A stretch of DNA of 64,000 bases. Source: Methanocaldococcus lauensis (GTDB lineage: Archaea; AGJL01; Methanococci; Methanococcales; Methanocaldococcaceae). The stretch covers positions 620,001-684,000 of the forward strand of contig LR792634.1 in assembly GCA_902827205.1 (NCBI GenBank), in the 5' to 3' direction. Below, piece after piece: positions 1 through 64,000 of the stretch. Numbering within the stretch: position 1 is the first letter of the stretch; the number at the start of each line of letters is the position of its first letter. The position numbers and the translations under genes were made by a program. The notes beneath the pieces were generated by a model. That model made no database searches. It was not told the DNA's origin and saw only the letters and a list, made by a program, of their open reading frames with translations.

Positions 1-1406
1 TTTCCATAATTCTCTATTTCTAAAGTGTATTTTTTAATTAACTCTTGTCTATGTTCCTCTGTTAGTTCAGAACCACAGACTGGACATTTACCTTTGGCTT
101 TTCTAAGTTCAAGAATAGCCTTTTCCTTCTCCCTTATAGCATTTTTTAATTCCCCTTTTCTCTTTTCAATTTCTCTAATTTCATTGAGAATCTCTTCTTT
201 TCTTAATTTGGCTTTTTCAATTTCAGATTTGAGTTCTTTTAGATTATCTTCATCTAAACTAATCCGTTTTCTAAGAGATTCAATAGTATTTTTAATTCTT
301 AAATATTCCTCATACTGTTTAACATATTCTTCCAGTTCTTTAAGCTGTTTATCAATTTCTGATATTTTCTCTTGTAATTCTTTAAGTTCATTAGCCTTTT
401 TCTCCAACTCATTAAGTCGTTCTTCAATCTGAGATATTTGTCCCTCATAACCTTTAATCTCTCGATCTGCCTTAGATTTTATTTCACTGTATTCATTATA
501 AAATTTTTCAAGTTCTATATACTTTTCTGCATCATCTTTAATTTTCTCAAGTTCTTTAACTTTTTCTTCAAGGTCTTTAACTTTTGACTCTCTCTCAGCT
601 ATGGAATTATTAAGGGATTTTATCCTTGTATTTATTCTTTCAAGTGTTTTTTCAATTTCAGATTTGTTTTCTTTTAAGTTTTCAATCTCTTTAGCAATTT
701 TATCAAGTTTTTCTAATTTTTTTCTAAGGGCATTAATTTCATTTTTAATTTTTGGAATTTGAGGGGAAATTTCTTCTATCTCTTTAATAACATTATTTAA
801 ATTATCTTCAGTCTCTTTAATCATATCATCTATGTTTTTCATAGCATTTAAATATTCTTCAATTCCTTTAATTTTTGATTCAATCACTTTTCTTACTTCA
901 AGGAGATTTTTATATGCATTTTCGTATTTATCAAGCCCTAACACCTTTCTCACAACTTTTTCTCTACTCTCATCACTTTCAAGAATTGCATCAATCTCTC
1001 CCTGTCTTATATAAATAGCATTGACAAAAATGTCATAAGGAATTAGTTTCTCTACCCAATTTTTAACAGAAATGTGGTTTGCCTCAGATACATGGTGCCA
1101 AGTGCCATTATCATAGTATTTAGCAAAGGCGATATTCCTTGTTATGTTTCTATGAACTTGATACTTTACTCCATCTTTTTCGAAGAATATCGTTATTTCT
1201 GTACTCTTCCCATTAACTCGGAGGAAGTTATCTTTTATAAGGTCTCTGGGTCTTTTAGGCCAGTATAATCCAACAAGAATAGCATCAAGTAGAGAACTTT
1301 TTCCAGAACCATTCTGTCCAATTATAAGATTTATTCCAGATGTAAAACTTACTTTGGTAAATTCATGGGAACGAAAGTCCCTCACAATGATTTTTTCTAT
1401 TTTCAT
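1..1406 (-). CDS. rad50: Rad50 ATPase, N-terminal half (runs off the left edge)
   Basis: SMC-like ATPase of the Mre11-Rad50 complex, which detects and processes DNA double-strand ends. Translating the minus strand from ATG at 1406 gives an open frame to the window edge. It starts MKIEKIIVRDFRSHE and has a Walker A motif GQNGSGKS near residue 33. A long Glu/Lys-rich coiled coil follows, then the zinc-hook motif CPVC at about residues 441-444 (bases 75-86). The returning coiled coil and the Walker B/signature half lie outside the window. The start follows the mre11 stop by about 20 bases and has an upstream GTGAG ribosome site, so it is the last visible gene of the herA-mre11-rad50 operon. Identity is very secure; only completeness cannot be judged. 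Confidence 0.97.
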   Translation of the reverse strand, partial: MKIEKIIVRDFRSHEFTKVSFTSGINLIIGQNGSGKSSLLDAILVGLYWPKRPRDLIKDNFLRVNGKSTEITIFFEKDGVKYQVHRNITRNIAFAKYYDNGTWHHVSEANHISVKNWVEKLIPYDIFVNAIYIRQGEIDAILESDESREKVVRKVLGLDKYENAYKNLLEVRKVIESKIKGIEEYLNAMKNIDDMIKETEDNLNNVIKEIEEISPQIPKIKNEINALRKKLEKLDKIAKEIENLKENKSEIEKTLERINTRIKSLNNSIAERESKVKDLEEKVKELEKIKDDAEKYIELEKFYNEYSEIKSKADREIKGYEGQISQIEERLNELEKKANELKELQEKISEIDKQLKELEEYVKQYEEYLRIKNTIESLRKRISLDEDNLKELKSEIEKAKLRKEEILNEIREIEKRKGELKNAIREKEKAILELRKAKGKCPVCGSELTEEHRQELIKKYTLEIENYG

Positions 1407-1426
1407 TTCTTCTCACCATATTTAAA

Positions 1427-2752
1427 TTATTTCAACCAATCTAAAAGCGTATATTTTTTATTTGGAGTAATTTTTTTAATATTTTCCTCAGTTTTTTGAA
1501 CTTTTATATTTTCTTCCAATTTTAACTCTGTTTTTTGAAGATTCTCATTTTTCTCAGTTTTTTCTTTCTCTTTTTCAATATTAATTGGTTTATTTAACTC
1601 CTCTAAAATAAGATTTATTATATCATCAAATTCTTCAAAGTTCTTCTCTCCAACTCTTTCAATTATTTTAAGTTCTATAGGAGTAAAGAACTCACTCGCA
1701 GTAGTTCCTTTTGTAGATATTGTTCTATGTTTTCCAAACTTTGTTCTTATGTGTAGATATTTAACCCTAAAAATATCATGAAGGAAAGAGACATCAAAAG
1801 GCTTTTCCCACTCAATACTAACTCTTAAGAATGCTTCACTTGGAATATAATTTACTAACCTCTTTAATTCACTTTTAACAACATTTTCATCTGCCTTTAT
1901 CTTAACATCATAGAAAGGTCTTACATTTAATTTAATAAATTTAGGCTTAAAGTCTTCAACTATAAAAAAGCCCTTATCATATCCAGATTGTTGCAGAAAT
2001 CTATTTCCATCCCATCTATATCTTATCTCATAATCTCCAAAATCCCATCTTTGCAATGAACCGGGATAAGCTACAATTCCATATCCTTTACTTGTTTGCC
2101 ACATCTTGTGTATATGTCCCATTGCATAATAGAGGAATCCATCTGGTAAATCTTTAAGGCTTATTTCAAAGTAATCTCTCTGAGTTTCAAGATATAAATT
2201 GTCCATAATTTCTTTTATTCCTTGATGTAGCATTAATATTGCATCTCTATTTGGTTTGAAGTAATCACTTAAATTATTTCTCTCAAACCACGCGGCACTC
2301 ATAAATTTCATTCCGTAAATTTCAATACTATTATTACCCTTCTCAAAAACACCTTTAACGATTAATTTTCCATTAACATTTTCTGTGATTTGATATTCAT
2401 TTTCCTTTTTTTCCTCTCTGAATCCTATAAGATATATTAATCCCAAAGATTCAAGGAGATGATAAACAGAAATCTTCTTCTGAGTTCTGTCGTGATTGCC
2501 CTCAATAGCAAAAACTGGAATATCATTTTCTTTAGGTATTGATAATATATCTATAGCCTCTTTAATTGTTTGAGGGCTTGGATTACTCCTGTGGAATAAA
2601 TCCCCAGATATTAAGATAAAATCAACTTTTTCATCAACAGCCCTTTTTATAGCCGTTTCAAAGGCATTTTTAAATTCTTCGGATCTATAATGTAATCGAT
2701 ACTGTTCAAATCCAAGATGAACATCTGCAATATGAGCAAATTTAAAAGTCAT
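1427..2752 (-). CDS. mre11: Mre11 DNA double-strand break repair nuclease
   Basis: Mn-dependent 3'-5' exonuclease and endonuclease partner of Rad50. The 441-residue product has the calcineurin-type phosphoesterase motifs in order: HIADVHLG near the N-terminus, then ISGDLFH, EGNHD, MLHQG and AMGHIH. These supply the two-metal ligands and the catalytic His. A capping region follows and then a charged, low-complexity tail (about residues 385-430) ending KYTLLDWLK, the part that usually contacts Rad50. The start ATG at 2752 overlaps the end of herA by 11 bases and has a GGGGATAGG ribosome site inside herA, which implies translational coupling. Confidence 0.97.
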
Positions 2753-4475
2753 AACCTATCCCCTCATCTTCATAAATTTTTTGAATTTCCTTCTCTTTTT
2801 TTTCTTCAACCTCTCTATTGAGCCATCTTGAAACAACTCCTATATCTTCACCACCGTAATCCCCACCCATAGATTTAAAGTTGTGTATTTTAACCAAAGC
2901 TGGAAGAGAAATTGCTTGACCAACTATTACAGCCTCACCCTTACCAAGAGAGGCGATATCTGAGAGTAAATCAGAACTCAGTTGCTCACTCGCCTTGAGA
3001 ACATAATCCTGATCTTTTGGATTTACAATTCTTAAAATTATCTTCGTGTTTGTTTGACTTAAAACATCTTCATTCAATTTATTTGGTCTTTGTGAAACTA
3101 TTCCCAATCCTACTCCAAATTTTCTACCTTCTCTCGCAATTCTACTTAAAATTCTTACAGCATCGTTATTTTCTCCTTGTGGAGCAAAGATATGTGCCTC
3201 TTCTACAATAAGAAGGATTGGCTCAGCAAGGGCTTTACTCTTACTTTTAATATCCTTCATAGTTTTTTCAAGTTCTTTTATTTCATTTTCAAGTTTTGAA
3301 GTTCTAACTACTCTACTTTCTCTCAATTCTTCTTTTATTCGTTCAAGTTTCTTTCTTGCTTTTTCATAATCTACCCTTGCCTCAAATATTGCATACAACA
3401 GCTTACCAACAACAACCTTCATTTGGGTCTCATCTAAGTGACCCAAATCAATAACATTGACTTTACCCGGCGCAATCTGAGAGATTAAATCTTCACTTGT
3501 CAATAAAGTTCCATAGTTTCTTAAAAATCTTCTAATTCTTAGAACTACGCCTCTTAAAGTTTCAACTCTCTCAGGTTTAAGCTCTTCAGTAAAGTAATCC
3601 TTCTTTCCCTCATCCCAATATTCTGCTTTTTTGTTTCTAATCCACTCATTTATTTTTTCCATGAGTTTTTCAATAATCTCTCTTCCCCCAACATTTGGAT
3701 TTTCATGTTTAACAGTTTCCCATGCCTTGGCTAAAAACTCTCTCTGAATTGTTGCATTTTTGGCAATTTCAATTAAATCAGCTAATTCTTCACTATCCAT
3801 TTCTTCTGGTTTTATTTTGGCTTCAATTATTTTCACATATTCTTTTCCAGTATTTGGAAGTTTTAACTTAATATAATCTCCATGAGGGTCAAGAACTACA
3901 ACAGTCCCTCTAAGTTTTTCAACAATTTGACTAATCATCACAGATACGGTATTAGATTTTCCAGCCCCAGTAACAGCTAAAATTGCAAAATGTCTTGAAA
4001 CGAGTTCATCAGCATTTAGATAAATTGGAACACTTTCTCTCAAAAGGAGATTTCCTATTTCTATATAACCTTTTCCGGGATTGAATATTGCCTTTAAAAT
4101 ATCATCACTTAAACGATAAACCTTTCTACCATTAGGAATAGGCACTCTATTTGGCAAAACCTCAACTCTTTCTCCATTAATTTTAATTTTTCCAAGGATT
4201 CTTACAGTAGCTATGATTTCTTCATTGGATTCAATACTATCTCCATATTGTTCTAAATCTATTTGAAGAGCATAATATGTGCTTTTTCCTCCACTGAGAA
4301 GCCAGTTTATATTTTCAAGTTTTCTAATATTGCCAATAACCCATTCATCCTCTCTATTTTGAGCTACAACAAATTCTCCAAATCGTAATTCAGCGTCTGG
4401 ATGAGCAGAAAATTTAAAATTTGTAACTGTTGCCTCTCCTTTGACTATACCAACAACATCCTCAATAATATTCAT
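2742..4475 (-). CDS. herA: HerA bipolar DNA helicase/translocase
   Basis: Hexameric FtsK-HerA ATPase that works with NurA, Mre11 and Rad50 in DNA end resection. The start is ATG at 4475, beginning [15 protein letters not shown] and preceded by AAAGGTGAT. A longer open frame to 4526 would run through the probable TATA box and is rejected. The protein is 577 residues: an N-terminal HAS-barrel (about 1-90), Walker A TGAGKSNT near 168, a helical insertion, Walker [13 protein letters not shown] near 423, then an arginine-finger region [10 protein letters not shown]. No nurA is visible beside it; it may lie left of the window or elsewhere. Confidence 0.94.
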
Positions 4476-4502
4476 AAATATCACCTTTAATATAGTTACT
4501 CT

Positions 4503-4516
4503 AATATATATATAAA
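4503..4516 (-). promoter_or_regulatory. Probable TATA box of the herA-mre11-rad50 operon
   Basis: Read on the minus strand this is TTTATATATATATT. Its centre is about 35 bases upstream of the herA ATG at 4475, which would put the transcript start just ahead of the GGTGAT ribosome site. Archaeal TATA boxes sit about 25 bases upstream of initiation, so spacing fits. The call rests on AT-rich sequence alone and no BRE is distinctive. Confidence 0.45.
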
Positions 4517-4573
4517 TCTTTATCAAATAATAGATGAAAAAATTATAGCAAAATCAATTATAAGGGTGAAATT

Positions 4574-5278
4574 ATGAGAGTAATTGGAATTATTGGATAT
4601 AAAAATTCTGGAAAAACTTCATTGATTGAAGATATTTTAAAACATTCCAATGAAAAAATTGGAGTTATTAAACATACTGATAAGGATGTAGAGATTGATA
4701 TGATAGGTAAAGATACATATAGATTTTTCACATCTGGAGCTAAAATAACAGTTCTATCTACTCAAAATAAGACAGTTTTTTTTACTAAAAATATGAGTTT
4801 AGAAGACATTTTATCAAAGTTAGTAGGTTATGGTTTAGATTTTGTTATTATTGAAGGTTTTAAAGAAGAGTTAAAAAGATTAAATATTCCAAAAATCGTT
4901 ATGATAAAAGATAAAGAAGGTTCAGAGTTAATAGACGACCACACAGTAAAAGTTATTGAAGATTATAACTATAACATTGAGGAGATTCTAAAAATTATTA
5001 AAGAAAAATCTATTATTCCCACAATGAACTTAAACTGTGGATATTGTGGATACAACTGTAAAACATTTGTTAAAGCTCTGGCAAAAGGAGAGGCAAAGTG
5101 GGATGACTGTATATTAAGTAATGGAGTAAAAATAATAGTTGATGATAAAATAATTCCAACTGTGCCTTTTGTTTCTAAGATTATAGGTAAAACAATTAAA
5201 GCAATGGTTGAATCGTTAAAGGGTGTAGAAAACCCAAAAAATATTAAGATTATTATTGACCCCTCTAAGATAAAATAG
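4574..5278 (+). CDS. MobB-like P-loop GTPase with C-terminal Fe-S domain
   Basis: The product (234 aa) begins MRVIGIIGYKNSGKTSLIED, whose GYKNSGKT is the P-loop of the MobB (molybdopterin-guanine dinucleotide) family. After the ~155-residue GTPase domain comes CGYCGYNCKTFVKALAKGE followed by WDDC. This is the four-cysteine 4Fe-4S module also seen in CODH/ACS and other redox subunits. It probably helps deliver or mature the Mo/W-pterin cofactor; the tungsten enzyme subunit fwuB is in the same window. The exact role of the fused Fe-S domain is not known to me. ATG at 4574 follows GGGTGAAATT. Confidence 0.85.
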   Translation: MRVIGIIGYKNSGKTSLIEDILKHSNEKIGVIKHTDKDVEIDMIGKDTYRFFTSGAKITVLSTQNKTVFFTKNMSLEDILSKLVGYGLDFVIIEGFKEELKRLNIPKIVMIKDKEGSELIDDHTVKVIEDYNYNIEEILKIIKEKSIIPTMNLNCGYCGYNCKTFVKALAKGEAKWDDCILSNGVKIIVDDKIIPTVPFVSKIIGKTIKAMVESLKGVENPKNIKIIIDPSKIK

Positions 5279-5439
5279 ATACCGAAATATTTAAATACTA
5301 TCAATGTATTATAGTAAAGTTAGATTACAACTAAACATCGATATAAAAAAATATGAATTTGACAATATTAATAAAGATATTAATATTTCTAATTCCAAAA
5401 TTACAAAAATATAATATAATTTAAAATAAAGGTGAAAAA

Positions 5440-5712
5440 ATGGAAGAAAAATATGAAAGAGCGGCAGAAATATTTAAAGCATTTGGAGACCCAACAAGGT
5501 TAATGATTTTAAAGTTGTTGGCAGACAATGGAAGCATGTGCGTCTGCAACATAATTAATGAGTTGAAAAAGCCACAGCCAACAATCTCCCACCACTTAAA
5601 TATTTTAAAGAAGGCTGGGATAGTTAAAGCAAGAAAAGAAGGGACTTGGAACTTCTACTACATAGTAAATGATAGAGTTAAAGAGATAATTAAATTGGTA
5701 GATGAATTATAA
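5440..5712 (+). CDS. ArsR-family winged-helix regulator with CxC motif
   Basis: A 90-residue HTH protein. KAFGDPTRLMILKLL is the typical first helix of ArsR/SmtB repressors, and PTISHHLNILKKAGIV is the recognition helix. MCVCNI in the DNA-binding helix region gives a vicinal Cys pair (CVC) like that of metal- or arsenic-sensing ArsR proteins. The ligand cannot be decided from sequence. It stands alone between mobB-like and DRG genes. The upstream 160 bases hold AT-rich palindromic words (AATATTAAT at 5364 and ATATTAATAT at 5377) that could be an autoregulatory operator, but such words are expected at this base composition. Confidence 0.85.
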   Translation: MEEKYERAAEIFKAFGDPTRLMILKLLADNGSMCVCNIINELKKPQPTISHHLNILKKAGIVKARKEGTWNFYYIVNDRVKEIIKLVDEL

Positions 5713-5907
5713 ATTTTCTTTAATTATATTTTTATCTCTTTTTTTGTTACAATCTTTTTAAAATAGTATAATACTCAATGATTTAATGTAACTCATAAAA
5801 ACTATTTATTCCAATTTTTAATTCTTTAAAAATTTGTTAGATAATTTTTTAATTAAAATTTCTATTGTTAAATATTGTTAGTTAATATTTCTATTTTTGG
5901 TGAGAGT

Positions 5908-7011
5908 ATGGGAATTGAAGAAGAAATTAAAAGAATAGAAGAGGAGTTAAAAAGAACTCCTTATAATAAAGCTACACAAAAACACATTGGTAGATTAAAG
6001 GCAAAATTGGCAAAATTAAGGGAGATGGCTCAAAGTAGAGGGGGAGGTGGAGGAGGGAAAGGATATGCTGTAAAAAAGAGTGGTGATGCTACTGCCGCAT
6101 TTGTGGGATTTCCTTCAGTTGGAAAATCCACTCTACTAAATAAATTAACTAATGCTAAATCTGAAGTTGGAGCCTATGCATTTACAACATTAACTATTGT
6201 TCCGGGAGTTTTAGAGTATAAAGGGGCTAAAATTCAACTTTTAGATGCTCCTGGTATTATTGTTGGAGCCTCATCAGGAAAAGGTAGAGGGACTGAGGTT
6301 TTATCTGCTGTTAGAAGTGCTGACTTAATCTTATTGACTGTTGATATTTATACATTGGATCATCTCCCAGTTATTGAAAGAGAGTTGTATAATGTTGGTA
6401 TTAGATTGGATCAAAAACCACCAGATGTTAAAATTAAAGTTAAGGATAGAGGAGGAATTGATGTAAGTTCTACTGTTCCATTAACACATATTGATGAAGA
6501 CACTATAGAGGCAATATTAAATGAGTATAAAATACACAATGCAGATGTAGTTATAAGAGAGGATATAACATTAGAGCAATTCATAGATGTTGTTGCAGGA
6601 AATAGAGTATATATTCCCTCATTAGTAGTTGTCAATAAAATAGATTTAGCAGATGAGGAATATTTAAAATACATAAAACAGAAATTAGAGGAATTTGGAA
6701 AGGATTATGTTTTAGTTTCTGGAAATAAAAATATCAATTTAGATCTATTAAAAGAAAAGATTTATGAAAAGTTAGGATTTATAAAGATTTACTTAAAGCC
6801 ACAAGGAAAAAAACCTGACTTTGATGAACCTTTAATTATGAGAAGAGGAGCAACTGTAAGAGATGTTTGTGAAAAACTACATAAGGATTTTGTTAGAAAT
6901 TTCAGATATGCCCAAGTTTGGGGTAAGTCAGCAAAGCATCCTGGGCAGAGAGTGGGATTAGATCACAAATTAGAAGATGAAGATATTTTAACAATTGTTA
7001 TAAAGAGATAA
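5908..7011 (+). CDS. DRG-type GTP-binding protein (OBG/DRG family, TGS domain)
   Basis: Translation-associated GTPase, archaeal orthologue of eukaryotic DRG. The start chosen is ATG at 5908 (MGIEEEIKRIEEELKRTP) because GGTGAGAGT lies immediately upstream; the longer frame from 5875 is not supported. The 367-residue product has an N-terminal basic helix, a glycine-rich linker RGGGGGGKGY, G1 GFPSVGKST, G3 LLDAPGII, G4 NKID and a C-terminal TGS domain ending LEDEDILTIVIKR. It lies 24 bases before map and is probably cotranscribed with it. Confidence 0.93.
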   Translation: MGIEEEIKRIEEELKRTPYNKATQKHIGRLKAKLAKLREMAQSRGGGGGGKGYAVKKSGDATAAFVGFPSVGKSTLLNKLTNAKSEVGAYAFTTLTIVPGVLEYKGAKIQLLDAPGIIVGASSGKGRGTEVLSAVRSADLILLTVDIYTLDHLPVIERELYNVGIRLDQKPPDVKIKVKDRGGIDVSSTVPLTHIDEDTIEAILNEYKIHNADVVIREDITLEQFIDVVAGNRVYIPSLVVVNKIDLADEEYLKYIKQKLEEFGKDYVLVSGNKNINLDLLKEKIYEKLGFIKIYLKPQGKKPDFDEPLIMRRGATVRDVCEKLHKDFVRNFRYAQVWGKSAKHPGQRVGLDHKLEDEDILTIVIKR

Positions 7012-7035
7012 TTTAAAAATTAAAGAGATGAAATT

Positions 7036-7920
7036 ATGGAAATTGAAGGTTATGAAAAAATTATAAAAGCTGGAGAGATTGCTTCAAAAGTTAGAGATGA
7101 GGCAGTAAAATTAATAAAACCTGGCGTTAAGTTATTAGAGGTTGCAGAATTCGTTGAAAATAGAACTAAAGAATTGGGAGGAGAGCCAGCATTTCCATGT
7201 AATATATCAATTAATGATATAGCCGCACATTATACTCCAAAATTAAATGACTCTTTGGAGTTTAAAGATGAAGATGTTGTTAAGTTAGATTTAGGGGTTC
7301 ATGTTGATGGATATATTGCAGATACAGCCATAACAGTAGATTTATCAAACTCATATAGAGATTTAGTAAAGGCTTCTGAAGATGCTTTATATACTGTTAT
7401 TAAGGAGATAATTCCTCCTATGAATATTGGAGAGATGGGAAAAATAATACAGGAAGTTATTGAGAGTTATGGATTTAAGCCAATATCCAACCTATCTGGA
7501 CATGTTATGTATAGATATGAATTACATACTGGAATTAGTATTCCAAATGTTTATGAAAGAACAAATAAAGTTATTGATGTTGGAGATTTAGTGGCAATAG
7601 AACCATTTGCTACTAATGGCTTTGGTATGGTTAAAGATGGAGAGCCAGGGAATATATATAAATTTTTAGCTAAAAGACCTGTTAGATTACCTCAAGCAAG
7701 GAAACTCTTAGAAGTTATAGAAAAAAACTATGCTTATTTACCATTTGCTGAAAGATGGGTTATAAAAAATGAGAATGAAAGATTGGCGTTAAATTCATTA
7801 GTAAGATCTTCTTGCCTATATAGTTATCCAATATTAAAAGAAAGAAAAAATGGCATAGTTAGTCAAGCGGAGCATACAATATTAATAACTGAAAATGATG
7901 TAATTATAACAACAAGATAG
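7036..7920 (+). CDS. map: Methionine aminopeptidase, type II
   Basis: Removes the initiator methionine from nascent proteins. The 294-residue length and the lack of an N-terminal extension fit archaeal type II enzymes. The five metal ligands are visible in order: Asp in VKLDLGVHVDGY, Asp in IADTAIT, His in LSGHVMYRYELHTG, Glu in AIEPFATNG and Glu in QAEHTILITE. The helical type II insertion lies between the His and the last Glu. The start ATG at 7036 follows GAGATGAAATT. It is downstream of the DRG GTPase in a probable two-gene operon. Confidence 0.95.
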   Translation: MEIEGYEKIIKAGEIASKVRDEAVKLIKPGVKLLEVAEFVENRTKELGGEPAFPCNISINDIAAHYTPKLNDSLEFKDEDVVKLDLGVHVDGYIADTAITVDLSNSYRDLVKASEDALYTVIKEIIPPMNIGEMGKIIQEVIESYGFKPISNLSGHVMYRYELHTGISIPNVYERTNKVIDVGDLVAIEPFATNGFGMVKDGEPGNIYKFLAKRPVRLPQARKLLEVIEKNYAYLPFAERWVIKNENERLALNSLVRSSCLYSYPILKERKNGIVSQAEHTILITENDVIITTR

Positions 7921-8096
7921 GTTCATCTTATATATTATTAAAAAATTATATACTGTTCTAAATGCAGGAGTAAATTGAAGTCCGAAGTGGATAGTTATTA
8001 TCGAACTTTAACAAATATGACAAAAATCTATTATATGGTTAGTATGGTAATATATGCCTTCTGGAAGTGGAAAACCTACTTTATAAAGAATAAAAA
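7921..8096. other. Intergenic stretch without recognisable gene
   Basis: Between map and the decayed radical SAM gene. I found no open frame of useful length, no C/D-box pair, no tRNA-like fold and no strong hairpin. The middle (about 7965-8005) is somewhat less AT-rich than its surroundings, which could mean a small RNA or an eroded gene, but I cannot support either. Confidence 0.4.
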
Positions 8097-9004
8097 TTAC
8101 TGCATATCAATAAAGTAATATTTCTTTCCATCAATTTCTATGCATTTTAAATTTTCACTATTTTTTAACGCATATAGATATTTTCCAACCTCTGAAATAT
8201 GCAATCCTAAAGCGTTTGATAAATCTTCAACTGTGCATGGTCTTATTTTTAATATTGATGAAATTCTTTCGAAAACATTAGAATTTAACGATTCATTATA
8301 CTTCTTTTTACTTTTTCTCCTATTATAAATGCTTTTTCCCCGAGAATTTCTCTAATCTCTTTTAACCTCTCATACTTTACTTTTTTTGCAAACTTTTCAC
8401 ATGGAGGTCTTATTGGAGTGTTTATCTCAATATTGTTTGGGTTTATTTTATCAAATATCTCTTTTATCTCTTTACGTTTGTATATTGTTTCATCATCGTC
8501 ATTTATCCCTTTCAAAACACCATTAACTCTATATTTAAGATAGTTTCATCTGCCTCTCTTCTAAATTTAATCAATCCTTGATTTGTTGAAGTTAAAGTTG
8601 CAGAAACTAAATCTACATTTTTTAAAGCCTCTCTAACAGATTTATAGTTCATCAATGATGAGTTAGTTATAACGCAAATTGGTATATTAAACTCTCTCAA
8701 TCTTTCAATAGATTCTTTTAAATAAGGAGATAGTGTTGGCTCACCACTTCCTGCAAAAGTTATGTAATCAATATTTGGATTTTCAGAAACTATCTTTTTG
8801 ACTTCTCTATATATGTCTTCATCAGTTGGAAACTTTTCTAAAACTTCCTTTGGAATTTCTTTTGGAGAACTTACTAAATATCTCGTCCTTCCAAGTTGGC
8901 AGTATATACAGTCAAATGTGCAAGTGTAATAAACTGGGTCTATTCCTAAGGATATACCTAACCTTCTCGAAGGGACTGGACCATAGACGAAGATTTTTTA
9001 TCAC
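8097..9004 (-). pseudogene. Radical SAM protein, decayed (frameshifts and internal deletion)
   Basis: Reading the minus strand across three frames reconstructs one archaeal radical SAM protein. It starts KIFVYGPVPSRRLG, carries the cluster motif CTFDCIYC, then TFAGSGEPTLSP, LMV and KGINDDDE, RPPCEKFAKKV, and a C-terminal winged helix RPCTVEDLSNALGLHISEV ending at 8097. Lesions seen: no in-frame start (an A run after GTG is one base too long); an apparent loss of roughly 30-40 residues between DET and LNIELMV; a stop with a one-base shift at MVF/KGIND near 8512; and another shift in an A run near 8300. The neighbours are intact, so sequencing error is less likely than decay. Original substrate unknown. 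Confidence 0.85.
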
Positions 9005-9010
9005 TTAAAT

Positions 9011-9286
9011 TTATTTATTATTTTGATTATTTTGTTTATATTCTCTTTTTGATAGAAGGAAATAAATTATTGCCCCTATGATTCCTAAAAACCAAACGAC
9101 TAAAAGCCATAAAATTTTTTCAAGTGTCTTTAAATCATCTCTTTTTATAATGTCCAATACAACTATTATAAAAACAACTATTTTTATTATCCACCATATA
9201 AATCCAAAAAATGCAAAATTAAAGAATGGAAATCCATAAAAGCCATAATTATAGCCCCAAGGAGGACACATTGGAGGATACCACAT
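9011..9286 (-). CDS. Small membrane protein with PLDc_N-like region
   Basis: A 91-residue protein starting [19 protein letters not shown], rich in Pro, Tyr and Phe, followed by two membrane helices (about residues 25-45 and 57-77). The segment [20 protein letters not shown] resembles the short PLDc_N (phospholipase D-nuclease N-terminal) domain, which is usually just a two-helix membrane module. No catalytic residues are seen. Its GGTGACAT ribosome site overlaps the end of the OsmC-like gene, so it was probably part of the same operon. Function unknown. Confidence 0.7.
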
Positions 9287-9298
9287 TTTTATGTCACC

Positions 9299-9899
9299 TT
9301 ATTTAATAATTACATTTTTTTCAACTTCACATTTTAATGAGTTGCTTATAAGACATTTTTTTGAGCCATTTAGGACTAACTCTTTTAATTCCTCTTCATT
9401 TATATTATCTTTATTATCAACATTAACAATAATATCTAAGGATATTTTTTCAATACATCCATTTTCAAAACTCTTTTCAATAGATGACACTTTAACAGTT
9501 ACATCAGCATCTATATTATTTTCAGATAAAGTTCTTCCAACAGCAATAGTGATACATCCACAAAGTCCAGATAAAAACAAATCCATAGGAGATATCGCCT
9601 CTTTTGTAGCCCCTCTACTCCCTTTTGAATTTAATTTTAGCCCTTTAACGCTTATAGATGCATTAAAATCTCCTTCATATTTTGAATATATTTCATAGTC
9701 ATTATTTTTTGAAACGATTATATCAACAATATTCTTTATAAATTCCTCTCTTTTATCCTCTGGAATTTCTAATAAGAACTTTGTCTAAAGCCTTTGGCAT
9801 CATTTCTGGCATCATCTTTGGAGCCATCTCCTTGCACATTTCAGAGTTCATCATTTTTTCAATCATTTCTTTCATATTACCCATCATCATTGGATTCAT
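9299..9899 (-). pseudogene. OsmC-family protein with Met-rich N-terminal domain, frameshifted
   Basis: From ATG at 9899 the frame begins MNPMMMGNMKEMIEKMMNSE and continues MCKEMAPKMMPEMMPKALDKVL, with 14 Met in about 34 residues. A one-base shift at about 9771-9782 is needed to continue into IPEDKREEFIKNIVD and then the OsmC domain: FNASISVKGLKLNSKGSRGA, SPMDLFLSGLCGC with its peroxidatic-type Cys, ending at 9299. In the OsmC frame the first usable start is the internal ATG at 9586, which would truncate the fold. OsmC/Ohr proteins reduce peroxides; the Met-rich domain suggests metal binding. Either a pseudogene or a frameshift-dependent product. Confidence 0.7.
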
Positions 9900-9995
9900 A
9901 ATATCGTCTCAAGTTTATATAGTTTTTTGAATTTTCAAATATTTAGTATTCTCATTAATAATTTTATTTTTTTATACTATATTAACTTAATCTTT

Positions 9996-11039
9996 TTAGT
10001 GTCCTTTAAACGGATATCCATGATATGTGGCTATTGCGGTTTTTATAAAGGTTATAGCCCATAAACCAAACAACAGCCAGTATAATGCAAATCCAATGTA
10101 ATCTATTATACTGTATTGGAATATTCCATAAACCATATGAGATGATGCAACATATGCCCCAAGGGGGAAGATAAACGCCCACCAAGGCATACCATAAGGC
10201 AATTTTAGTTTTTTAACATAGTGTATCGTCATTATTATTGCCATCAAAGCCCACCACACACCAAAGCCCCAAAACAGCAATGAAAATATATAAAACGGCT
10301 CTTTTACTGAAATAAATGGAGAATGATTTACTAAATTAATCAATGCTATAATTCCTGCTCCGATTGGACCTAAATTAATCCAAATTGTTGGAGCTAATGC
10401 TGAAGGTAGAGGATGATGGAGGATGAATCTATATATAACTATTGCAAGTAAAGCCAAATATAAGAAAAATCCTGACCCCCAACCATAGTAATTGATAAAT
10501 ACTGCCAATTCATGCCATATTCCAGTTAAGTGGGGAATTATTAAACTTCCAGCAATTGGAACAACTAATAAACCTACTGGTGGAATATACCAACCCGGAT
10601 TAACATGATCTAACTTTATACTGTCTGATTTAAACATATAGTAAGGAACTATTAAATTAAACAGTAGCATACCAACAGCTCCAAAAGCCCAAAAGTATTT
10701 TGCAATATCTATATTATGCCCGATGATTATAAAATCCGAAGCCAATACAAGCATTGCTACTGCAACTGTTGGATAGAAGGAACTTAAAACTGGATGTTCT
10801 AAATCTGCCAATGCATCTTTTGGGAATAGTATCCATCTCAAAATCCAAGGAATTAAAAATGCAAAGAACATTATAATATTTAAGTAAAACAAACCAACAG
10901 CAACATATTTTAATACTGGAATATATACTGAATACATCCAACTTGATATTGCTAAAATCCCTGTTCCCATTACTGCCGCAAACCATGAAGGTATAAAATT
11001 TTTAACAATGTCCCATTTTGATTCACATGCTTCTAACAT
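9996..11039 (-). CDS. TDT-family membrane transporter (TehA/Mae1/SLAC1-like)
   Basis: A 347-residue integral membrane protein with about ten helices. The first is FIPSWFAAVMGTGILAISSW, the typical opening of the tellurite-resistance/dicarboxylate transporter family, which includes TehA, Mae1 and SSU1 sulfite exporters. The transported anion cannot be told from sequence. I chose ATG at 11039 (MLEACESKWDIV) because GTGAGAG stands at the same distance as the ribosome site of the DRG gene; a GTG at 11051 is the alternative. It stands alone; the 180 bases upstream are AT-rich promoter-like sequence. Confidence 0.82.
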   Translation of the reverse strand: MLEACESKWDIVKNFIPSWFAAVMGTGILAISSWMYSVYIPVLKYVAVGLFYLNIIMFFAFLIPWILRWILFPKDALADLEHPVLSSFYPTVAVAMLVLASDFIIIGHNIDIAKYFWAFGAVGMLLFNLIVPYYMFKSDSIKLDHVNPGWYIPPVGLLVVPIAGSLIIPHLTGIWHELAVFINYYGWGSGFFLYLALLAIVIYRFILHHPLPSALAPTIWINLGPIGAGIIALINLVNHSPFISVKEPFYIFSLLFWGFGVWWALMAIIMTIHYVKKLKLPYGMPWWAFIFPLGAYVASSHMVYGIFQYSIIDYIGFALYWLLFGLWAITFIKTAIATYHGYPFKGH

Positions 11040-11222
11040 TCTCTCACGCACTATTTTTTATCTCATATGTGGTAATTTAATACTCGTTATTAATACTTGA
11101 TACACTTATATTTAAACTTTTCGATATATCGATTAATTCTAATATTTTAAAAATAAATTTGATTATATGGATATAAGATAAAACATAACTAAATAAAATA
11201 TAATGTAAAAAAATTTTTAAAA

Positions 11223-12104
11223 TTAATTTTTAGTTATCATAGTTCCTATACCTTCCTCGGTAAATATTTCTAACAACAAAGCATGAGGAATTTTTCCATT
11301 TATTATATGAACACTCTTAACTCCATGATTTAAGGCATACAAAGCACTTTCTGCCTTAGGAATCATTCCACCCTTTATTCTTCCATCTTCAATCATTTCC
11401 ATTAACTCTGAGGCAGTTAATTTTCTATGCAATGTATTTGGATCATTTACATCATCCATTATCCCATCTACATCAGTTATTAAAATAAGTTTCTCTGCCT
11501 TTAAAGCCCCTGCTATGTCTCCAGCGACTGTATCTGCATTTAAATTATATGCCTCTCCTTTTTCATCTAAACCTATTGGAGAGATTACAGGAACATATCC
11601 ATTTCTTATTAATATCTCTAAGAGTTCAGTATTAACTTCAACTGTCTCACCAACTTTACCTAAATCAACTGCTATTTTTTCTCCTTTCTCATTTTTAATG
11701 TATTTTATTTTTTTCTTTGCAATTATAATTCTTCCTGACTTTCCTGATAATCCAACAGCCTTTCCTCCAAATTTTGATAATTTAGATACTATATCTCCAT
11801 TTATTTTCCCAGCCAACACCATTTCAACAATATCTAAGGTTTCCTCGTCAGTTACTCTTAAACCATGAACAAATTTTGGTTTTTTACCCATTTTTTCCAT
11901 TGCTTTATTAATTTCTGGTCCTCCTCCATGAACAACTACGGGATGGATTCCAACATATTTAAGTAAAACAACATCCTGAGCAGTCCAATTTTTCGCTTTT
12001 TCATCAATCATCGCATGCCCTCCATACTTTATAACAAATGTCTTTCCATGGAACTTCTGAATATATGGTAACGCCTCCAATAAAACCTCTGCCTTTTTTA
12101 CCAT
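11223..12104 (-). CDS. argB: Acetylglutamate kinase
   Basis: Phosphorylates N-acetyl-L-glutamate in arginine biosynthesis. The 293-residue product shows the amino-acid kinase fold: FVIKYGGHAM at the N-terminus, VVHGGGPEI as the glycine-rich phosphate loop, and NLNADTVAGDIAGALKAEKL with LITDVDGI for substrate and nucleotide binding, then KGGMIPKAESA. The start is ATG at 12104 (MVKKAEVLLEAL) after GGGGATTGTT. The next gene on the other strand is divergent, so the 158-base gap holds two promoters. Confidence 0.95.
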   Translation of the reverse strand: MVKKAEVLLEALPYIQKFHGKTFVIKYGGHAMIDEKAKNWTAQDVVLLKYVGIHPVVVHGGGPEINKAMEKMGKKPKFVHGLRVTDEETLDIVEMVLAGKINGDIVSKLSKFGGKAVGLSGKSGRIIIAKKKIKYIKNEKGEKIAVDLGKVGETVEVNTELLEILIRNGYVPVISPIGLDEKGEAYNLNADTVAGDIAGALKAEKLILITDVDGIMDDVNDPNTLHRKLTASELMEMIEDGRIKGGMIPKAESALYALNHGVKSVHIINGKIPHALLLEIFTEEGIGTMITKN

Positions 12105-12262
12105 AACAATCCCCAAAATTTTTATTTTATTCTGTTAGATGAAATATCTCTATTTAAACTTTATCAAACGATAAGTTATAAATAATAGCAAAGTTGTATA
12201 TGTAAAGTTAAAGGAAATTGATAAAAAAATATAGGGAGTGTTTTAGTTGTTGGTGAGAAACA

Positions 12263-12610
12263 ATGCCGAATTATCATGTAACATTACAAGCGGCTTACAT
12301 CGTGAGAAATGTAGATGATGTCGAAGACGCTATAAGCGTTACAATATCTCAGATAGGTAAAATGTTAAATAAAGAAGGATTAAATTATGTTGATATAGAT
12401 ATTGGATTAACTATATGTCCAAAGTGTGGTGAGTTAGTAGATTGTGTTTTAGTTGTAGCAAGAACAGCCTTAGTAGGCGTTTTACTCTCCATGAAGGTGT
12501 TTAATGCAGAAAGTCCTGAACATGCTATAAGAATAGCAAAGGCAACAATTGGAAAAGTTCTAAAAAATATACCATTAGAGCCAGTTGATGTTGTAGAGTT
12601 AGAAAAATAA
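12263..12610 (+). CDS. DUF555 / UPF0212 family protein
   Basis: A 115-residue archaeal conserved protein of unknown function starting [20 protein letters not shown]. The pair [10 protein letters not shown] (residues about 53-62) looks like half of a zinc site. The family is found widely in Euryarchaeota. Here, as I remember it also in M. jannaschii, it is next to argB but divergently transcribed. ATG at 12263 follows GGTGAGAAAC. I can assign no activity. Confidence 0.88.
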
Positions 12611-12766
12611 AATGATAAATTTTAATAAATTTTCAATAAATAATGATACCAAACTTTTAATTTTTTAAATTTTTAAAATTATTTATTTTTTATTACGAAT
12701 TTTTAAATTTATTTTGTTATAATTTATTTTAACTTTAATATATTAACCAAAATTAAGGATGATAAG

Positions 12767-14386
12767 ATGAGATTTGACACAAAAAAGATTTTAGAATTAG
12801 CGGAAAAAGATTTTGAAAAGGCTTGGAGAGAGACTAAGGCATTAATTAAAGACAAACATATAGATTATAGATATCCAAGAATTAAGCCAATTTATGGAAA
12901 ACCACATCCAGTAATGGAAACTATTGAGAGATTAAGACAGGCATATTTAAGAATGGGATTTGAAGAAGTAATTAATCCAATTATTGTTGATGAAATTGAA
13001 ATATATAAGCAGTTTGGACCAGAGGCTATGGCTGTTTTAGATAGATGTTTCTACTTAGCTGGATTGCCAAGACCTGATGTTGGTTTAGGAAATGATAAAG
13101 TTGAGATTATAGAAAATTTGGGAATAAAGGTAGATGAGGAGAAAAAAGAAAAATTGAGAGAAGTTCTCCATTCATATAAAAAAGGTAGTATAGATGGAGA
13201 TGATTTAGTTTTTGAAATAGCAAAAGCTTTAGATGTTAGCAATGAAATGGGTTTAAAGGTTTTAGAAACTGCATTTCCTGAATTTAAAGATTTAAAACCA
13301 GAGGCATCAACATTAACTTTAAGAAGCCATATGACTTCAGGATGGTTTATAACTCTAAGTTATTTGATAAAAAAGAGAAAATTACCTTTAAAACTCTTCT
13401 CAATTGATAGATGCTTTAGAAGAGAGCAGAAAGAAGATAGAAGTCATTTAATGAGTTATCACTCTGCATCTTGTGTAGTTGTTGGTGAAGATGTCAGTGT
13501 TGATGACGGTAAAGTTGTTGCCGAAGGTTTATTGGAGCAATTTGGATTTACTAAATTTAAATTTAAGCCTGATGAAAAAAAGAGTAAGTATTATACTCCA
13601 GAGACACAAACAGAGGTTTATGCTTTCCACCCAAAACTAAATGAGTGGATTGAAGTTGCCACATTTGGTGTTTATTCCCCAATAGCATTAGCTAAGTATG
13701 ACATTGATGTTCCAGTGATGAATCTTGGATTGGGAGTTGAGAGATTGGCAATGATAATTTACGGATATGAAGATGTTAGATATATGGTATATCCTCAATT
13801 TTATGAATATAATTTAAGTGATAGAGAAATAGCTGGAATGATAAAAATTGATAAACTTCCAATATTGGATGAATTATACAATTTTGCAAATGGACTTATT
13901 GATATATGTATAAAAAATAAAGATAAAGAGAGTCCTTGCTCAATTGAAGTTAAAAAAGAATTTAATTTCAATGGAGAGAAAAAAGTTGTTAAGGTAGAGA
14001 TATTTGAAAATGAGGTAAATAAAAAATTATTAGGGCCGTCAGTATTAAATGAAGTTTATGTCTATGATAGTAATATATATGGTATCCCACCAACATTTGA
14101 GGGTATTAAAGAGGAATACATCCCTATTTTAAAGAAAGCTAAGGAAGAAGGAGTTTCTACTGGAATAAGATATATAGATGGGATTATATACAAATTAGTT
14201 GCTAAGATTGAGGAATCTTTAGTATCTAATATAGATGAGTTTAAATTTAGAGTTCCAATAGTTAGAAGTTTGAGTGACATAAACTTAAAAATAGACGATT
14301 TAGCTTTAAAACAAATAATGGGTAAAAACAAAGTTATAGATGTTAGAGGGCCAGTATTCTTAAGTGCTAAAGTGGAAATAAAATGA
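12767..14386 (+). CDS. sepS: O-phosphoseryl-tRNA(Cys) synthetase
   Basis: Class II synthetase that charges tRNA(Cys) with phosphoserine, which SepCysS then converts to Cys-tRNA(Cys). It is typical of methanogens without normal CysRS. The 539-residue length is normal for SepRS. Class II motif 2 is in FSIDRCFRREQKEDRSHLMS and motif 3 in MNLGLGVERLAMIIYG. The N-terminal part YPRIKPIYGKPHPVMETIER and GPEAMAVLDRCFYLAGLPRP are hallmarks of the family. The start ATG follows AAGGATGATAAG. The gene stands alone before an IS607 remnant. Confidence 0.96.
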   Translation: MRFDTKKILELAEKDFEKAWRETKALIKDKHIDYRYPRIKPIYGKPHPVMETIERLRQAYLRMGFEEVINPIIVDEIEIYKQFGPEAMAVLDRCFYLAGLPRPDVGLGNDKVEIIENLGIKVDEEKKEKLREVLHSYKKGSIDGDDLVFEIAKALDVSNEMGLKVLETAFPEFKDLKPEASTLTLRSHMTSGWFITLSYLIKKRKLPLKLFSIDRCFRREQKEDRSHLMSYHSASCVVVGEDVSVDDGKVVAEGLLEQFGFTKFKFKPDEKKSKYYTPETQTEVYAFHPKLNEWIEVATFGVYSPIALAKYDIDVPVMNLGLGVERLAMIIYGYEDVRYMVYPQFYEYNLSDREIAGMIKIDKLPILDELYNFANGLIDICIKNKDKESPCSIEVKKEFNFNGEKKVVKVEIFENEVNKKLLGPSVLNEVYVYDSNIYGIPPTFEGIKEEYIPILKKAKEEGVSTGIRYIDGIIYKLVAKIEESLVSNIDEFKFRVPIVRSLSDINLKIDDLALKQIMGKNKVIDVRGPVFLSAKVEIK

Positions 14387-14399
14387 GAAAATAAAATAA

Positions 14400-14540
14400 C
14401 AATTAGAATATTTAAAAAATTACTGTAAAGAGAAAAATTATGTTATTGAAGAAATAATTACCGACATTGGTAGTAGTTTAAACTAGAATAGGAAAGAATT
14501 AAGAAAATTATTCAAATTAGTAAAGAATTAGTTGATAATT
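14400..14540 (+). pseudogene. IS607 serine recombinase fragment
   Basis: Frame reading QLEYLKNYCKEKNYVIEEII, then TDIGSSLN, stop, NRKELRKLFKLVKN, stop. This matches the resolvase-type N-terminal domain of IS607 transposases, whose usual text is close to LKNYAKKKGYE, then DIASGLNENRKGL. TAG codons at 14484 and 14529 break it and no start codon or catalytic-serine MerR-type segment remains. The family comparison is from memory. Confidence 0.7.
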
Positions 14541-14604
14541 TATCTATTGTCTTATATTTTGGATTAAAAATGGTACAAAAATTTCTAAAATTAAAACATA
14601 AATT

Positions 14605-14889
14605 ATAATATTTCTTTCAGCTAAAAAATTTTTAGAAATCCTTAAAAATACGTCCTTAGAATTCGGAGTTAAAATTGTTGAGGTAAATCCATCCTACACC
14701 TCTATATTATGCCCTAACTGTGGAGATAGACTATCTCAACTATATAGATTGGCTGATGAGAGGGATCTACCTTCCTTTTATGGGCTGTCTCTGTTCAGCC
14801 CAAAGTCCAATGAACCCACAGCAGAGAGATTGGTAATCTCGATGAATCTGTTAGTTGAGGACAACCCTTTTAGCCATCGGTTTGTATAA
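14605..14889 (+). pseudogene. TnpB C-terminal fragment with zinc-finger half
   Basis: An open frame without a usable start. It reads AKKFLEILKNTSLEFGVKIV, EVNPSYTSILCPNCGDRLSQ, and ends VISMNLLVEDNPFSHRFV. The region VNPSYTS followed by CPNCG is the C-terminal zinc finger and RuvC-III neighbourhood of TnpB (ancestor of Cas12). The second CxxC pair is not present. Only about 90 of the roughly 400 residues remain. Confidence 0.75.
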
Positions 14890-15044
14890 TTAAGTTGTTA
14901 AATGCTATTATATGCAATGGAATGGGAAACAGTTTTCCGATATAGTCTATACAGTCAATTTCAATGTAGGACAATCTTATATATACCATAATATAGATTA
15001 GATTTTTAATATTTTATTGGTTGTAGCTTGTAATAAGTGATAAT

Positions 15045-15728
15045 ATGAATTATGATATTAAAATTATTGAAAGAGGTAGAGAATATTATAGAAATGGGTT
15101 AGTTAAGTATTGTATAAAATTTGGAGATTTTATATATGGAGAAGTTGTAGGTAGTGATATTTATAAAGTTAAGGTTGATTTAAAGGATTATCTTGGATAT
15201 TGCTCCTGTCCATATAAATACAACTGCAAACACGCTTATGCATTAATTGAAGCATATAAAAACAATAACTACATAGATGCTGAAGAAATTTTTAAAAATT
15301 TTGAAAATAAAAGTAAAGAAGAACTTTTAGAAATTATAAAAAATTTAGTTGTAAAAAATTATCTTTGGGAAGAATTCCTAAATAAAGATAGTTTATTTAA
15401 CAAAGGTATTGGATTACTTAAATTAATCCCCTTAGAAAGAAAAAATATTTATACATTTAAATCATTTTTAAGAAATCAGTTTGTTAAAAAAGCAAAAGAT
15501 GATGAACTATTAAAAATAATTTATGAGATGATAAATGCAGATTTAGACTTTAACGATTCTGATGTAGTTGAATCTTTAAATATAATATTAGATGAAATCT
15601 TTAAAAGAAATAACAAAGAAGTCATAAAAAAGATTATAAATCTATATAGAAAACATAAAAAAGATCTTTGGATTGTTGAGGATTATTTAATCACACACTA
15701 TGACAACTATTTTGAATTTGAAGATTAG
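15045..15728 (+). CDS. SWIM zinc-finger protein
   Basis: A 227-residue protein. YCSCPYKYNCKHAYALIEAY gives the CxC...CxH signature of the SWIM zinc finger at about residues 55-70. SWIM domains bind DNA or proteins and occur in helicase- and recombination-associated proteins. Behind it is a long Lys/Asn-rich helical region with no motif I know. The start ATG is preceded by AAGTGATAAT. Its stop overlaps, tail to tail by four bases, the end of the AAA ATPase gene on the other strand. Confidence 0.75.
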   Translation: MNYDIKIIERGREYYRNGLVKYCIKFGDFIYGEVVGSDIYKVKVDLKDYLGYCSCPYKYNCKHAYALIEAYKNNNYIDAEEIFKNFENKSKEELLEIIKNLVVKNYLWEEFLNKDSLFNKGIGLLKLIPLERKNIYTFKSFLRNQFVKKAKDDELLKIIYEMINADLDFNDSDVVESLNIILDEIFKRNNKEVIKKIINLYRKHKKDLWIVEDYLITHYDNYFEFED

Positions 15729-16840
15729 AGATATAAATGTTGTGGAGCTTCTCTTCTATTACTTAAAATCTTCTTTAAAGCCCAATCTAAATCTTCCTTA
15801 CTAACATAATCTCTATCCTCTAATATAGCCTTGTGCAAAGCAGGTTTTAAGAACTTCTCCTTAATATCTCTTCCACTAAATCCTTTAGTTTTTTCTACAT
15901 ATTCTTTTAAGTTTGCTTTAATTGGTAAAGGCATTTTTTTAGCATATAACTCCATAATTTTCAATCTTTCCTCATCGTTAGGTAGTTTAAATTCAATTTC
16001 TTCTTCAAATCTACTTCTAATCGCTGGATCCAACATTGCTGGATTGTTTGTTGCAGCTATAGTAACAACTCCTTCATTCTCTTTAATTCCATCCAATTCT
16101 GTTAATAAAGCATTAACAACTTCTGAAACATCTCCCCTTAAAGATTGATACTCTCTACTCAAACCTATGGCATCTAATTCGTCGATAAATACAATACATG
16201 GAGCATTTTCTGATGCTTTTTGATACAGTTCTCTAATCATTTTAGAAGCATCTCCAACATGCTCTCCAATAAGCTCTGGAGCTTTCACTAATATAAATGA
16301 TGAATTTGTCTCTGTAGCTAAAGCTCTTGCCATTAATGTCTTTCCAGTTCCTGGAGGACCATAGAATAAAACATTCTTTGGAGCCCACTCACCAAAGAGT
16401 TTTGGATTTTCTAAATATTTCATAATAATTTTACATTTCTTTTTTGCATCTTCTTGTCCAATAATCTCGCTAAATCTTGCTTTTTTAAACTGAGTCCTAA
16501 TAACTTTTTTAGGAATTTGTAATTTAAATATAGTCTCGCTTGTAATCATTCCTCCCTCTTTTGGATATGTTGAAATAACCTTAAAGGCATAATCAGGAAG
16601 TATTGAATTATCGAATAAATAATCACCTTCTTTAACTATCTCGCCAATCCACTGGTCTCTCGCATAAATATTGAAGAGTTTTGGATCATCAGAAGTAATT
16701 TTAACATTCTCGCTACCAACTCTAATAGGGAATCCAGCAGGTTCTAATATGACATACTTTAATGATGGTAAAGTATCATCGTAAGTTTTAATCTTTGAAA
16801 AGGTCTTTATTTTTATTGGATTAAATCCTATTTTGCTCAT
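15725..16840 (-). CDS. AAA ATPase related to proteasome regulatory subunits
   Basis: A 371-residue single-ring AAA protein. A ~120-residue N-domain is followed by EIIGQEDAKKKCK, Walker A GPPGTGKT (about residue 168), Walker B CIVFIDELDAIG, sensor-1 ATNNPAMLDPAIRSRFEEEI with two arginine fingers, and the C-terminal helical domain. The last three residues are Leu-Tyr-Leu. This fits the HbYX motif by which PAN and Cdc48 dock onto the 20S proteasome, but PAN's N-terminal coiled coil and OB domain are not evident. Probably an alternative proteasome activator or unfoldase. Divergent from the membrane protease gene 151 bases away. Confidence 0.85.
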   Translation of the reverse strand: MSKIGFNPIKIKTFSKIKTYDDTLPSLKYVILEPAGFPIRVGSENVKITSDDPKLFNIYARDQWIGEIVKEGDYLFDNSILPDYAFKVISTYPKEGGMITSETIFKLQIPKKVIRTQFKKARFSEIIGQEDAKKKCKIIMKYLENPKLFGEWAPKNVLFYGPPGTGKTLMARALATETNSSFILVKAPELIGEHVGDASKMIRELYQKASENAPCIVFIDELDAIGLSREYQSLRGDVSEVVNALLTELDGIKENEGVVTIAATNNPAMLDPAIRSRFEEEIEFKLPNDEERLKIMELYAKKMPLPIKANLKEYVEKTKGFSGRDIKEKFLKPALHKAILEDRDYVSKEDLDWALKKILSNRREAPQHLYL

Positions 16841-16991
16841 AGAGTCTCACCAATTTTGAGTAATAATCTTAATAATTATAACAGTGAGAATATTATAGTT
16901 ACAAGGTAGTATATAAAGTTAGGCCAATGTATATTTATACATAATTGGTATATTAATAATTTACCTTAACTAAAAATATTAGGGGGATGAA

Positions 16992-17828
16992 ATGACATCT
17001 ATGGACTTATTTTTCTTCTTTTTCATTTTTCTACTTTTTATTTATCCAGAGATGATGATGAAGTATAGAATAATGAGAAGGTTAAGGTGTATAAGGGAGA
17101 TAGAGAAGGAAAGAAAGAGTAGAGTTATTGCTATGATACATAGGCAAGAGGCTTTAACATTTTTAGGAATCCCAATATATAAATTTATAACAATAGAGGA
17201 TAGTGAAGAAATTTTAAGAGCTATAAGATTGACTCCAGAAGATATGCCAATAGATTTAATTATTCATACACCAGGTGGCTTAGCGTTGGCAAGTGAGCAA
17301 ATAGCTTTAGCTTTAAAAGAGCATAAAGCAAAAACTACTGTAATAATTCCGCACTATGCGATGAGTGGAGGTAGTTTAATTGCATTAGCCGCTGATGAAA
17401 TAATTATGGATAAAAACGCAGTTATGGGTCCAGTAGATCCTCAAATTGGACAGTATCCTGCGGCATCTATATTGGAGGCATACTACAGAAAAGGAGAGAA
17501 GGTAGATGACGAAACATTAATATTGGTTGATATATCAAAAAAAGCTATAAAACAGATGGAAGAATTCGTTTATGAATTATTAAAGGATAAATATGGAGAG
17601 GAAAAGGCAAAAAATATTGCTAAAGAACTAACTTCGGGAAAATGGACTCACGATTATCCACTAACAGTTAATAAATTAAAAGAGTTAGGGATTGAAGTTA
17701 ATACAAATGTTCCAAAAAAAGTTTATGAACTATTGGAATTATATCCTCAACCAATGGGTGCAAAGCCATCAGTTTATTATATTCCAGTTCCATACAATAA
17801 AAAAGAGCGGGAAAAGAATGAAAAATAA
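16992..17828 (+). CDS. Membrane-anchored ClpP-like serine protease (SDH_sah family)
   Basis: A 278-residue protein. An N-terminal hydrophobic anchor ([13 protein letters not shown]) is followed by the ClpP/crotonase-like fold. [20 protein letters not shown] and [18 protein letters not shown] carry the nucleophile Ser in the MSGGSL turn, with a downstream Lys as in signal-peptide peptidase-like enzymes. The family was originally named serine dehydrogenase proteinase. It probably cleaves membrane peptides. It overlaps the next gene by 11 bases, so the two are cotranslated. The AAA ATPase lies divergently upstream and may share its regulation. Confidence 0.85.
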
Positions 17829-18159
17829 AATTAAAAAAGTTAGAATAGGTAACTTAGAGTTTGATGTTGTATTAGCAGATAATTTTATTAAGAGGGCTTT
17901 TGGCTTAATGTTTAGAGATATTGGAGATAGGGCAATGCTTTTTCTATATAGAAGAAGAAAAATATCTATTCATACATTTTTTATGTTATATCCTATTTAT
18001 GTTATTTTCATTGATAAAGATAGAGTTGTGGAAACAGTTAGATTAAAGCCTTGGAAAACATACAGTTGTAAAAATTATTCAACATCAATGCTTGAATTTA
18101 AATGTAGAAATATTGATTTAAATGAACTTATAGGAACAAAGGTAGAATTTATGAGATGA
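17818..18159 (+). CDS. DUF192 / UPF0127 family protein
   Basis: A 113-residue protein starting [20 protein letters not shown]. The RAFGLMFR segment and the [18 protein letters not shown] stretch are the conserved core of DUF192. The family folds as a small beta-barrel and has no established activity. The ATG at 17818 lies inside the end of the protease gene and the stop overlaps the next start (ATGA), so this is the middle gene of a three- or four-gene operon. Confidence 0.85.
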
Positions 18160-19202
18160 TATTTATGGACTATCTACAAATCCTTGAAGATTTAGTAAAA
18201 ATAAAAACTGACAACAAAATAGGGGTTAAAAGAGCATTTAAATATTTATCAAATTTTTTTAATAACTTAGGGATAAAGAATAAAGTTGTTGAAGGATGCT
18301 TTATTGCATATAAAGATAATATAGAAAACTTTGATGTAATATTAAATTCACATATAGACACTATAAAAGTTCAATTAGATTTTAAAAAAGATGATAAATA
18401 TTTTTATGGAACTGGAGTTATAGATGCTAAGGCAAATGTTATTTTAATGATTCACGCTTTTTTAAATAGCGATAATTCCTTGTTAGTTATCTCTCCCGAC
18501 GAAGAAACAGAATCTAATGGAATTTATAATTTTTGCCAATATTTAAAAAGAAAAATTAAAAATAAAAAAATTAGAGGAATTGTTAGTGAGCCAACAGACT
18601 TAAAAGTTTGCATTGGACACAAGGGGAGGTTTGAGTATGTTGTTGAGAGTTTTGGTAAATCTATGCATGCATCGTCAGTTAATAATTGTATAAATCCCAT
18701 AGAAATTTTAAGTAAGGTTATCTTGGACTTAAAAAATATTCCTCTAAAAAAAATTAAAGTTGATAAAATATACAGTTCCTCAATAACACCTACTATGATA
18801 AAGGGAGGAATTCAAAGTAATATAATTCCTGACTATGCCTATGTTTTATTTGATGTTAGAAGTGTAGAAGAAGATATAATAAATAAAATTTCCAATTTTT
18901 TAGATAATAAGGTATATTCAAAGTATATAAAAAATAGATTAAATTTAGGGAGACATTATGCAGATTTTTACATGCTAAAAAATAAAAAACTAATAGATAA
19001 ATTATCCAAACACTATGAAATATCCTTTTTTAATGCGACTTGTGAAGCATACTATATAAACAAATTTTTAAATGCAGATGTTGTGATTTATGGAGTTGGT
19101 AAATTAGAGTATGCTCATTCTAAAAATGAGTTTTTAAATTTAAATGATTTTGATAAAGGAATAAAAAATATAGAAAAACTTGTAGAATTAATTAAAGAAT
19201 AA
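18156..19202 (+). CDS. M20-family metallohydrolase (ArgE/DapE/LysK-like)
   Basis: A 348-residue zinc hydrolase of the M20 deacylase/peptidase family. Metal-site motifs are NSHIDTIK (His-x-Asp), [20 protein letters not shown] with the catalytic Glu, SEPTD, and a late His in YAHSKNEF. A dimerisation insertion begins [20 protein letters not shown]. Substrate could be an acylated amino acid, but choosing between acetylornithine, LysW-lysine and succinyl-diaminopimelate is not possible here. The start overlaps the DUF192 stop; ATG at 18165 is an alternative. Confidence 0.85.
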
Positions 19203-19214
19203 TGGGGAGCAAAA

Positions 19215-20049
19215 ATGGAGGTAAATAAAATTTACTGTATGGATTGTTTAGAGGGTATGAAAAAATTAAAAGATAAATCTGTTGATGTAGTTGTTACCTC
19301 TCCACCCTATAATATTGGAATTAAATATAACAAATATTCTGATAATTTAAGTAGAGAAGATTATCTAAATTGGATTGAAGAGGTTGTTAAAGAGATAAAG
19401 AGAGTATTAAAGGATGATGGCTCATTCTTTATAAATATTGGTTATACTGCAAAAGACCCATGGATTGCCTTTGATGTAGCAAATGTAATAAGAAAGCACT
19501 TTAAACTACAAAATACAATACATTGGATAAAATCCATAGCAATACAAAAATCCAAATATTATTGGAGACATTGCCGTTGGACACTATAAACCAATAAACA
19601 GTGATAGATATTTAAGTATAATGCATGAATATATTTTCCATTTTACAAAAAATGGTGATGTTAAGTTGGATAAATTGTCAATAGGTGTTCCTTATCAAGA
19701 TAAAAGTAATATAAAGCGATTTAGAAAGAATAAGGATTTGAGGGATAGAGGAAATACATGGTTTATCCCCTATGAAACAATACAGTATAGAGAGAAAGAT
19801 AGACCACATCCCGCAACATTCCCTCCAAAACTTCCAGAGATGTGCATTAAACTACATGGTATTAATAAAACAAATCTTATTTTAGACCCATTCATGGGAA
19901 TTGGTAGCACAGCTATTGCCTGTATAAGATTAGGAGTTAATTATATTGGCTTTGAAATTGATGAATATTATTGTAAAATTGCTGAAGAAAGAATAAAAAA
20001 TGAAACAAAAAAGAAATTGCAATCTCTCGATAATTTTATTAAAATTTAA
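19215..20049 (+). pseudogene. Type II DNA methyltransferase (MjaVI-like), one-base frameshift
   Basis: Two frames join to a complete beta-class amino-methyltransferase. The first carries [18 protein letters not shown] and the catalytic TSPPYNIG (an SPPY motif favours N4-cytosine). The second, after 19550, carries [18 protein letters not shown] and the SAM site [15 protein letters not shown]. The break is in a run of five A (19546-19550): removing one A restores [10 protein letters not shown]. Everything else looks intact, so this is a recent lesion, a slippage-prone switch, or a base-call error. Gene order (methylase, convergent endonuclease, npdG) resembles the MjaVI locus of M. jannaschii as I remember it. 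Confidence 0.85.
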
Positions 20050-20585
20050 AATAGATTAATTTTTTATATAGATCTTTATTGGATGCGTTAAATTCTCTTT
20101 TAATTCCACCAATTAATTTAGATAAATCAATTATCTTAAATCCAGTAGCATAGTAATTGTTATTCTTCTTTTCAATCTTAAATGATAAGCAAATATGCGG
20201 TGCATCATATCTAATTTTTGTCCCTTCCTCATCTTTTGACGGAGAAGCATAAAAAGTTCTTTGTGTTGAATTAATATTTTTCTCATTAAATGTTTTAATT
20301 TCAATATATACAATTCTTCCTTCACCTTCATCCTTTCCTTTATACCAAAATTCAATATCAGGATAACCTGTTGATTTTTTATTTCCAGATTGAGTTTTTG
20401 GAGTATCTGCATATCCATATTTGTTTAATACCTCCTTAACATAATTTTCAATATAATTGCCTACTTCGTTGGGTCTATTGGGAATTTTGCCCTCCTTATC
20501 TTTTATACCATTAGTCTTTTTAATTTCTTCAATAACTTCTTCACAAACTTTAATTAAATCATCAAAATTAAATAAAATTTTATAT
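20039..20585 (-). pseudogene. Type II restriction endonuclease (MjaVI-like), start lost
   Basis: The minus strand has an open frame of about 180 codons. It opens NFDDLIKVCEEVIEEIKK and includes TGYPDIEFWYKGKDE and IVYIEIKTF. The Asp in PDI and the Glu/Lys of EIK fit a PD-(D/E)xK nuclease core, which is intact. It ends LIYFKF at 20039, overlapping the methylase tail by 11 bases. No ATG, GTG or TTG exists in frame between the upstream stop (inside npdG) and the homologous body, so the natural N-terminus seems deleted. An unusual ATT start cannot be excluded. Hence the R-M pair is damaged on both sides. Confidence 0.72.
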
Positions 20586-21257
20586 TTAAATCTCCAAATT
20601 AGTAATCCTAATTCCAGTGCCTTTTGACTTGTATTTTATATTTAATCCAATTAATAATGGAGTTATTGCCTCAATTATCCTTGACTTTTCTAAATTTCCA
20701 CAATCTATTGCTCTAACACCTTCTATTTGGTTTGCTAAATTAATAACTACTTTTTTAGCTTCTTCATCATTTCCACAAACTAAAATATCACAATCTACTG
20801 GATTGTCTAAATCTTCTAAAACTGCATGGCAAACATTTTGGAATGCACTAACTACTTTACTTTCTTTTAATACATTCTGAACCATTTCAGCAACAGAACC
20901 ATCTGGTGGAAACAGTAATCTTGTTGGTTTATCACCAATAGCTGTGGCTAATGGAACTCCTATGGAAACAACAATTTTCCCCTTTAGCTCTTCTTTTAAC
21001 TGCTTTATTGTAGATAATGTATATTCATAAGGTATTGATAAAATAACAACATCACCCACTTTAGCCGCTTCTTTATTTTCTAATCCAACGATATCTGCCT
21101 CAATTCCTCTCTGCTTTAATATCTCTTTAGCTCTTTTAGCTGCTTCTTCTGCTTTTTCTTTTTTCCTTGAACCAATTATTATCTTATTGTTTTTAGCCAA
21201 CCTCAAAGCTAAACCAAATCCTTGATCTCCCGTTCCTCCTAATATTGATATTTTCAT
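20586..21257 (-). CDS. npdG: F420-dependent NADP reductase
   Basis: Transfers hydride between reduced coenzyme F420 and NADP+, supplying NADPH for biosynthesis in methanogens. The 223-residue product starts MKISILGGTGDQGFGLALRL, whose GGTGDQG is the dinucleotide-binding loop of the family, followed by IIGSRKKEKAE for the NADP phosphate. VVSAFQNVCHAVLEDLDNP lies in the F420 side. Start ATG follows GAGGTGAAAAA. Separated from rnz by only a few bases, so probably cotranscribed. Confidence 0.95.
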   Translation of the reverse strand: MKISILGGTGDQGFGLALRLAKNNKIIIGSRKKEKAEEAAKRAKEILKQRGIEADIVGLENKEAAKVGDVVILSIPYEYTLSTIKQLKEELKGKIVVSIGVPLATAIGDKPTRLLFPPDGSVAEMVQNVLKESKVVSAFQNVCHAVLEDLDNPVDCDILVCGNDEEAKKVVINLANQIEGVRAIDCGNLEKSRIIEAITPLLIGLNIKYKSKGTGIRITNLEI

Positions 21258-21261
21258 TTTT

Positions 21262-22203
21262 TCACCTCAATAAATCTTTTACATCATAACAATCTAAATC
21301 TTTGCTAATAATAATTTCAAAGTTCTCATTATACTGTTTAACATTTCTTTTATATTGGTTAAAGTATTCTTCCTTATCATACCTTGCTGAAATGTGAGTC
21401 AATATTAACGATTTTACATTTGCCAATTTGGCGATATTTACTGCATCTCCAACAGTAGAGTGCATATTTTCTTTAGCAGTTTCTTTTGCTGAATCATCAA
21501 ATGTTGCTTCGTGAATTAATACATCACATCCTAATTCATTTAAATATATCCCAAAATCTTCTAATGGGAGTGTATCTCCACTATAAGCTAAGCAAAAACC
21601 TTTTTTTGGAGGAAGTAAAACTTCTTCAGGATATACAATTTTTCCCTCAATGTTTCTAACAGGCTCTCCCTTTTTTAGTTTTTTTAAGTCAGGTCCTATT
21701 TTTATTTTAAGTTTTTTAACTTTTTCCATATTTAGGCGAGGTTTTTTAATCTCTCTAAATATATATGCATAAGAAGGGACACTATGCTTAGTAGGATAGG
21801 CAATTATCTCATAATCTTCACATTGGAGAATTTTTAATGGCTCTTTTGCTGAAATCTCATATACTTTTATTGGATATTCAATAATATGATAACCCAACTT
21901 TAAAGAACTCTCAATAACTTCTCTTAAACCTACTGGTCCATAAATATTGATTTCCTTATCTCTTCCAAAAAAACCTAAACTCTGTAATAGCCCAGGTAGT
22001 CCTAATATGTGATCTCCATGTAAATGAGTTATAAATATATGACTAATCTTCATTGGAGAAACTTCGGTAAATAGCATCTGCCTCTGTATATTTTCCCCAC
22101 AATCAAACAAAAACACTTCACTTTTAAACTTAAATGCTATACCAATATGATTTCTATTTTTAGATGGAATCGCCGCTCCAGTTCCTAAAAATATTATCTT
22201 CAT
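21262..22203 (-). CDS. rnz: Ribonuclease Z (tRNA 3' processing)
   Basis: Beta-lactamase-fold endonuclease that cuts the 3' trailer from pre-tRNA. The 313-residue protein starts MKIIFLGTGAAIPSKNRNH and has the metal motif THLHGDHILGLPGLL, then AYSGDTLPLEDF and the Asp in HEATFDDSA with HSTVGDA, and late LILTHISARY. Length is that of the short form. The ATG at 22203 is chosen over a TTG at 22215 because GGTAGAGATT would then be its ribosome site. Confidence 0.93.
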   Translation of the reverse strand: MKIIFLGTGAAIPSKNRNHIGIAFKFKSEVFLFDCGENIQRQMLFTEVSPMKISHIFITHLHGDHILGLPGLLQSLGFFGRDKEINIYGPVGLREVIESSLKLGYHIIEYPIKVYEISAKEPLKILQCEDYEIIAYPTKHSVPSYAYIFREIKKPRLNMEKVKKLKIKIGPDLKKLKKGEPVRNIEGKIVYPEEVLLPPKKGFCLAYSGDTLPLEDFGIYLNELGCDVLIHEATFDDSAKETAKENMHSTVGDAVNIAKLANVKSLILTHISARYDKEEYFNQYKRNVKQYNENFEIIISKDLDCYDVKDLLR

Positions 22204-22292
22204 AATCTCTACCAAAAACTTATTAATTATTTCATTATCACAATGGAAACAAAAAACAAGTAAAAATTAATAAAAAAGTTAAAAATTTATTA

Positions 22293-22682
22293 TTACTCTT
22301 CAAAATACTCCTCAATCACATCTTCAAATTTTAATTCATCAATCCATTTTTCCATATTGTTACACCACTCTTTTATGGTCTTCTTTATGATTTTTTTAGC
22401 TTCTTCAAAAGGAATTGCTTCATAAATAAAATAGTAACCTCCTTCTTTTATATTAACCTGCTTTCTTTTAACTAAACCTGCATTCATTAGATTTTGAACA
22501 GCTCTCTGAACAGTACTCCTATTTCTATTAATTCTTTCAGCAATTTCATTTATCTTTGAGGGTCCGTTTTTTAAAATATCAAAATATACCTTAACATCAG
22601 AGACCTTTATTCCAAATACACATGCCATTAAATTATCAAAGGTCCAAGTTGTGCATGGAGTTTTTAATAATAACTTACCCAT
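22293..22682 (-). CDS. TrmB-like HTH transcriptional regulator
   Basis: A 129-residue protein with a winged-helix domain: KVYFDILKNGPSKINEIAER, then the recognition helix NRSTVQRAVQNLMNAGLVKRK. The N-terminus contains two Cys (TPCTTWTF and MACVFG) and there is one more near the C-terminus (EWCNN), which might bind metal or sense redox. Target genes unknown. Start ATG follows AAGGTGGTATT. It lies between rnz and wecB on the same strand. Confidence 0.8.
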   Translation of the reverse strand: MGKLLLKTPCTTWTFDNLMACVFGIKVSDVKVYFDILKNGPSKINEIAERINRNRSTVQRAVQNLMNAGLVKRKQVNIKEGGYYFIYEAIPFEEAKKIIKKTIKEWCNNMEKWIDELKFEDVIEEYFEE

Positions 22683-22737
22683 AATACCACCTTAATGATT
22701 GTGACATAATTATTAACTATATTATAAATTTTACTAT

Positions 22738-23838
22738 TTATTTATTTTTGTCAATTAAAATCTTTACAATTTTTTCACCACTTTTTCCATCTCCGAATGG
22801 ATTTTCCCAATTTCTATTTTTATTGAGCATAATATTAACTGCATTAATTAATTTTTCTTTATCATCTCCTACTAAAATATTTGCTCCAACACTTAAAGTT
22901 TCTGGTCTTTCAGTGTTATCTCTTAAGGTTATACATGGGGTTTTTAAGATACATGCCTCTTCTTGAATCCCTCCACTATCTGTTAAAATCAATTTAGCAT
23001 TTTTCTCCAACATTAAGAATTCTAAGTATCCTACAGGCTCAATAATATTTATTTTTCTATTATTCTTTAATTTGTTTAGTAAATTGAATTCAACTAATCT
23101 TTTTTTAGTTCTTGGATGAATTGGAAAAATAATACTTTCATCATAAATCTTTGTTAAGTCTAAGATACCTTTTATAATATTTATTAATCTTTTTTTATTA
23201 TCAACATTTTCTGACCTATGTAAAGTTAGTAGAAAATAATTTTCATTATTTTTAAAAGAGTTAAAAAACTTTAAAACATTTTCATTTTTTTCAGCGATCT
23301 TTAAATTTTGTAATGTGGCATCTACAATAGTATTGCCAACAACAAAAATTTTATCTTCTTTAATGCCTTCATTTAATAAATTATTTTTAGCAAGTTCAGT
23401 TGGTGCAAATAGATAATCACTAATATGATCAGTTAATACTCTATTAATCTCCTCTGGCATATTTCTGTCAAAACTTCTTAATCCTGCCTCAACATGAGCA
23501 ATTTTTATATTTAATTTTGAAGCGGCTAATGCTCCAGATAAAACTGTATTTGTATCTCCTTGAACTATAACAACATTAGGTTTTTCTTTTAAAAGAACTC
23601 TTTCAACTTTAATTAACATTTTCCCTGTCTGCTCTCCGTGAGTTCCTGAACCTATACCCAAATTATATTTTGGTTTTGGTAAATTTAACTCATCAAAAAA
23701 TATTTTATCCATATTTTCAGAATAATGCTGATTAGTATGTATTATATTCCAATCTATGTTAGTTTTTTCTAAAACTCTAATTATTGGTGAGAGCTTTATA
23801 ATCTCTGGCCTTGTCCCTAATACTATCGTGAATTTCAT
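22738..23838 (-). CDS. wecB: UDP-N-acetylglucosamine 2-epimerase
   Basis: Non-hydrolysing epimerase that makes UDP-ManNAc from UDP-GlcNAc, the first step to UDP-ManNAcA for surface glycans, including those on archaellins and pilins in this order. The 366-residue protein starts MKFTIVLGTRPEIIKLSPI. It has VQGDTNTVLSGALAA, HVEAGLRSFDRNMPEEINR, LTLHRSENVD and LTDSGGIQEEACIL, all characteristic. The start ATG 23838 follows GGATGATAAT. The pilin genes follow on the other side of the promoter region. Confidence 0.95.
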   Translation of the reverse strand: MKFTIVLGTRPEIIKLSPIIRVLEKTNIDWNIIHTNQHYSENMDKIFFDELNLPKPKYNLGIGSGTHGEQTGKMLIKVERVLLKEKPNVVIVQGDTNTVLSGALAASKLNIKIAHVEAGLRSFDRNMPEEINRVLTDHISDYLFAPTELAKNNLLNEGIKEDKIFVVGNTIVDATLQNLKIAEKNENVLKFFNSFKNNENYFLLTLHRSENVDNKKRLINIIKGILDLTKIYDESIIFPIHPRTKKRLVEFNLLNKLKNNRKINIIEPVGYLEFLMLEKNAKLILTDSGGIQEEACILKTPCITLRDNTERPETLSVGANILVGDDKEKLINAVNIMLNKNRNWENPFGDGKSGEKIVKILIDKNK

Positions 23839-24056
23839 ATTATCATCCAAATAATTAAGTTAATTATCTACAATTTACAGAGTATATACAAACTTTCTAT
23901 TTTTATTTTTTTACACATACAGATATATTTTTATTTGTTAATATATTTTAAAAAATTAACACTAAGTAATAATATTTTTAAAAAAATCGTAAAATTTATA
24001 TATAATTTTAAATGTAATATAAAGCATAAGTAATATAATATTTATAATAATCATAT

Positions 24057-24298
24057 AATTTAATAATATATAAACTAATCTTTAATATTCGATGATGGTC
24101 TCCCGTAATGGGACACCTGAGGGAAAAGGTAGAGGTGGGAAAATGGTAGATTGGTTGAAGAGTAAAAAAGCTATGTCTCCAATATTAGCTTTATTAATCG
24201 TGTTAGGAGTTACAATTGTTGTCGGAGCTGTATTTTACGCATGGGGTAGCGGAATGTTTGAAAGTTCTCAAGAAAAAACTAAATCGGCAATGGAAGGA
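24057..24298 (+). repeat. Duplicated promoter-leader-pilin N-terminus cassette, copy 1
   Basis: About 240 bases, from AATTTAATAATATATAAAC through the leader and the first ~50 codons of the pilin gene, recur 1368 bases downstream with only about four substitutions. Two of these flank the ribosome site (GGTGGGAAA against GGTGAGAAG). Identity ends abruptly after codon ~52, and the rest of the two proteins is unrelated at a glance. The unit therefore behaves as a conserved expression-and-export module with a variable cargo part. Confidence 0.9.
24097..24117 (+). promoter_or_regulatory. 5' leader hairpin of pilin gene 1
   Basis: The leader folds as GGT-C-TCCC, loop GTAAT, GGGA-C-ACC: seven pairs with one C-C mismatch. 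The TATA-like AATATATAAAC at 24065-24075 is about 25 bases upstream of 24097, so the hairpin would lie at or near the 5' end of the mRNA. A purine-rich stretch GAGGGAAAAGGTAGAGGTG follows up to the start codon. Likely roles are mRNA stability or translational control of an abundant surface protein. Identical in copy 2. Confidence 0.6.
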
Positions 24299-25195
24299 CA
24301 GGCAGCAACAATGTCAAATGATGTTATTCCATACTATGTTAGAGTTGGAGTCGTAGGACATGATGAAAGTCCAGCAACATTTGAGTATGTTTCAACTGGT
24401 GTTGATGCAGATAATGATAAAACAATAAAATATGGAGAACCATATAAGCCAGACAAATATACCAAATGTCTAAAAGATGAAAGAGTTATATTTGAAATTC
24501 CGATTTATATTAGGAATAATGCACAAGATAAAACATTAAAAGGAGTTACTGCAAAAGTCCTTGGACTTTCAGGGCATTTATGGTGGGCACTCCATTTGAA
24601 ATATGATGAAGCTAATGACCAATATGTATTATTAAAAGGAGACGATTCAACATTCACAGGATATATTGGTTATGCATCTGCAGATGAGAATAATGCAGGA
24701 TTTACTTACGTATTTACAACTAGCTCCTATGCTGTAAATATATCAAGCTCTGCAAGTGGATATAAGTGGAATGGAACTGATTTAATATCAACAACTGGAG
24801 AAGATATAGAGTATTCTACAATAAAAGCAAAGAGTTTATTTGCAGATTATACTTCAAGCCCATTAAAATTAATAAGTGCTGATGGTACTAATTACTATTT
24901 AGTTGCTATAAATTCAAGTGGAGATAAATGGTATATGGCTACAAGCAAGGCATTCTTTAGAGGAACAGAAGGATATAATGATTGTAAGTTATTGTTCAAC
25001 AATCCAACATACAACATTGGAGATATTCCTCCAAACAGTGTAAAAGTAGCAAACACATACATAGCATTTGGTTACATAACCTCAGAATATTTACCAGATA
25101 TTGATGAAATAAGCATTAGAATCCAGGACAGCGAAGGGACATTAACTAAGACAATCCCATTGAAATTCCACATTGAAGACCCAGAGTGGTCATAA
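24143..25195 (+). CDS. Large type IV pilin-like surface protein 1
   Basis: A 350-residue protein. I chose ATG at 24143 (MVDWLKSKKAMSP) with GGTGGGAAA upstream; a longer frame from 24092 would translate the hairpin leader. After the short basic leader comes a 25-residue hydrophobic helix ILALLIVLGVTIVVGAVFYA, matching the archaeal type IV pilin N-terminal domain. The rest is a secreted Ser/Thr/Tyr-rich domain. Cleavage by a class III signal peptidase is likely; a candidate peptidase is encoded at 26590-27357. It is much larger than usual archaeal pilins (about 70-150 aa), so it may be a major surface filament or an adhesin. Confidence 0.78.
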   Translation: MVDWLKSKKAMSPILALLIVLGVTIVVGAVFYAWGSGMFESSQEKTKSAMEGQAATMSNDVIPYYVRVGVVGHDESPATFEYVSTGVDADNDKTIKYGEPYKPDKYTKCLKDERVIFEIPIYIRNNAQDKTLKGVTAKVLGLSGHLWWALHLKYDEANDQYVLLKGDDSTFTGYIGYASADENNAGFTYVFTTSSYAVNISSSASGYKWNGTDLISTTGEDIEYSTIKAKSLFADYTSSPLKLISADGTNYYLVAINSSGDKWYMATSKAFFRGTEGYNDCKLLFNNPTYNIGDIPPNSVKVANTYIAFGYITSEYLPDIDEISIRIQDSEGTLTKTIPLKFHIEDPEWS

Positions 25196-25424
25196 ATTCT
25201 TTCTTTTTTTATTTTTTATTCACTACATATACCCACATATTTAAATTCTAAAATAATAATTTCTTTTATTTTTTCAAAAATAAAATTTATGAGAAATATT
25301 TAATTCATTCATAAAAATTCATATTATAAATTTTATTTTCATATTTAAAGTTTTCTAAATAACTCATAAAGAAAACTTTATATAGTATAATATGAATTAT
25401 ACATACATAATTCACATTAAAGAA

Positions 25425-25666
25425 AATTTAATAATATATAAACTAATCTTTAATATTCGATGATGGTCTCCCGTAATGGGACACCTGAGGGAAAAGGTAG
25501 AGGTGAGAAGATGGTAGATTGGTTAAAGAGTAAAAAAGCTATGTCTCCAATATTAGCTTTATTAATCGTGTTAGGAGTTACAATTGTTGTCGGAGCTGTA
25601 TTTTACGCATGGGGTAGCGGAATGTTTGAAAGTTCTCAAGAAAAAACTAAATCGGCATTGGAAGGA
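25425..25666 (+). repeat. Duplicated promoter-leader-pilin N-terminus cassette, copy 2
   Basis: Second copy of the cassette at 24057-24298, offset exactly 1368 bases. The TATA-like region, hairpin leader, ribosome site and the codons for MVDWLKSKKAMSPILALLI are all kept. Divergence starts after TKSALEG. The near identity, including synonymous sites, means recent duplication or ongoing gene conversion. Confidence 0.9.
25465..25485 (+). promoter_or_regulatory. 5' leader hairpin of pilin gene 2
   Basis: Same sequence and fold as the hairpin at 24097-24117: GGT-C-TCCC, GTAAT loop, GGGA-C-ACC. The distance to the start codon at 25511 is also the same. Confidence 0.6.
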
Positions 25667-26551
25667 ACAACATCTACAATTGCTTACGATGCTGGAGCAA
25701 TAGGAGTATCTGTTCCAAAAGAGATAGATGTTGAGGGGGACTTAGATTTAGGTGATACTTTACAAAGTTCATGGGGTGATTATCCTGGTGCTTCCAAATA
25801 TGTATTAAACGCTTTAGCGAAAGATAGTAATTGGGGGACACTATATGATGAAAGAATTATAGTCCCAGTACCAATAACAATTGAAAATTACTACGATTCA
25901 GCACTAACAAATGTTAAAATACAAACCGAAGGCGCTAAGGAAATTGCTGCATTACAATTAAAGAAGACCACAATAACAGATGCAGCAGGAAATAGTTATG
26001 ATGCTTATGTATTATGCGATAAAGATGGAAATGAATTTACTGGAATTATAAATAGAACTGGAATATATCCTGGAGCTACTTGGGTTGGTGATGATGGTAA
26101 AAACTACAGTAGTATAAAATATATATTTGCTTTGCCATCAGTTACAAAAATCAATGCAATAATTGATAGTAAAGATTTATCTGTAACTGATGCAAAGGAA
26201 TGGGGAGATTCAACACACAGACAATCTATGAGATTATACGCAGGAGGATTTAACAACTTCTACTATGCATGTGCTGTAAATGGAACAAAATTCATAGGTT
26301 GGAATACAGGATGGGCTTTTAATAAATACAATAACCCAACAGATGCATACTTCTTTACAAACGAATACAATGTAGGAACATTACAACCAGGACAAAAAGT
26401 AACTAAAGAAATATTCTTCCTATTTGGAGCATCAATGGGCTTTAAGATTGGAGAGGATATGGAAGAAACTGTTAATATCCCAGTAAAAGTTGTCTCTGAT
26501 GAAGGTGTCTATAAGCAGGTAGATGTTAAGATCACACTCCACGATAGATAA
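25511..26551 (+). CDS. Large type IV pilin-like surface protein 2
   Basis: A 346-residue paralogue of the preceding protein in its first ~52 residues only: basic leader, hydrophobic helix ILALLIVLGVTIVVGAVFYA, then WGSGMFESSQEKTKSA. The mature domain differs, with an Asp-rich start VDGEGDL-like stretch and many aromatic residues. ATG at 25511 follows AGAGGTGAGAAG. About 315 AT-rich bases separate the two genes, with their own promoter inside the duplicated cassette, so the two can be expressed separately. Confidence 0.78.
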   Translation: MVDWLKSKKAMSPILALLIVLGVTIVVGAVFYAWGSGMFESSQEKTKSALEGTTSTIAYDAGAIGVSVPKEIDVEGDLDLGDTLQSSWGDYPGASKYVLNALAKDSNWGTLYDERIIVPVPITIENYYDSALTNVKIQTEGAKEIAALQLKKTTITDAAGNSYDAYVLCDKDGNEFTGIINRTGIYPGATWVGDDGKNYSSIKYIFALPSVTKINAIIDSKDLSVTDAKEWGDSTHRQSMRLYAGGFNNFYYACAVNGTKFIGWNTGWAFNKYNNPTDAYFFTNEYNVGTLQPGQKVTKEIFFLFGASMGFKIGEDMEETVNIPVKVVSDEGVYKQVDVKITLHDR

Positions 26552-26589
26552 ATCCCCTAATTTTTCTTTTTTCCTTTTATCTTAAACAT

Positions 26590-27357
26590 TTAAAAATGTA
26601 ATTTAACGATTAATTCTATTATTTTAAAGATTATTGGAAACGGATATATTATATACAGAACATAAGAAAGGAAAATAAAAACCAAAAAGGGGAGTTGTGG
26701 GGTAACCCAAACTTTTCCTTTGTATTTATTTTTGCCATTTTCTATTTCTCCATTTATTTTAGGAATTAATGAAAGATTTTCATCATCTCCCATAATACTT
26801 TCAAATTTTCTAACATCTTTAATATCTTTTTTTAAAGCTATAAACAACAATGGAAAATTTTTTAATTTCATCCTTTTGTAGTTTTTATTTTTTATGTTTA
26901 TTAATAATATAATTATACAATAAGGAATAACAAACAATATTGCATTTAAAAAAATAATAAATGTAAAAAACATCCCTTTTAAATAACTCAACCCTATCAA
27001 AAATTTACAATCCCCTCCCCCCATAAAATTAGTGTAATATAAAAAAACCCCAACTAAATAAAATAATAAAAAAGATAATGCAAAATACGATTTAAACAAA
27101 ATAAATGATAACAAAAATAATAATATCCCGATATAAAAAAATCTATTAAGTTCTTCATATTTAACTGATAAGGTAATAAATGAAATAGCAAAAACCTCAA
27201 TAAAAAAGAGTAATAAATTTTTACTATATATAGCATGGACAATAACCCCTATCCAAAGTAAAGATAGCCATAAAAAATCACCAACTTCTCTTTTTTTCCA
27301 ATCCTCTATTGCTCCATACATTGAACAAATCAACCCATATAAATAACCTAAATCCAT
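26590..27357 (-). CDS. Prepilin peptidase (A24 aspartic protease, EppA-like)
   Basis: Membrane protease that removes class III signal peptides from pilins. The 255-residue protein has about six membrane helices. The two catalytic Asp are placed as in the family: the first in YGAIEDWKKREVGDFLW just after the first helix, the second in MGGGDCKFLIGL, the GxGD-type motif. A long cytoplasmic loop is present before the last helix. It is the last gene of the pilus operon (minus) and lies tail to tail with pilin gene 2. I cannot say whether it acts on pilins only or also on archaellins. Confidence 0.85.
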   Translation of the reverse strand: MDLGYLYGLICSMYGAIEDWKKREVGDFLWLSLLWIGVIVHAIYSKNLLLFFIEVFAISFITLSVKYEELNRFFYIGILLFLLSFILFKSYFALSFLLFYLVGVFLYYTNFMGGGDCKFLIGLSYLKGMFFTFIIFLNAILFVIPYCIIILLINIKNKNYKRMKLKNFPLLFIALKKDIKDVRKFESIMGDDENLSLIPKINGEIENGKNKYKGKVWVTPQLPFLVFIFLSYVLYIIYPFPIIFKIIELIVKLHF

Positions 27358-27371
27358 TATCTCACCAAATT

Positions 27372-28529
27372 TTAATTAATATTCCAACTTTGATATTCAA
27401 ACAAATTGTTTAAAGATGAATAGAACATTGTAGGATTTATAATATAGATATCTGCTAAAACTAATCCTTTTGAAGAACTACCTTTTTGTGGACTAAAAAT
27501 TGATATATTGTGATTAAAGTCCTCAGCATGTAAAGAAACATAAATCATTGATGAATTACCATATAAAGCATTAAAATAATTATTTTTACAAGATTCATTG
27601 ATAATAATATAAGAGTTATCAGTAAAGTTAGTTATACTTTTATTTAAACGATAAATAAAAATCATATCTGAATAGTTATTTAGAAGCTCAATATAAATAT
27701 GTGAAATAGTGTCATTAAAGACATAATTATTGCTCTCATTAACTATAGTAGTATAATTTTTATAGGAACTTTTAACATACAAATATCCAAAGAAGCTTCC
27801 ATTTATTGATATGTTTATATATGTTTTATTTTCATAAACATTATAGTATCCGCTTGTATTAATAAAAGAGACATTTTCCATTAATGAGTTATTAATAATA
27901 TCTTTTGCTAAAATGAATATGATAAAATTTCCTTCTTTTGATATGTTTGTTGTATAATAATATAAGGTTATTTTATAGGAGGAATTATTGTATATTGTTT
28001 TATTAATCAACAGATTCCCAAATTTATCATAAACAAATACTTCAACATAATTACCACTACTAACATTAATACTATCAGCAATTGAGCTATTTTCATTAAC
28101 AATCAATGAAATATTTTCGTTAAATGCAGCGTTTGAGATATTTAGAGTTCCGTTAAATATTCCTCCAAATCCATGATTTGATATGTTGTAGGAGAATATA
28201 TTGTTGTATAAAGAAAAATTAAATGTTAAATTTTTTGCTTCATATTGTATATTTGAAAATTCAATTTTTTTATAATCAATTTCGATACCTTCATCTTTAT
28301 AACTATTTTTTAATATATTCAAATTGTTGTTTAAATCTGAATTTGAAATTAAAGAATTTATTAAACATTCTTCAATAGAGTTCTTAACATCTTTCATTTT
28401 AAATACAGATAAATAATAGTTATCAGAAGTATTTACATTAAAACCGAGTAAGAAAAATAATATTAATCCGATAGCCAAAATAACCCCACCTATAATAAAA
28501 AACTGCCCTTTTTTATTCATCTCCACCAT
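27372..28529 (-). CDS. Secreted pilin-like protein (385 aa) of the pilus operon
   Basis: N-terminus MVEMNKKGQFFIIGG, then VILAIGLILFFLLGF: a short basic leader ending KKG followed by a hydrophobic helix, as in type IV pilins. The rest (about 350 residues) is Asn/Ile/Tyr-rich with many N-x-S/T sequons, consistent with an exported glycosylated domain. No known domain recognised. The start overlaps the end of the preceding gene by 13 bases; ATG at 28520 is an alternative. Confidence 0.7.
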   Translation of the reverse strand: MVEMNKKGQFFIIGGVILAIGLILFFLLGFNVNTSDNYYLSVFKMKDVKNSIEECLINSLISNSDLNNNLNILKNSYKDEGIEIDYKKIEFSNIQYEAKNLTFNFSLYNNIFSYNISNHGFGGIFNGTLNISNAAFNENISLIVNENSSIADSINVSSGNYVEVFVYDKFGNLLINKTIYNNSSYKITLYYYTTNISKEGNFIIFILAKDIINNSLMENVSFINTSGYYNVYENKTYINISINGSFFGYLYVKSSYKNYTTIVNESNNYVFNDTISHIYIELLNNYSDMIFIYRLNKSITNFTDNSYIIINESCKNNYFNALYGNSSMIYVSLHAEDFNHNISIFSPQKGSSSKGLVLADIYIINPTMFYSSLNNLFEYQSWNIN

Positions 28530-28882
28530 AGTATCAACCTTAGTTTATAAAAATTTACTGAAGAGTTATTTTCAAATATAAAATTTCTTTCAACAACAAC
28601 TCCACTCTTAGCATCAGAGTAAATTAGATTCCCATTCTTATAAATTTCAAATCCACAACCTACATTACTTGGTAGTTTTATCTTCTCATAGAGAGAAGAT
28701 ATGTTTTTAAAATCGCTCTCTTCAATATGTGTAGAGAATAATGAATTATAACCAATAAACTCTAAGGATAAATTATAATTAAAATTTTGGGAAGCTACCA
28801 AATAAGAAAAAATTAATATTATTATAACACTTGCAAATACTGCCTCTAAAATCCTAATAAACCCTTTATTGTTAAATATCAT
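28517..28882 (-). CDS. Minor pilin-like protein (121 aa)
   Basis: Begins MIFNNKGFIRILEAVFASVI and continues IILIFSYLVA. The Gly-Phe junction after Lys and the Glu six residues later are like the pilin cleavage site and the conserved Glu of type IV pilins. The outer part has two Cys (one in GCGFEIY). Overlaps both neighbours by a few bases, as expected for a tightly packed operon. Probably a minor pilin or pseudopilin. Confidence 0.7.
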   Translation of the reverse strand: MIFNNKGFIRILEAVFASVIIILIFSYLVASQNFNYNLSLEFIGYNSLFSTHIEESDFKNISSLYEKIKLPSNVGCGFEIYKNGNLIYSDAKSGVVVERNFIFENNSSVNFYKLRLILWWR

Positions 28883-29436
28883 CTTCCCACTTCTAAGATT
28901 CCATAATACTTTAGAGTTATATTTTCATTTTTATCAACTACACAAAATGGAATTTCAAACAATTTGTTAAAATTAATTTTTGGAAATTTTCTATATTTAA
29001 TAGAATAGTTTTTTGGATATATTATTTCAATATCTTTATAATCATCTTTTTTATAGATTGTAGAAACATTGTAATGTCCTATTATTTTTAAAAATTCATC
29101 ATTTTTTGTTACAATAAACACATCCTTAGATTGAGAATATGCAATAATGTATGAGCCGTTTAAATTTTCAAGATATTCTACTAATTCCCTACTTTCAGAA
29201 GTGTTTTTAAATACAAATCCTTCAATATTATATATTGTTTTATTATTTACTATAAAATTAAAAATTAAATCACCTTTTGAAATTGAGTAATTATATTTTA
29301 AATCATTATAATACATTATAAATTCTTTCCTTGCGTCTTCAATATCATAAACATTATATAAATTTACAGTTTCGGTGATAATATAGGCACATAAAATTAA
29401 AAATATAGCCGTTGCAAGTAAATAGTCCAATTCCAT
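28879..29436 (-). CDS. Pilus-operon protein with N-terminal membrane helix (185 aa)
   Basis: Starts MELDYLLATAIFLILCAYII, one hydrophobic helix directly at the N-terminus, then a soluble domain of about 160 residues rich in Tyr, Asn and Lys. Topology suggests an inner assembly factor or minor pilin without a normal leader peptide. No family recognised. Overlaps the next gene by four bases (ATGA-type coupling) and follows the TadC-like gene by two bases. Confidence 0.65.
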   Translation of the reverse strand: MELDYLLATAIFLILCAYIITETVNLYNVYDIEDARKEFIMYYNDLKYNYSISKGDLIFNFIVNNKTIYNIEGFVFKNTSESRELVEYLENLNGSYIIAYSQSKDVFIVTKNDEFLKIIGHYNVSTIYKKDDYKDIEIIYPKNYSIKYRKFPKINFNKLFEIPFCVVDKNENITLKYYGILEVGR

Positions 29437-29438
29437 TC

Positions 29439-31169
29439 TTATCCCCCAATATATAGCTTAAACAATAAGTATCCAACAATTAACATTAACAAAATATGTT
29501 TTATTCCAGCAATAACCGACCTTTCAGTTAATATTCCTAAAGAAGCACCAGAGAATATTGAGTATATTAAAATTCCTTGAAATAGGTAATTTTTATAAAA
29601 ATCAACACTTAATCCCTGAATATTTTTTAATAACGTTGGTAAAAGTGAATGAACCATGATATATGAAGTTCCAATATATAATAAAAATGAAAGATAAATA
29701 ACTACAACATATATAAACTGTCTGGTACTTATTTCTCTCTTCATTTCACTCAATCTATATGCATGAATAGTTACTGAAGTTAGAATATCTTTTATATCAC
29801 CACCAGAAACTGCACACTCTTTTAGTATTGATGCAATTCTTTTTGCAATTAAAGATTTTTCAGATCTTTCTAAATCTGCAAATACTTCATTTACAGGTCT
29901 TCCCCATGACATCTGAATAGCCATTTCTTTAACAATTTTTGTTAAAGGACCATAATTCGTTCTTGCACAAATTTGCATCGCTCTAATTATGTCCAACCCA
30001 CTTCTTACAGCCATGGTTAAATCATTTAAAAAGATTGGATAGTATCTTTCTTTCTGACTTTCAATAATAAAATGCCAATAACTCGTTAGAATAAAAGGAA
30101 GTGTAAATAATAAAATTCCAAACAGTAAAAAATCACTTCCATGAAACATAAAAACAGATTTTTTAATAAAAAACAGTGCAAAAGAAATTACAGAAAGTAT
30201 CCAGAAGAATAAAGTAATAAAATGAATAGGTTTCCATTTGAATTTCATTTTTATTCCTTCTATCTCTGGCTCATCAAACTCTTTTAAAACTTCTAATAGA
30301 GAAACATTTAATTTGAAATCTTTTGGTAATATTGCATAAACTAATCCCATAAATATTATTGATGCTATTGGAACCCATAAATAAAAGGTTAGCGGAAGTA
30401 ACTTAGGATCTCCAAAGAATGAGGCAGTTTGTAATATTGCACTAATTGACGATGCTACTGGAACGGTCATTACTACAAAAAGAGGAATCATTCCACAGGC
30501 AATTACATAAAATTCAGATAGTATTTCCACTTTTTCTATGGCTCCTAATAATTCTAACTTTCTATCTTCCATTAATCGTTCATATATTTCATGGAAAATG
30601 TTTTTCATCTCAGCTCCAACAATTAGAGAAGCTACTATGTTATAATAAACTGCCGACAATTTTTTACTTGGTGTCAATCTTGCTCTCCGTAAAAAAGTTG
30701 TTATAATGTCATAATTAAATATTTTAGTATCTTTAACAATTTCTTTAGCTTCATTACTCATTCCACCATAAATGTCTTCTTTTGATAAAGAACTAAATAT
30801 CTCTACCACTGGAATGTTTGCTGAAGATAGGGCAGATATAAAGGCAAATGCATATGGTAGATTTTCATCAATACTTTTAGCTTTTTCTTCCATTATAATA
30901 TAAGGATATAAAATTCCCAGTGAAATAATAACAAAAACTGCTACAAGGAATCCTAAAATTGCATAAAATATGTTAAACACTATTAAAAAAATGACAAAAA
31001 TTATAAAACTCACAATAATTGAGGTTAAAAATATAATTGGTAAATATGTCGAAGAAACAGCATGTATTCCTGCTTTTAATAAAATCTCATCAAATTTTTC
31101 ATCATCTACTTTAAAAACTTTTATAGCTAATTTGTAATACTTATTTTTTAAATTCTCAAAAAAGTCCAA
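29439..31169 (-). CDS. Pilus assembly membrane platform (TadC/GspF-like, two T2SF domains)
   Basis: A 576-residue membrane protein. I take TTG at 31169 (reading MDFFENLKNKYYK) because GGTGATTAAA precedes it and it abuts the ATPase stop; the longer frame overlaps the ATPase. Two cytoplasmic GspF/TadC domains are seen, the first around ENLPYAFAFISALSSANIPV and the second around YYPIFLNDLTMAVRSGLDII, each followed by membrane helices. The last pair ends near the C-terminus. This is the platform protein that works with the following ATPase in archaeal type IV pili. Confidence 0.85.
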   Translation of the reverse strand: MDFFENLKNKYYKLAIKVFKVDDEKFDEILLKAGIHAVSSTYLPIIFLTSIIVSFIIFVIFLIVFNIFYAILGFLVAVFVIISLGILYPYIIMEEKAKSIDENLPYAFAFISALSSANIPVVEIFSSLSKEDIYGGMSNEAKEIVKDTKIFNYDIITTFLRRARLTPSKKLSAVYYNIVASLIVGAEMKNIFHEIYERLMEDRKLELLGAIEKVEILSEFYVIACGMIPLFVVMTVPVASSISAILQTASFFGDPKLLPLTFYLWVPIASIIFMGLVYAILPKDFKLNVSLLEVLKEFDEPEIEGIKMKFKWKPIHFITLFFWILSVISFALFFIKKSVFMFHGSDFLLFGILLFTLPFILTSYWHFIIESQKERYYPIFLNDLTMAVRSGLDIIRAMQICARTNYGPLTKIVKEMAIQMSWGRPVNEVFADLERSEKSLIAKRIASILKECAVSGGDIKDILTSVTIHAYRLSEMKREISTRQFIYVVVIYLSFLLYIGTSYIMVHSLLPTLLKNIQGLSVDFYKNYLFQGILIYSIFSGASLGILTERSVIAGIKHILLMLIVGYLLFKLYIGG

Positions 31170-31170
31170 T

Positions 31171-32775
31171 TTAATCACCTTTATACTTCTCCCTATACTT
31201 ACATATATTCTTGACAAATTCTTCAAAACTAAGCTTTGTTTTACTTAAGTTTTTCAAAAATTCAGCTCTTTTATAAAGTTCATCAATAATGTCTTTTTCT
31301 GAACTACCAACAAATTCTGCTATTCTTTTTAATAAATAACTCTTTCCAGAAAATTCAAAAGTATCCTCTTTAGGATTCCACCAAAAAACATCATGCAAAA
31401 TAACATCATCAATTTTTGGGTTGTATTCTACAATCTCAGTTATACTTTTAGTTTTTCTAACAAACTTTCCTTTATAAATTAATCTAACCTGCATACATAT
31501 TGCATTTAATTGTTCAAGCATAATTTTTGGGATATTCATCGGTTCGGCATTCAATCTTCTTATAACAGCTTCTGGAGATTTAGCATGTATTGTGGATAAT
31601 GCCAAATGTCCTGTAGTTATTGCCTGGAATAAAATCTTTGCTTCTTCTCCCCTAACCTCTCCAACAATTAAGTAATCTGGTCTTTGCCTTAAAGCTGCTT
31701 TTAGTAAATCCATCATAGTTATTTCATATTCTTTTCCACCAAAACCCCCTCTTGTAGTTCCAGCAATCCAATTTTCATGAAACAATTTAATTTCTGGAGT
31801 ATCTTCGATAGATACAATTTTCATTTCTGGTGGGATGAAGAGAGAGAAAGCATTTAGTAATGTAGTTTTTCCTGTAGCAACTTCTCCAGCAACCATAATA
31901 GAATTTTTATATTCAATGAGTAACCAAAGATATGCAAGCATTTCTGGAGAAATGCTACCATATCTTATTAAATCTGTTGGTAAAATAGGAGAATGTGTAA
32001 ATTTCCTTATTGTAAATGTTGAACCATATCTGGAAATATCTTTTCCGAGAGTTACGTTTAATCTGCTACCATCAGGTAAAGAACCATCAACTATTGGATT
32101 AGCTAATGTTAAAGATTTACCACATCTTTGGGCTAAAGATATACAAAATGAATCTAACTCTTCCTCAGTTTCAAATTTTATATTTGTTTTTAAGTGTCTA
32201 TATTTTCTGTGGAATACATAAACTGGTTTTCCAACTCCAGTACAACTAATATCCTCTAAATTCTCATCTTTCATAAGAACATCTATTTTTCCATAACCAG
32301 TGAGATATTTAATTAAATAGTAAATTATCTTATGTTTTGTTATATTGTCCAAAGTCAATTTTAAATCATTAAAAATTTCAAGAATTCTTTCTCTTAAATA
32401 TTCTTCTAATTTCTCTTTTTCTATTTCTTCTATTGGAATATCTAATAATATTTGCACAGCTTTTTTCAGTTTTAAAAATAGTTCTTCTTCATCTTTTGTT
32501 AAAATTGGCTCAATAACTATATATTTTCCCATTTTTTCTATCTTGTCATAACCAATTATAACATTTGTCATGTCAATTGTCATTTTTTCATATATTTCGA
32601 GATTTTTAATTTCTTCATAAACTTCCTTTAATGTATCTTCATGCAATATATTATCTTTTGTATCTTTTTTTAATGATTTATTGAATAATTTTAAAACTTT
32701 TTTTAAATTGTCGATAATTCTTTTATTTTTATCTTTTGAATCCTCACTGGTCAACTTTAAACCATATTTTTTCAT
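31171..32775 (-). CDS. Pilus assembly/secretion ATPase (GspE/TadA/VirB11 family)
   Basis: Hexameric motor that powers pilin polymerisation. The 534-residue protein starts MKKYGLKLTSEDSKDKNKR at ATG 32775 after AAGTGATATC. It has an N-terminal domain of about 170 residues and the ATPase core: LEDISCTGVGKPVYVFHR, Walker A GEVATGKTTLLNAF, Asp box IEDTPEIKL, Walker B DYLIVGEVRGEEA and His box TGHLALSTIHAKS. The substitution GEVATGKT for GPTGSGKT is mild. It lies between minor pilin-like genes and the platform gene, as in other archaeal pilus operons. Confidence 0.9.
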   Translation of the reverse strand: MKKYGLKLTSEDSKDKNKRIIDNLKKVLKLFNKSLKKDTKDNILHEDTLKEVYEEIKNLEIYEKMTIDMTNVIIGYDKIEKMGKYIVIEPILTKDEEELFLKLKKAVQILLDIPIEEIEKEKLEEYLRERILEIFNDLKLTLDNITKHKIIYYLIKYLTGYGKIDVLMKDENLEDISCTGVGKPVYVFHRKYRHLKTNIKFETEEELDSFCISLAQRCGKSLTLANPIVDGSLPDGSRLNVTLGKDISRYGSTFTIRKFTHSPILPTDLIRYGSISPEMLAYLWLLIEYKNSIMVAGEVATGKTTLLNAFSLFIPPEMKIVSIEDTPEIKLFHENWIAGTTRGGFGGKEYEITMMDLLKAALRQRPDYLIVGEVRGEEAKILFQAITTGHLALSTIHAKSPEAVIRRLNAEPMNIPKIMLEQLNAICMQVRLIYKGKFVRKTKSITEIVEYNPKIDDVILHDVFWWNPKEDTFEFSGKSYLLKRIAEFVGSSEKDIIDELYKRAEFLKNLSKTKLSFEEFVKNICKYREKYKGD

Positions 32776-32780
32776 TGATA

Positions 32781-33149
32781 TCACTTTACTTCAATTATAT
32801 ATCTATCATTAATTTTTCTACATGAAATTTTTGATATCTCATGGAGTTTGTTAGGCAAAAACTGAATGTTGTTGAATTTATGAATATACGTGTTATTTTG
32901 AAAAATTATAACAAACGAATTATTTTTAAATTCTATTTCACAGCCAAGTTTCTTTTCCTTATAGACCGTTATATTTCCTTCATTTGCTAAAATTATAGAA
33001 TTCATTATTTCAGAGGTTATTTCCTTGTCAATTTTGTTTATGTATCTATATTTTCCAATCTCAATTAGTTCATAATAAACAGTTGATGTAAACAAAATAA
33101 TCAAAGATGACACTAACATTAATAGGATTGATTTTATAATAATATTCAT
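32781..33149 (-). CDS. Minor pilin-like protein (122 aa)
   Basis: N-terminus MNIIIKSILLMLVSSLIILF, a single hydrophobic helix close to the start, then a soluble domain with Cys in KLGCEIEF and ISKISCRKI that could pair outside the cell. No known domain. Its stop lies five bases ahead of the ATPase start, so it is in the same transcript. Likely a pseudopilin or assembly factor. Confidence 0.65.
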   Translation of the reverse strand: MNIIIKSILLMLVSSLIILFTSTVYYELIEIGKYRYINKIDKEITSEIMNSIILANEGNITVYKEKKLGCEIEFKNNSFVIIFQNNTYIHKFNNIQFLPNKLHEISKISCRKINDRYIIEVK

Positions 33150-33157
33150 ATTATCCC

Positions 33158-33658
33158 TTATCCTATTAATATATCATAAATATATACTTTTGAGTGATTA
33201 ACATAATAGTATCTTACATTATTGGAGTAGTTTATTGTTATATCCCCTCCAAATTCATAAACTGATGAACCTAAGTATTTTATATAGTCAACATCTTGAT
33301 ATGGGGCTGAAATGTTGTAAATAAATATATATAATGTTCCTCTTTCAAGATAAACATCATAGCTGATTCCATCAATAGTTGTAATATTGAATAATAGGCT
33401 ATTTGTTCCATTGGAGATTTCAACACTTTGTTTTTTTAAAACAACTTTAACTTCCTTATTAATTATTCTCTCTGAGTTTATTCCACTACAAATTACATCA
33501 CTTATGAGATTTTTTAAAATTTTTATATTATTTTTTTCATTTTCTTTTGAAATTTGCGTTAAAGTATTGTCTATTACCTTATTTCCCCACTCATAGGCGA
33601 GAATAGAAAATATAAAAATTGTTATCATGACAAAAATCGTGGATATATAGATGTTCAT
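33158..33658 (-). CDS. Minor pilin-like protein (166 aa)
   Basis: Begins [20 protein letters not shown]: an N-terminal membrane helix followed by a Glu/Lys helix and an outer beta-rich domain with repeated Tyr. It contains N-x-S/T sequons (for example SNGTNS). No leader cleavage site is obvious. Overlaps the next upstream gene by four bases. Confidence 0.65.
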
Positions 33659-34569
33659 TTTCTTCCCCTTCTATCTAAATAAATTGTCAATCCTATTATT
33701 CCAATACCTACAATAATCCCAATAATGCATAATAAATAATTTGTTAGATTTCTATTTTCGGAATTTATTTTATTTTCTAAAACTATCACATCATCGAGTG
33801 TTGAATCGTATAGCTTTACATATAAATACGGTTCTTTTAAGTATGCCGTTTTATTTGAAACAAAAACATTGTATTTTTTATCAAATGTAAAAGTTCCTTT
33901 TGGATTTTTGATTATATATGAGGTTTTATTTTCATCAATAGATGTAATATTCTTAACAGCATACCCATAAAATTTTGAGCTATTGAAGAACTTTGGATAG
34001 TAAATGCTACAGATTGATGAGATATTATCTAAATAAATTAAACTTACTACTTTTTTGTTTGCCTTATTATATTCTAAAATATATCTCCCATTTGTTTCAG
34101 CCAATTTATTTTCTACAAATATTACTATTTTTACATCATTTGGTGGAATTCTCATTCTAATTGGTCCTCCAAAGGAGCCAATATAGTCTTCAATCGATGG
34201 AATCGTTATGTTTATTGTATTATTGAGCTTATTAACACTAAAGTTATAGTAAAATACAACAGAATTCGAAGAATTTCTATAAAATAAGTTTGAGTAATTA
34301 TAACCATAAATTTTTTCATAGAGAATAATTCCCGAAGATTTTACATAATAAGGATTGTTTGTTCCATTTATTATATCTTTAACATAAGCAGTATCATTTT
34401 TTATAGTAATATATAAAATTTCATTGTAATTTATATTTTCATAAAAGATATTAGAATTTGTAGTATTGGTAGTTATATTTAAAGGTTCTGAATTATTTTC
34501 TGCAAAAATAACAGTAATACTAATAGAACATAAAATTAATAAACTTAATAAATAAGCTATTTTTTTCAT
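33655..34569 (-). CDS. Secreted, C-terminally anchored protein of the pilus operon (304 aa)
   Basis: Cleavable signal peptide [20 protein letters not shown] (cut near IFAEN), a Thr/Asn-rich outer domain with many sequons, and a C-terminal membrane helix [20 protein letters not shown] followed by the positive tail DRRGRK. This is a type I surface protein topology. No domain recognised. Its place in the operon suggests it stabilises or anchors the filament at the cell envelope. Confidence 0.7.
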
Positions 34570-34584
34570 GCATCTCCCTCCATC

Positions 34585-35307
34585 TTATCTTATTTCAAAC
34601 GTTATTTTTTTCTCTACATTTCCATATTTTGTTGAAGCAACAATCTTGAATATTATTGTATTTGGGATTTTTGTATGGTTTATTAAGATGTAGTAGTTAA
34701 CACTTTTCTCAGATTTTCCTTTCAATAAAAAACTCTTTGTAGGACAATCCAAACGAATTAAATCAATTAAATTTGATGTATTTATGGCATTTCCATTAGA
34801 TGCAGCAGCATAATATAATTTCCCATCTTCATCATAAAATCTCATTGAAGAATTGTAATCAGTCCCATTAAAATAGACAAAATATCCGCTATAATTGTAA
34901 GGATTTCCATCTCTATCTAACAATAGATTGTTATTGCTTTCATCTATATTTACGGAACACCACGAAACGTTTGAAGTTAAACAATAAATTCTTGTATTTA
35001 TATTCAAATTTTCATCAATGTTATTTATAAATTCTAATTTTACTGTTTGTATAAATCTTTCTTCAGGATTATTCGTTATTTGTGAATCACCATTTAAATC
35101 AAGGTTTGTAAAATAAAATGTCTCAATTGAAGAAATTTCAATAGGTTTTATAATATTACCTATTGACGATTTTATTGTCGGAGTTATTTTTTCTGTAGCG
35201 TCGCTAAATACATTGTTACTCCAAGAGTAATAGGCAACGCCAACAACAATTGCAGCTCCAATTAACAATAACATTGTAATTATTAAAGACATTCCACAAT
35301 TATTCAT
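34585..35307 (-). CDS. Type IV pilin-like protein (240 aa), first gene of the pilus operon
   Basis: Start ATG at 35307, MNNCGMSLIITMLLLIGAA, then IVVGVAYYSWSNNVF. The hydrophobic helix ending AYYSW and followed by a Ser/Asp/Thr stretch is the archaeal type IV pilin N-terminal pattern, similar to FYAWGSGMF of the two large pilins. The mature domain has two Cys (YCLTSNVSWCSVNI) that may form a disulfide. GGTGATGTG supplies the ribosome site; the longer frame from 35349 is not needed. Confidence 0.72.
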   Translation of the reverse strand: MNNCGMSLIITMLLLIGAAIVVGVAYYSWSNNVFSDATEKITPTIKSSIGNIIKPIEISSIETFYFTNLDLNGDSQITNNPEERFIQTVKLEFINNIDENLNINTRIYCLTSNVSWCSVNIDESNNNLLLDRDGNPYNYSGYFVYFNGTDYNSSMRFYDEDGKLYYAAASNGNAINTSNLIDLIRLDCPTKSFLLKGKSEKSVNYYILINHTKIPNTIIFKIVASTKYGNVEKKITFEIR

Positions 35308-35527
35308 CACATCACCATTAAGTTTATGTAGATGATTATGAATATTCATAACAATAATGGAGTAAAATAAATTTTATAATATTTAAGATTATCCTTATAA
35401 ATAAAAATATTTTTACAAAATTTATGAATTATGGTGACCTTTTGTATAATGTTAATGAATAGTTATTAATAATATTTATAATTTTATTATAAGGAAATAT
35501 CATATTAAAAGTTAAGGTGTAAATATT

Positions 35528-38500
35528 ATGAGATTTAAATTTATGGTATTATTAATGTTCATAGGGTTAGCGGTATTTACGGTAAATGGTTTAGAAATAA
35601 AAGATGTTGAATATTATGACAACTCCCAATATCTTATTATAACTATAAACAATCCAAATGACAAAATTAATGCTAATATATCAATAGTTGGATACATAAA
35701 TAATAAAATAGATACAAAAGTTGAGATGTATAATTATACTATCCCAAAAAATTCTCTATTATTTATTAGAAAAAAATTGGTATTCAAAGAAAAAGGAGAA
35801 CATAATATATCTATAATAATTAAAAGTAATAACACTATATACTCTTTTTTTAAAAAAATAAATATTACTTATGCATATGATAGTAGAGTCCCAATTTATA
35901 AAGAAATTATTACAAAAAATATTGAAATAGAAGGATTATATTTTGAAAAAGATCCTGCTTATTCGTGGCCATTTTATGACTTTATTTATGTAATTGTAAA
36001 AAACAATGATATTATACCCCATTACGTAAATATCTCATTAACATCTTCATTAAATGGAAACTATTATACAGTAAATGATAAAATAATAAAATCTAATCCA
36101 CCGAATAGTTTAGTAATAAAATCTTGGACTCCATCTGTTTATATTCCTCCAAAATCTCAAAAAATAATCCCAATAAAAGTAAATTTCTATTATGCTGGAG
36201 ATTACAAAATAGCTATAAATGTTATTGATGACGAAGGACATAGTGATAAGGAAGTATATAACAAAATATCTATAGAGTGTCCATTGTATATTTATAATGT
36301 CACCTGTGAGGAAGAATACAATAATTTTGCTTATTCCAACTGGTTCGATATTGAAGTAAATAATACTGCTGATTACGACATTTATGGAACATTATATGTG
36401 TTTTTATGTAAAAAAGAGGGCAATAATTATATTATTATAGACAATAAAACTATAAATAATTATTTTTTAGCAAAAGGTTTTTGTGAAGGATACTCTATCC
36501 CAATTAAGCTTAACACCTCAGCATTAAATCCTTACGATAAAGATTTTGTAATATTTGTGATATATAAAACTGGAACGATATGTAACTCATATCAAAAAAC
36601 TTTTAAAAAACCTATAACAATTAATAATTTAGAAGTAAAAAACTATCCAAAAAATTACTATTTTGTTGATGAGAACATATTTTATGATGTCTATATAAAT
36701 ATAACTAATAATTTAAATAAATATATAAATGCAAATATTTCAATTACAGATATTTATAACAGAACATACTCAAAAGAAGTAAAACTAACTCCAAAAAAAT
36801 ATAAAAACTATAATATAATCAAATTTGATGGACTAAAAATTAATGCAAAAGATTTATCCCACGATGGAAAAATTAAACTAAAATTTACAATCACAGCTAT
36901 TACTCCTCCTTATGAAAAATATTACATTATCAAAAGGTATGAGACTACTGAACTATCTTTAATTCCTACTCCACCTGTTTATATTCAAGATTCTCTAAAT
37001 GACGAAATTTTTGTTGGATATTATCAAAATCTATCGTTTATTCTTAAAAAAGTCGTTGGAAAAACAGTTTATGCAAGATTATATATAACTGTCCCAGATG
37101 AAATTAATAATTCAGCGTTTTTTGAAGAAAAATACTTAAAAATTAGGACAATGGAAGAAATTCCTGTAAATATCAAAGCCATGTTTTTAAAAGAATATAA
37201 TGGTCCTATATACATCCATGTTGATACAAATATGGGCGTTAGAGAATGTGTTGTAACGAGAATTATTGAAGCAAAGCCAATAATTTCATGTGAAGATGTG
37301 TATTTTAATAATTATACAGTATTTATAAAAATAAGAAATAGAACACAAGGTTTCGTTATGAATCAACCTATCGTTGGATATCCTACTAATGTTACTATAT
37401 CTTTAGAGAGTTATGTTCCAAATTTAAAAGATATAGAAATCTGGGCCTCTGCAATGGATGAAAATGGAAGATTAATCAACTGCAGTAAGAAGAAAAAGAT
37501 TAACATCTATGGAAATCATAAAAAAATTAATCTTGAAATCTTATTTAATGATTCATTAGAAGGCTATTTAATAATATATGCCAAAACTGGAAAAGCCACT
37601 ATTCCTATATATTATAAACCAATTATGGTTACTTATCCAATAAAATTCGAGTTAAAATATAATTCATCAAATTCTTGGGCAGATTTAATTCTATCTCATA
37701 ATTATCAAGTCCCATTAAAAGTTGTAGCTACAGTAAATAGGTATTCTAAAAAGATAACTATTTATCCATATAAAGAGACTATAGTTCCATTCTATGTTGG
37801 AGAAAATAGAAGTAATATATCAGTAACTATTGAGATATTAGATAATATCTCATCAATAAAAAAATTCAAAAAGACATTTTATTTTAACAAATTAAAAATG
37901 AATAGATACAATAATATTAGTAATTCATTAATTAATACTACAATTAATACCAAATATAATGAAAATACTACTAATAATTCGTTAATTAACATCACTAAAT
38001 CTACCAGAAAAACAAGTAATATTACTTTACCTCCAAATATTGAACTTAATTCGAATAATACTACTAAAATTCATAATATTTCTAAAGAAAAGTTGGAATT
38101 ATTCTATAATCTAACAGGACTTAATACTCTTAAAAAATCTTTATTTACCCTTAAAGGATTGTTATACTTAGTAGTTATAGGAATTGTTATTCTATTAATA
38201 GTCCTTTTAATGAATAAACATTTAGAAATATCATCTATAATTTTATATGTTCTCTATAAGATAAGATTTACTCATAAAAAATCCAAAAAAGAAATATGTG
38301 AAGAGTTAGTAAATCCACCAAAAGTTTATATGTCGAATATAATCTATTCACTGGGAGATACTGCAAGAATGGAAATATTATCTGAGGTTGATGTTAGTAA
38401 TAGATTATATGTACTCTCTCCAACAAATAAAAAGTATAAAATAGAGTTAATAAAAATTGAAAGAAATAAGTATGTCGGGCTATTTAAAATACCTGAAAAT

Positions 38501-38602
38501 GAAATTCCTGGTCAATATTTTATTATATATGATCCTATGAATTTATCAATTGCAGGATTTTTAGTTATTGATATAAAAAATAAGAAATTTAAATTTAAAT
38601 AA
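35528..38602 (+). CDS. Giant membrane-anchored surface protein (1024 aa)
   Basis: Signal peptide [20 protein letters not shown], then about 780 residues of beta-rich extracellular repeats of Ig/CARDB-like character (for example [19 protein letters not shown]). Next is an Asn/Thr-rich spacer full of N-x-S/T sequons (about residues 795-860), a membrane helix [19 protein letters not shown], and a cytoplasmic tail of roughly 115 residues. It is divergent from the pilus operon with 220 bases between. It could be a pilus partner, an adhesin or an S-layer-associated protein. No specific family can be named. Confidence 0.75.
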
Positions 38603-38619
38603 GAAAAAGTAACTTTTAT

Positions 38620-39981
38620 TTATTGTGCAGTATATGGCTCTGCCGTATTGTTATCTGGATAGTACCTTAAAAAGTAATGGGTTGTTCTTCCTTTGAATAG
38701 TTCTGGATGAATAATTGTTGCTAAATCTTCTAATACTTGATCAGTATTTATCAATCCAAGTTGATAGTAATCATCACTTTCACAGAACAATCTTCCATTC
38801 TTCACGGCTTTGAAGCTCTTATATCCTGGATGATCTTCTTTGAAGGTTGATAACCATGCTGTGCTTGAAGGTACTACCCAAATATCTGCATTTTTTGCTC
38901 TCTCTGCAAAGGTTTCATAATCTATACATGCACTGCCAGTTCCTGGAAGATCCTTAAAGATGTAATCTCCTCCACAGAACTCTATTCCCTTAGCGACATA
39001 TGATTGTGCTTTTGGTACATAGGTCCCTCCAAATGATGGATAGTTTCTACCCCATGCTACTAATGGTCTGTTTTTACTTTTACTTAAAACTCTCTTAACA
39101 TTTAATGCGTTCTTTTCTATTCTTGTAAAGTATTTACTTGCAACATCTTCTTTATTGTAAAATGCTGCGAACATTTTTACCCATTCACATCTTGCAAGAT
39201 AAGAATTTTCTAAGTATTCTGCATCAGCAACATAAGTTAAGTTTAATTTATTACATTTCTCAATTATTTTATCTCCATCATATCCTGGATAAACAAACAC
39301 AACTTGTGGTGAAATATTAATAATTAAATTCCAATTAGGATTATATGTTGAACCTACATCGATTATTGAACCATTTTCTAAACCTTTCTTGATATTATCA
39401 AAGTACCATTTATATTTACCGCCCCACATTATTCCCTTCACTGATGCAATCACTGAGCCATCATCATTTAGTGGCTCCATTAAAGCTATATGTGTAGAGC
39501 TCATTACAACAACTCTTTTTAATGGAACATTGATCACTTTGTCATATTTTCCTTCAGCCCATTTTGGAATTGGTTGACTTTCATTTTTTAATAGTAATCT
39601 CTGCCCAGTGGCGTCTTCAACTATTTTGTATGAATAAGTTTCGCCATTATATGGATTTACTTCATTTCCATATTTATCATAGTATATTATTTTTAGATTT
39701 TGGGCGTAATGTATTGGAAGGCATAATTGTTTTAGATGTGTAAATAAATATACCACATCAGTAAAATTTACATTATTATCCGCATTTAAATCACCATCAT
39801 ATTTTGAAATATTATTCATATGTTTAGATAAATACACAACATCCGCAATATTTACTGAGCCATCTCTATTAATATCACCTAATCTATGGTTATAATCTAT
39901 TGCATGTACTATATTTAAAGATATAGATAGTAATATTATAGCAAATATTATATAATATAATATACTAATTTTCTTTATCAT
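38620..39981 (-). CDS. ABC substrate-binding protein with N-terminal dockerin repeats (1)
   Basis: A 453-residue secreted protein. A signal peptide of about 27 residues (ends NIVHA) is followed by two dockerin-type calcium loops: GDINRDGSVNIADVVYLSKH and GDLNADNNVNFTDVVYLFTH. After these comes a class III periplasmic-binding domain (VVVMSSTHIALMEPL, ISPQVVFVYPG, FCGGDYIFKDLPGTG) of the FecB/BtuF type that binds chelated iron, cobalamin or similar. No lipobox or other anchor is seen. The dockerin pairs logically with the membrane cohesin encoded next to it. Start follows GGTGATAAT. Confidence 0.88.
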   Translation of the reverse strand: MIKKISILYYIIFAIILLSISLNIVHAIDYNHRLGDINRDGSVNIADVVYLSKHMNNISKYDGDLNADNNVNFTDVVYLFTHLKQLCLPIHYAQNLKIIYYDKYGNEVNPYNGETYSYKIVEDATGQRLLLKNESQPIPKWAEGKYDKVINVPLKRVVVMSSTHIALMEPLNDDGSVIASVKGIMWGGKYKWYFDNIKKGLENGSIIDVGSTYNPNWNLIINISPQVVFVYPGYDGDKIIEKCNKLNLTYVADAEYLENSYLARCEWVKMFAAFYNKEDVASKYFTRIEKNALNVKRVLSKSKNRPLVAWGRNYPSFGGTYVPKAQSYVAKGIEFCGGDYIFKDLPGTGSACIDYETFAERAKNADIWVVPSSTAWLSTFKEDHPGYKSFKAVKNGRLFCESDDYYQLGLINTDQVLEDLATIIHPELFKGRTTHYFLRYYPDNNTAEPYTAQ

Positions 39982-40050
39982 ATTATCACCATTTAATATT
40001 TAATTTTATAATCATTAAGTAATTTAAAATGTCTTTAATTATATTTAAGT

Positions 40051-40076
40051 TTATCATAATCATATTTAAATGATAA
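40051..40076. promoter_or_regulatory. Inverted repeat between the dockerin and cohesin genes
   Basis: TTATCAT at 40051-40057 and ATGATAA at 40070-40076 form a perfect 7-bp inverted repeat with a 12-base spacer. It lies roughly in the middle of the 157-base divergent region between the substrate-binding protein gene (minus) and the cohesin gene (plus). Position and symmetry suit an operator serving both promoters, for instance for a metalloregulator. The region is very AT-rich, so chance cannot be excluded. Confidence 0.4.
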
Positions 40077-40138
40077 CCCATATATACGTTCACAATAATA
40101 TTTTAAAATTAATAAAATAAAATTAAATTGGTGATATT

Positions 40139-40684
40139 ATGAAAATGAAAAAATTTTTATTATTCATTTTCTTTATTTTACCAGTTTGTGTGGCAATAGA
40201 TATTTCAACAAACATGCCTTCTGAAGTTAAAGAAGGAGAGATTTTTAATTTAGAAGTTTATGCTAAAAATGTATCTAATTGTGGAGGTTTAGAGTGTGAT
40301 ATCTACCTTTCGGATAACCTCTTGGTTACTAATGTAACAAGTTATAATGTTGGAGCTGATTTAAATTTAACAATAAAAAAGAACAGAAGTGCTGCAATAC
40401 AGTATGCGTTTTTGAATAACCCAAAAAATGGAGATTTTAAAGTTGGTGAATTCAAAATAAAGGCTTTGAAATGTGGAAACGCAACGATAACAATAAAGGC
40501 TATCGCGTCAGATAGTGAGGGGAATGCCATTAAAATCCCTCAAAAAACTGTAAATCTAAAAATAACCTCTGGAGAGTCTCAAAAAGTAGAGAAAAGAGAA
40601 TCATACTCATTTAACCCAGTAATAGTTATATTTGCAGTTCTTTTAGTAGGATTGATAGCTTACATTATAATAAAAAATAGATAA
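40139..40684 (+). CDS. Membrane-anchored cohesin-domain protein
   Basis: A 181-residue protein: signal peptide (about 1-19, ends PVCVA); a cohesin-like beta-sandwich (about 20-140) with ISTNMPSEVKEGEIFNLEVY, GGLECDIYLSDNLLVTNV and NGDFKVGEFKIKALKCGNAT; a short charged linker; and a C-terminal membrane helix VIVIFAVLLVGLIAYIIIKN. Cohesins bind dockerins tightly in cellulosomes. Two dockerin-bearing substrate-binding proteins are encoded in this locus, one divergently next to it. I infer that this protein tethers them to the membrane. GGTGATATT precedes the ATG. Confidence 0.82.
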   Translation: MKMKKFLLFIFFILPVCVAIDISTNMPSEVKEGEIFNLEVYAKNVSNCGGLECDIYLSDNLLVTNVTSYNVGADLNLTIKKNRSAAIQYAFLNNPKNGDFKVGEFKIKALKCGNATITIKAIASDSEGNAIKIPQKTVNLKITSGESQKVEKRESYSFNPVIVIFAVLLVGLIAYIIIKNR

Positions 40685-40720
40685 GTAGTATAAAATAATA
40701 TCAAAAATATTTTTTAAGTT

Positions 40721-40882
40721 TTGTTACTCTTATTTCTATTTTGTTTAAGCTTACAATTAATTCCTAAAAATGTTGTTCCAAATGAAGAGCTTACTAAATT
40801 TAACTTTAACATAGACGACAGAAAATCTCCTAAAAAATTGGAAATCTTTATTATATGTGAAAATGTAAGTATAGGGGAGTGA
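40721..40882 (+). CDS. Possible small secreted protein or gene remnant (53 codons)
   Basis: A frame beginning at TTG 40721 with hydrophobic LLLFLFCLSLQLIP, like a signal peptide, then NVVPNEELTKFNFNIDDRKS and IFIICENVSIGE before TGA. No ribosome site is seen. Past the stop the same or a shifted frame continues with plausible protein-like text (NIYITLLNKPTCFLELVFL) to about 40940. This looks more like the 5' end of a decayed secreted protein than a working gene. The rest of 40883-41074 holds only AT-rich promoter sequence for the ABC ATPase. Confidence 0.3.
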   Translation: MLLLFLFCLSLQLIPKNVVPNEELTKFNFNIDDRKSPKKLEIFIICENVSIGE

Positions 40883-41088
40883 AATATTTACATTACTCTC
40901 TTGAATAAACCAACATGTTTTTTAGAATTAGTGTTTTTATAGATATTTTTTGACTTTATTCTATCAAGATTTAAATAGGAGAGAATAATAAGATCGAAAT
41001 TTTTAATATTTAAAATTGTATGATTTTAAAAGTATTATGTATTTAAATATTTTGTTTATGTTATTTATAATTTATGGGTGATTATGAT

Positions 41089-42234
41089 ATGTTAAAAACA
41101 GAAAATCTTGCTGTTGGTTATCATAAGAGGATTGTTGTAGATAATGTAGATTTAGACGTTAAGGAGGGAGAAATTTTAGCAATAATTGGTCCAAACGGTG
41201 TAGGAAAATCAACACTATTGAAGTGTATAGCAACATATTTAAAACCGATAAAAGGAGTTGTTTATTTAGATTCAAAAATAATCCATAAACTAAAACCTTC
41301 TGAGTTAGCTAAAAAAATGGCAGTAGTTTTAACAGAGAGAGTAAATCCAGGAAATTTAACAGGATTTGATATAATTGCAATAGGAAGACATCCATATACA
41401 GATTTATTTGGAAGATTGTCAAAGAAGGATAAGGAAATTATTATAAATTCTGCGAAGGCCGTTAATGCACTACATCTACTTGAAAAAAACTTCCTTGAAA
41501 TGAGTGATGGAGAAAGACAGAAGATAATGATAGCAAGGGCGTTAGCACAAGAGCCAAAGGTTTTAATTTTAGATGAACCTACATCCTTCTTAGATGCAAG
41601 GCACAAGATAGAGCTTACTTTGTTGTTGAGAAAATTGGCAACAGAAAAAAATCTCGCTATAATTGTAACTATTCATGATATAGAATTGGCATTAAGGATT
41701 GCTGATAAAATAGCACTAATCAAAGAAGGTAGGATAATATCTTATGGACATCCAGAAGATGTTATGGACAAAGAAACAGTAAATAACCTCTATGATATAA
41801 AAAATGCAAATTTTAGTAAAGAAATTGGTTATTTTGAATTAAAAAATGAAAATACAAGTGATAAAAAAGTTTTTGTAGTTTGTGGAGGGGGTAGTGGGGC
41901 TAATGTTTTGAGATATTTAGTTAAGAATGGGTATAAGGTTTATTGTGGGGTCTTACATGAGAATGATATCGATTATGTAATAGCTAAAACAATGGAAGTT
42001 GAGATTATTGAAGAAAAAGCATATCAACCAATTTCAGAATATAGTTTTAATAAAGCATTAAAATACTTAAAAATGTGTGATGTTGTGATAGATACAAACT
42101 TTCCAGTTGGTGAGATGAATAAATTAAACTTAAAACTTTTAGAGAATGCCAAAAAAGTTATAAAATTCAATGGAAGCATTAAAGATTTAGAATCTCAACT
42201 GTTAAAACATTATCAAAATTTATCTAAAAATTAA
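41089..42234 (+). CDS. ABC transporter ATPase (FecE/BtuD-like) with C-terminal extra domain
   Basis: ATP-binding subunit for an iron-chelate/cobalamin-type importer. The start is ATG 41089 (MLKTENLAVGYHKR) after GGTGATTATGAT. The ATPase spans about 1-250: Walker A GPNGVGKST, signature MSDGERQK, Walker B VLILDEPTSFLD, and His in VTIHDIELAL. A C-terminal domain of about 120 residues (VFVVCGGGSGANVLRYLVKN to the end) has a Rossmann-like GGGSG loop; its role is unknown to me. No permease gene is visible in the window, so it must lie elsewhere. Confidence 0.9.
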   Translation: MLKTENLAVGYHKRIVVDNVDLDVKEGEILAIIGPNGVGKSTLLKCIATYLKPIKGVVYLDSKIIHKLKPSELAKKMAVVLTERVNPGNLTGFDIIAIGRHPYTDLFGRLSKKDKEIIINSAKAVNALHLLEKNFLEMSDGERQKIMIARALAQEPKVLILDEPTSFLDARHKIELTLLLRKLATEKNLAIIVTIHDIELALRIADKIALIKEGRIISYGHPEDVMDKETVNNLYDIKNANFSKEIGYFELKNENTSDKKVFVVCGGGSGANVLRYLVKNGYKVYCGVLHENDIDYVIAKTMEVEIIEEKAYQPISEYSFNKALKYLKMCDVVIDTNFPVGEMNKLNLKLLENAKKVIKFNGSIKDLESQLLKHYQNLSKN

Positions 42235-42239
42235 AAACT

Positions 42240-42926
42240 TTATTTATCAAATTTTATAATCTCTTTAACTTTTTTATGCCTTCTAAAGTCTAATGAGGTA
42301 GTTACATTACTTAAATATTTTTTTGCAATTTCTTTTGCCTTTAAAAGTTCTTCCTTTGTAGGTTTTCGTGCATTTAGATTATTGTTAAATGGAGTATATC
42401 CAATAATTCTATATTTAGCGTCCCATTTGCTTAAAAATTTTGCAATCTTCTCAATCTCATCAATATCCACAATATTTGGAATTAGAACAGTATCTACCTC
42501 AAAATTAAGTTTTTTCTTTGCTAAATATTCTATACATTTTAGGACATTTTTATTTGATTTTCCAGTTAAATATTTGTGTTTTTCATCATCATAAGCTTTT
42601 AAATCAACATGTATTTCATCAACAAATAAATCATCAACAATATTTTTTAAATAATATCCGTTTGTTGTTAAAATCACTTCTCTATTTTTACTCTTTAACA
42701 ATCTTGTAAATTCAGGCAAATCTTTCTGGAGAGTAGGCTCACCACCAGCAATTAAGATAGTATTTACTTTCTTTTTATTACATAGATTATCAATTATTTT
42801 GCATAGTTTGTTTAGAGGGATTTCTTTATAACTATCCATCTTAACAAAACAATTTTTGCATTTAAAATTACATCCGTAACACATAACTGTTATTTTGTCA
42901 CTAATACTCAAATAACCAATTTTCAT
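42240..42926 (-). CDS. Radical SAM protein (activase-like)
   Basis: A 228-residue radical SAM enzyme with the cluster motif CNFKCKNC near residue 20, AGGEPTLQKDLPEF for SAM binding, and TTNGYYLKN, IHVDLKAYDDEKH and NLNARKPTKEE. It resembles pyruvate-formate-lyase-activating and related short radical SAM proteins. It is convergent with the ABC ATPase gene, downstream of and probably cotranscribed with the ferredoxin gene, which could supply electrons. The target is unknown; CobN nearby raises tetrapyrrole chemistry as a guess. Confidence 0.85.
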   Translation of the reverse strand: MKIGYLSISDKITVMCYGCNFKCKNCFVKMDSYKEIPLNKLCKIIDNLCNKKKVNTILIAGGEPTLQKDLPEFTRLLKSKNREVILTTNGYYLKNIVDDLFVDEIHVDLKAYDDEKHKYLTGKSNKNVLKCIEYLAKKKLNFEVDTVLIPNIVDIDEIEKIAKFLSKWDAKYRIIGYTPFNNNLNARKPTKEELLKAKEIAKKYLSNVTTSLDFRRHKKVKEIIKFDK

Positions 42927-42936
42927 AATCTATCAC

Positions 42937-43368
42937 TTATAATTTTTCTATTTTATTCTCTGGAAAAATTATTGCATTGTTTTCACAGCACATATAAGAG
43001 CAGGCATTGCAGTTAATTATGCAATTGTATGGGTATTTAACAATAACTCTACCATCTTCTATATCATAGACACCTTTAGGGCAAAATTCAACACATTTCT
43101 TACAATTTTTGCATTTTTCATAGTCAATCTTTGGAAACCAGGGAATTTCTTTCCTTTTCTTTCCACCAAATTCCTCATATTCTATTTCCATTGTCGCATC
43201 ATAAAGCATCTTATATAATCTTTTATTTGGTTCTCTAACAAGTTTCGTAACCTCTTCATAAGTATCATGTATTTCATTAATCCCTAATTCTTTTGATAGT
43301 TTTTTAATCTCTAAATTTAAAATCATAAATTCTCTGATTTTCTTTAAAAGTTCTTTTTTCTTTTCCAT
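42937..43368 (-). CDS. Ferredoxin-like protein with 4Fe-4S motifs
   Basis: A 143-residue protein: an N-terminal helical part (KKELLKKIREFMILNLEIKK) of about 65 residues, then DYEKCKNCKKCVEFCPKGVY as a full 4Fe-4S motif. A second, less regular set, NCIINCNACSYMCCEN, follows. Likely an electron carrier for the radical SAM protein encoded immediately downstream (10-base gap). The helical N-domain is not recognised. Start follows GGTGATATT. Confidence 0.8.
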   Translation of the reverse strand: MEKKKELLKKIREFMILNLEIKKLSKELGINEIHDTYEEVTKLVREPNKRLYKMLYDATMEIEYEEFGGKKRKEIPWFPKIDYEKCKNCKKCVEFCPKGVYDIEDGRVIVKYPYNCIINCNACSYMCCENNAIIFPENKIEKL

Positions 43369-43478
43369 AATATCACCAAATTATTTTATTAAATTCCAAA
43401 AAATTTTTAATATGCATTAATATATAATTTATCAAAATTACTTAATAATTATTTAACTTAATCTGAATGGTGAAAATT

Positions 43479-46400
43479 ATGATAAAGATAGGGTTTGTTT
43501 CAACTGTTGATAGTGATGATTTAGTTTTTGAAGAGGCATATAAGGAGGTAAAAAAGTATGGGATTGAATTTAAAATATTAGACTATAAATGTAGCGAGGA
43601 AGAATTTAAAAATTTTTTAGAATTTATTAAAGATGCCAACATTGTATTTACAAAACTCATGGGAGGAAAAAATGCATTTAAGTATTTTGATGAATTGAAG
43701 GCATTTGTTGATAAACATAATATTCCTTTTTTACCTTTACCAACATTAAACGAAGTTCATCCTGACTTGGATGAGGCAACAACTGTAAGTGAGGAAGTTA
43801 AGTTAAAGGTTATCAAATATTTGGGTTATGAAGGTGTTGAAAATTACAAAAATCTATTATTATACTTAGCTAATAAGTTTGGAGATAAAAACATTCCCTA
43901 TGAAGAACCAAAACCCATGCCATGGCAAGGAATTTATTATAAAAATAAATACTTTGAAACTTTAGATGATTATTTGAATTATTTAAAAGAAATTGGAAAA
44001 GATATAAATGGCAAACCAATAATTGGAGTTTTATTTTATAGAAATTGGTTTATTGCAAATAATATCGATTATCTCAACGATTTAATTGAAATTATTGAAA
44101 ATAAAGGAGCTATTCCATTAACAGTATTTACATCCCATTTAAAAAATGAATTAGGGGCTATTGGGACATTGGAAGTCTTTAAAAAATTTTTCTATAAAGA
44201 TGAGAAGCCATTTATTCATGCTTTAATAAACACAACCATGTTTACCTTATCTATGGGAGTAAAAGCAGATATCTTAAAAGATGAACCAGAATTTTTGAAA
44301 GATTTGAATGTTCCAATTTTGCAGGGAATTGTAAGTACAGGATTTATTGAAGATTGGGAAAAATCAATATCTGGAATTAATCCTATTGACTTAGTTATTG
44401 GAATGGCTATGCCTGAATTTGATGGAGCGATAATACATTTCCCAATAGGAGGAAAGAAAAAGGTTAAAGATGGAGATGTTGGAGTTCCAATTATAAAATA
44501 CAAATCAATAAAAGATAGAGCTGAGAAGATTGTTGATTTAGCTATAAGATATGCAAATTTAAAATTAAAGCCAAACAATGAAAAAAGGATAGCAATAATT
44601 TTTCACAACTATCCACCAAGGAATGATAAGATAGCAAGTGCTTTTGGATTGGATAGCCCAGAAAGTGTTTTAAATATATTAAAAGAATTAAAAAAGAGAG
44701 GTTTTGTTGTTGATGAGTTATATGAAAATGGAACTGAATTAATTAAAAAAATGCTAAACTATGCAACAAATGATAAGAGATTTTTGACAGAAGAGGTTAT
44801 AAAAAAGGCTGTAGGAAAAATTAAAAAGGAAGATTATGAAAAATGGTTCAGCTCATTATCTGAGAAAGTAAAAAAAGAATTAATCAAAAATTGGGGAGCA
44901 ATTCCTGGGGAAGTTATGAACTTTGATGGAGAATTAATAATTCCAGGAATAATAAATGGAAATATCTTCATCTCTGTTCAACCTCCAAGAGGCTTCGGAG
45001 AAAATCCCTCTGCAATTTATCACTCTCCAGATTTGCCACCAACACACTACTATATTGCCTTTTACAAATGGATTAAGGATGTTTTTAAAGCAGATGCAGT
45101 AATGCATATAGGGAAACATGGAAGTTTAGAATGGCTTCCTGGAAAAGGGGCAGGGTTATCAAGAGATTGCTATCCCGATATTTGTATGGAACTTCCTAAT
45201 GTATATCCATTTATTGTAAATAATCCAGGAGAAGGAACGCAGGCAAAGAGAAGGGCTTATGCAACAATAATAAGCCACTTAATTCCTCCAATGACAACAT
45301 CTGATTTATATGGGGATTTAGCTGAGTTAGAAAGAGAAATAGATGAATATTATGAAGTAGATAATAAAGAAAAGAAGAACTTTTTAAAGAAAAATATTTT
45401 AAATAAAATTAAAGAATTGAAGTTAGATGAAGATTTAATGGATGGAAAAGTTATAGATGAGAATATTAATGAAGAGAATTTTGAAAATCTTTTAAATAAA
45501 ATTCACGATTACTTAGAGGAGTTAAAGAATAGGCAAATAAATGAAGGATTGCATATAATGGGAGTTCCATTAGAAGGGGAGAAATTAATTAATATGCTCT
45601 TTATGATTATTAGATACCAGTTTAACTATTTAGAAAAATTGGCAGAGATTTTGGGATATCGAAGCTTCGCTTCGAGTAACGAAAACCGAAGGTTTTCGTC
45701 TAATGATTTGGATAAACTAAATGAAGAAAAAGGAAAAAATCATAAAATTATTGATAAAATAAATGAAATTGGATTAAATTTATTGAAGGAGTATATGGAA
45801 TACAACTTTGATGAGAACAAAATTAATGAGCTAAAAACAATAAAAATTAATTCTGAACTAAAAGAAATCTTAAAAACCGTTTCAAAAATATATAGAAATT
45901 TAATGAGAGTAAATGAAGAGATTGAAAATGCAGTAAATGCCTTGGAAGGGAAATATGTCCCACCAAGAATAGCAGGGGCTCCAACAAAGGATATAAACTG
46001 CCTTCCTACAGGAAGGAACTTTTATTCATGCAATCCTCAGGAGATTCCTACAAAATCTGCCTATGAGATGGGAAAGAGATTGGCTGATGATTTACTTAAA
46101 AAATATTTAGAAGAAGAAGAAGGCAAATATCCAGAATATGTGGGAATTATCGTTTGGGGTTCCCCCACAATGAGGACTAAGGGAGATGATATTGGAGAGA
46201 TTTTGTATTTGCTTGGAGTTAAGCCAGTTTGGGATAAGATGGGTAGAGTTGTAGGAATAGAGGTTATACCATTAGAAAAATTAGGAAGACCAAGAATTGA
46301 TGTGACTTTAAGGATTAGTGGCTTGTTTAGAGATACTTTTCCACAAGTTATTGACTTAATCGATGAGGCAATAAGGACTGTTGCTAATTTAAATGAGCCA

Positions 46401-47216
46401 GATGAAATGAATTATGTAAAAAAACACTACAAACAGGAGGTTGAAGAAAAGATAAAGAGAGGGATGGATGAGAAAACTGCAAGAGAAACATCGTTATATA
46501 GAATATTTGGCTGCAAGCCAGGATGTTATGGAGCTGGAGTTGCTGATTTATTGACTGAGAAGAATTGGAAATCTTTGGAAGATTTGGCAAAGGTTTATGT
46601 TGAATGGGGAGGTTATGCTTATGGAAAAGGTATTTATGGTGTTGATGCAAAGGAGGAATTTATTAATAGACTTTCAAAGATTGAATTAACTGTTAAAAAT
46701 GAAGATAGCCAAGAATGGGACATTTTTGAGGGAGATGACTTCAACAGTTATCACGGAGGAATGATTGCAGCAGTAACTTATTATTCTGGTAAGCAACCAA
46801 AGAGCTATATTGGAGATACATCAAATCCAAATAAAATTAAGACAAAACATTTGAAAGAGGAAGGAAAACAAATATTTAGAACAAAAATTATGAATCCAAA
46901 GTGGATTGAAGGTATGAAGAAACATGGATATAAAGGGGCGAGTGATTTCTCAAAGTATATTGAGCATATGTTCCAATGGGATGCAACATCAAACATAATA
47001 GATGACTGGATGTATGAAAAAATTGCTGAAAAGTATGTTTTTGATAAGGAAATGGAAAAGTTCTTTAAAGAAAATAATCCTTATGCCCTATTAAATATAA
47101 CTGAAAGGTTATTGGAAGCGATAGAAAGAAGATTGTGGAAAGCAGATGAAGAGACAAAAGAAAAGTTAAGAAAGAAATACTTAGAAATTGAGGGAATGAT
47201 AGAAGAGAAACTTTAA
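43479..47216 (+). CDS. cobN: CobN-like (cobalto/magnesium chelatase H-type) protein
   Basis: A 1245-residue large chelatase subunit. ATG at 43479 (MIKIGFVSTVDSDD) is used because GGTGAAAATT precedes it. Family signatures: HIGKHGSLEWLPGKGAGLS, YVPPRIAGAPTKDINCLPTG, PTMRTKGDDIGEILYLLG, DVTLRISGLFRDTFPQVIDL, FGCKPGCYGAGV and YGKGIYGVDAKEEF. CobN inserts Co into corrin rings with CobS/CobT, but no such partners are seen here. In archaea, CobN-like proteins may serve other metal-tetrapyrrole steps. The coding sequence contains a double-palindrome insertion at 45659-45699. Context suggests metal or corrinoid uptake. Confidence 0.9.
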   Translation: MIKIGFVSTVDSDDLVFEEAYKEVKKYGIEFKILDYKCSEEEFKNFLEFIKDANIVFTKLMGGKNAFKYFDELKAFVDKHNIPFLPLPTLNEVHPDLDEATTVSEEVKLKVIKYLGYEGVENYKNLLLYLANKFGDKNIPYEEPKPMPWQGIYYKNKYFETLDDYLNYLKEIGKDINGKPIIGVLFYRNWFIANNIDYLNDLIEIIENKGAIPLTVFTSHLKNELGAIGTLEVFKKFFYKDEKPFIHALINTTMFTLSMGVKADILKDEPEFLKDLNVPILQGIVSTGFIEDWEKSISGINPIDLVIGMAMPEFDGAIIHFPIGGKKKVKDGDVGVPIIKYKSIKDRAEKIVDLAIRYANLKLKPNNEKRIAIIFHNYPPRNDKIASAFGLDSPESVLNILKELKKRGFVVDELYENGTELIKKMLNYATNDKRFLTEEVIKKAVGKIKKEDYEKWFSSLSEKVKKELIKNWGAIPGEVMNFDGELIIPGIINGNIFISVQPPRGFGENPSAIYHSPDLPPTHYYIAFYKWIKDVFKADAVMHIGKHGSLEWLPGKGAGLSRDCYPDICMELPNVYPFIVNNPGEGTQAKRRAYATIISHLIPPMTTSDLYGDLAELEREIDEYYEVDNKEKKNFLKKNILNKIKELKLDEDLMDGKVIDENINEENFENLLNKIHDYLEELKNRQINEGLHIMGVPLEGEKLINMLFMIIRYQFNYLEKLAEILGYRSFASSNENRRFSSNDLDKLNEEKGKNHKIIDKINEIGLNLLKEYMEYNFDENKINELKTIKINSELKEILKTVSKIYRNLMRVNEEIENAVNALEGKYVPPRIAGAPTKDINCLPTGRNFYSCNPQEIPTKSAYEMGKRLADDLLKKYLEEEEGKYPEYVGIIVWGSPTMRTKGDDIGEILYLLGVKPVWDKMGRVVGIEVIPLEKLGRPRIDVTLRISGLFRDTFPQVIDLIDEAIRTVANLNEPDEMNYVKKHYKQEVEEKIKRGMDEKTARETSLYRIFGCKPGCYGAGVADLLTEKNWKSLEDLAKVYVEWGGYAYGKGIYGVDAKEEFINRLSKIELTVKNEDSQEWDIFEGDDFNSYHGGMIAAVTYYSGKQPKSYIGDTSNPNKIKTKHLKEEGKQIFRTKIMNPKWIEGMKKHGYKGASDFSKYIEHMFQWDATSNIIDDWMYEKIAEKYVFDKEMEKFFKENNPYALLNITERLLEAIERRLWKADEETKEKLRKKYLEIEGMIEEKL
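45659..45699 (+). repeat. Two abutting perfect hairpins inside the cobN-like gene
   Basis: TCGAAGC-TTC-GCTTCGA (45659-45675; 7-bp stem) and ACGAAAACC-GAA-GGTTTTCGT (45679-45699; 9-bp stem), three bases apart. They encode in frame YRSFASSNENRRFSSN. Base composition is richer in G and C than the flanking gene, and the local peptide reads like an insert between two helices. It could be a palindromic element tolerated in a surface loop, as with Rickettsia palindromic elements, or an RNA control structure. Confidence 0.7.
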
Positions 47217-47369
47217 TTTTAATTTTTTGATAATTTTATAACTGTTTAGTAATACTAATTTATATTTTTATATTACTTTTAGTAACATTTATAAAGATAA
47301 ATCATAAATTATATACAATAATTTTTATTATATTATTACACAACTATGTTAGTAATGAGGTTGAAAGTA

Positions 47370-48692
47370 ATGGTTAAAAAAATATTATTAACCTTTATGA
47401 TACTATTAACGCCAGCAGTATTTGGAGAAAATGTTGGAGATATAAATGGTGATGGTTCAATAAATATCGCAGATGTTGTATATTTGTTTAAGCATTTAAG
47501 AGATGTAGGAATAGAAAAAGGAGATTTAAACTGTGATGACTCCGTAGATATCGCAGATGTCGTATATCTATTTAACAATATTCAACAATGGAGTCAACCT
47601 GTAGTCTTTGCTAAAAACTTTGAAATAGAATACTACGATGCTAATGGAAATCCTGTAGGTTATAATGACAATTGGACGTATAAAATTGTAATAACAAAAT
47701 ACGGAAATGCTGTTTATAATAAATACTGTATTCTAAGGAAAGGAGATCAACCATCAAGTAATTTACCTTCCGATGTAAAAGTTATACATACTCCTGTAAA
47801 AAAAGTAGCTACATTAAGTGCGATCCAAGTAGCAATGCTCGAGGCTTTAAACGATGATAATGTAAAAAAATCCATAAGAGGAGTGTCTAAATCCATATAC
47901 AAAAAAATAAAAGATTATGGAATATTTCCTGATTTAAAGCCATATATTGATAATGGAAATATTGTTTCAATAGGAACATGGAGTTCAATTGATAAAGATG
48001 TTTTATTAAGTATAAGTCCAGATATTGTTTTTATCCCATGGACACATGGTTATTTAGTTGAGGATATTAATACAGTAAGTGATTTAGGCTTAAATTACCT
48101 CGTAACCGTTGAATCAAATGAACCAACATTCCTTGGAAAAGCAGAATGGGCAAAAGTATATGCGGCATTTTATAACTTAGATGATAAAGGAAATGATTTT
48201 TTACAGAAAGTTTGGAAAAAGAGAAATGATCTTATAAGAATAACAAGAAACGCTGACTATAGACCAAAAGTAGCAATGCTCTACTGGTCACCATACTCTG
48301 GACCTTGGGTATATTGTGCCCAAAACTGCTATGCAAAATTGGTTACAGAGTTTAAAGGAGATTATATGTTTAAAGATATTCCAGGAACATCTTATGTTAA
48401 TCTTGACAAAGAAACAACATTAGAACATTTACAGGGATGTGAAGTATTCATCTATATGAACTGGAACTCATTAAAAGAGCCAATGGACACACTTGAGGAA
48501 TTAAAGGAAAAAAGACCTGACTTAGCTCCTATATTAGATCATGCAAAGAGAGTGTATGTATCTAAATATAACTACGCATATGATGGATATGTAAATATGG
48601 ACTTACTAATGGAAGATTTTGCAAGAATGATTCATCCAGAATGCTTTGATGGAGGAGATAGCGAATTACACTACTTCAAGAAGTTGAAATAA
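47370..48692 (+). CDS. ABC substrate-binding protein with N-terminal dockerin repeats (2)
   Basis: A 440-residue secreted paralogue of the protein at 38620-39981. ATG 47370 gives a compact signal peptide MVKKILLTFMILLTPAVFGE; two upstream in-frame ATGs are less likely. Dockerin loops: GDINGDGSINIADVVYLFKH and GDLNCDDSVDIADVVYLFNN. The binding domain has VATLSAIQVAMLEAL, ISPDIVFIPWTHG and FKGDYMFKDIPGTS. Again there is no lipid or transmembrane anchor. Located directly after cobN with its own 150-base upstream region. Confidence 0.87.
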   Translation: MVKKILLTFMILLTPAVFGENVGDINGDGSINIADVVYLFKHLRDVGIEKGDLNCDDSVDIADVVYLFNNIQQWSQPVVFAKNFEIEYYDANGNPVGYNDNWTYKIVITKYGNAVYNKYCILRKGDQPSSNLPSDVKVIHTPVKKVATLSAIQVAMLEALNDDNVKKSIRGVSKSIYKKIKDYGIFPDLKPYIDNGNIVSIGTWSSIDKDVLLSISPDIVFIPWTHGYLVEDINTVSDLGLNYLVTVESNEPTFLGKAEWAKVYAAFYNLDDKGNDFLQKVWKKRNDLIRITRNADYRPKVAMLYWSPYSGPWVYCAQNCYAKLVTEFKGDYMFKDIPGTSYVNLDKETTLEHLQGCEVFIYMNWNSLKEPMDTLEELKEKRPDLAPILDHAKRVYVSKYNYAYDGYVNMDLLMEDFARMIHPECFDGGDSELHYFKKLK

Positions 48693-48709
48693 TAAAAATA
48701 AAAAATTTT

Positions 48710-50572
48710 TTAATGGAACTTTGGCTGTAATGAACATCTTATTGGTAATGGTAATGGTCTATATGGGTATCCAGCAGTTTCTTTTTTGATTCTTTCAATC
48801 AACTCATCTAATGTCATCTTCTCTTTATAAGGCTTTTTTAATGTTGATTTTTCTCTAATTGTTACTGTTAATTTTCCAGATTTCATTTCTTCATCTCCAA
48901 TAACAACAACGTAAGGAATCCATTCACTTCCTGCATTTCTAATCTTTTTGCTTACTCTATCTTCTCTATCATCAAAATCTGCTCTAATATTATTCTCTCT
49001 TAACTTTTCAGCTACTTTTAAAGCATAGTCATAATGTCTATCAGCTACTGGAATAACTCTAACTTGTATAGGGGAGAGCCATATAGGAAGAGTTGGAGCT
49101 TTTCCTTCTTTAGCTTCTATAGCGGCTTTTTCTAACAAACCACATAAAACTCTCTCAATTGAGCCAGTAGGAGAGCAGTGCAATATTATTGGATATACTT
49201 CTCCTTCATTTGTATGCACTTTTATGTCAAATCTTTTAGCACTTTCAACATCTATTTGGACAGTTGGATTTTCAATAGGTCTTCCTAAGCTATCTATTAC
49301 AGCAATATCTACCTTACCAACCCAATAGTGTTTTCTCTTAGGAAGAATTTCTAAGATAACATCTTTTCCATATTTATTTTTGTATTCCTTAGCTATCTTA
49401 AAGAACCAATCTCTATGCTCATCAAAGAAATCTTTTGTGAATCTAAAGATTACTGAATAACTTAAATTCAAATCCTCTCCTGTCTTTAAACACTCCCAAA
49501 ATTGTTTCTCAAACTCTTCCATTGCTTGTTTTAAATCTAAGCAGACAGTATGCATATCTGGCATTGTAAATGCTCTTAACCTCTTTAAACCTACTAATTC
49601 TCCTCTTTGTTCATATCTAAAGCTGTATGTTGATAACTCATATAGTTTTAAAGGCAAATATCTTGGCAACAAATACATGTCCTTTTTCATCATAAACTGC
49701 CCAAAACATGCCGCAAATCTTAACATTAACTCCCTATTTCCTTGTCTAAACCTATACTGCCTCTCACCAAATTTATCAGCGTGTTCTCTAATAGCAGGAT
49801 TTCCTAAATCATACATAATTGGTGTTTCTACTGGCATTGCCCCCATTTTAACTACCATGTTATAGACATAATCTGCCAATAAGTCTCTAATCAACTTACC
49901 TTTTGGATACCATCTAAAGTGTCCAGGGTCTGATGCCTCTTCATAACTGCAAATATCCTTTTCTTTGATAAACTTTACATGTGGTGGTTCTTCTCGTTCT
50001 TTATTTTCTTTAATTCCCAATTCATGTTTAGCTAATGCCAAAAGCTCTTCATCTTTGATTATATTAATATTTTCTTCACGTATCTCATTAACTTCTTCTG
50101 TTTCAGGATTTAATAAATAAAACTTAGATTCTTCTCCTTTCTCTTTCTTCTCTTCCTTAGCTACAATCTTTCTTGATAACTCACTTAATGGATGTCCTTT
50201 ACAGCTAATTTTAAATGCTTTATACCATCCAAATGGTGCCCTTAACACATTATAGCCCTTTTCTTTCAAAATATTCTCAATATCTTTCAAAACCTTTATA
50301 GCTGTTTCATGTGAAGATAAATCACTTGATAAATGGGCATAAGGATAAACAACAATATTATTAACCTTTAACTGATTAGCAACTTTCTCAATCTCTTCTA
50401 CTGCCCCTATAGCAATTCCTTTTGGGTTATTTTCATCCTCTCTCTCCACTGCAATAAAGCAAGCTAAACACTCCTCTAATTTGCCTTTTAAATTCTTAGT
50501 TTCTTCTGCAATTTTAGTTTTTTGTTTTGCCTCAAACTCTAAATAATCAGAGTGGATTAATAGCATCTTCAT
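48710..50572 (-). CDS. thrS: Threonyl-tRNA synthetase, archaeal type
   Basis: Charges tRNA(Thr). The 620-residue enzyme starts MKMLLIHSDYLEFEAKQKTK, the archaeal N-terminal editing domain related to D-aminoacyl-tRNA deacylase (about residues 1-145). The class II core follows: motif 1 near MVVKMGAMPVETPIMYD, motif 2 FRYEQRGELVGLKRLRAFTM and motif 3 GSIERVLCGLLEKA. The C-terminal anticodon domain contains VRVIPVADRHYDYALKVAEK. ATG at 50572 follows GAGGGATAAG. Confidence 0.96.
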   Translation of the reverse strand: MKMLLIHSDYLEFEAKQKTKIAEETKNLKGKLEECLACFIAVEREDENNPKGIAIGAVEEIEKVANQLKVNNIVVYPYAHLSSDLSSHETAIKVLKDIENILKEKGYNVLRAPFGWYKAFKISCKGHPLSELSRKIVAKEEKKEKGEESKFYLLNPETEEVNEIREENINIIKDEELLALAKHELGIKENKEREEPPHVKFIKEKDICSYEEASDPGHFRWYPKGKLIRDLLADYVYNMVVKMGAMPVETPIMYDLGNPAIREHADKFGERQYRFRQGNRELMLRFAACFGQFMMKKDMYLLPRYLPLKLYELSTYSFRYEQRGELVGLKRLRAFTMPDMHTVCLDLKQAMEEFEKQFWECLKTGEDLNLSYSVIFRFTKDFFDEHRDWFFKIAKEYKNKYGKDVILEILPKRKHYWVGKVDIAVIDSLGRPIENPTVQIDVESAKRFDIKVHTNEGEVYPIILHCSPTGSIERVLCGLLEKAAIEAKEGKAPTLPIWLSPIQVRVIPVADRHYDYALKVAEKLRENNIRADFDDREDRVSKKIRNAGSEWIPYVVVIGDEEMKSGKLTVTIREKSTLKKPYKEKMTLDELIERIKKETAGYPYRPLPLPIRCSLQPKFH

Positions 50573-50682
50573 CTTATCCCTCAATTAACTTTTAAATAAA
50601 GATAATTATAAAAGTAATGTATTATTAAATATTTTTGCTAAGTTATACATTAAATATTTATTAACAATAATTGGTGTTAGTT

Positions 50683-51789
50683 ATGGGGCATTTAACTCTT
50701 AAAGATGCAGTATTTTTAACAATAACTTCTATTGTTGGTGGAGGGATTTTTGTTTTATCTCCTTTGACATATATGATGTTTGGGAAATCTATAGTATGGG
50801 GTTGGATTTTATTAATATTTGTATCTTTAATTATGGCATCTCCTTTTGCTTATGCTTCAACAAAGATTAGTGAAAGTGGAGGAGTTTATAAGTTTATAAT
50901 AAAAATTTTAGGGAGAGAGATTGGAGTTTTTTCAGCTTATATATTATGGCTCTCTGGAGTTTTTGCCTTATCTGGAGTTGTGTCATTCTTTGAGATAATT
51001 TTTAATACAGTGTTTAATGTTCCTTATGTTGGATTGCTCTTAATTATTATTTTAACAGCTTTAATATTGGGTGGATTAAAAATTGTAGGGAACTTCGTCA
51101 GAATCTTTGGGATTTTAACGATAACGATTATTTTATATATAGTATTTTCAAACGGCATAAAAATTGATAATTTTGGAGAGTTCAATTTAAAAAATGCCAT
51201 TCTAACAATTTATTTTGGATTATGGACAGCTACTGGCTGGGAAGGTATAACAATGCCATTATCAGCATTTAAAAATCAAAAAGCTATAGCTTATGGGCTT
51301 TTAATAGGAACTTTTATTATTGGAATTTTATATTTATTGTTTTCTTTAACTGTAATATCTTTAAATGTAAAAACAAACAACTTGAATGAGATATTAAGAA
51401 TATTAATTGGAGATAACTTATTTTTATTGGTTGGGGTATTGATAATTATATCAAGCTGTGCGTTTAGCGTTTTATTTACATTATCTTATATGCCTTACGG
51501 AATGGGAAAGGATAAAATATTTCCTCAAATATTTACAAAATTGAGAAGAGATATTCCACATTATGGAGTTATCTTAAATACTCTATTGGTTATAATTTTA
51601 TTAATTTTTGATGCAAAAACATTGGTAGATATGAGCATGTTCTTTACATTAATAGCCTATTTTTTACTTTATTTATCTGTATTTAAAGAATCTTCAGGAA
51701 AAATAAAAATCGTCTCGTTACTTTCTCTATTAATATCTGGGATGCTAATATCGTTTAGGGTTTATGACATTATATTAGTGTTACTATAA
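50683..51789 (+). CDS. APC-type amino-acid permease with exchanged C-terminus
   Basis: A 368-residue membrane protein with about eleven helices. It starts MGHLTLKDAVFLTITSIVGG; the GGGIF after helix 1a is the APC substrate-binding turn. Family members move amino acids or polyamines. ATG 50683 follows GGTGTTAGTT. The final 24 bases after the repeat at 51728-51765 give DIILVLL. At the second repeat copy, 3.9 kb away, the same frame would continue NFIEKIFL and stop. The original C-terminus was thus probably replaced when the element integrated. Confidence 0.88.
   Translation: MGHLTLKDAVFLTITSIVGGGIFVLSPLTYMMFGKSIVWGWILLIFVSLIMASPFAYASTKISESGGVYKFIIKILGREIGVFSAYILWLSGVFALSGVVSFFEIIFNTVFNVPYVGLLLIIILTALILGGLKIVGNFVRIFGILTITIILYIVFSNGIKIDNFGEFNLKNAILTIYFGLWTATGWEGITMPLSAFKNQKAIAYGLLIGTFIIGILYLLFSLTVISLNVKTNNLNEILRILIGDNLFLLVGVLIIISSCAFSVLFTLSYMPYGMGKDKIFPQIFTKLRRDIPHYGVILNTLLVIILLIFDAKTLVDMSMFFTLIAYFLLYLSVFKESSGKIKIVSLLSLLISGMLISFRVYDIILVLL
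51728..51765 (+). repeat. 38-bp direct repeat, left copy (attL-like)
   Basis: A perfect 38-base repeat whose core is TAATATCTGGGATGCTAATA, identical to 55629-55666. This copy is the last part of the permease coding sequence. Length and position (the 3' end of a gene, frame preserved) are typical of attachment sites used by site-specific integrases. It is far longer than transposon target duplications. Confidence 0.9.
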
Positions 51790-51867
51790 AAAACTGAAAA
51801 ATAAATAAAAATAAATAGATAGTATGTAATAATTTGAACTAATTGTGTTAAAAATGAATTAATGAAT

Positions 51868-54800
51868 TTATGTATTCAATACATCTTTTAAGATTTTAAT
51901 TTTATCGTATAGTTCTCTTGAATTTCTAATATCATCGGTAGTAGATACGATTAATATCTTGTCATTTTCTTCAAATATCTTCTCAAAACGTTCTTTATCT
52001 AAATCTTTAATGTATATTCTACAAAATCCTTTATTTTCATATACTTTTAGTTTCTCTTCTGCAGTTTTATTATATTCTTCATTATCCATCATTCCTAAAT
52101 GTTCCCAGAGTATTATTTTGTCTTCTTTAGTATTTATCATAAAATCAGGTAGAAGGTTCTCATAAGGAATTTCATATTTATAGTCAATGCCTTCGTAATA
52201 TAATAAATTAGCAATTAAACATTCTTGCCAACTTCTAACAATATCTCCTTTTAACGTTATAATCCTCAAATCTTCTGGATACTGTCTTGGGTCTATTGGA
52301 GAATTAAATAGTATTGAATATCGCCCAATAACTTCAGAATATTTTCCAGCATTAAATAAAGTGTCTAAATTATCAGTAATTATATATAATTTCTTTTTAG
52401 CTCTCGTTATAGCAGTATATATAAGTTCTTTTGAGATGTTGTAATATTTTGGTAAAACAAATATAACATTTTCAAACTCGCTTCCCTGTGATTTATGGGT
52501 TGTTATTGCATAAGCATATTCAAGTTTTTCAGTATTCAGTAAAAATTTATTTTTTAAATTTTTCATTAGTTCTTCTTTATTTTTATATCTAAGTGATTTA
52601 TAGTTTCTCTTTAAATAGTTTATTAATTTCTCTTTAGTATTTTTGCTTATTCCTATATAGGCTTGGACTGTTGGAAAATAAAACTTCACGACTCTATCCT
52701 TATATCTTGTAAAACTTACATATCCCATCATTCCATTAAAAACTCCATGATTATGTATAAGTTTATTTCTGTTATAGTCCCAAACATCTAAATTCCAAAT
52801 ATTTTCTGTTTGTATTACCTTATCCGCATAGCCCCAGCCACAAGTAAATTTAAACTTTATAAAATAATTCCTAATAGATTCATTTATATATTTAGAGTCA
52901 TCTCTAATCCACTGATTAATCCAATAAGAACTCAAGAAACCTCTATTTTTTGTATAAGTTAAAATTTGGGCTTTATCATAATATACAAAATATTTAAAGA
53001 AATCTCTATAATTATCAGGATATCCTCCATAGTCTCTTATTATTTCATCAATGGCATATTCTAATGCCTTTTGTGGATTATCTTTCCAAACTAAAACAAT
53101 TATTCTCTCTATTCCATTTTCATCTTTAAGTGAATATTTTGTAAATCCATTAAATTCCTCTTTAAAAGATTGTAATTCTTCAATAATTTTGTATTTATTC
53201 TCTTTATTGACATTTAAGAATAATTCAGAGAATTCAACTATTCTCCTTGACTCTGCTCTTAAACAAATTTTAAGTTCAGCAATGTATTGTTTATTTTTTT
53301 TCCTTTTTAAGTATTGATATAAATCAAAGAATGGTTTTCCAGCTTCTACAGGTGGAAGTTGATTTACATCCCCTATAAATATAATTCTTTTTAATTTTCC
53401 TAAATCTATACATTGTAATAGCTTATAGAGAAGTTCTGTTCCTACCATTGAAGCTTCATCTATTATTAGGACATCTATATCTTTTTTATTTTTATGAGAT
53501 ATTTTTATTTCTTTATACTCTCTATCGTATTTACCACAACTTATAACAAACCTATGAATTGTAGTAGGATCATATACACATTTATATTCATTTATAATAT
53601 CTTTAAGAGTATCTCTAACTCTAACTCCTGCTTTTCCTGTTGGAGTTAGAATAACAATATTTTTAGGATTTTCTTTTTCACAGATAATATCTAACAATAC
53701 TTTAATTACTGTTGTTTTTCCTGTGCCTGCGGGACCTGTTAATATGGAGCATCCATTTTCTAACAATGTTTTTATTGCCTTTGTTTGGGCTTCAATGGCT
53801 TTTTTATATAACTCTTCTGATATATTAATAGGTTTTTTATCTTTTAATTTTTCTTTTATCTCATCTTCACTGATTTCTACCTTCCATGATTTTTTTAACA
53901 TTTCATCAATACTTTTTTCAATCTCCTCTTCCATTTTTCTAATATCTTTTAATGCAAATAATTTTATGTTATAGGTTCTATCAAGTTCATCTTTAAAGGT
54001 AGTTTCATTTATCCAAATTTTCTCTTTAATGTAATCTTCATGCTTATCAATCAACTCTAAAAATCTATCAAAATCTAATCTAACTTTTTCAGGAATATAT
54101 TTATTTATTTCATTATAATAATATTTTAAGTCCTTTTTAACGGAAGGTAAATCTTTTGGAGCTAAAGGTAAAACGGTATGACCATCTAATAAAGCTTTTT
54201 TTAATATAGCAATAAGTAATGCTCTTATTCTATGCTTATTTATAATATCAAAATTATCATTCAATCTTTTCTTTTCCCAACTATCAATTTCCCAGAAACT
54301 TATATCTAAAAACAATTGTTCTTTTGGTCTTAACTCTTCATAAAGTAAATATGGATTGTCTAAAATCTTTTCTATATCAATAAATCCTCTATCATGCTGT
54401 TTAAAAATTTCTTCAATTTGTGATTTAGTTAATGAGTAGTATGGAATGTAGTTTATTAAATAGTCTTTTAAAAATTTTAAGTTTTTTTCATTTTCTTTTA
54501 AAGATTCTTTAACTTTTTTATACATTTCTTCTTCTTTTCTATTTTTAACAGCATCAATATACTTAGAAATGGCATCTTCTACTCCACAAAATCTCAAAAC
54601 TGAAGGTAATGATGGATACTTAATTTTTAATTTTTTTAATTCATCTAATTGCTTTTTAATTCTTTCTTCATATTTTTCAATTTCTATATTCCTAAACTCT
54701 TTTAACTTCTTTTTTAATTCTTCATGTTCTTCCATTAAATTTTTGATATTTTTTATAATTTCTAACGCTTTTTCTAAGATAATACATGAGAATTCATTTG

Positions 54801-55095
54801 GTAGGAAGTTTGTGGTATATAAAAATGATTTTTTCAATTCGTTTGGAATATCTAATATTAATTCTTCAGGAATATTCTCATATCCAAAGTATTCTCCTAA
54901 TTCCTGATAAGGAATTATAAAGACTATATCCTCAGGGTCAAATTCAATAGAAATATATGGATATATCTTTCTATAATCATATAAATCCTCAAAAAGTGAT
55001 TTATAAAACTCTTCATTATTTAGTTTGTTAAAATTTTGTTCTTCAATTTCTTTAGATATAACTTTTTTTATTTTTATTAAGGTTACATTCAACAA
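51868..55095 (-). CDS. RecD-like SF1 helicase fused to a PD-(D/E)xK nuclease
   Basis: A 1075-residue protein. Residues 1-440 are mostly helical and coiled-coil, without a known domain. The SF1 helicase core has Walker A GPAGTGKT (about 453), Walker B IIDEASMVG (about 545), FIGDVNQLPPVEAGKPF (motif III), a late motif V/VI with AYAITTHKSQGSEF and IYTAITRAKKKLYI. The C-terminal ~120 residues have SWQECLIANLLYYEG, LLPDFMI and IILWEHLG, giving the E, D and E-x-H/K-like positions of a PD-(D/E)xK fold. TTG start. It overlaps the 161-residue frame upstream and is probably its continuation. A DNA-processing, perhaps antiviral, role is likely. Confidence 0.85.
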   Translation of the reverse strand: MLNVTLIKIKKVISKEIEEQNFNKLNNEEFYKSLFEDLYDYRKIYPYISIEFDPEDIVFIIPYQELGEYFGYENIPEELILDIPNELKKSFLYTTNFLPNEFSCIILEKALEIIKNIKNLMEEHEELKKKLKEFRNIEIEKYEERIKKQLDELKKLKIKYPSLPSVLRFCGVEDAISKYIDAVKNRKEEEMYKKVKESLKENEKNLKFLKDYLINYIPYYSLTKSQIEEIFKQHDRGFIDIEKILDNPYLLYEELRPKEQLFLDISFWEIDSWEKKRLNDNFDIINKHRIRALLIAILKKALLDGHTVLPLAPKDLPSVKKDLKYYYNEINKYIPEKVRLDFDRFLELIDKHEDYIKEKIWINETTFKDELDRTYNIKLFALKDIRKMEEEIEKSIDEMLKKSWKVEISEDEIKEKLKDKKPINISEELYKKAIEAQTKAIKTLLENGCSILTGPAGTGKTTVIKVLLDIICEKENPKNIVILTPTGKAGVRVRDTLKDIINEYKCVYDPTTIHRFVISCGKYDREYKEIKISHKNKKDIDVLIIDEASMVGTELLYKLLQCIDLGKLKRIIFIGDVNQLPPVEAGKPFFDLYQYLKRKKNKQYIAELKICLRAESRRIVEFSELFLNVNKENKYKIIEELQSFKEEFNGFTKYSLKDENGIERIIVLVWKDNPQKALEYAIDEIIRDYGGYPDNYRDFFKYFVYYDKAQILTYTKNRGFLSSYWINQWIRDDSKYINESIRNYFIKFKFTCGWGYADKVIQTENIWNLDVWDYNRNKLIHNHGVFNGMMGYVSFTRYKDRVVKFYFPTVQAYIGISKNTKEKLINYLKRNYKSLRYKNKEELMKNLKNKFLLNTEKLEYAYAITTHKSQGSEFENVIFVLPKYYNISKELIYTAITRAKKKLYIITDNLDTLFNAGKYSEVIGRYSILFNSPIDPRQYPEDLRIITLKGDIVRSWQECLIANLLYYEGIDYKYEIPYENLLPDFMINTKEDKIILWEHLGMMDNEEYNKTAEEKLKVYENKGFCRIYIKDLDKERFEKIFEENDKILIVSTTDDIRNSRELYDKIKILKDVLNT

Positions 55096-55537
55096 CCAAT
55101 TTTTTTACTTTAGGCTTAACACATGCAACTAACAATCTATCATCAACAACAGGGTTTTCTCTACAATACAAAAAGCATAATGCGTCATCGTTGTAGTAGA
55201 AATTAAACCAGTAATCTAAAAAAATATCTTTTAATGCATCAATTTTCTTATTTACAGTCCATCCATAAACCATGCTTTTAAATTCGTAATTATAGAACAG
55301 ATTTATCTCATTACCACATGCATCCCACTTTTTACCGTTGTATTCAACTTCATTTGCTATCTTTCCAGCATTATTTTCACATTTAATTTCTTCAATTGGA
55401 TTTTTCCCATATTGTAATCCAAATTTACCTTTTTTAATATGTCTAAAACTCTCACAATATTTATTCTCTTTAGGATTTCTACAGATTTTACCATTCCAAC
55501 CACTATCATGCCATGCTATTAATGTGGTGAGATGCAT
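55052..55537 (-). CDS. N-terminal part of the helicase-nuclease, in another frame (161 aa)
   Basis: Begins MHLTTLIAWHDSGWNGKICR and carries NPKENKYCESFRHIKK with several Cys (one in WDACGN). I remember this WHD-GWNG-C-NP-N-YC opening from single-chain helicase proteins, where it is the N-terminal domain. The frame ends KKSYI just inside the start of the large frame, and the overlap contains a run of seven A (55063-55069). With six A the two would fuse as NKNKKVISKEIEEQ. So this is either a frameshifted single gene, a slippage-controlled fusion, or a two-gene overlap. ATG 55537 starts it. Confidence 0.75.
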   Translation of the reverse strand: MHLTTLIAWHDSGWNGKICRNPKENKYCESFRHIKKGKFGLQYGKNPIEEIKCENNAGKIANEVEYNGKKWDACGNEINLFYNYEFKSMVYGWTVNKKIDALKDIFLDYWFNFYYNDDALCFLYCRENPVVDDRLLVACVKPKVKKLVVECNLNKNKKSYI

Positions 55538-55628
55538 ATAATCCCCCCACTCTGTTTGCGATATTTATGATTTATTTTATTATTTTGCTATTTTATTGTA
55601 GAAATATTTGGTTTTATATATTTGTGGT

Positions 55629-55666
55629 TATTAATATCTGGGATGCTAATATCGTTTAGGGTTTAT
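55629..55666 (+). repeat. 38-bp direct repeat, right copy (attR-like)
   Basis: Exact copy of 51728-51765. Following it, the permease frame would read VYNFIEKIFL and stop at a TAA near 55694, which I take as the ancestral permease end. A palindrome TAGAAAAA-A-TTTTTCTA with a T-rich tail overlaps this tail and could have been the permease terminator. Confidence 0.88.
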
Positions 55667-55752
55667 AACTTCATAGAAAAAATTTTTCTATAAAAATTTT
55701 TATAATATCTCATCAAATAGGTAATTAATAAATTAAAGTTTTTGGTGGGATT

Positions 55753-57312
55753 ATGATAATTTATAAAGAAGAGAACGAAATTATCAAAAAGGCTCTTGAA
55801 AACATAGATATTCCAAATAGAGTTTATATTTTCGATACAACACTTAGAGATGGTGAGCAAACTCCAGGAGTTTCATTAACTCCAGAAGAAAAGATAGAAA
55901 TTGCTATAAAATTGGACGATTTAGGTGTTGATGTTATTGAAGCTGGTTTCCCTGTTTCTTCCATAGGTGAGCAAGAGGCAATTAAAAAAATCTGCTCATT
56001 AAATTTAAATGCTGAGATTTGTGGTTTAGCAAGAGCTGTAAAAAAAGATATTGATGTAGCTATTGATTGTGGTGTAGATAGAATACACACATTTATAGCA
56101 ACATCTCCATTGCATAGAAAATACAAATTAAAGAAATCTAAGGAAGAGATTATTGAAATAGCTGTTGAAGCAATAGAGTATATAAAAGAACATGGAATTA
56201 GAGTGGAGTTTTCAGCAGAAGATGCCACAAGAACAGAGCTTGATTATTTAATAGAGGTTTATAAAAAGGCAATTGATGCTGGGGCAGATATTATTAATGT
56301 CCCAGATACAGTTGGTGTTATGATTCCAAGGGCAATGTATTACTTAATAAATGAGCTAAAAAAAGAAATAAAAGTTCCAATATCAGTTCATTGCCATAAT
56401 GATTTTGGATTAGCAGTAGCTAATTCATTAGCTGCAGTTGAAGCTGGAGCAGAGCAAGTGCATTGTACAATAAATGGTTTAGGAGAAAGAGGAGGGAATG
56501 CTGCATTAGAAGAGGTTGTTATGAGCTTAATGTCAATTTATGGTATAGAAACTGAAATTAAAACTGAAAAACTTTATGAAATTTCTCAACTTGTATCAAA
56601 ATACACTGAAATTAAAGTTCAACCAAATAAGGCAATTGTTGGAGAAAATGCCTTTGCTCATGAAAGTGGAATACATGCCCATGGAGTTTTAGCTCATGCA
56701 TTAACCTATGAGCCAATTCCACCAGAATTGGTTGGACAGAAGAGGAAAATAATATTAGGTAAGCACACAGGAACTCATGCAATTGAGGCAAAGTTAAAAG
56801 AGCTTGGCATTGAGATTGGTAAAGACATAAATAAAGAGCAATTTGATGAGATAGTTAAGAGAATTAAAGCCCTTGGAGACAAAGGAAAGAGAGTTACCGA
56901 TAGAGATGTTGAAGCAATAGTTGAAGATGTTGTTGGTAAGTTAGCTAAAGAAGATAGAGTTGTTGAATTAGAGCAAATAGCAGTTATGACTGGAAATAGA
57001 GTTATTCCAACGGCTTCAGTTGCTTTAAAGATTGAAGAAAATCTTAAAAAAAGTTCAGCCATTGGTGTTGGACCAGTGGATGCAGCCGTTAAAGCTATAC
57101 AAAAGGCAATTGGAGAAAAAATCAAACTTAAAGAGTATCATATAAACGCCATAACCGGAGGAACTGATGCATTGGCAGAGGTTATTGTAACATTGGAAGG
57201 ATATGGAAAAGAAATTACTACAAAAGCAGCAAGTGAAGACATAGTTAGAGCTTCAGTTGAAGCAGTTATAGATGGAATTAATAAAATTTTGGCAAAAAAA
57301 GAAAAATCATAA
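55753..57312 (+). CDS. leuA: 2-isopropylmalate synthase
   Basis: Condenses acetyl-CoA with 2-oxoisovalerate, the first step of leucine synthesis. The 519-residue length includes the C-terminal LeuA allosteric domain ([20 protein letters not shown] to the end, with [12 protein letters not shown]). Catalytic motifs are [38 protein letters not shown] and [16 protein letters not shown]. Archaeal paralogues (citramalate and homocitrate synthases) are close; the position next to fwuB, as remembered for MJ1195, favours LeuA. Start follows GGTGGGATT. Confidence 0.88.
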
Positions 57313-57392
57313 AGCCATCATTATAATTTTTTATTTTATAAAATTTAATTTATAAATTTAAATTAACAAATTCAAGTCTCGAAAATAATAAA

Positions 57393-57428
57393 ATGTTGGA
57401 GGGTCCCTTACGGGTTCCCCTCCAACAT
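57393..57428 (-). promoter_or_regulatory. SECIS element of fwuB
   Basis: On the mRNA (minus) strand: stem ATGTTGGAGGG, then GAA, CCC, loop GTAA, GGG, A, and closing stem CCCTCCAACAT (11 bp perfect). GAA opposite a single A below a 3-bp GC stem is the archaeal SECIS signature that recruits the Sec-specific elongation factor system. It lies about 115 bases past the fwuB stop codon, further than the other SECIS elements here. Confidence 0.95.
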
Positions 57429-57443
57429 CCTCTAACGTGTAAC

Positions 57444-57489
57444 GCAGGATGTAGGATACCCAAAGATGGTTAGCGTTGCACGCCCACCC
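57444..57489 (-). other. fwuB 3'-UTR segment complementary to the fwuB coding region after UGA
   Basis: On the plus strand, 57444-57462 reads GCAGGATGTAGGATACCCA and 57477-57489 reads TGCACGCCCACCC. Both are identical to fwuB sense sequence (minus-strand positions 58463-58445 and 58380-58368). The transcribed UTR therefore has their complements, 19 and 13 bases, with no mismatch and in nested order. The first target begins about 23 bases after the UGA. Pairing would bring the SECIS close to the Sec codon. A local imperfect stem (57436-57445 with 57473-57482) also exists. Confidence 0.85.
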
Positions 57490-57541
57490 TGATATCTCAT
57501 TAAGTATAAATTCAATATTTATATTTTTCTTATTAAATTTT

Positions 57542-58849
57542 TTAGAGCATCTCTTTAACTTTCTTAATGAGCATCTTCAATATCTCTCTGTCTGGTAAAA
57601 CGCCTTCTGGAGGATCAATAACTTTTCTTAATTTAATTGGAACACCATCCATTCTATATGCTGTTCCTTCAACTTCAACTCCAGCAATTGCTGGGGGGAT
57701 TATAATATTCGCTAATTGAGTTGTTGGAGTTTCATGAGGTTCTATACATACTAATGGTATTTTTGCCATGTGTTTTACAGCTTTTTGTGGGAAGTGAGCC
57801 CCTGGGTCTGAAGCAATATTTAACATCATGTCAGTTTCTCCTCTTTGTAATAAATCGTTAGCTGTAGTCTCTCCAGGATTGTATCTTGGGTAACCTCTTG
57901 AGAAATCAATGCCAAATGGATAACCTGTAACCCAAGTTAAGACCTGGTTGAATCCATTTACGTTGTAGTGACCTCTCATTGGCATTAATCCGAATTTTGT
58001 ATATGCATTTAAATCAATTACTAATTGAATAGCATTATCAATGTTTCTATGCTTACCCCTTGTCATTGTTACTCCCATTGCGAAAAACAACTCTCCAAAC
58101 TGAGCATTTTTACAAATTTCAACTGCCTCATAGATTAAATCAACTGGAACTCCAGCGACTCTATCAACTTGTAATTCAAATCCTTTTAACACTGCTCTCA
58201 TTGCACTAACTAATTCATAATCTTTGTGGGGTTCAACCTGTAAGTGTATATCAGCCAATTTCGCAGTATCTGTCTCTCTTGGGTCTACAACAATCATAGT
58301 TCTGTCTTCTCTTCCTCTTTCTCTGAAAAATCCTCTTGCAAATATTGAATATCTACTCATGTGTCTTGGGTGGGCGTGCATTGGATTACTTCCCCAAAAT
58401 ATAACTACATCAGCTCTGTTTTTAACTTCTCCTAATGTACAAACTGGGTATCCTACATCCTGCAATGCCATAACTGAAGGTCCGTGTCAAACACTTGCTG
58501 TATTGTCAATAACTGCCCCAACTAATTCAGCTAACTCAACTCCATACATTTGTGAATGACATTCAGTTGCACTCCATCCATAAATTAAAGGTAAGGATGA
58601 TTCAACTAATAATCTTGCAGTCTCTTCAATTGCTGTATCATAACCAACTTTTTTGAAATCATCTTTTTTGTTCTCTCTCATTAAAGGTTCAGTATATCTA
58701 ACAGCCCCCTCGAAGTGCATAAACTTTGCATTTCCAATTCTACAAGCATGTCTTGTCCCTACTATGTGGTTATCTTCAACTAATATCTCTAAATCATCAC
58801 ATAATGTCGCACAAAATGGGCATACTACATTTCTAACGACTTTTACCAT
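57542..58849 (-). CDS. fwuB: Tungsten formylmethanofuran dehydrogenase subunit B (selenoprotein)
   Basis: Catalytic molybdopterin subunit of the enzyme that fixes CO2 as formylmethanofuran, the first step of methanogenesis. Translating through an in-frame TGA at 58489-58487 gives 435 residues: [20 protein letters not shown] (4Fe-4S motif), [19 protein letters not shown], then DNTASV[15 protein letters not shown] and [18 protein letters not shown]. Sec replaces the Cys that binds the metal. A SECIS lies in the 3' UTR. FdhA is excluded by length and by this N-terminus. Start follows GGTGAGTAAAT; vhuB is immediately upstream. Confidence 0.95.
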
Positions 58850-58881
58850 ATTTACTCACCTAATATTATATATTATTCTAT

Positions 58882-60054
58882 TTACTTAAGTGTTAAAACA
58901 TTCTTTTTTTCAGCCTCAGCGCAGGAGAGGCAGAGGAGGCACATTACGCAGTAACCTTTTAATGGAAGTTTTTTACTCTTAGTGAGTCTTAGTGTCTTCA
59001 TTGGGCAGACTTCGACACATTTTCCACATTTATCACAGAGGTAAGGGCTGAATTCGATTCTGTTGTATTCCTTACCATTATGTTCTATTTTACCCAACTT
59101 TAAAGCACCAGTTGGGCAAGCTACAGTACATGCTCCACAGACAATACACATTCTAACTTCTTTCTTCTCTTCATCTACGACTATTGCCTCAGTAGGACAG
59201 ACAGATGCACATTTCTTCAATACATCGAAATCTTCTTCTACAATAACTAAACCTTCGTCAGTTATCGGATGTGGAGAAGCTAATTTAACATCCAACTCTA
59301 AAGCATCGACTGGACAGATATTTACACATAGCTTACAAGCGGGACATGATTTTGGTGGAACAACAACCATATTTTCCTCATCAACCTTAATCATATCTCC
59401 TGGACAGATTTCAACACACTTTAGACAGTAAATACATTTTTCTGCATCAACATCAAATTTCTTAACTTCTTTTCTTCTCTTCTTAGGTATCTTACCCGCT
59501 ACAAATATCGCATTCCACGGACATGTTTGGGCACAAATACTGCAGTAAATACACTTACTTTTATCAATAACTGCCTTGTTATCTTTTAGTGTTATTGCAT
59601 CTACTGGACACTCTGGAACACAGATTCCACAGCCTACACAAGCATCTGTAACTGCTATCGGTTCTTTCGGAGCTTTAACTTCTTTCTTAGGTTTGTCTAT
59701 AATTCCTGGTAAGGATATTATTTCAATTGGACAAACCTCTATACATTTTTGACATAAAACGCAATGTCCTTTTGAGTAAGGAAATTCATCGTCAACCTTC
59801 TTAATTCCTACAGGACATACCTCCGCACATTGCCCACACTTCTCACACTTATGAGCTAAGTAATTAACTCTCTTCACAGTTTTTCCTTCAATCTCTATCT
59901 CTTCCTCTACTAACGCCCCTGTCGGGCATACATTTACACACTGCATGCATAAATTACATACCTTAAAACTATCTATATCTATCGCCTTTGTCGGACATTC
60001 TGCTTGGCATGCATAGCAAACTAAACATGCTTCTTTTTGTATGGTTATGCTCAT
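58882..60054 (-). CDS. vhuB: Polyferredoxin VhuB
   Basis: A 390-residue electron carrier with about twelve 4Fe-4S motifs. CxxCxxCxxxCP patterns recur every 30-40 residues: [60 protein letters not shown] and so on to [12 protein letters not shown]. It belongs to the F420-nonreducing hydrogenase cluster. ATG at 60054 follows GAGGAGGATGTGAT, one of the strongest ribosome sites in the window, in keeping with an abundant protein. No Sec codon. Confidence 0.94.
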
Positions 60055-60084
60055 AATTATCACATCCTCCTCGAAAGATTTTGA

Positions 60085-60133
60085 GCTAAAACCCCTAAAA
60101 GGATTTTAGCATAATCCCCATGCGTAAGGGGAT
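60085..60133 (-). other. Two extra hairpins in the vhuU-vhuB gap
   Basis: GCTAAAA (60085-60091) pairs with TTTTAGC (60104-60110), and ATCCCC (60114-60119) with GGGGAT (60128-60133). They stand between the vhuU SECIS and the vhuB ribosome site. They could insulate or help end SECIS action, or compete with the long-range pairing proposed for 60103-60124. Purely structural observation. Confidence 0.55.
60103..60124 (-). other. vhuU 3'-UTR segment partly complementary to the region around its UGA
   Basis: On the plus strand this reads ATTTTAGCATAATCCCCATG then CG. The vhuU sense strand around the Sec codon contains the same words in the same order: TTTTA, GCATA, ATCC, CATG, CG, separated by 3, 2, 8 and 2 extra bases. 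The UGA (60246-60244) is in the 8-base gap. The UTR could therefore form five short helices flanking and bulging out the UGA. Weaker than the fwuB case; chance is possible. Confidence 0.4.
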
Positions 60134-60136
60134 AAT

Positions 60137-60172
60137 AGCTCACAACCTCCCAAAAGGGTTCGGTTGTGAGCT
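60137..60172 (-). promoter_or_regulatory. SECIS element of vhuU
   Basis: On the mRNA strand: stem AGCTCACAACC, GAA, CCC, loop TTTT, GGG, A, closing stem GGTTGTGAGCT (11 bp perfect). The first stem base is part of the vhuU stop codon, so the SECIS begins at once after the reading frame. Same core as the fwuB and vhuD elements with an unrelated outer stem. Confidence 0.95.
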
Positions 60173-60324
60173 TATTCTTTTATAACTTCAATAATTTTTT
60201 CTCCTTTCTTATCTTTTACTATTATGTGTGCCGCACATGAATATCAAGGATCATATGCTCTTAAAACGATCTCTATTAAGTTTAATTTAGCCTCATCAAC
60301 TTTTACTGTGCTTTTTTCAGCCAT
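60172..60324 (-). CDS. vhuU: VhuU selenopeptide of F420-nonreducing hydrogenase
   Basis: A 50-residue subunit reading MAEKSTVKVDEAKLNLIEIV, LRAYDP-Sec-YSCAAHIIVK, ending EVIKE. It supplies the C-terminal metal-binding motif DP(U)xxCxxH of the NiFe large subunit, which in most hydrogenases belongs to the large subunit itself. Sec is codon 27 (UGA at 60246-60244). ATG 60324 is preceded by GGTGATGAGT; ATG 60330 is an alternative. VhuA, encoded just upstream, lacks that motif, so the two form the split active site. Confidence 0.95.
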
Positions 60325-60407
60325 ACTCATCACCACAATTATTATACTATATTAAAATGGTAATAAGATAAATAGGATGAGCGTAATTCTAAATTTTCCA
60401 AAAAGTT

Positions 60408-61664
60408 TTATTTAAATATTTCTTTAGCTGCCTGTTGAATTGCTTTTTCCATTGTAGGAACATTATGCGTTGATGCTACTATCATGTTTGCCTTAACAAC
60501 AATTCCATTCTCATCAGTTTCATAATTGTGTATTAAAACCCCTCTTGGGGCATATACTACCCCTACACCGTTTCCTGCTTTAGGTTCTACCTCTGCTTTT
60601 ATATCATCAGACGTTATGTCATTATCTTCTAACAATATCTTTGCTTTTTCACACGCCTTAACAAGTTCTATTAATCTTGCATGATGATATGCTAATGATT
60701 GATTTGCTGGAAATCCAAAAATATCAAAGAATTCTTTTCTATATTCCTCAGCTAAATCAGTTTCCATTGAATCACAGACATTTAACATTGATAATGGGCC
60801 TACTCTATAAATTCCTTCAGGATATCCAACTTTTTTATAAAATGGATGCTTAACATAGTTGTATGAAACTACGTGTTCCCCAATATAATCTAAATATTCA
60901 TTAGGTTTAAATTCTACTTTCTCTTTTCCATCAGGAGATAAGAATCTTAAAGTTCCATCATAAACATTATGTTTTCCATCTTTAACTAAACCCAAATACC
61001 ATGTGTCTATAACTCCTAATGTTTTTATTAAGTCCATATACTGTTCGTTTAATTTCTTTATTAATTCTACCCCATTTTTGGCATATTCTATCATTCTATC
61101 TATATCTTTTAGTAGCTCATCTCTCTCTTCCTCAGTTAATCTTTTTGCTTGCCCTCCTGGAATCCCAGTAACTGGATGAATTGCTTTCCCTCCAATCATT
61201 TCAACAATTTTCTGTCCAAATTTTCTCAATTCAATTGCCTGTTTTGCAACTTTTGGAGCTTTATCTATAACTCCTATTACATTTCTTATCTTAGGATCAG
61301 CATCTACTCCAAGAACAAAATCAGGAGCTGCTAAAAAGTAGAAGTGCAAAGCATGACTATGAATTATATTACCAATATTCATTAATTCTCTTAATTTTTT
61401 TGCTGGCTCAGGAATTTCTACATCCCAAGCGTTATCAACAGCCTTAACACTTGCTAAATGGTGAGGAGTTTGACAAATTCCACAGATTCTTGGAACAATT
61501 CTTGGCACTTCCTCAGCAGGTCTTCCCACAACAAATTGCTCAAAACCTCTTAATGCAGTTATATGTAATTTAACATCCTTAGGATTACCATTTTCATCTA
61601 AAGTTATAGTTACTTTTCCGTGACCTTCTAACCTTGATAGGGGTTCAATTACTATTTTCCCCAT
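60408..61664 (-). CDS. vhuA: F420-nonreducing hydrogenase large subunit VhuA
   Basis: NiFe hydrogenase large subunit that oxidises H2 for electron bifurcation through HdrABC. The 418-residue protein starts MGKIVIEPLSRLEGHGKVTI, has the N-terminal Ni-ligand motif RICGICQTPHHLAS, and ends STHNVPTMEKAIQQAAKEIF without the usual C-terminal DPCxxCxxH. The missing ligands come from VhuU, 84 bases downstream. ATG at 61664 follows AGGGTGAATTT. Confidence 0.96.
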   Translation of the reverse strand: MGKIVIEPLSRLEGHGKVTITLDENGNPKDVKLHITALRGFEQFVVGRPAEEVPRIVPRICGICQTPHHLASVKAVDNAWDVEIPEPAKKLRELMNIGNIIHSHALHFYFLAAPDFVLGVDADPKIRNVIGVIDKAPKVAKQAIELRKFGQKIVEMIGGKAIHPVTGIPGGQAKRLTEEERDELLKDIDRMIEYAKNGVELIKKLNEQYMDLIKTLGVIDTWYLGLVKDGKHNVYDGTLRFLSPDGKEKVEFKPNEYLDYIGEHVVSYNYVKHPFYKKVGYPEGIYRVGPLSMLNVCDSMETDLAEEYRKEFFDIFGFPANQSLAYHHARLIELVKACEKAKILLEDNDITSDDIKAEVEPKAGNGVGVVYAPRGVLIHNYETDENGIVVKANMIVASTHNVPTMEKAIQQAAKEIFK

Positions 61665-61692
61665 AAATTCACCCTTGTTTAGTTTATTTAAA

Positions 61693-62550
61693 TTATTTTA
61701 CCTTTCTATTAATTAATGCAGATGCTAATGTAAATCTATTTAATAGAGCTACTTTATCAGATATTTCTAAAGCGGCTTCTCCAGCGTTAGCCAAAACATT
61801 TGCCGCATTTGCACCTAAATCTAAGGATTTATCTGTCTTTCCATAACATCCTCTACAAGGAACTCCTGCCTTAGGACACTTTGCCCCACAACCAGCTCTT
61901 GTAGCGAATCCTAAACATGTGTAACCTTGCTCAAATAGACATTTTTCTGGATCTGGCTTTCCTTCAAATGTTCTTTTGAATTTTTCAGGAAATACATTTT
62001 CTTTCTTTCTTGGACATTCATCACATACAATTTTTGTTGGTAATTTTGGTTCTTCTCCATTCAATAAAGCTATAATGGCATCAGCGATCATTTTTGGTGT
62101 TGGTGGGCATCCTGGAATTACATAATCGACTTTTATGTAATCACTTATTGGCTTAACATAATCTTTTAAAGCCGGAATTTCTTCAGAAGGAATTTCTCCT
62201 TTATTATCAGTTGAATCAGTTGAATATACCGTATTTAATAATTCTTCTTTTGTATATAAGTTAGCCAATCCTGGAATACCTCCATAAGCGGCACATGTTC
62301 CCCAAGCAATAACAATTTTTGATTTTTCTCTTATTTCATGAAGTAGATGCTCATCATGCTCATTCCTAACTCCACCCTCAACTAAAAACACATCTATTCC
62401 TTCAGGAATTTCTTTTGGATCTGCAATTATTGGGGCATAGACTATCTCTAAATTTGGCAATACATCTAATAACTTTTCATGTAAGTCTAACAATGATATG
62501 TGGCATCCTGAACATCCACATAACTGTATCATTCCAACTTTAACTGCCAA
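61693..62550 (-). CDS. vhuG: F420-nonreducing hydrogenase small subunit VhuG
   Basis: Electron-transfer subunit. The protein (about 285 residues) has MIQLCGCSGCHISLLDLHEK with proximal-cluster Cys, VEGGVRNEHDEHLLHEIREK, AWGTCAAYGGIPG, PGCPPTPKMI and the cluster-rich end RAGCGAKCPKAGVPCRGCYG. I take TTG at 62550 as start because GGTGATTACC sits right before it; GTG at 62559 is the other option. Follows vhuD in the operon. Confidence 0.94.
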   Translation of the reverse strand: MAVKVGMIQLCGCSGCHISLLDLHEKLLDVLPNLEIVYAPIIADPKEIPEGIDVFLVEGGVRNEHDEHLLHEIREKSKIVIAWGTCAAYGGIPGLANLYTKEELLNTVYSTDSTDNKGEIPSEEIPALKDYVKPISDYIKVDYVIPGCPPTPKMIADAIIALLNGEEPKLPTKIVCDECPRKKENVFPEKFKRTFEGKPDPEKCLFEQGYTCLGFATRAGCGAKCPKAGVPCRGCYGKTDKSLDLGANAANVLANAGEAALEISDKVALLNRFTLASALINRKVK

Positions 62551-62590
62551 GGTAATCACCCTAAAAACTTTAAAAAATTTTATTTAAATT

Positions 62591-62673
62591 GCCGGAGAAC
62601 CCCTCACATAGGGGCGGTTGTTCTCTCGGTCCCTTTCGGGTTCCCGAGAGAACTCATCCCTTTAATCTCCGGC
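62591..62673 (-). promoter_or_regulatory. Structured vhuD 3' UTR: outer stem enclosing the SECIS and a second hairpin
   Basis: GCCGGAGA (62591-62598) pairs with TCTCCGGC (62666-62673), 8 bp. The loop holds the SECIS (62620-62653) and a hairpin CCCCT-N5-AGGGG at about 62600-62614. Together this makes a three-way junction that spans the UTR from the vhuD stop almost to vhuG. No other SECIS here is enclosed like this. Confidence 0.7.
62620..62653 (-). promoter_or_regulatory. SECIS element of vhuD
   Basis: On the mRNA strand: stem GTTCTCTCGG, GAA, CCC, loop GAAA, GGG, A, closing stem CCGAGAGAAC (10 bp perfect). The loop GAAA is a GNRA tetraloop. It starts about 22 bases after the vhuD stop codon. 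Confidence 0.95.
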
Positions 62674-62674
62674 T

Positions 62675-63082
62675 TTACTGAGCTTTGAGAGGGTTAGGTC
62701 CTAACTTTTTAACTCTTTCAGTCATTTCATTAGCTGCGGCAACGAATTTATCTGCCTCGGCAGCAGACATGAAAAACATTTCTATTCTCTCTCCACCAAT
62801 ACCTAACTCATCTAATAATTTTTTAGCGAACCTAACCCTCTCTTCGGCCTTAAAATTTCCTGTTTCATAAACACATTCTCCTTTTTTACATCCTGCAACC
62901 ATAACGGCATCGGCTCCCTTTTGGAAGGCCCTTAATGCATAAGTAATGTCAAACTTACCTGTGCAAGGGAGCCTAACGATTCTTACGGTTGCAGGATATT
63001 GCATTTTACTGGTTCCTGCCAAGTCTGCAGCCCCATATCCTCATTGATAGCAACAGAATGCAATTATTATTGGATCACTCAT
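62675..63082 (-). CDS. vhuD: VhuD selenoprotein, hydrogenase-Hdr linker
   Basis: Small iron-sulfur protein (135 residues with Sec) that passes electrons from the Vhu hydrogenase to HdrA. Reading through TGA at 63043-63041 gives MSDPIIIAFCCYQ-Sec-GYGAADLAGTSKM, where the Sec replaces a cluster Cys of the MvhD family (C-C-x-x-C). Further Cys are in VRLPCTGKFD and AGCKKGECVY. The start at ATG 63082 follows GGGGATGTGT. A SECIS lies right behind the stop. Confidence 0.95.
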
Positions 63083-63187
63083 ACACATCCCCTTATAATT
63101 TGAATTTTATTAGTTTTAAATAGCGATCTATTAAATTAGTAAAGAGAAATTAGAAAGAGATAATTACGGGCACATGCCCTCCCATCA

Positions 63188-63220
63188 GCACCATCCTGGC
63201 AAAAAGCCTTCGGATGGTGC
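63188..63220 (-). promoter_or_regulatory. SECIS element of hdrA
   Basis: On the mRNA strand: stem GCACCATCC, GAA, GGC, loop TTTTT, GCC, A, closing stem GGATGGTGC (9 bp perfect). The inner pair is GGC/GCC instead of CCC/GGG, a compensating change that confirms the fold. It lies about 85 bases behind the hdrA stop. The Sec codon itself must be in the part of hdrA beyond 64000. Confidence 0.93.
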
Positions 63221-63241
63221 CTCATTTGGTATTTATCTACC

Positions 63242-63300
63242 CCCAATGTTGAGCTCATAACCTATGCCATAGTTATATGAATAGATGTGGAGCCTGTGCC
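63242..63300 (-). other. hdrA 3'-UTR segment holding reverse complement of hdrA-like coding text
   Basis: The plus strand at 63242-63268 translates as PNVELITYA, and at 63286-63300 as CGACA. Both look like HdrA: family members, as I remember them, have NVEL-TYSEV about 30-40 residues before a CTGCGAC(A/T)EVCP cluster. Since hdrA is on the minus strand, the transcribed UTR carries their complements, as in fwuB. The proposed targets lie outside the window. Within it, HdrA coding for KGCGACAGAC matches the second piece with two mismatches. Confidence 0.55.
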
Positions 63301-63303
63301 TTT

Positions 63304-64000
63304 TTAACTCTCTAATTTTTGGTGAGCTTCTAATACTCCATCAATAAATGAAATTATTTGCTCATCTCTGTAATATCTCAACTGCATAGCACCACTTGGA
63401 CATGCTCCAGCACATGCTCCACAACCTTTACAGGCAACATCATTAACTTGAGCTACTTTATGTCCATCTTTTTCTACATAAGTTATAGCATTATATGGAC
63501 ACATTTTAGCACAAACTTCACATCCTCCACAAATATCTTCATCAACAACTGCTCTAATCATCTCAATCTTAAACTCTCCCTGAGCCATTGGTATTGACAC
63601 TGCACTTGCAGCCCCTTTCGCTTGAGCAACTGTATCTGGAATGTCTTTTGGTCCTTGAGCAACTCCTGCAATTGCTACACCATCAACTTTTGTATTTACT
63701 GGAGCTAACTTTGGATGTAATTCTTTGAAGAATCCATCTGGACTTAATTCTATACCAAGCATTTTTGCTAATTTTGGATTGTCTGGTCTTGGTGATAATC
63801 CTGCTGACAATACAACTAAATCAGCTTCAATTTCTACAATTTCTCCTAACAATGTATCTTCTACTCTAACGATTAAGTTCTTTGTCTCTGGATCTTCCAT
63901 TATGCATGCTGGTCTTCCTCTAATGAACTTAACTCCAAACTGTTCCTGAGCTCTTCTGTAATACTCTTCATATCCTTTACCGAAAGCCCTGATATCCATA
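63304..64000 (-). CDS. hdrA: Heterodisulfide reductase subunit A, C-terminal part (runs off the right edge)
   Basis: FAD and multi-cluster protein that bifurcates electrons between ferredoxin and CoM-S-S-CoB. The visible 231 codons start inside the gene at MDIRAFGKGYEEYYRRAQEQ (typical HdrA text). They include LVVLSAGLSPRPDN and VDGVAIAGVAQGPKDIPDTV, then two 4Fe-4S sets: ICGGCEVCAKMCPYNAI and ACKGCGACAGACPSGAM. The ending is VLEAHQKLES. The FAD loop and the presumed Sec codon are outside. A SECIS follows the stop, so the gene very likely is a selenoprotein. Confidence 0.95.
   Translation of the reverse strand, partial: MDIRAFGKGYEEYYRRAQEQFGVKFIRGRPACIMEDPETKNLIVRVEDTLLGEIVEIEADLVVLSAGLSPRPDNPKLAKMLGIELSPDGFFKELHPKLAPVNTKVDGVAIAGVAQGPKDIPDTVAQAKGAASAVSIPMAQGEFKIEMIRAVVDEDICGGCEVCAKMCPYNAITYVEKDGHKVAQVNDVACKGCGACAGACPSGAMQLRYYRDEQIISFIDGVLEAHQKLES

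Follow-up and report, generated by a model that had tools for sequence, protein, structure and literature searches.

How does a SECIS element that lies far behind a selenocysteine codon reach the ribosome that is meeting this codon? In the case of archaea, this route is described as open and the SECIS-binding factor as unknown (PMC11881835). The question is raised again by the fwuB locus in the window, i.e., the whole 64,000-nucleotide stretch of Methanocaldococcus lauensis DNA that was analyzed. We consider it likely that the 3' UTR of fwuB is a SECIS guide module, the guides of which would pair behind the UGA and hold the SECIS near the decoding ribosome. The best reading is that this guide would work in cis in the window genome and in trans in relatives, the same module probably being able to act from a separate RNA.

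The fwuB locus and its guides

All features below lie on the minus strand and are given by their positions in the window.

57542..58849, minus strand: fwuB (formylmethanofuran dehydrogenase subunit B), an ORF with an in-frame TGA read through; 435 codons, one in-frame UGA
58487..58489, minus strand: UGA of fwuB, presumed selenocysteine codon; Cys stands there in paralogues such as L015
58445..58463, minus strand: target A in the fwuB coding sequence, UGA+26 to +44; exact complement and covariation
58368..58380, minus strand: target B in the fwuB coding sequence, UGA+109 to +121; low codon diversity
57444..57462, minus strand: guide A' for fwuB in the 3' UTR, a 19-nt exact complement of target A
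57477..57489, minus strand: guide B' for fwuB in the 3' UTR, a 13-nt exact complement of target B
57393..57428, minus strand: fwuB SECIS hairpin with a GAA/A internal loop, recognized by sequence, pattern match and model R1

The gene matches its family (NCBIfam TIGR03129) with 674.8 bits. Offsets are counted from the U of UGA, with A beginning at 26 nt and B at 109 nt. The hairpin at 57393-57428 shows the GAA opposite A and the flanking G-C pairs by which methanogen SECIS elements are recognized, and it is scored at 39.1 bits by the R1 covariance model, among the 13 building sequences of which it is itself included. As in docked SECIS elements of the fdhA1 kind, the flank of the window fwuB SECIS is complementary to the ORF behind the UGA. 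The preliminary description of this DNA had already placed the two helices, of 19 and 13 nt and followed by the SECIS, at exactly these positions and had held them not to be expected by chance. Both statements agree with our data: the longest complement between UTR and fwuB is 19 nt, vs. a mean of 9.2 and a maximum of 12 nt when the 200 nt downstream of the stop codon were subjected to 100 dinucleotide shuffles. A third nested match (helix C, 57503-57520 with 58340-58357) is imperfect (89% of 18 nt) and overlaps a TATA-like octamer (57516-57523); it is probably not part of the docking system.

Docking-type complementarity across Methanococcales and in other selenoprotein genes

The sample consists of 36 genomes of the order, 34 of which gave some fwuB match. 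The 30 selenocysteine (Sec) fwuB loci represent 28 genomes plus L032 and L034, which are identical to L048 and L051; G010, with the gene split over contigs, and G029, with a fragment, were left out of the helix A analysis. A complement of at least 12 nt (12-26 nt) that starts at UGA+26 to +31 is present in 22 of these 30 loci, corresponding to 20 distinct genomes. In all of the 22 except L037 this complement is longer than the best one from 100 shuffles; the 12-nt limit overlaps the shuffle tail, and L037, like L114 among the hdrA loci, is counted without standing above its own shuffles. The eight loci lacking a 12-nt cis match comprise three from the window's genus with the module elsewhere (L010, L011, L012) and five Methanococcus-like ones with complements of 9-11 nt, two of which are not even at the site. 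A SECIS follows the gene in 27 of the 30 loci and is absent behind fwuB in G003, G008 and G012.

The geometry is nearly constant. The SECIS core stands 33-38 nt from the A' anchor in all 22 cis loci (29-31 nt in three further ones, L043, L044 and L046), and the distance from the stop codon to A' in the same 22 loci varies from 5 to 96 nt. No complement longer than 11 nt was found in seven Cys genes that have no SECIS downstream (L015, L016, L053, L087, L091, L092, L093) and whose site positions are nominal; L087 has a 10-nt match beside the site that lies within the shuffle range. Two other Cys genes, L040 (G018 fwuB; 9 nt at the site) and L088b (G033; 14 nt), are still followed by a SECIS-like element and look like cases of a recent Sec-to-Cys change.

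The preliminary description had named related UTRs without complementarity or covariation as the outcome that would speak against pairing. In the case of A/A', covariation was found: 499 of 546 cells are paired in 26 genomes (23 cis and 3 trans, aligned on the UTR anchor), compared with 472.8 on average and at most 486 in 5000 between-genome UTR swaps. This count excludes L040-L042 (no anchor), L053, L015 and L016 (Cys) and the duplicates L032 and L034. Double-sided changes run through GATGTA/TACATC, GACGTA/TACGTC, GAGGTA/TACCTC, GAGATA/TATCTC and GAAATA/TATTTC. On the gene tree, 12 branches are double-sided compensatory, 11 one-sided and pair-keeping and 21 pair-breaking, the last mostly at the helix ends. 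Codon diversity is low at B (5 of 185 windows as low; 12 genomes) and weakly low at A (13/183). Directly before the SECIS of L036, L038 and L039, the UTR also carries a GCCCGTG-like stretch that, judged by eye, could pair with CACGGGC immediately downstream of the UGA and so may form one more helix.

Three other selenoprotein genes (hdrA, selD and an fmdB-like paralogue) present the same picture with guide sequences of their own, the names vhuD, vhuU, fruA, hesB, fdhA and "fmdB-like" being those we take to apply. Family matches were found for hdrA and selD, those of hdrA below the curated cut-offs. In the window, hdrA has guides of its own (28 and 17 nt) in nested order, followed by a SECIS:

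63241..63268, minus strand: hdrA own guide A', a perfect 28-nt complement of hdrA UGA+38 to +65; the target lies outside the window
63284..63300, minus strand: hdrA own guide B', a perfect 17-nt complement of hdrA UGA+154 to +170
63182..63229, minus strand: hdrA SECIS region, a match to Rfam flpD RNA (RF01737), with the R1 match inside it in L108

Rfam's flpD RNA thus coincides with the window hdrA SECIS. Such docking of hdrA by its own flank (12-28 nt at UGA+28 to +53) is present in 17 of 30 loci, in 16 of them beyond the shuffles, and its register slides between genera; the other 13 loci have no 12-nt cis match. Codon conservation at the two hdrA targets A and B is unremarkable across the genus (221/353 and 208/354 windows as low). 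In selD, a complement of 17-21 nt at UGA+9 to +13 was found in 15 of 30 loci, each time above the best of 100 shuffles. These 15 are all the analyzed genomes of genera g1 (13) and g5 (2), and none of the 15 others has it. Across them 286 of 300 cells are paired vs. at most 281 in 5000 swaps, and the tree shows five double-sided compensatory and eight pair-breaking branches; UGA offsets in the selD and hdrA covariation rows are nominal. The hdrA genes of G015 and G022 and the selD genes of G018, G020 and G026 fall outside the sample, and the simple SECIS pattern missed or misplaced some elements (hdrA L130, L132; selD L143, L147, L148). The data suggest that g1 is Methanocaldococcus and g3 Methanothermococcus; the remaining genus names, genus habits, growth temperatures and the choice of the most heat-loving genera are assumed here.

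An fmdB-like paralogue, 44-45% identical, carries a guide of its own (16-19 nt at UGA+30 to +32) in all five g1/g5 holders (L074-L078), and a third paralogue in G033 has a 16-nt guide match at UGA+32; no guide was found in the G022 paralogues (L079, L089). A different arrangement is seen in the fmdB-like genes of Methanococcus-like genomes and G029 (L080-L082, L084-L087), where a SECIS-like hairpin of bacterial style (TATTGGGGAACC...GGACTCAATG) is part of the coding region, about 97 nt downstream of the UGA. When each of these loci was scanned for hairpins, no second SECIS-like one appeared, and L087 has kept the intragenic hairpin although its codon is Cys. A search for a docking copy for the Methanococcus-like fmdB gave 10 matches, seven in fmdB itself and three (L206-L208) beside which no SECIS was recognized by eye.

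In the window genome, docking goes with the distance between UGA and SECIS core. It is present in hdrA (1481 nt), fwuB (1072 nt), selD (1041 nt) and fdhA (472 nt, SECIS 5'), the latter with a 17-nt match as published for fdhA1. It was not found within the first 120 nt after the UGA in vhuD, hesB, fruA and vhuU, with distances of 400, 190, 88 and 85 nt, respectively. Farther along, vhuD has a 13-nt match at UGA+201, for which the flank used may include coding sequence.

Instead of placing the SECIS, the pairing could regulate mRNA stability or translation through an antisense-like duplex. A bla reporter with added complementarity had its mRNA lowered about threefold at unchanged total activity (405 vs. 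385 mU/mg), i.e., with a twofold activity per mRNA (PMC11881835), in line with such an effect. Yet, a stability duplex would predict neither the UGA-tied position and the near-fixed spacing to the SECIS, nor the absence from the four window-genome genes with a nearer SECIS and from the seven Cys genes without one, nor guides that stay with the SECIS at the three trans loci described below. We regard this explanation as quite unlikely.

A guide for a second gene and modules at other loci

The proposed SECIS guide module of fwuB is not confined to fwuB targets. The preliminary description had the two helices right and overlooked a perfect 21-nt complement of hdrA that overlaps them, here called H':

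57460..57480, minus strand: guide H' for hdrA, a perfect 21-nt complement of hdrA UGA+12 to +32
57385..57495, minus strand, approximate: predicted guide RNA (B', H', A', SECIS, T-rich tail), with guessed ends
57516..57523, minus strand: TATAAATA, predicted TATA-like octamer and candidate promoter of a separate module RNA

H' shares 3 nt with A' and 4 nt with B'. A guide of 21-23 nt for hdrA is present in the fwuB module of all 12 testable Methanocaldococcus genomes, and in the 12 genomes where both sides are readable 271 of 276 cells are paired. The tree provides only two compensatory branches, with two compensating changes in G003, and owing to the very low sequence variation the native value is reached in 40 of 5000 swaps. 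The target H is among the most codon-conserved parts of hdrA (5/354 windows as low; 11 genomes, G008 left out). In G004 and G006 the B' region offers an additional 10 nt of pairing with hdrA at UGA+35. In M. maripaludis, fwuB and hdrA are members of one operon (PMC11097638), and in the window they lie on the same strand and in the same order.

The exact B'-H' pattern occurs once in 13 of the 14 genomes of the genus and in none of the 22 others. It stands behind fwuB in ten genomes; in G003, G008 and G012, which form one clade (support 1.0), it is found elsewhere. In G012 the module, at 315232, is 447 kb away from fwuB, and the genes on either side of it, for FdhD and for a protein of the geranylgeranyl-reductase family, are on the opposite strand. 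The G003 copy comes after ksgA and is separated from fwuB by an opposite-strand gene, and in G008, a draft of 30 contigs, the module precedes a thiazole synthase gene on another contig than fwuB. Each of these copies carries B', H', A' and SECIS matched to the targets of its own genome, with 17-19 nt plus 10-14 nt for fwuB and 22-23 nt for hdrA. The A' anchor stands 29, 31 and 34 nt from the SECIS, two of the three values falling below the commonest cis range. Covarying matches to a separate RNA are seen for fwuB in all three trans genomes and for hdrA in 12 of 12 testable genomes, the latter with only the two compensatory branches given above.

Behind fwuB of G003, G008 and G012, a covariance search without filters (E up to 10) detected no SECIS, and a scan for hairpins did not either. 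Within 6.5 kb around G008 fwuB there is no significant SECIS match, and around fwuB of G003 and G012 there are only two, both upstream, at the places of vhuD and vhuU. The same unfiltered local search gave no canonical SECIS match for hdrA of G013, G007, G012, G003 and G008, the hits 500-650 nt beyond hdrA being taken for the SECIS of vhuD, and it found one SECIS behind hdrA at nine other loci. The genome-wide R1 search missed the window hdrA SECIS, so absence in a genome-wide search is weak evidence and the key loci were judged by unfiltered local searches.

Behind hdrA of L116, L117, L118, L121 and L122, only a short hairpin is left, bounded by ATGA and an end that contains GAT. These hairpins have no SECIS model match, and the loci represent the five genomes of the genus in which hdrA has no docking-like match either. 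The stretch from the fwuB stop codon to the module in G010 (L013/L196) and those behind hdrA in L123 and L124 are G+C-rich, look structured and share a GTGGGGAGTTcCGTTCCCCC-like motif; L196 and L124 had no match in Rfam.

The preliminary description had envisaged long-range delivery of the SECIS in cis. The geometry of helix A fits this idea, but cis delivery alone is too narrow for a module that matches hdrA and sits elsewhere in three genomes. The nested order of the helices is uninformative on cis vs. trans, because two antiparallel guides on a separate RNA give the same order. One could nevertheless suppose that docking acts in cis only, that fwuB of G003 and G012 uses the upstream SECIS of vhuU, and that the modules lying elsewhere are remnants or have another role. 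In both genomes this SECIS is located some 1.3 kb upstream of fwuB, for which it might act as a 5' element, and a 5' SECIS works in M. maripaludis (PMC11881835). Against this stand G008, in which fwuB lies beside other genes without a SECIS in the surrounding 6.5 kb (in a draft assembly), and the guides themselves, which in all three genomes still fit targets that have changed, as one would not expect of relics; two of these genomes are assembled in 1-2 contigs and 96-99% complete. A system restricted to cis is in our view unlikely.

With somewhat less assurance than for docking itself, we favor the reading that the module represents a small SECIS guide RNA (about 100 nt) that acts in trans. 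With its SECIS and separate guides for two mRNAs, fwuB and hdrA, this RNA would indicate to the ribosome, without being part of the message, which UGA is to be decoded as selenocysteine. It would lie behind fwuB in the window genome, perhaps with its own promoter, and be an independent gene in the clade of G003, G008 and G012, on which fwuB and probably hdrA would depend. In the window genome, too, the module may be made as a small RNA of its own. In 11 of 13 genomes, with cis as well as trans contexts among them, a TATA-like octamer begins 33-35 nt upstream of the module; it is absent in G003 and G010. At that place, an octamer appears in 0.3-1% of shuffles in the six genomes tested, where the shuffles are mononucleotide and the words were chosen after inspection; the cis cases are related, which leaves about four independent ones. 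The module has no match in Rfam in the window, G003, G008 or G012.

These copies also bear on the alternative offered by the preliminary description, an inverted partial copy of the gene without function. Copying between the arms could keep them alike and likewise produce matching changes on both sides, but the fwuB match ends within a few bases of the helix, and the guides of hdrA, selD, fmdB and fwuB differ in sequence at similar places, with a sliding register in hdrA. In addition, module copies at other loci still fit their targets and H' matches a different gene. We consider an inverted copy very improbable.

Proposed mechanism and comparison with known systems

In the proposed SECIS guide module, guide stretches 5' of the SECIS would pair with coding RNA about 10-65 nt behind the Sec UGA (26-44 nt in fwuB). 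The pairing would keep the SECIS, and whatever factor brings the Sec-tRNA, near the ribosome as it arrives at the UGA. The SECIS would hang from the UGA-side end of helix A, which begins 23 nt behind the UGA. Judged from ribosome footprint sizes, helix A would lie beyond the ribosome decoding the UGA and the duplex could therefore persist at that moment. Each passing ribosome would presumably melt the duplex, which must then re-form in every round. Co-folding at 85 °C leaves the guide part of the module open with only the SECIS folded, and the predicted gain from complex formation at this temperature, to which the energies are extrapolated, is -25.4 kcal/mol for fwuB and -16.4 kcal/mol for hdrA.

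At the sequence level, support comes from exact complementarity, order-wide covariation of fwuB A/A' and that of selD, near-fixed spacing, the same arrangement in hdrA, selD and an fmdB-like paralogue, the second guide, for hdrA, and the module copies away from fwuB in three genomes. On these grounds we infer that the pairing takes place in vivo with a permissive or stimulating effect on recoding, and that the copies at other loci are expressed as RNA and function in trans; the docking of fwuB is seen as part of a wider scheme. Delivery of the SECIS to the UGA, the main proposal of the preliminary description, agrees with the near-fixed UGA offset and SECIS spacing and is the best explanation. 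Its other proposal, a block on readthrough until the SECIS complex binds, gains no support from these data.

The same description knew of no such arrangement for archaeal SECIS genes, but docking has already been described for the 5' UTR SECIS of fdhA1 (PMC11881835). There, flanks complementary to the ORF would place the SECIS 43 nt behind the UGA; they are conserved in Methanococcales and longer in thermophiles (PMC11881835, RNA Biol 2025). The fwuB SECIS of M. maripaludis is active in a reporter (PMC11881835), and in the bla reporter of this species a SECIS is functional at 520-679 nt (PMC9622424). Together with the unchanged bla activity, this means that docking is no absolute need in the mesophile. 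That selD docking is confined to g1 and g5 would agree with a need that depends on heat, as suggested for fdhA flank length (PMC11881835). For docking of fwuB, hdrA or selD and for a trans-acting SECIS, we found no print record in the open-licence literature searched. Older SECIS papers include Wilting 1997, Rother 2001 and Quitzke 2018.

Docking conserved over more than 1 kb provides a concrete, mutable answer to the question how a distant SECIS reaches the ribosome. If true, a trans SECIS would be a programmable recoding signal, in which a guide RNA determines the amino acid to be inserted at a stop codon of choice in a different RNA. It would explain Sec genes without their own SECIS and offer a tool for selenocysteine placement.

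Several known systems share parts of this design. In archaeal C/D and H/ACA guide RNAs, guide stretches aim a structured RNA at its target and guide RNA modification; the likeness lies in the guide stretches on a structured RNA, and the difference in that theirs direct RNA modification. We know of no sequence-specific pairing of a eukaryotic SECIS to the UGA region. Similar to the fwuB element, the eukaryotic 3'-UTR SECIS lies far behind the stop codon, but it works with SBP2 (PMC2933860). The bacterial SECIS likewise ends up directly downstream of the UGA, but it adjoins the UGA in the message and is bound by SelB (PMC2933860), whereas here it would be brought in by pairing; base pairing would thus rebuild the bacterial geometry. 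The docked SECIS of fdhA1, from which the principle is known, is alike in that the flanks of an archaeal SECIS pair with the coding sequence behind the UGA. Unlike fdhA1, with its 5' UTR element and a single gene, the system described here makes use of the 3' UTR, extends docking to more gene families (fwuB, hdrA and selD), and adds a guide for a second gene and module copies at other loci.
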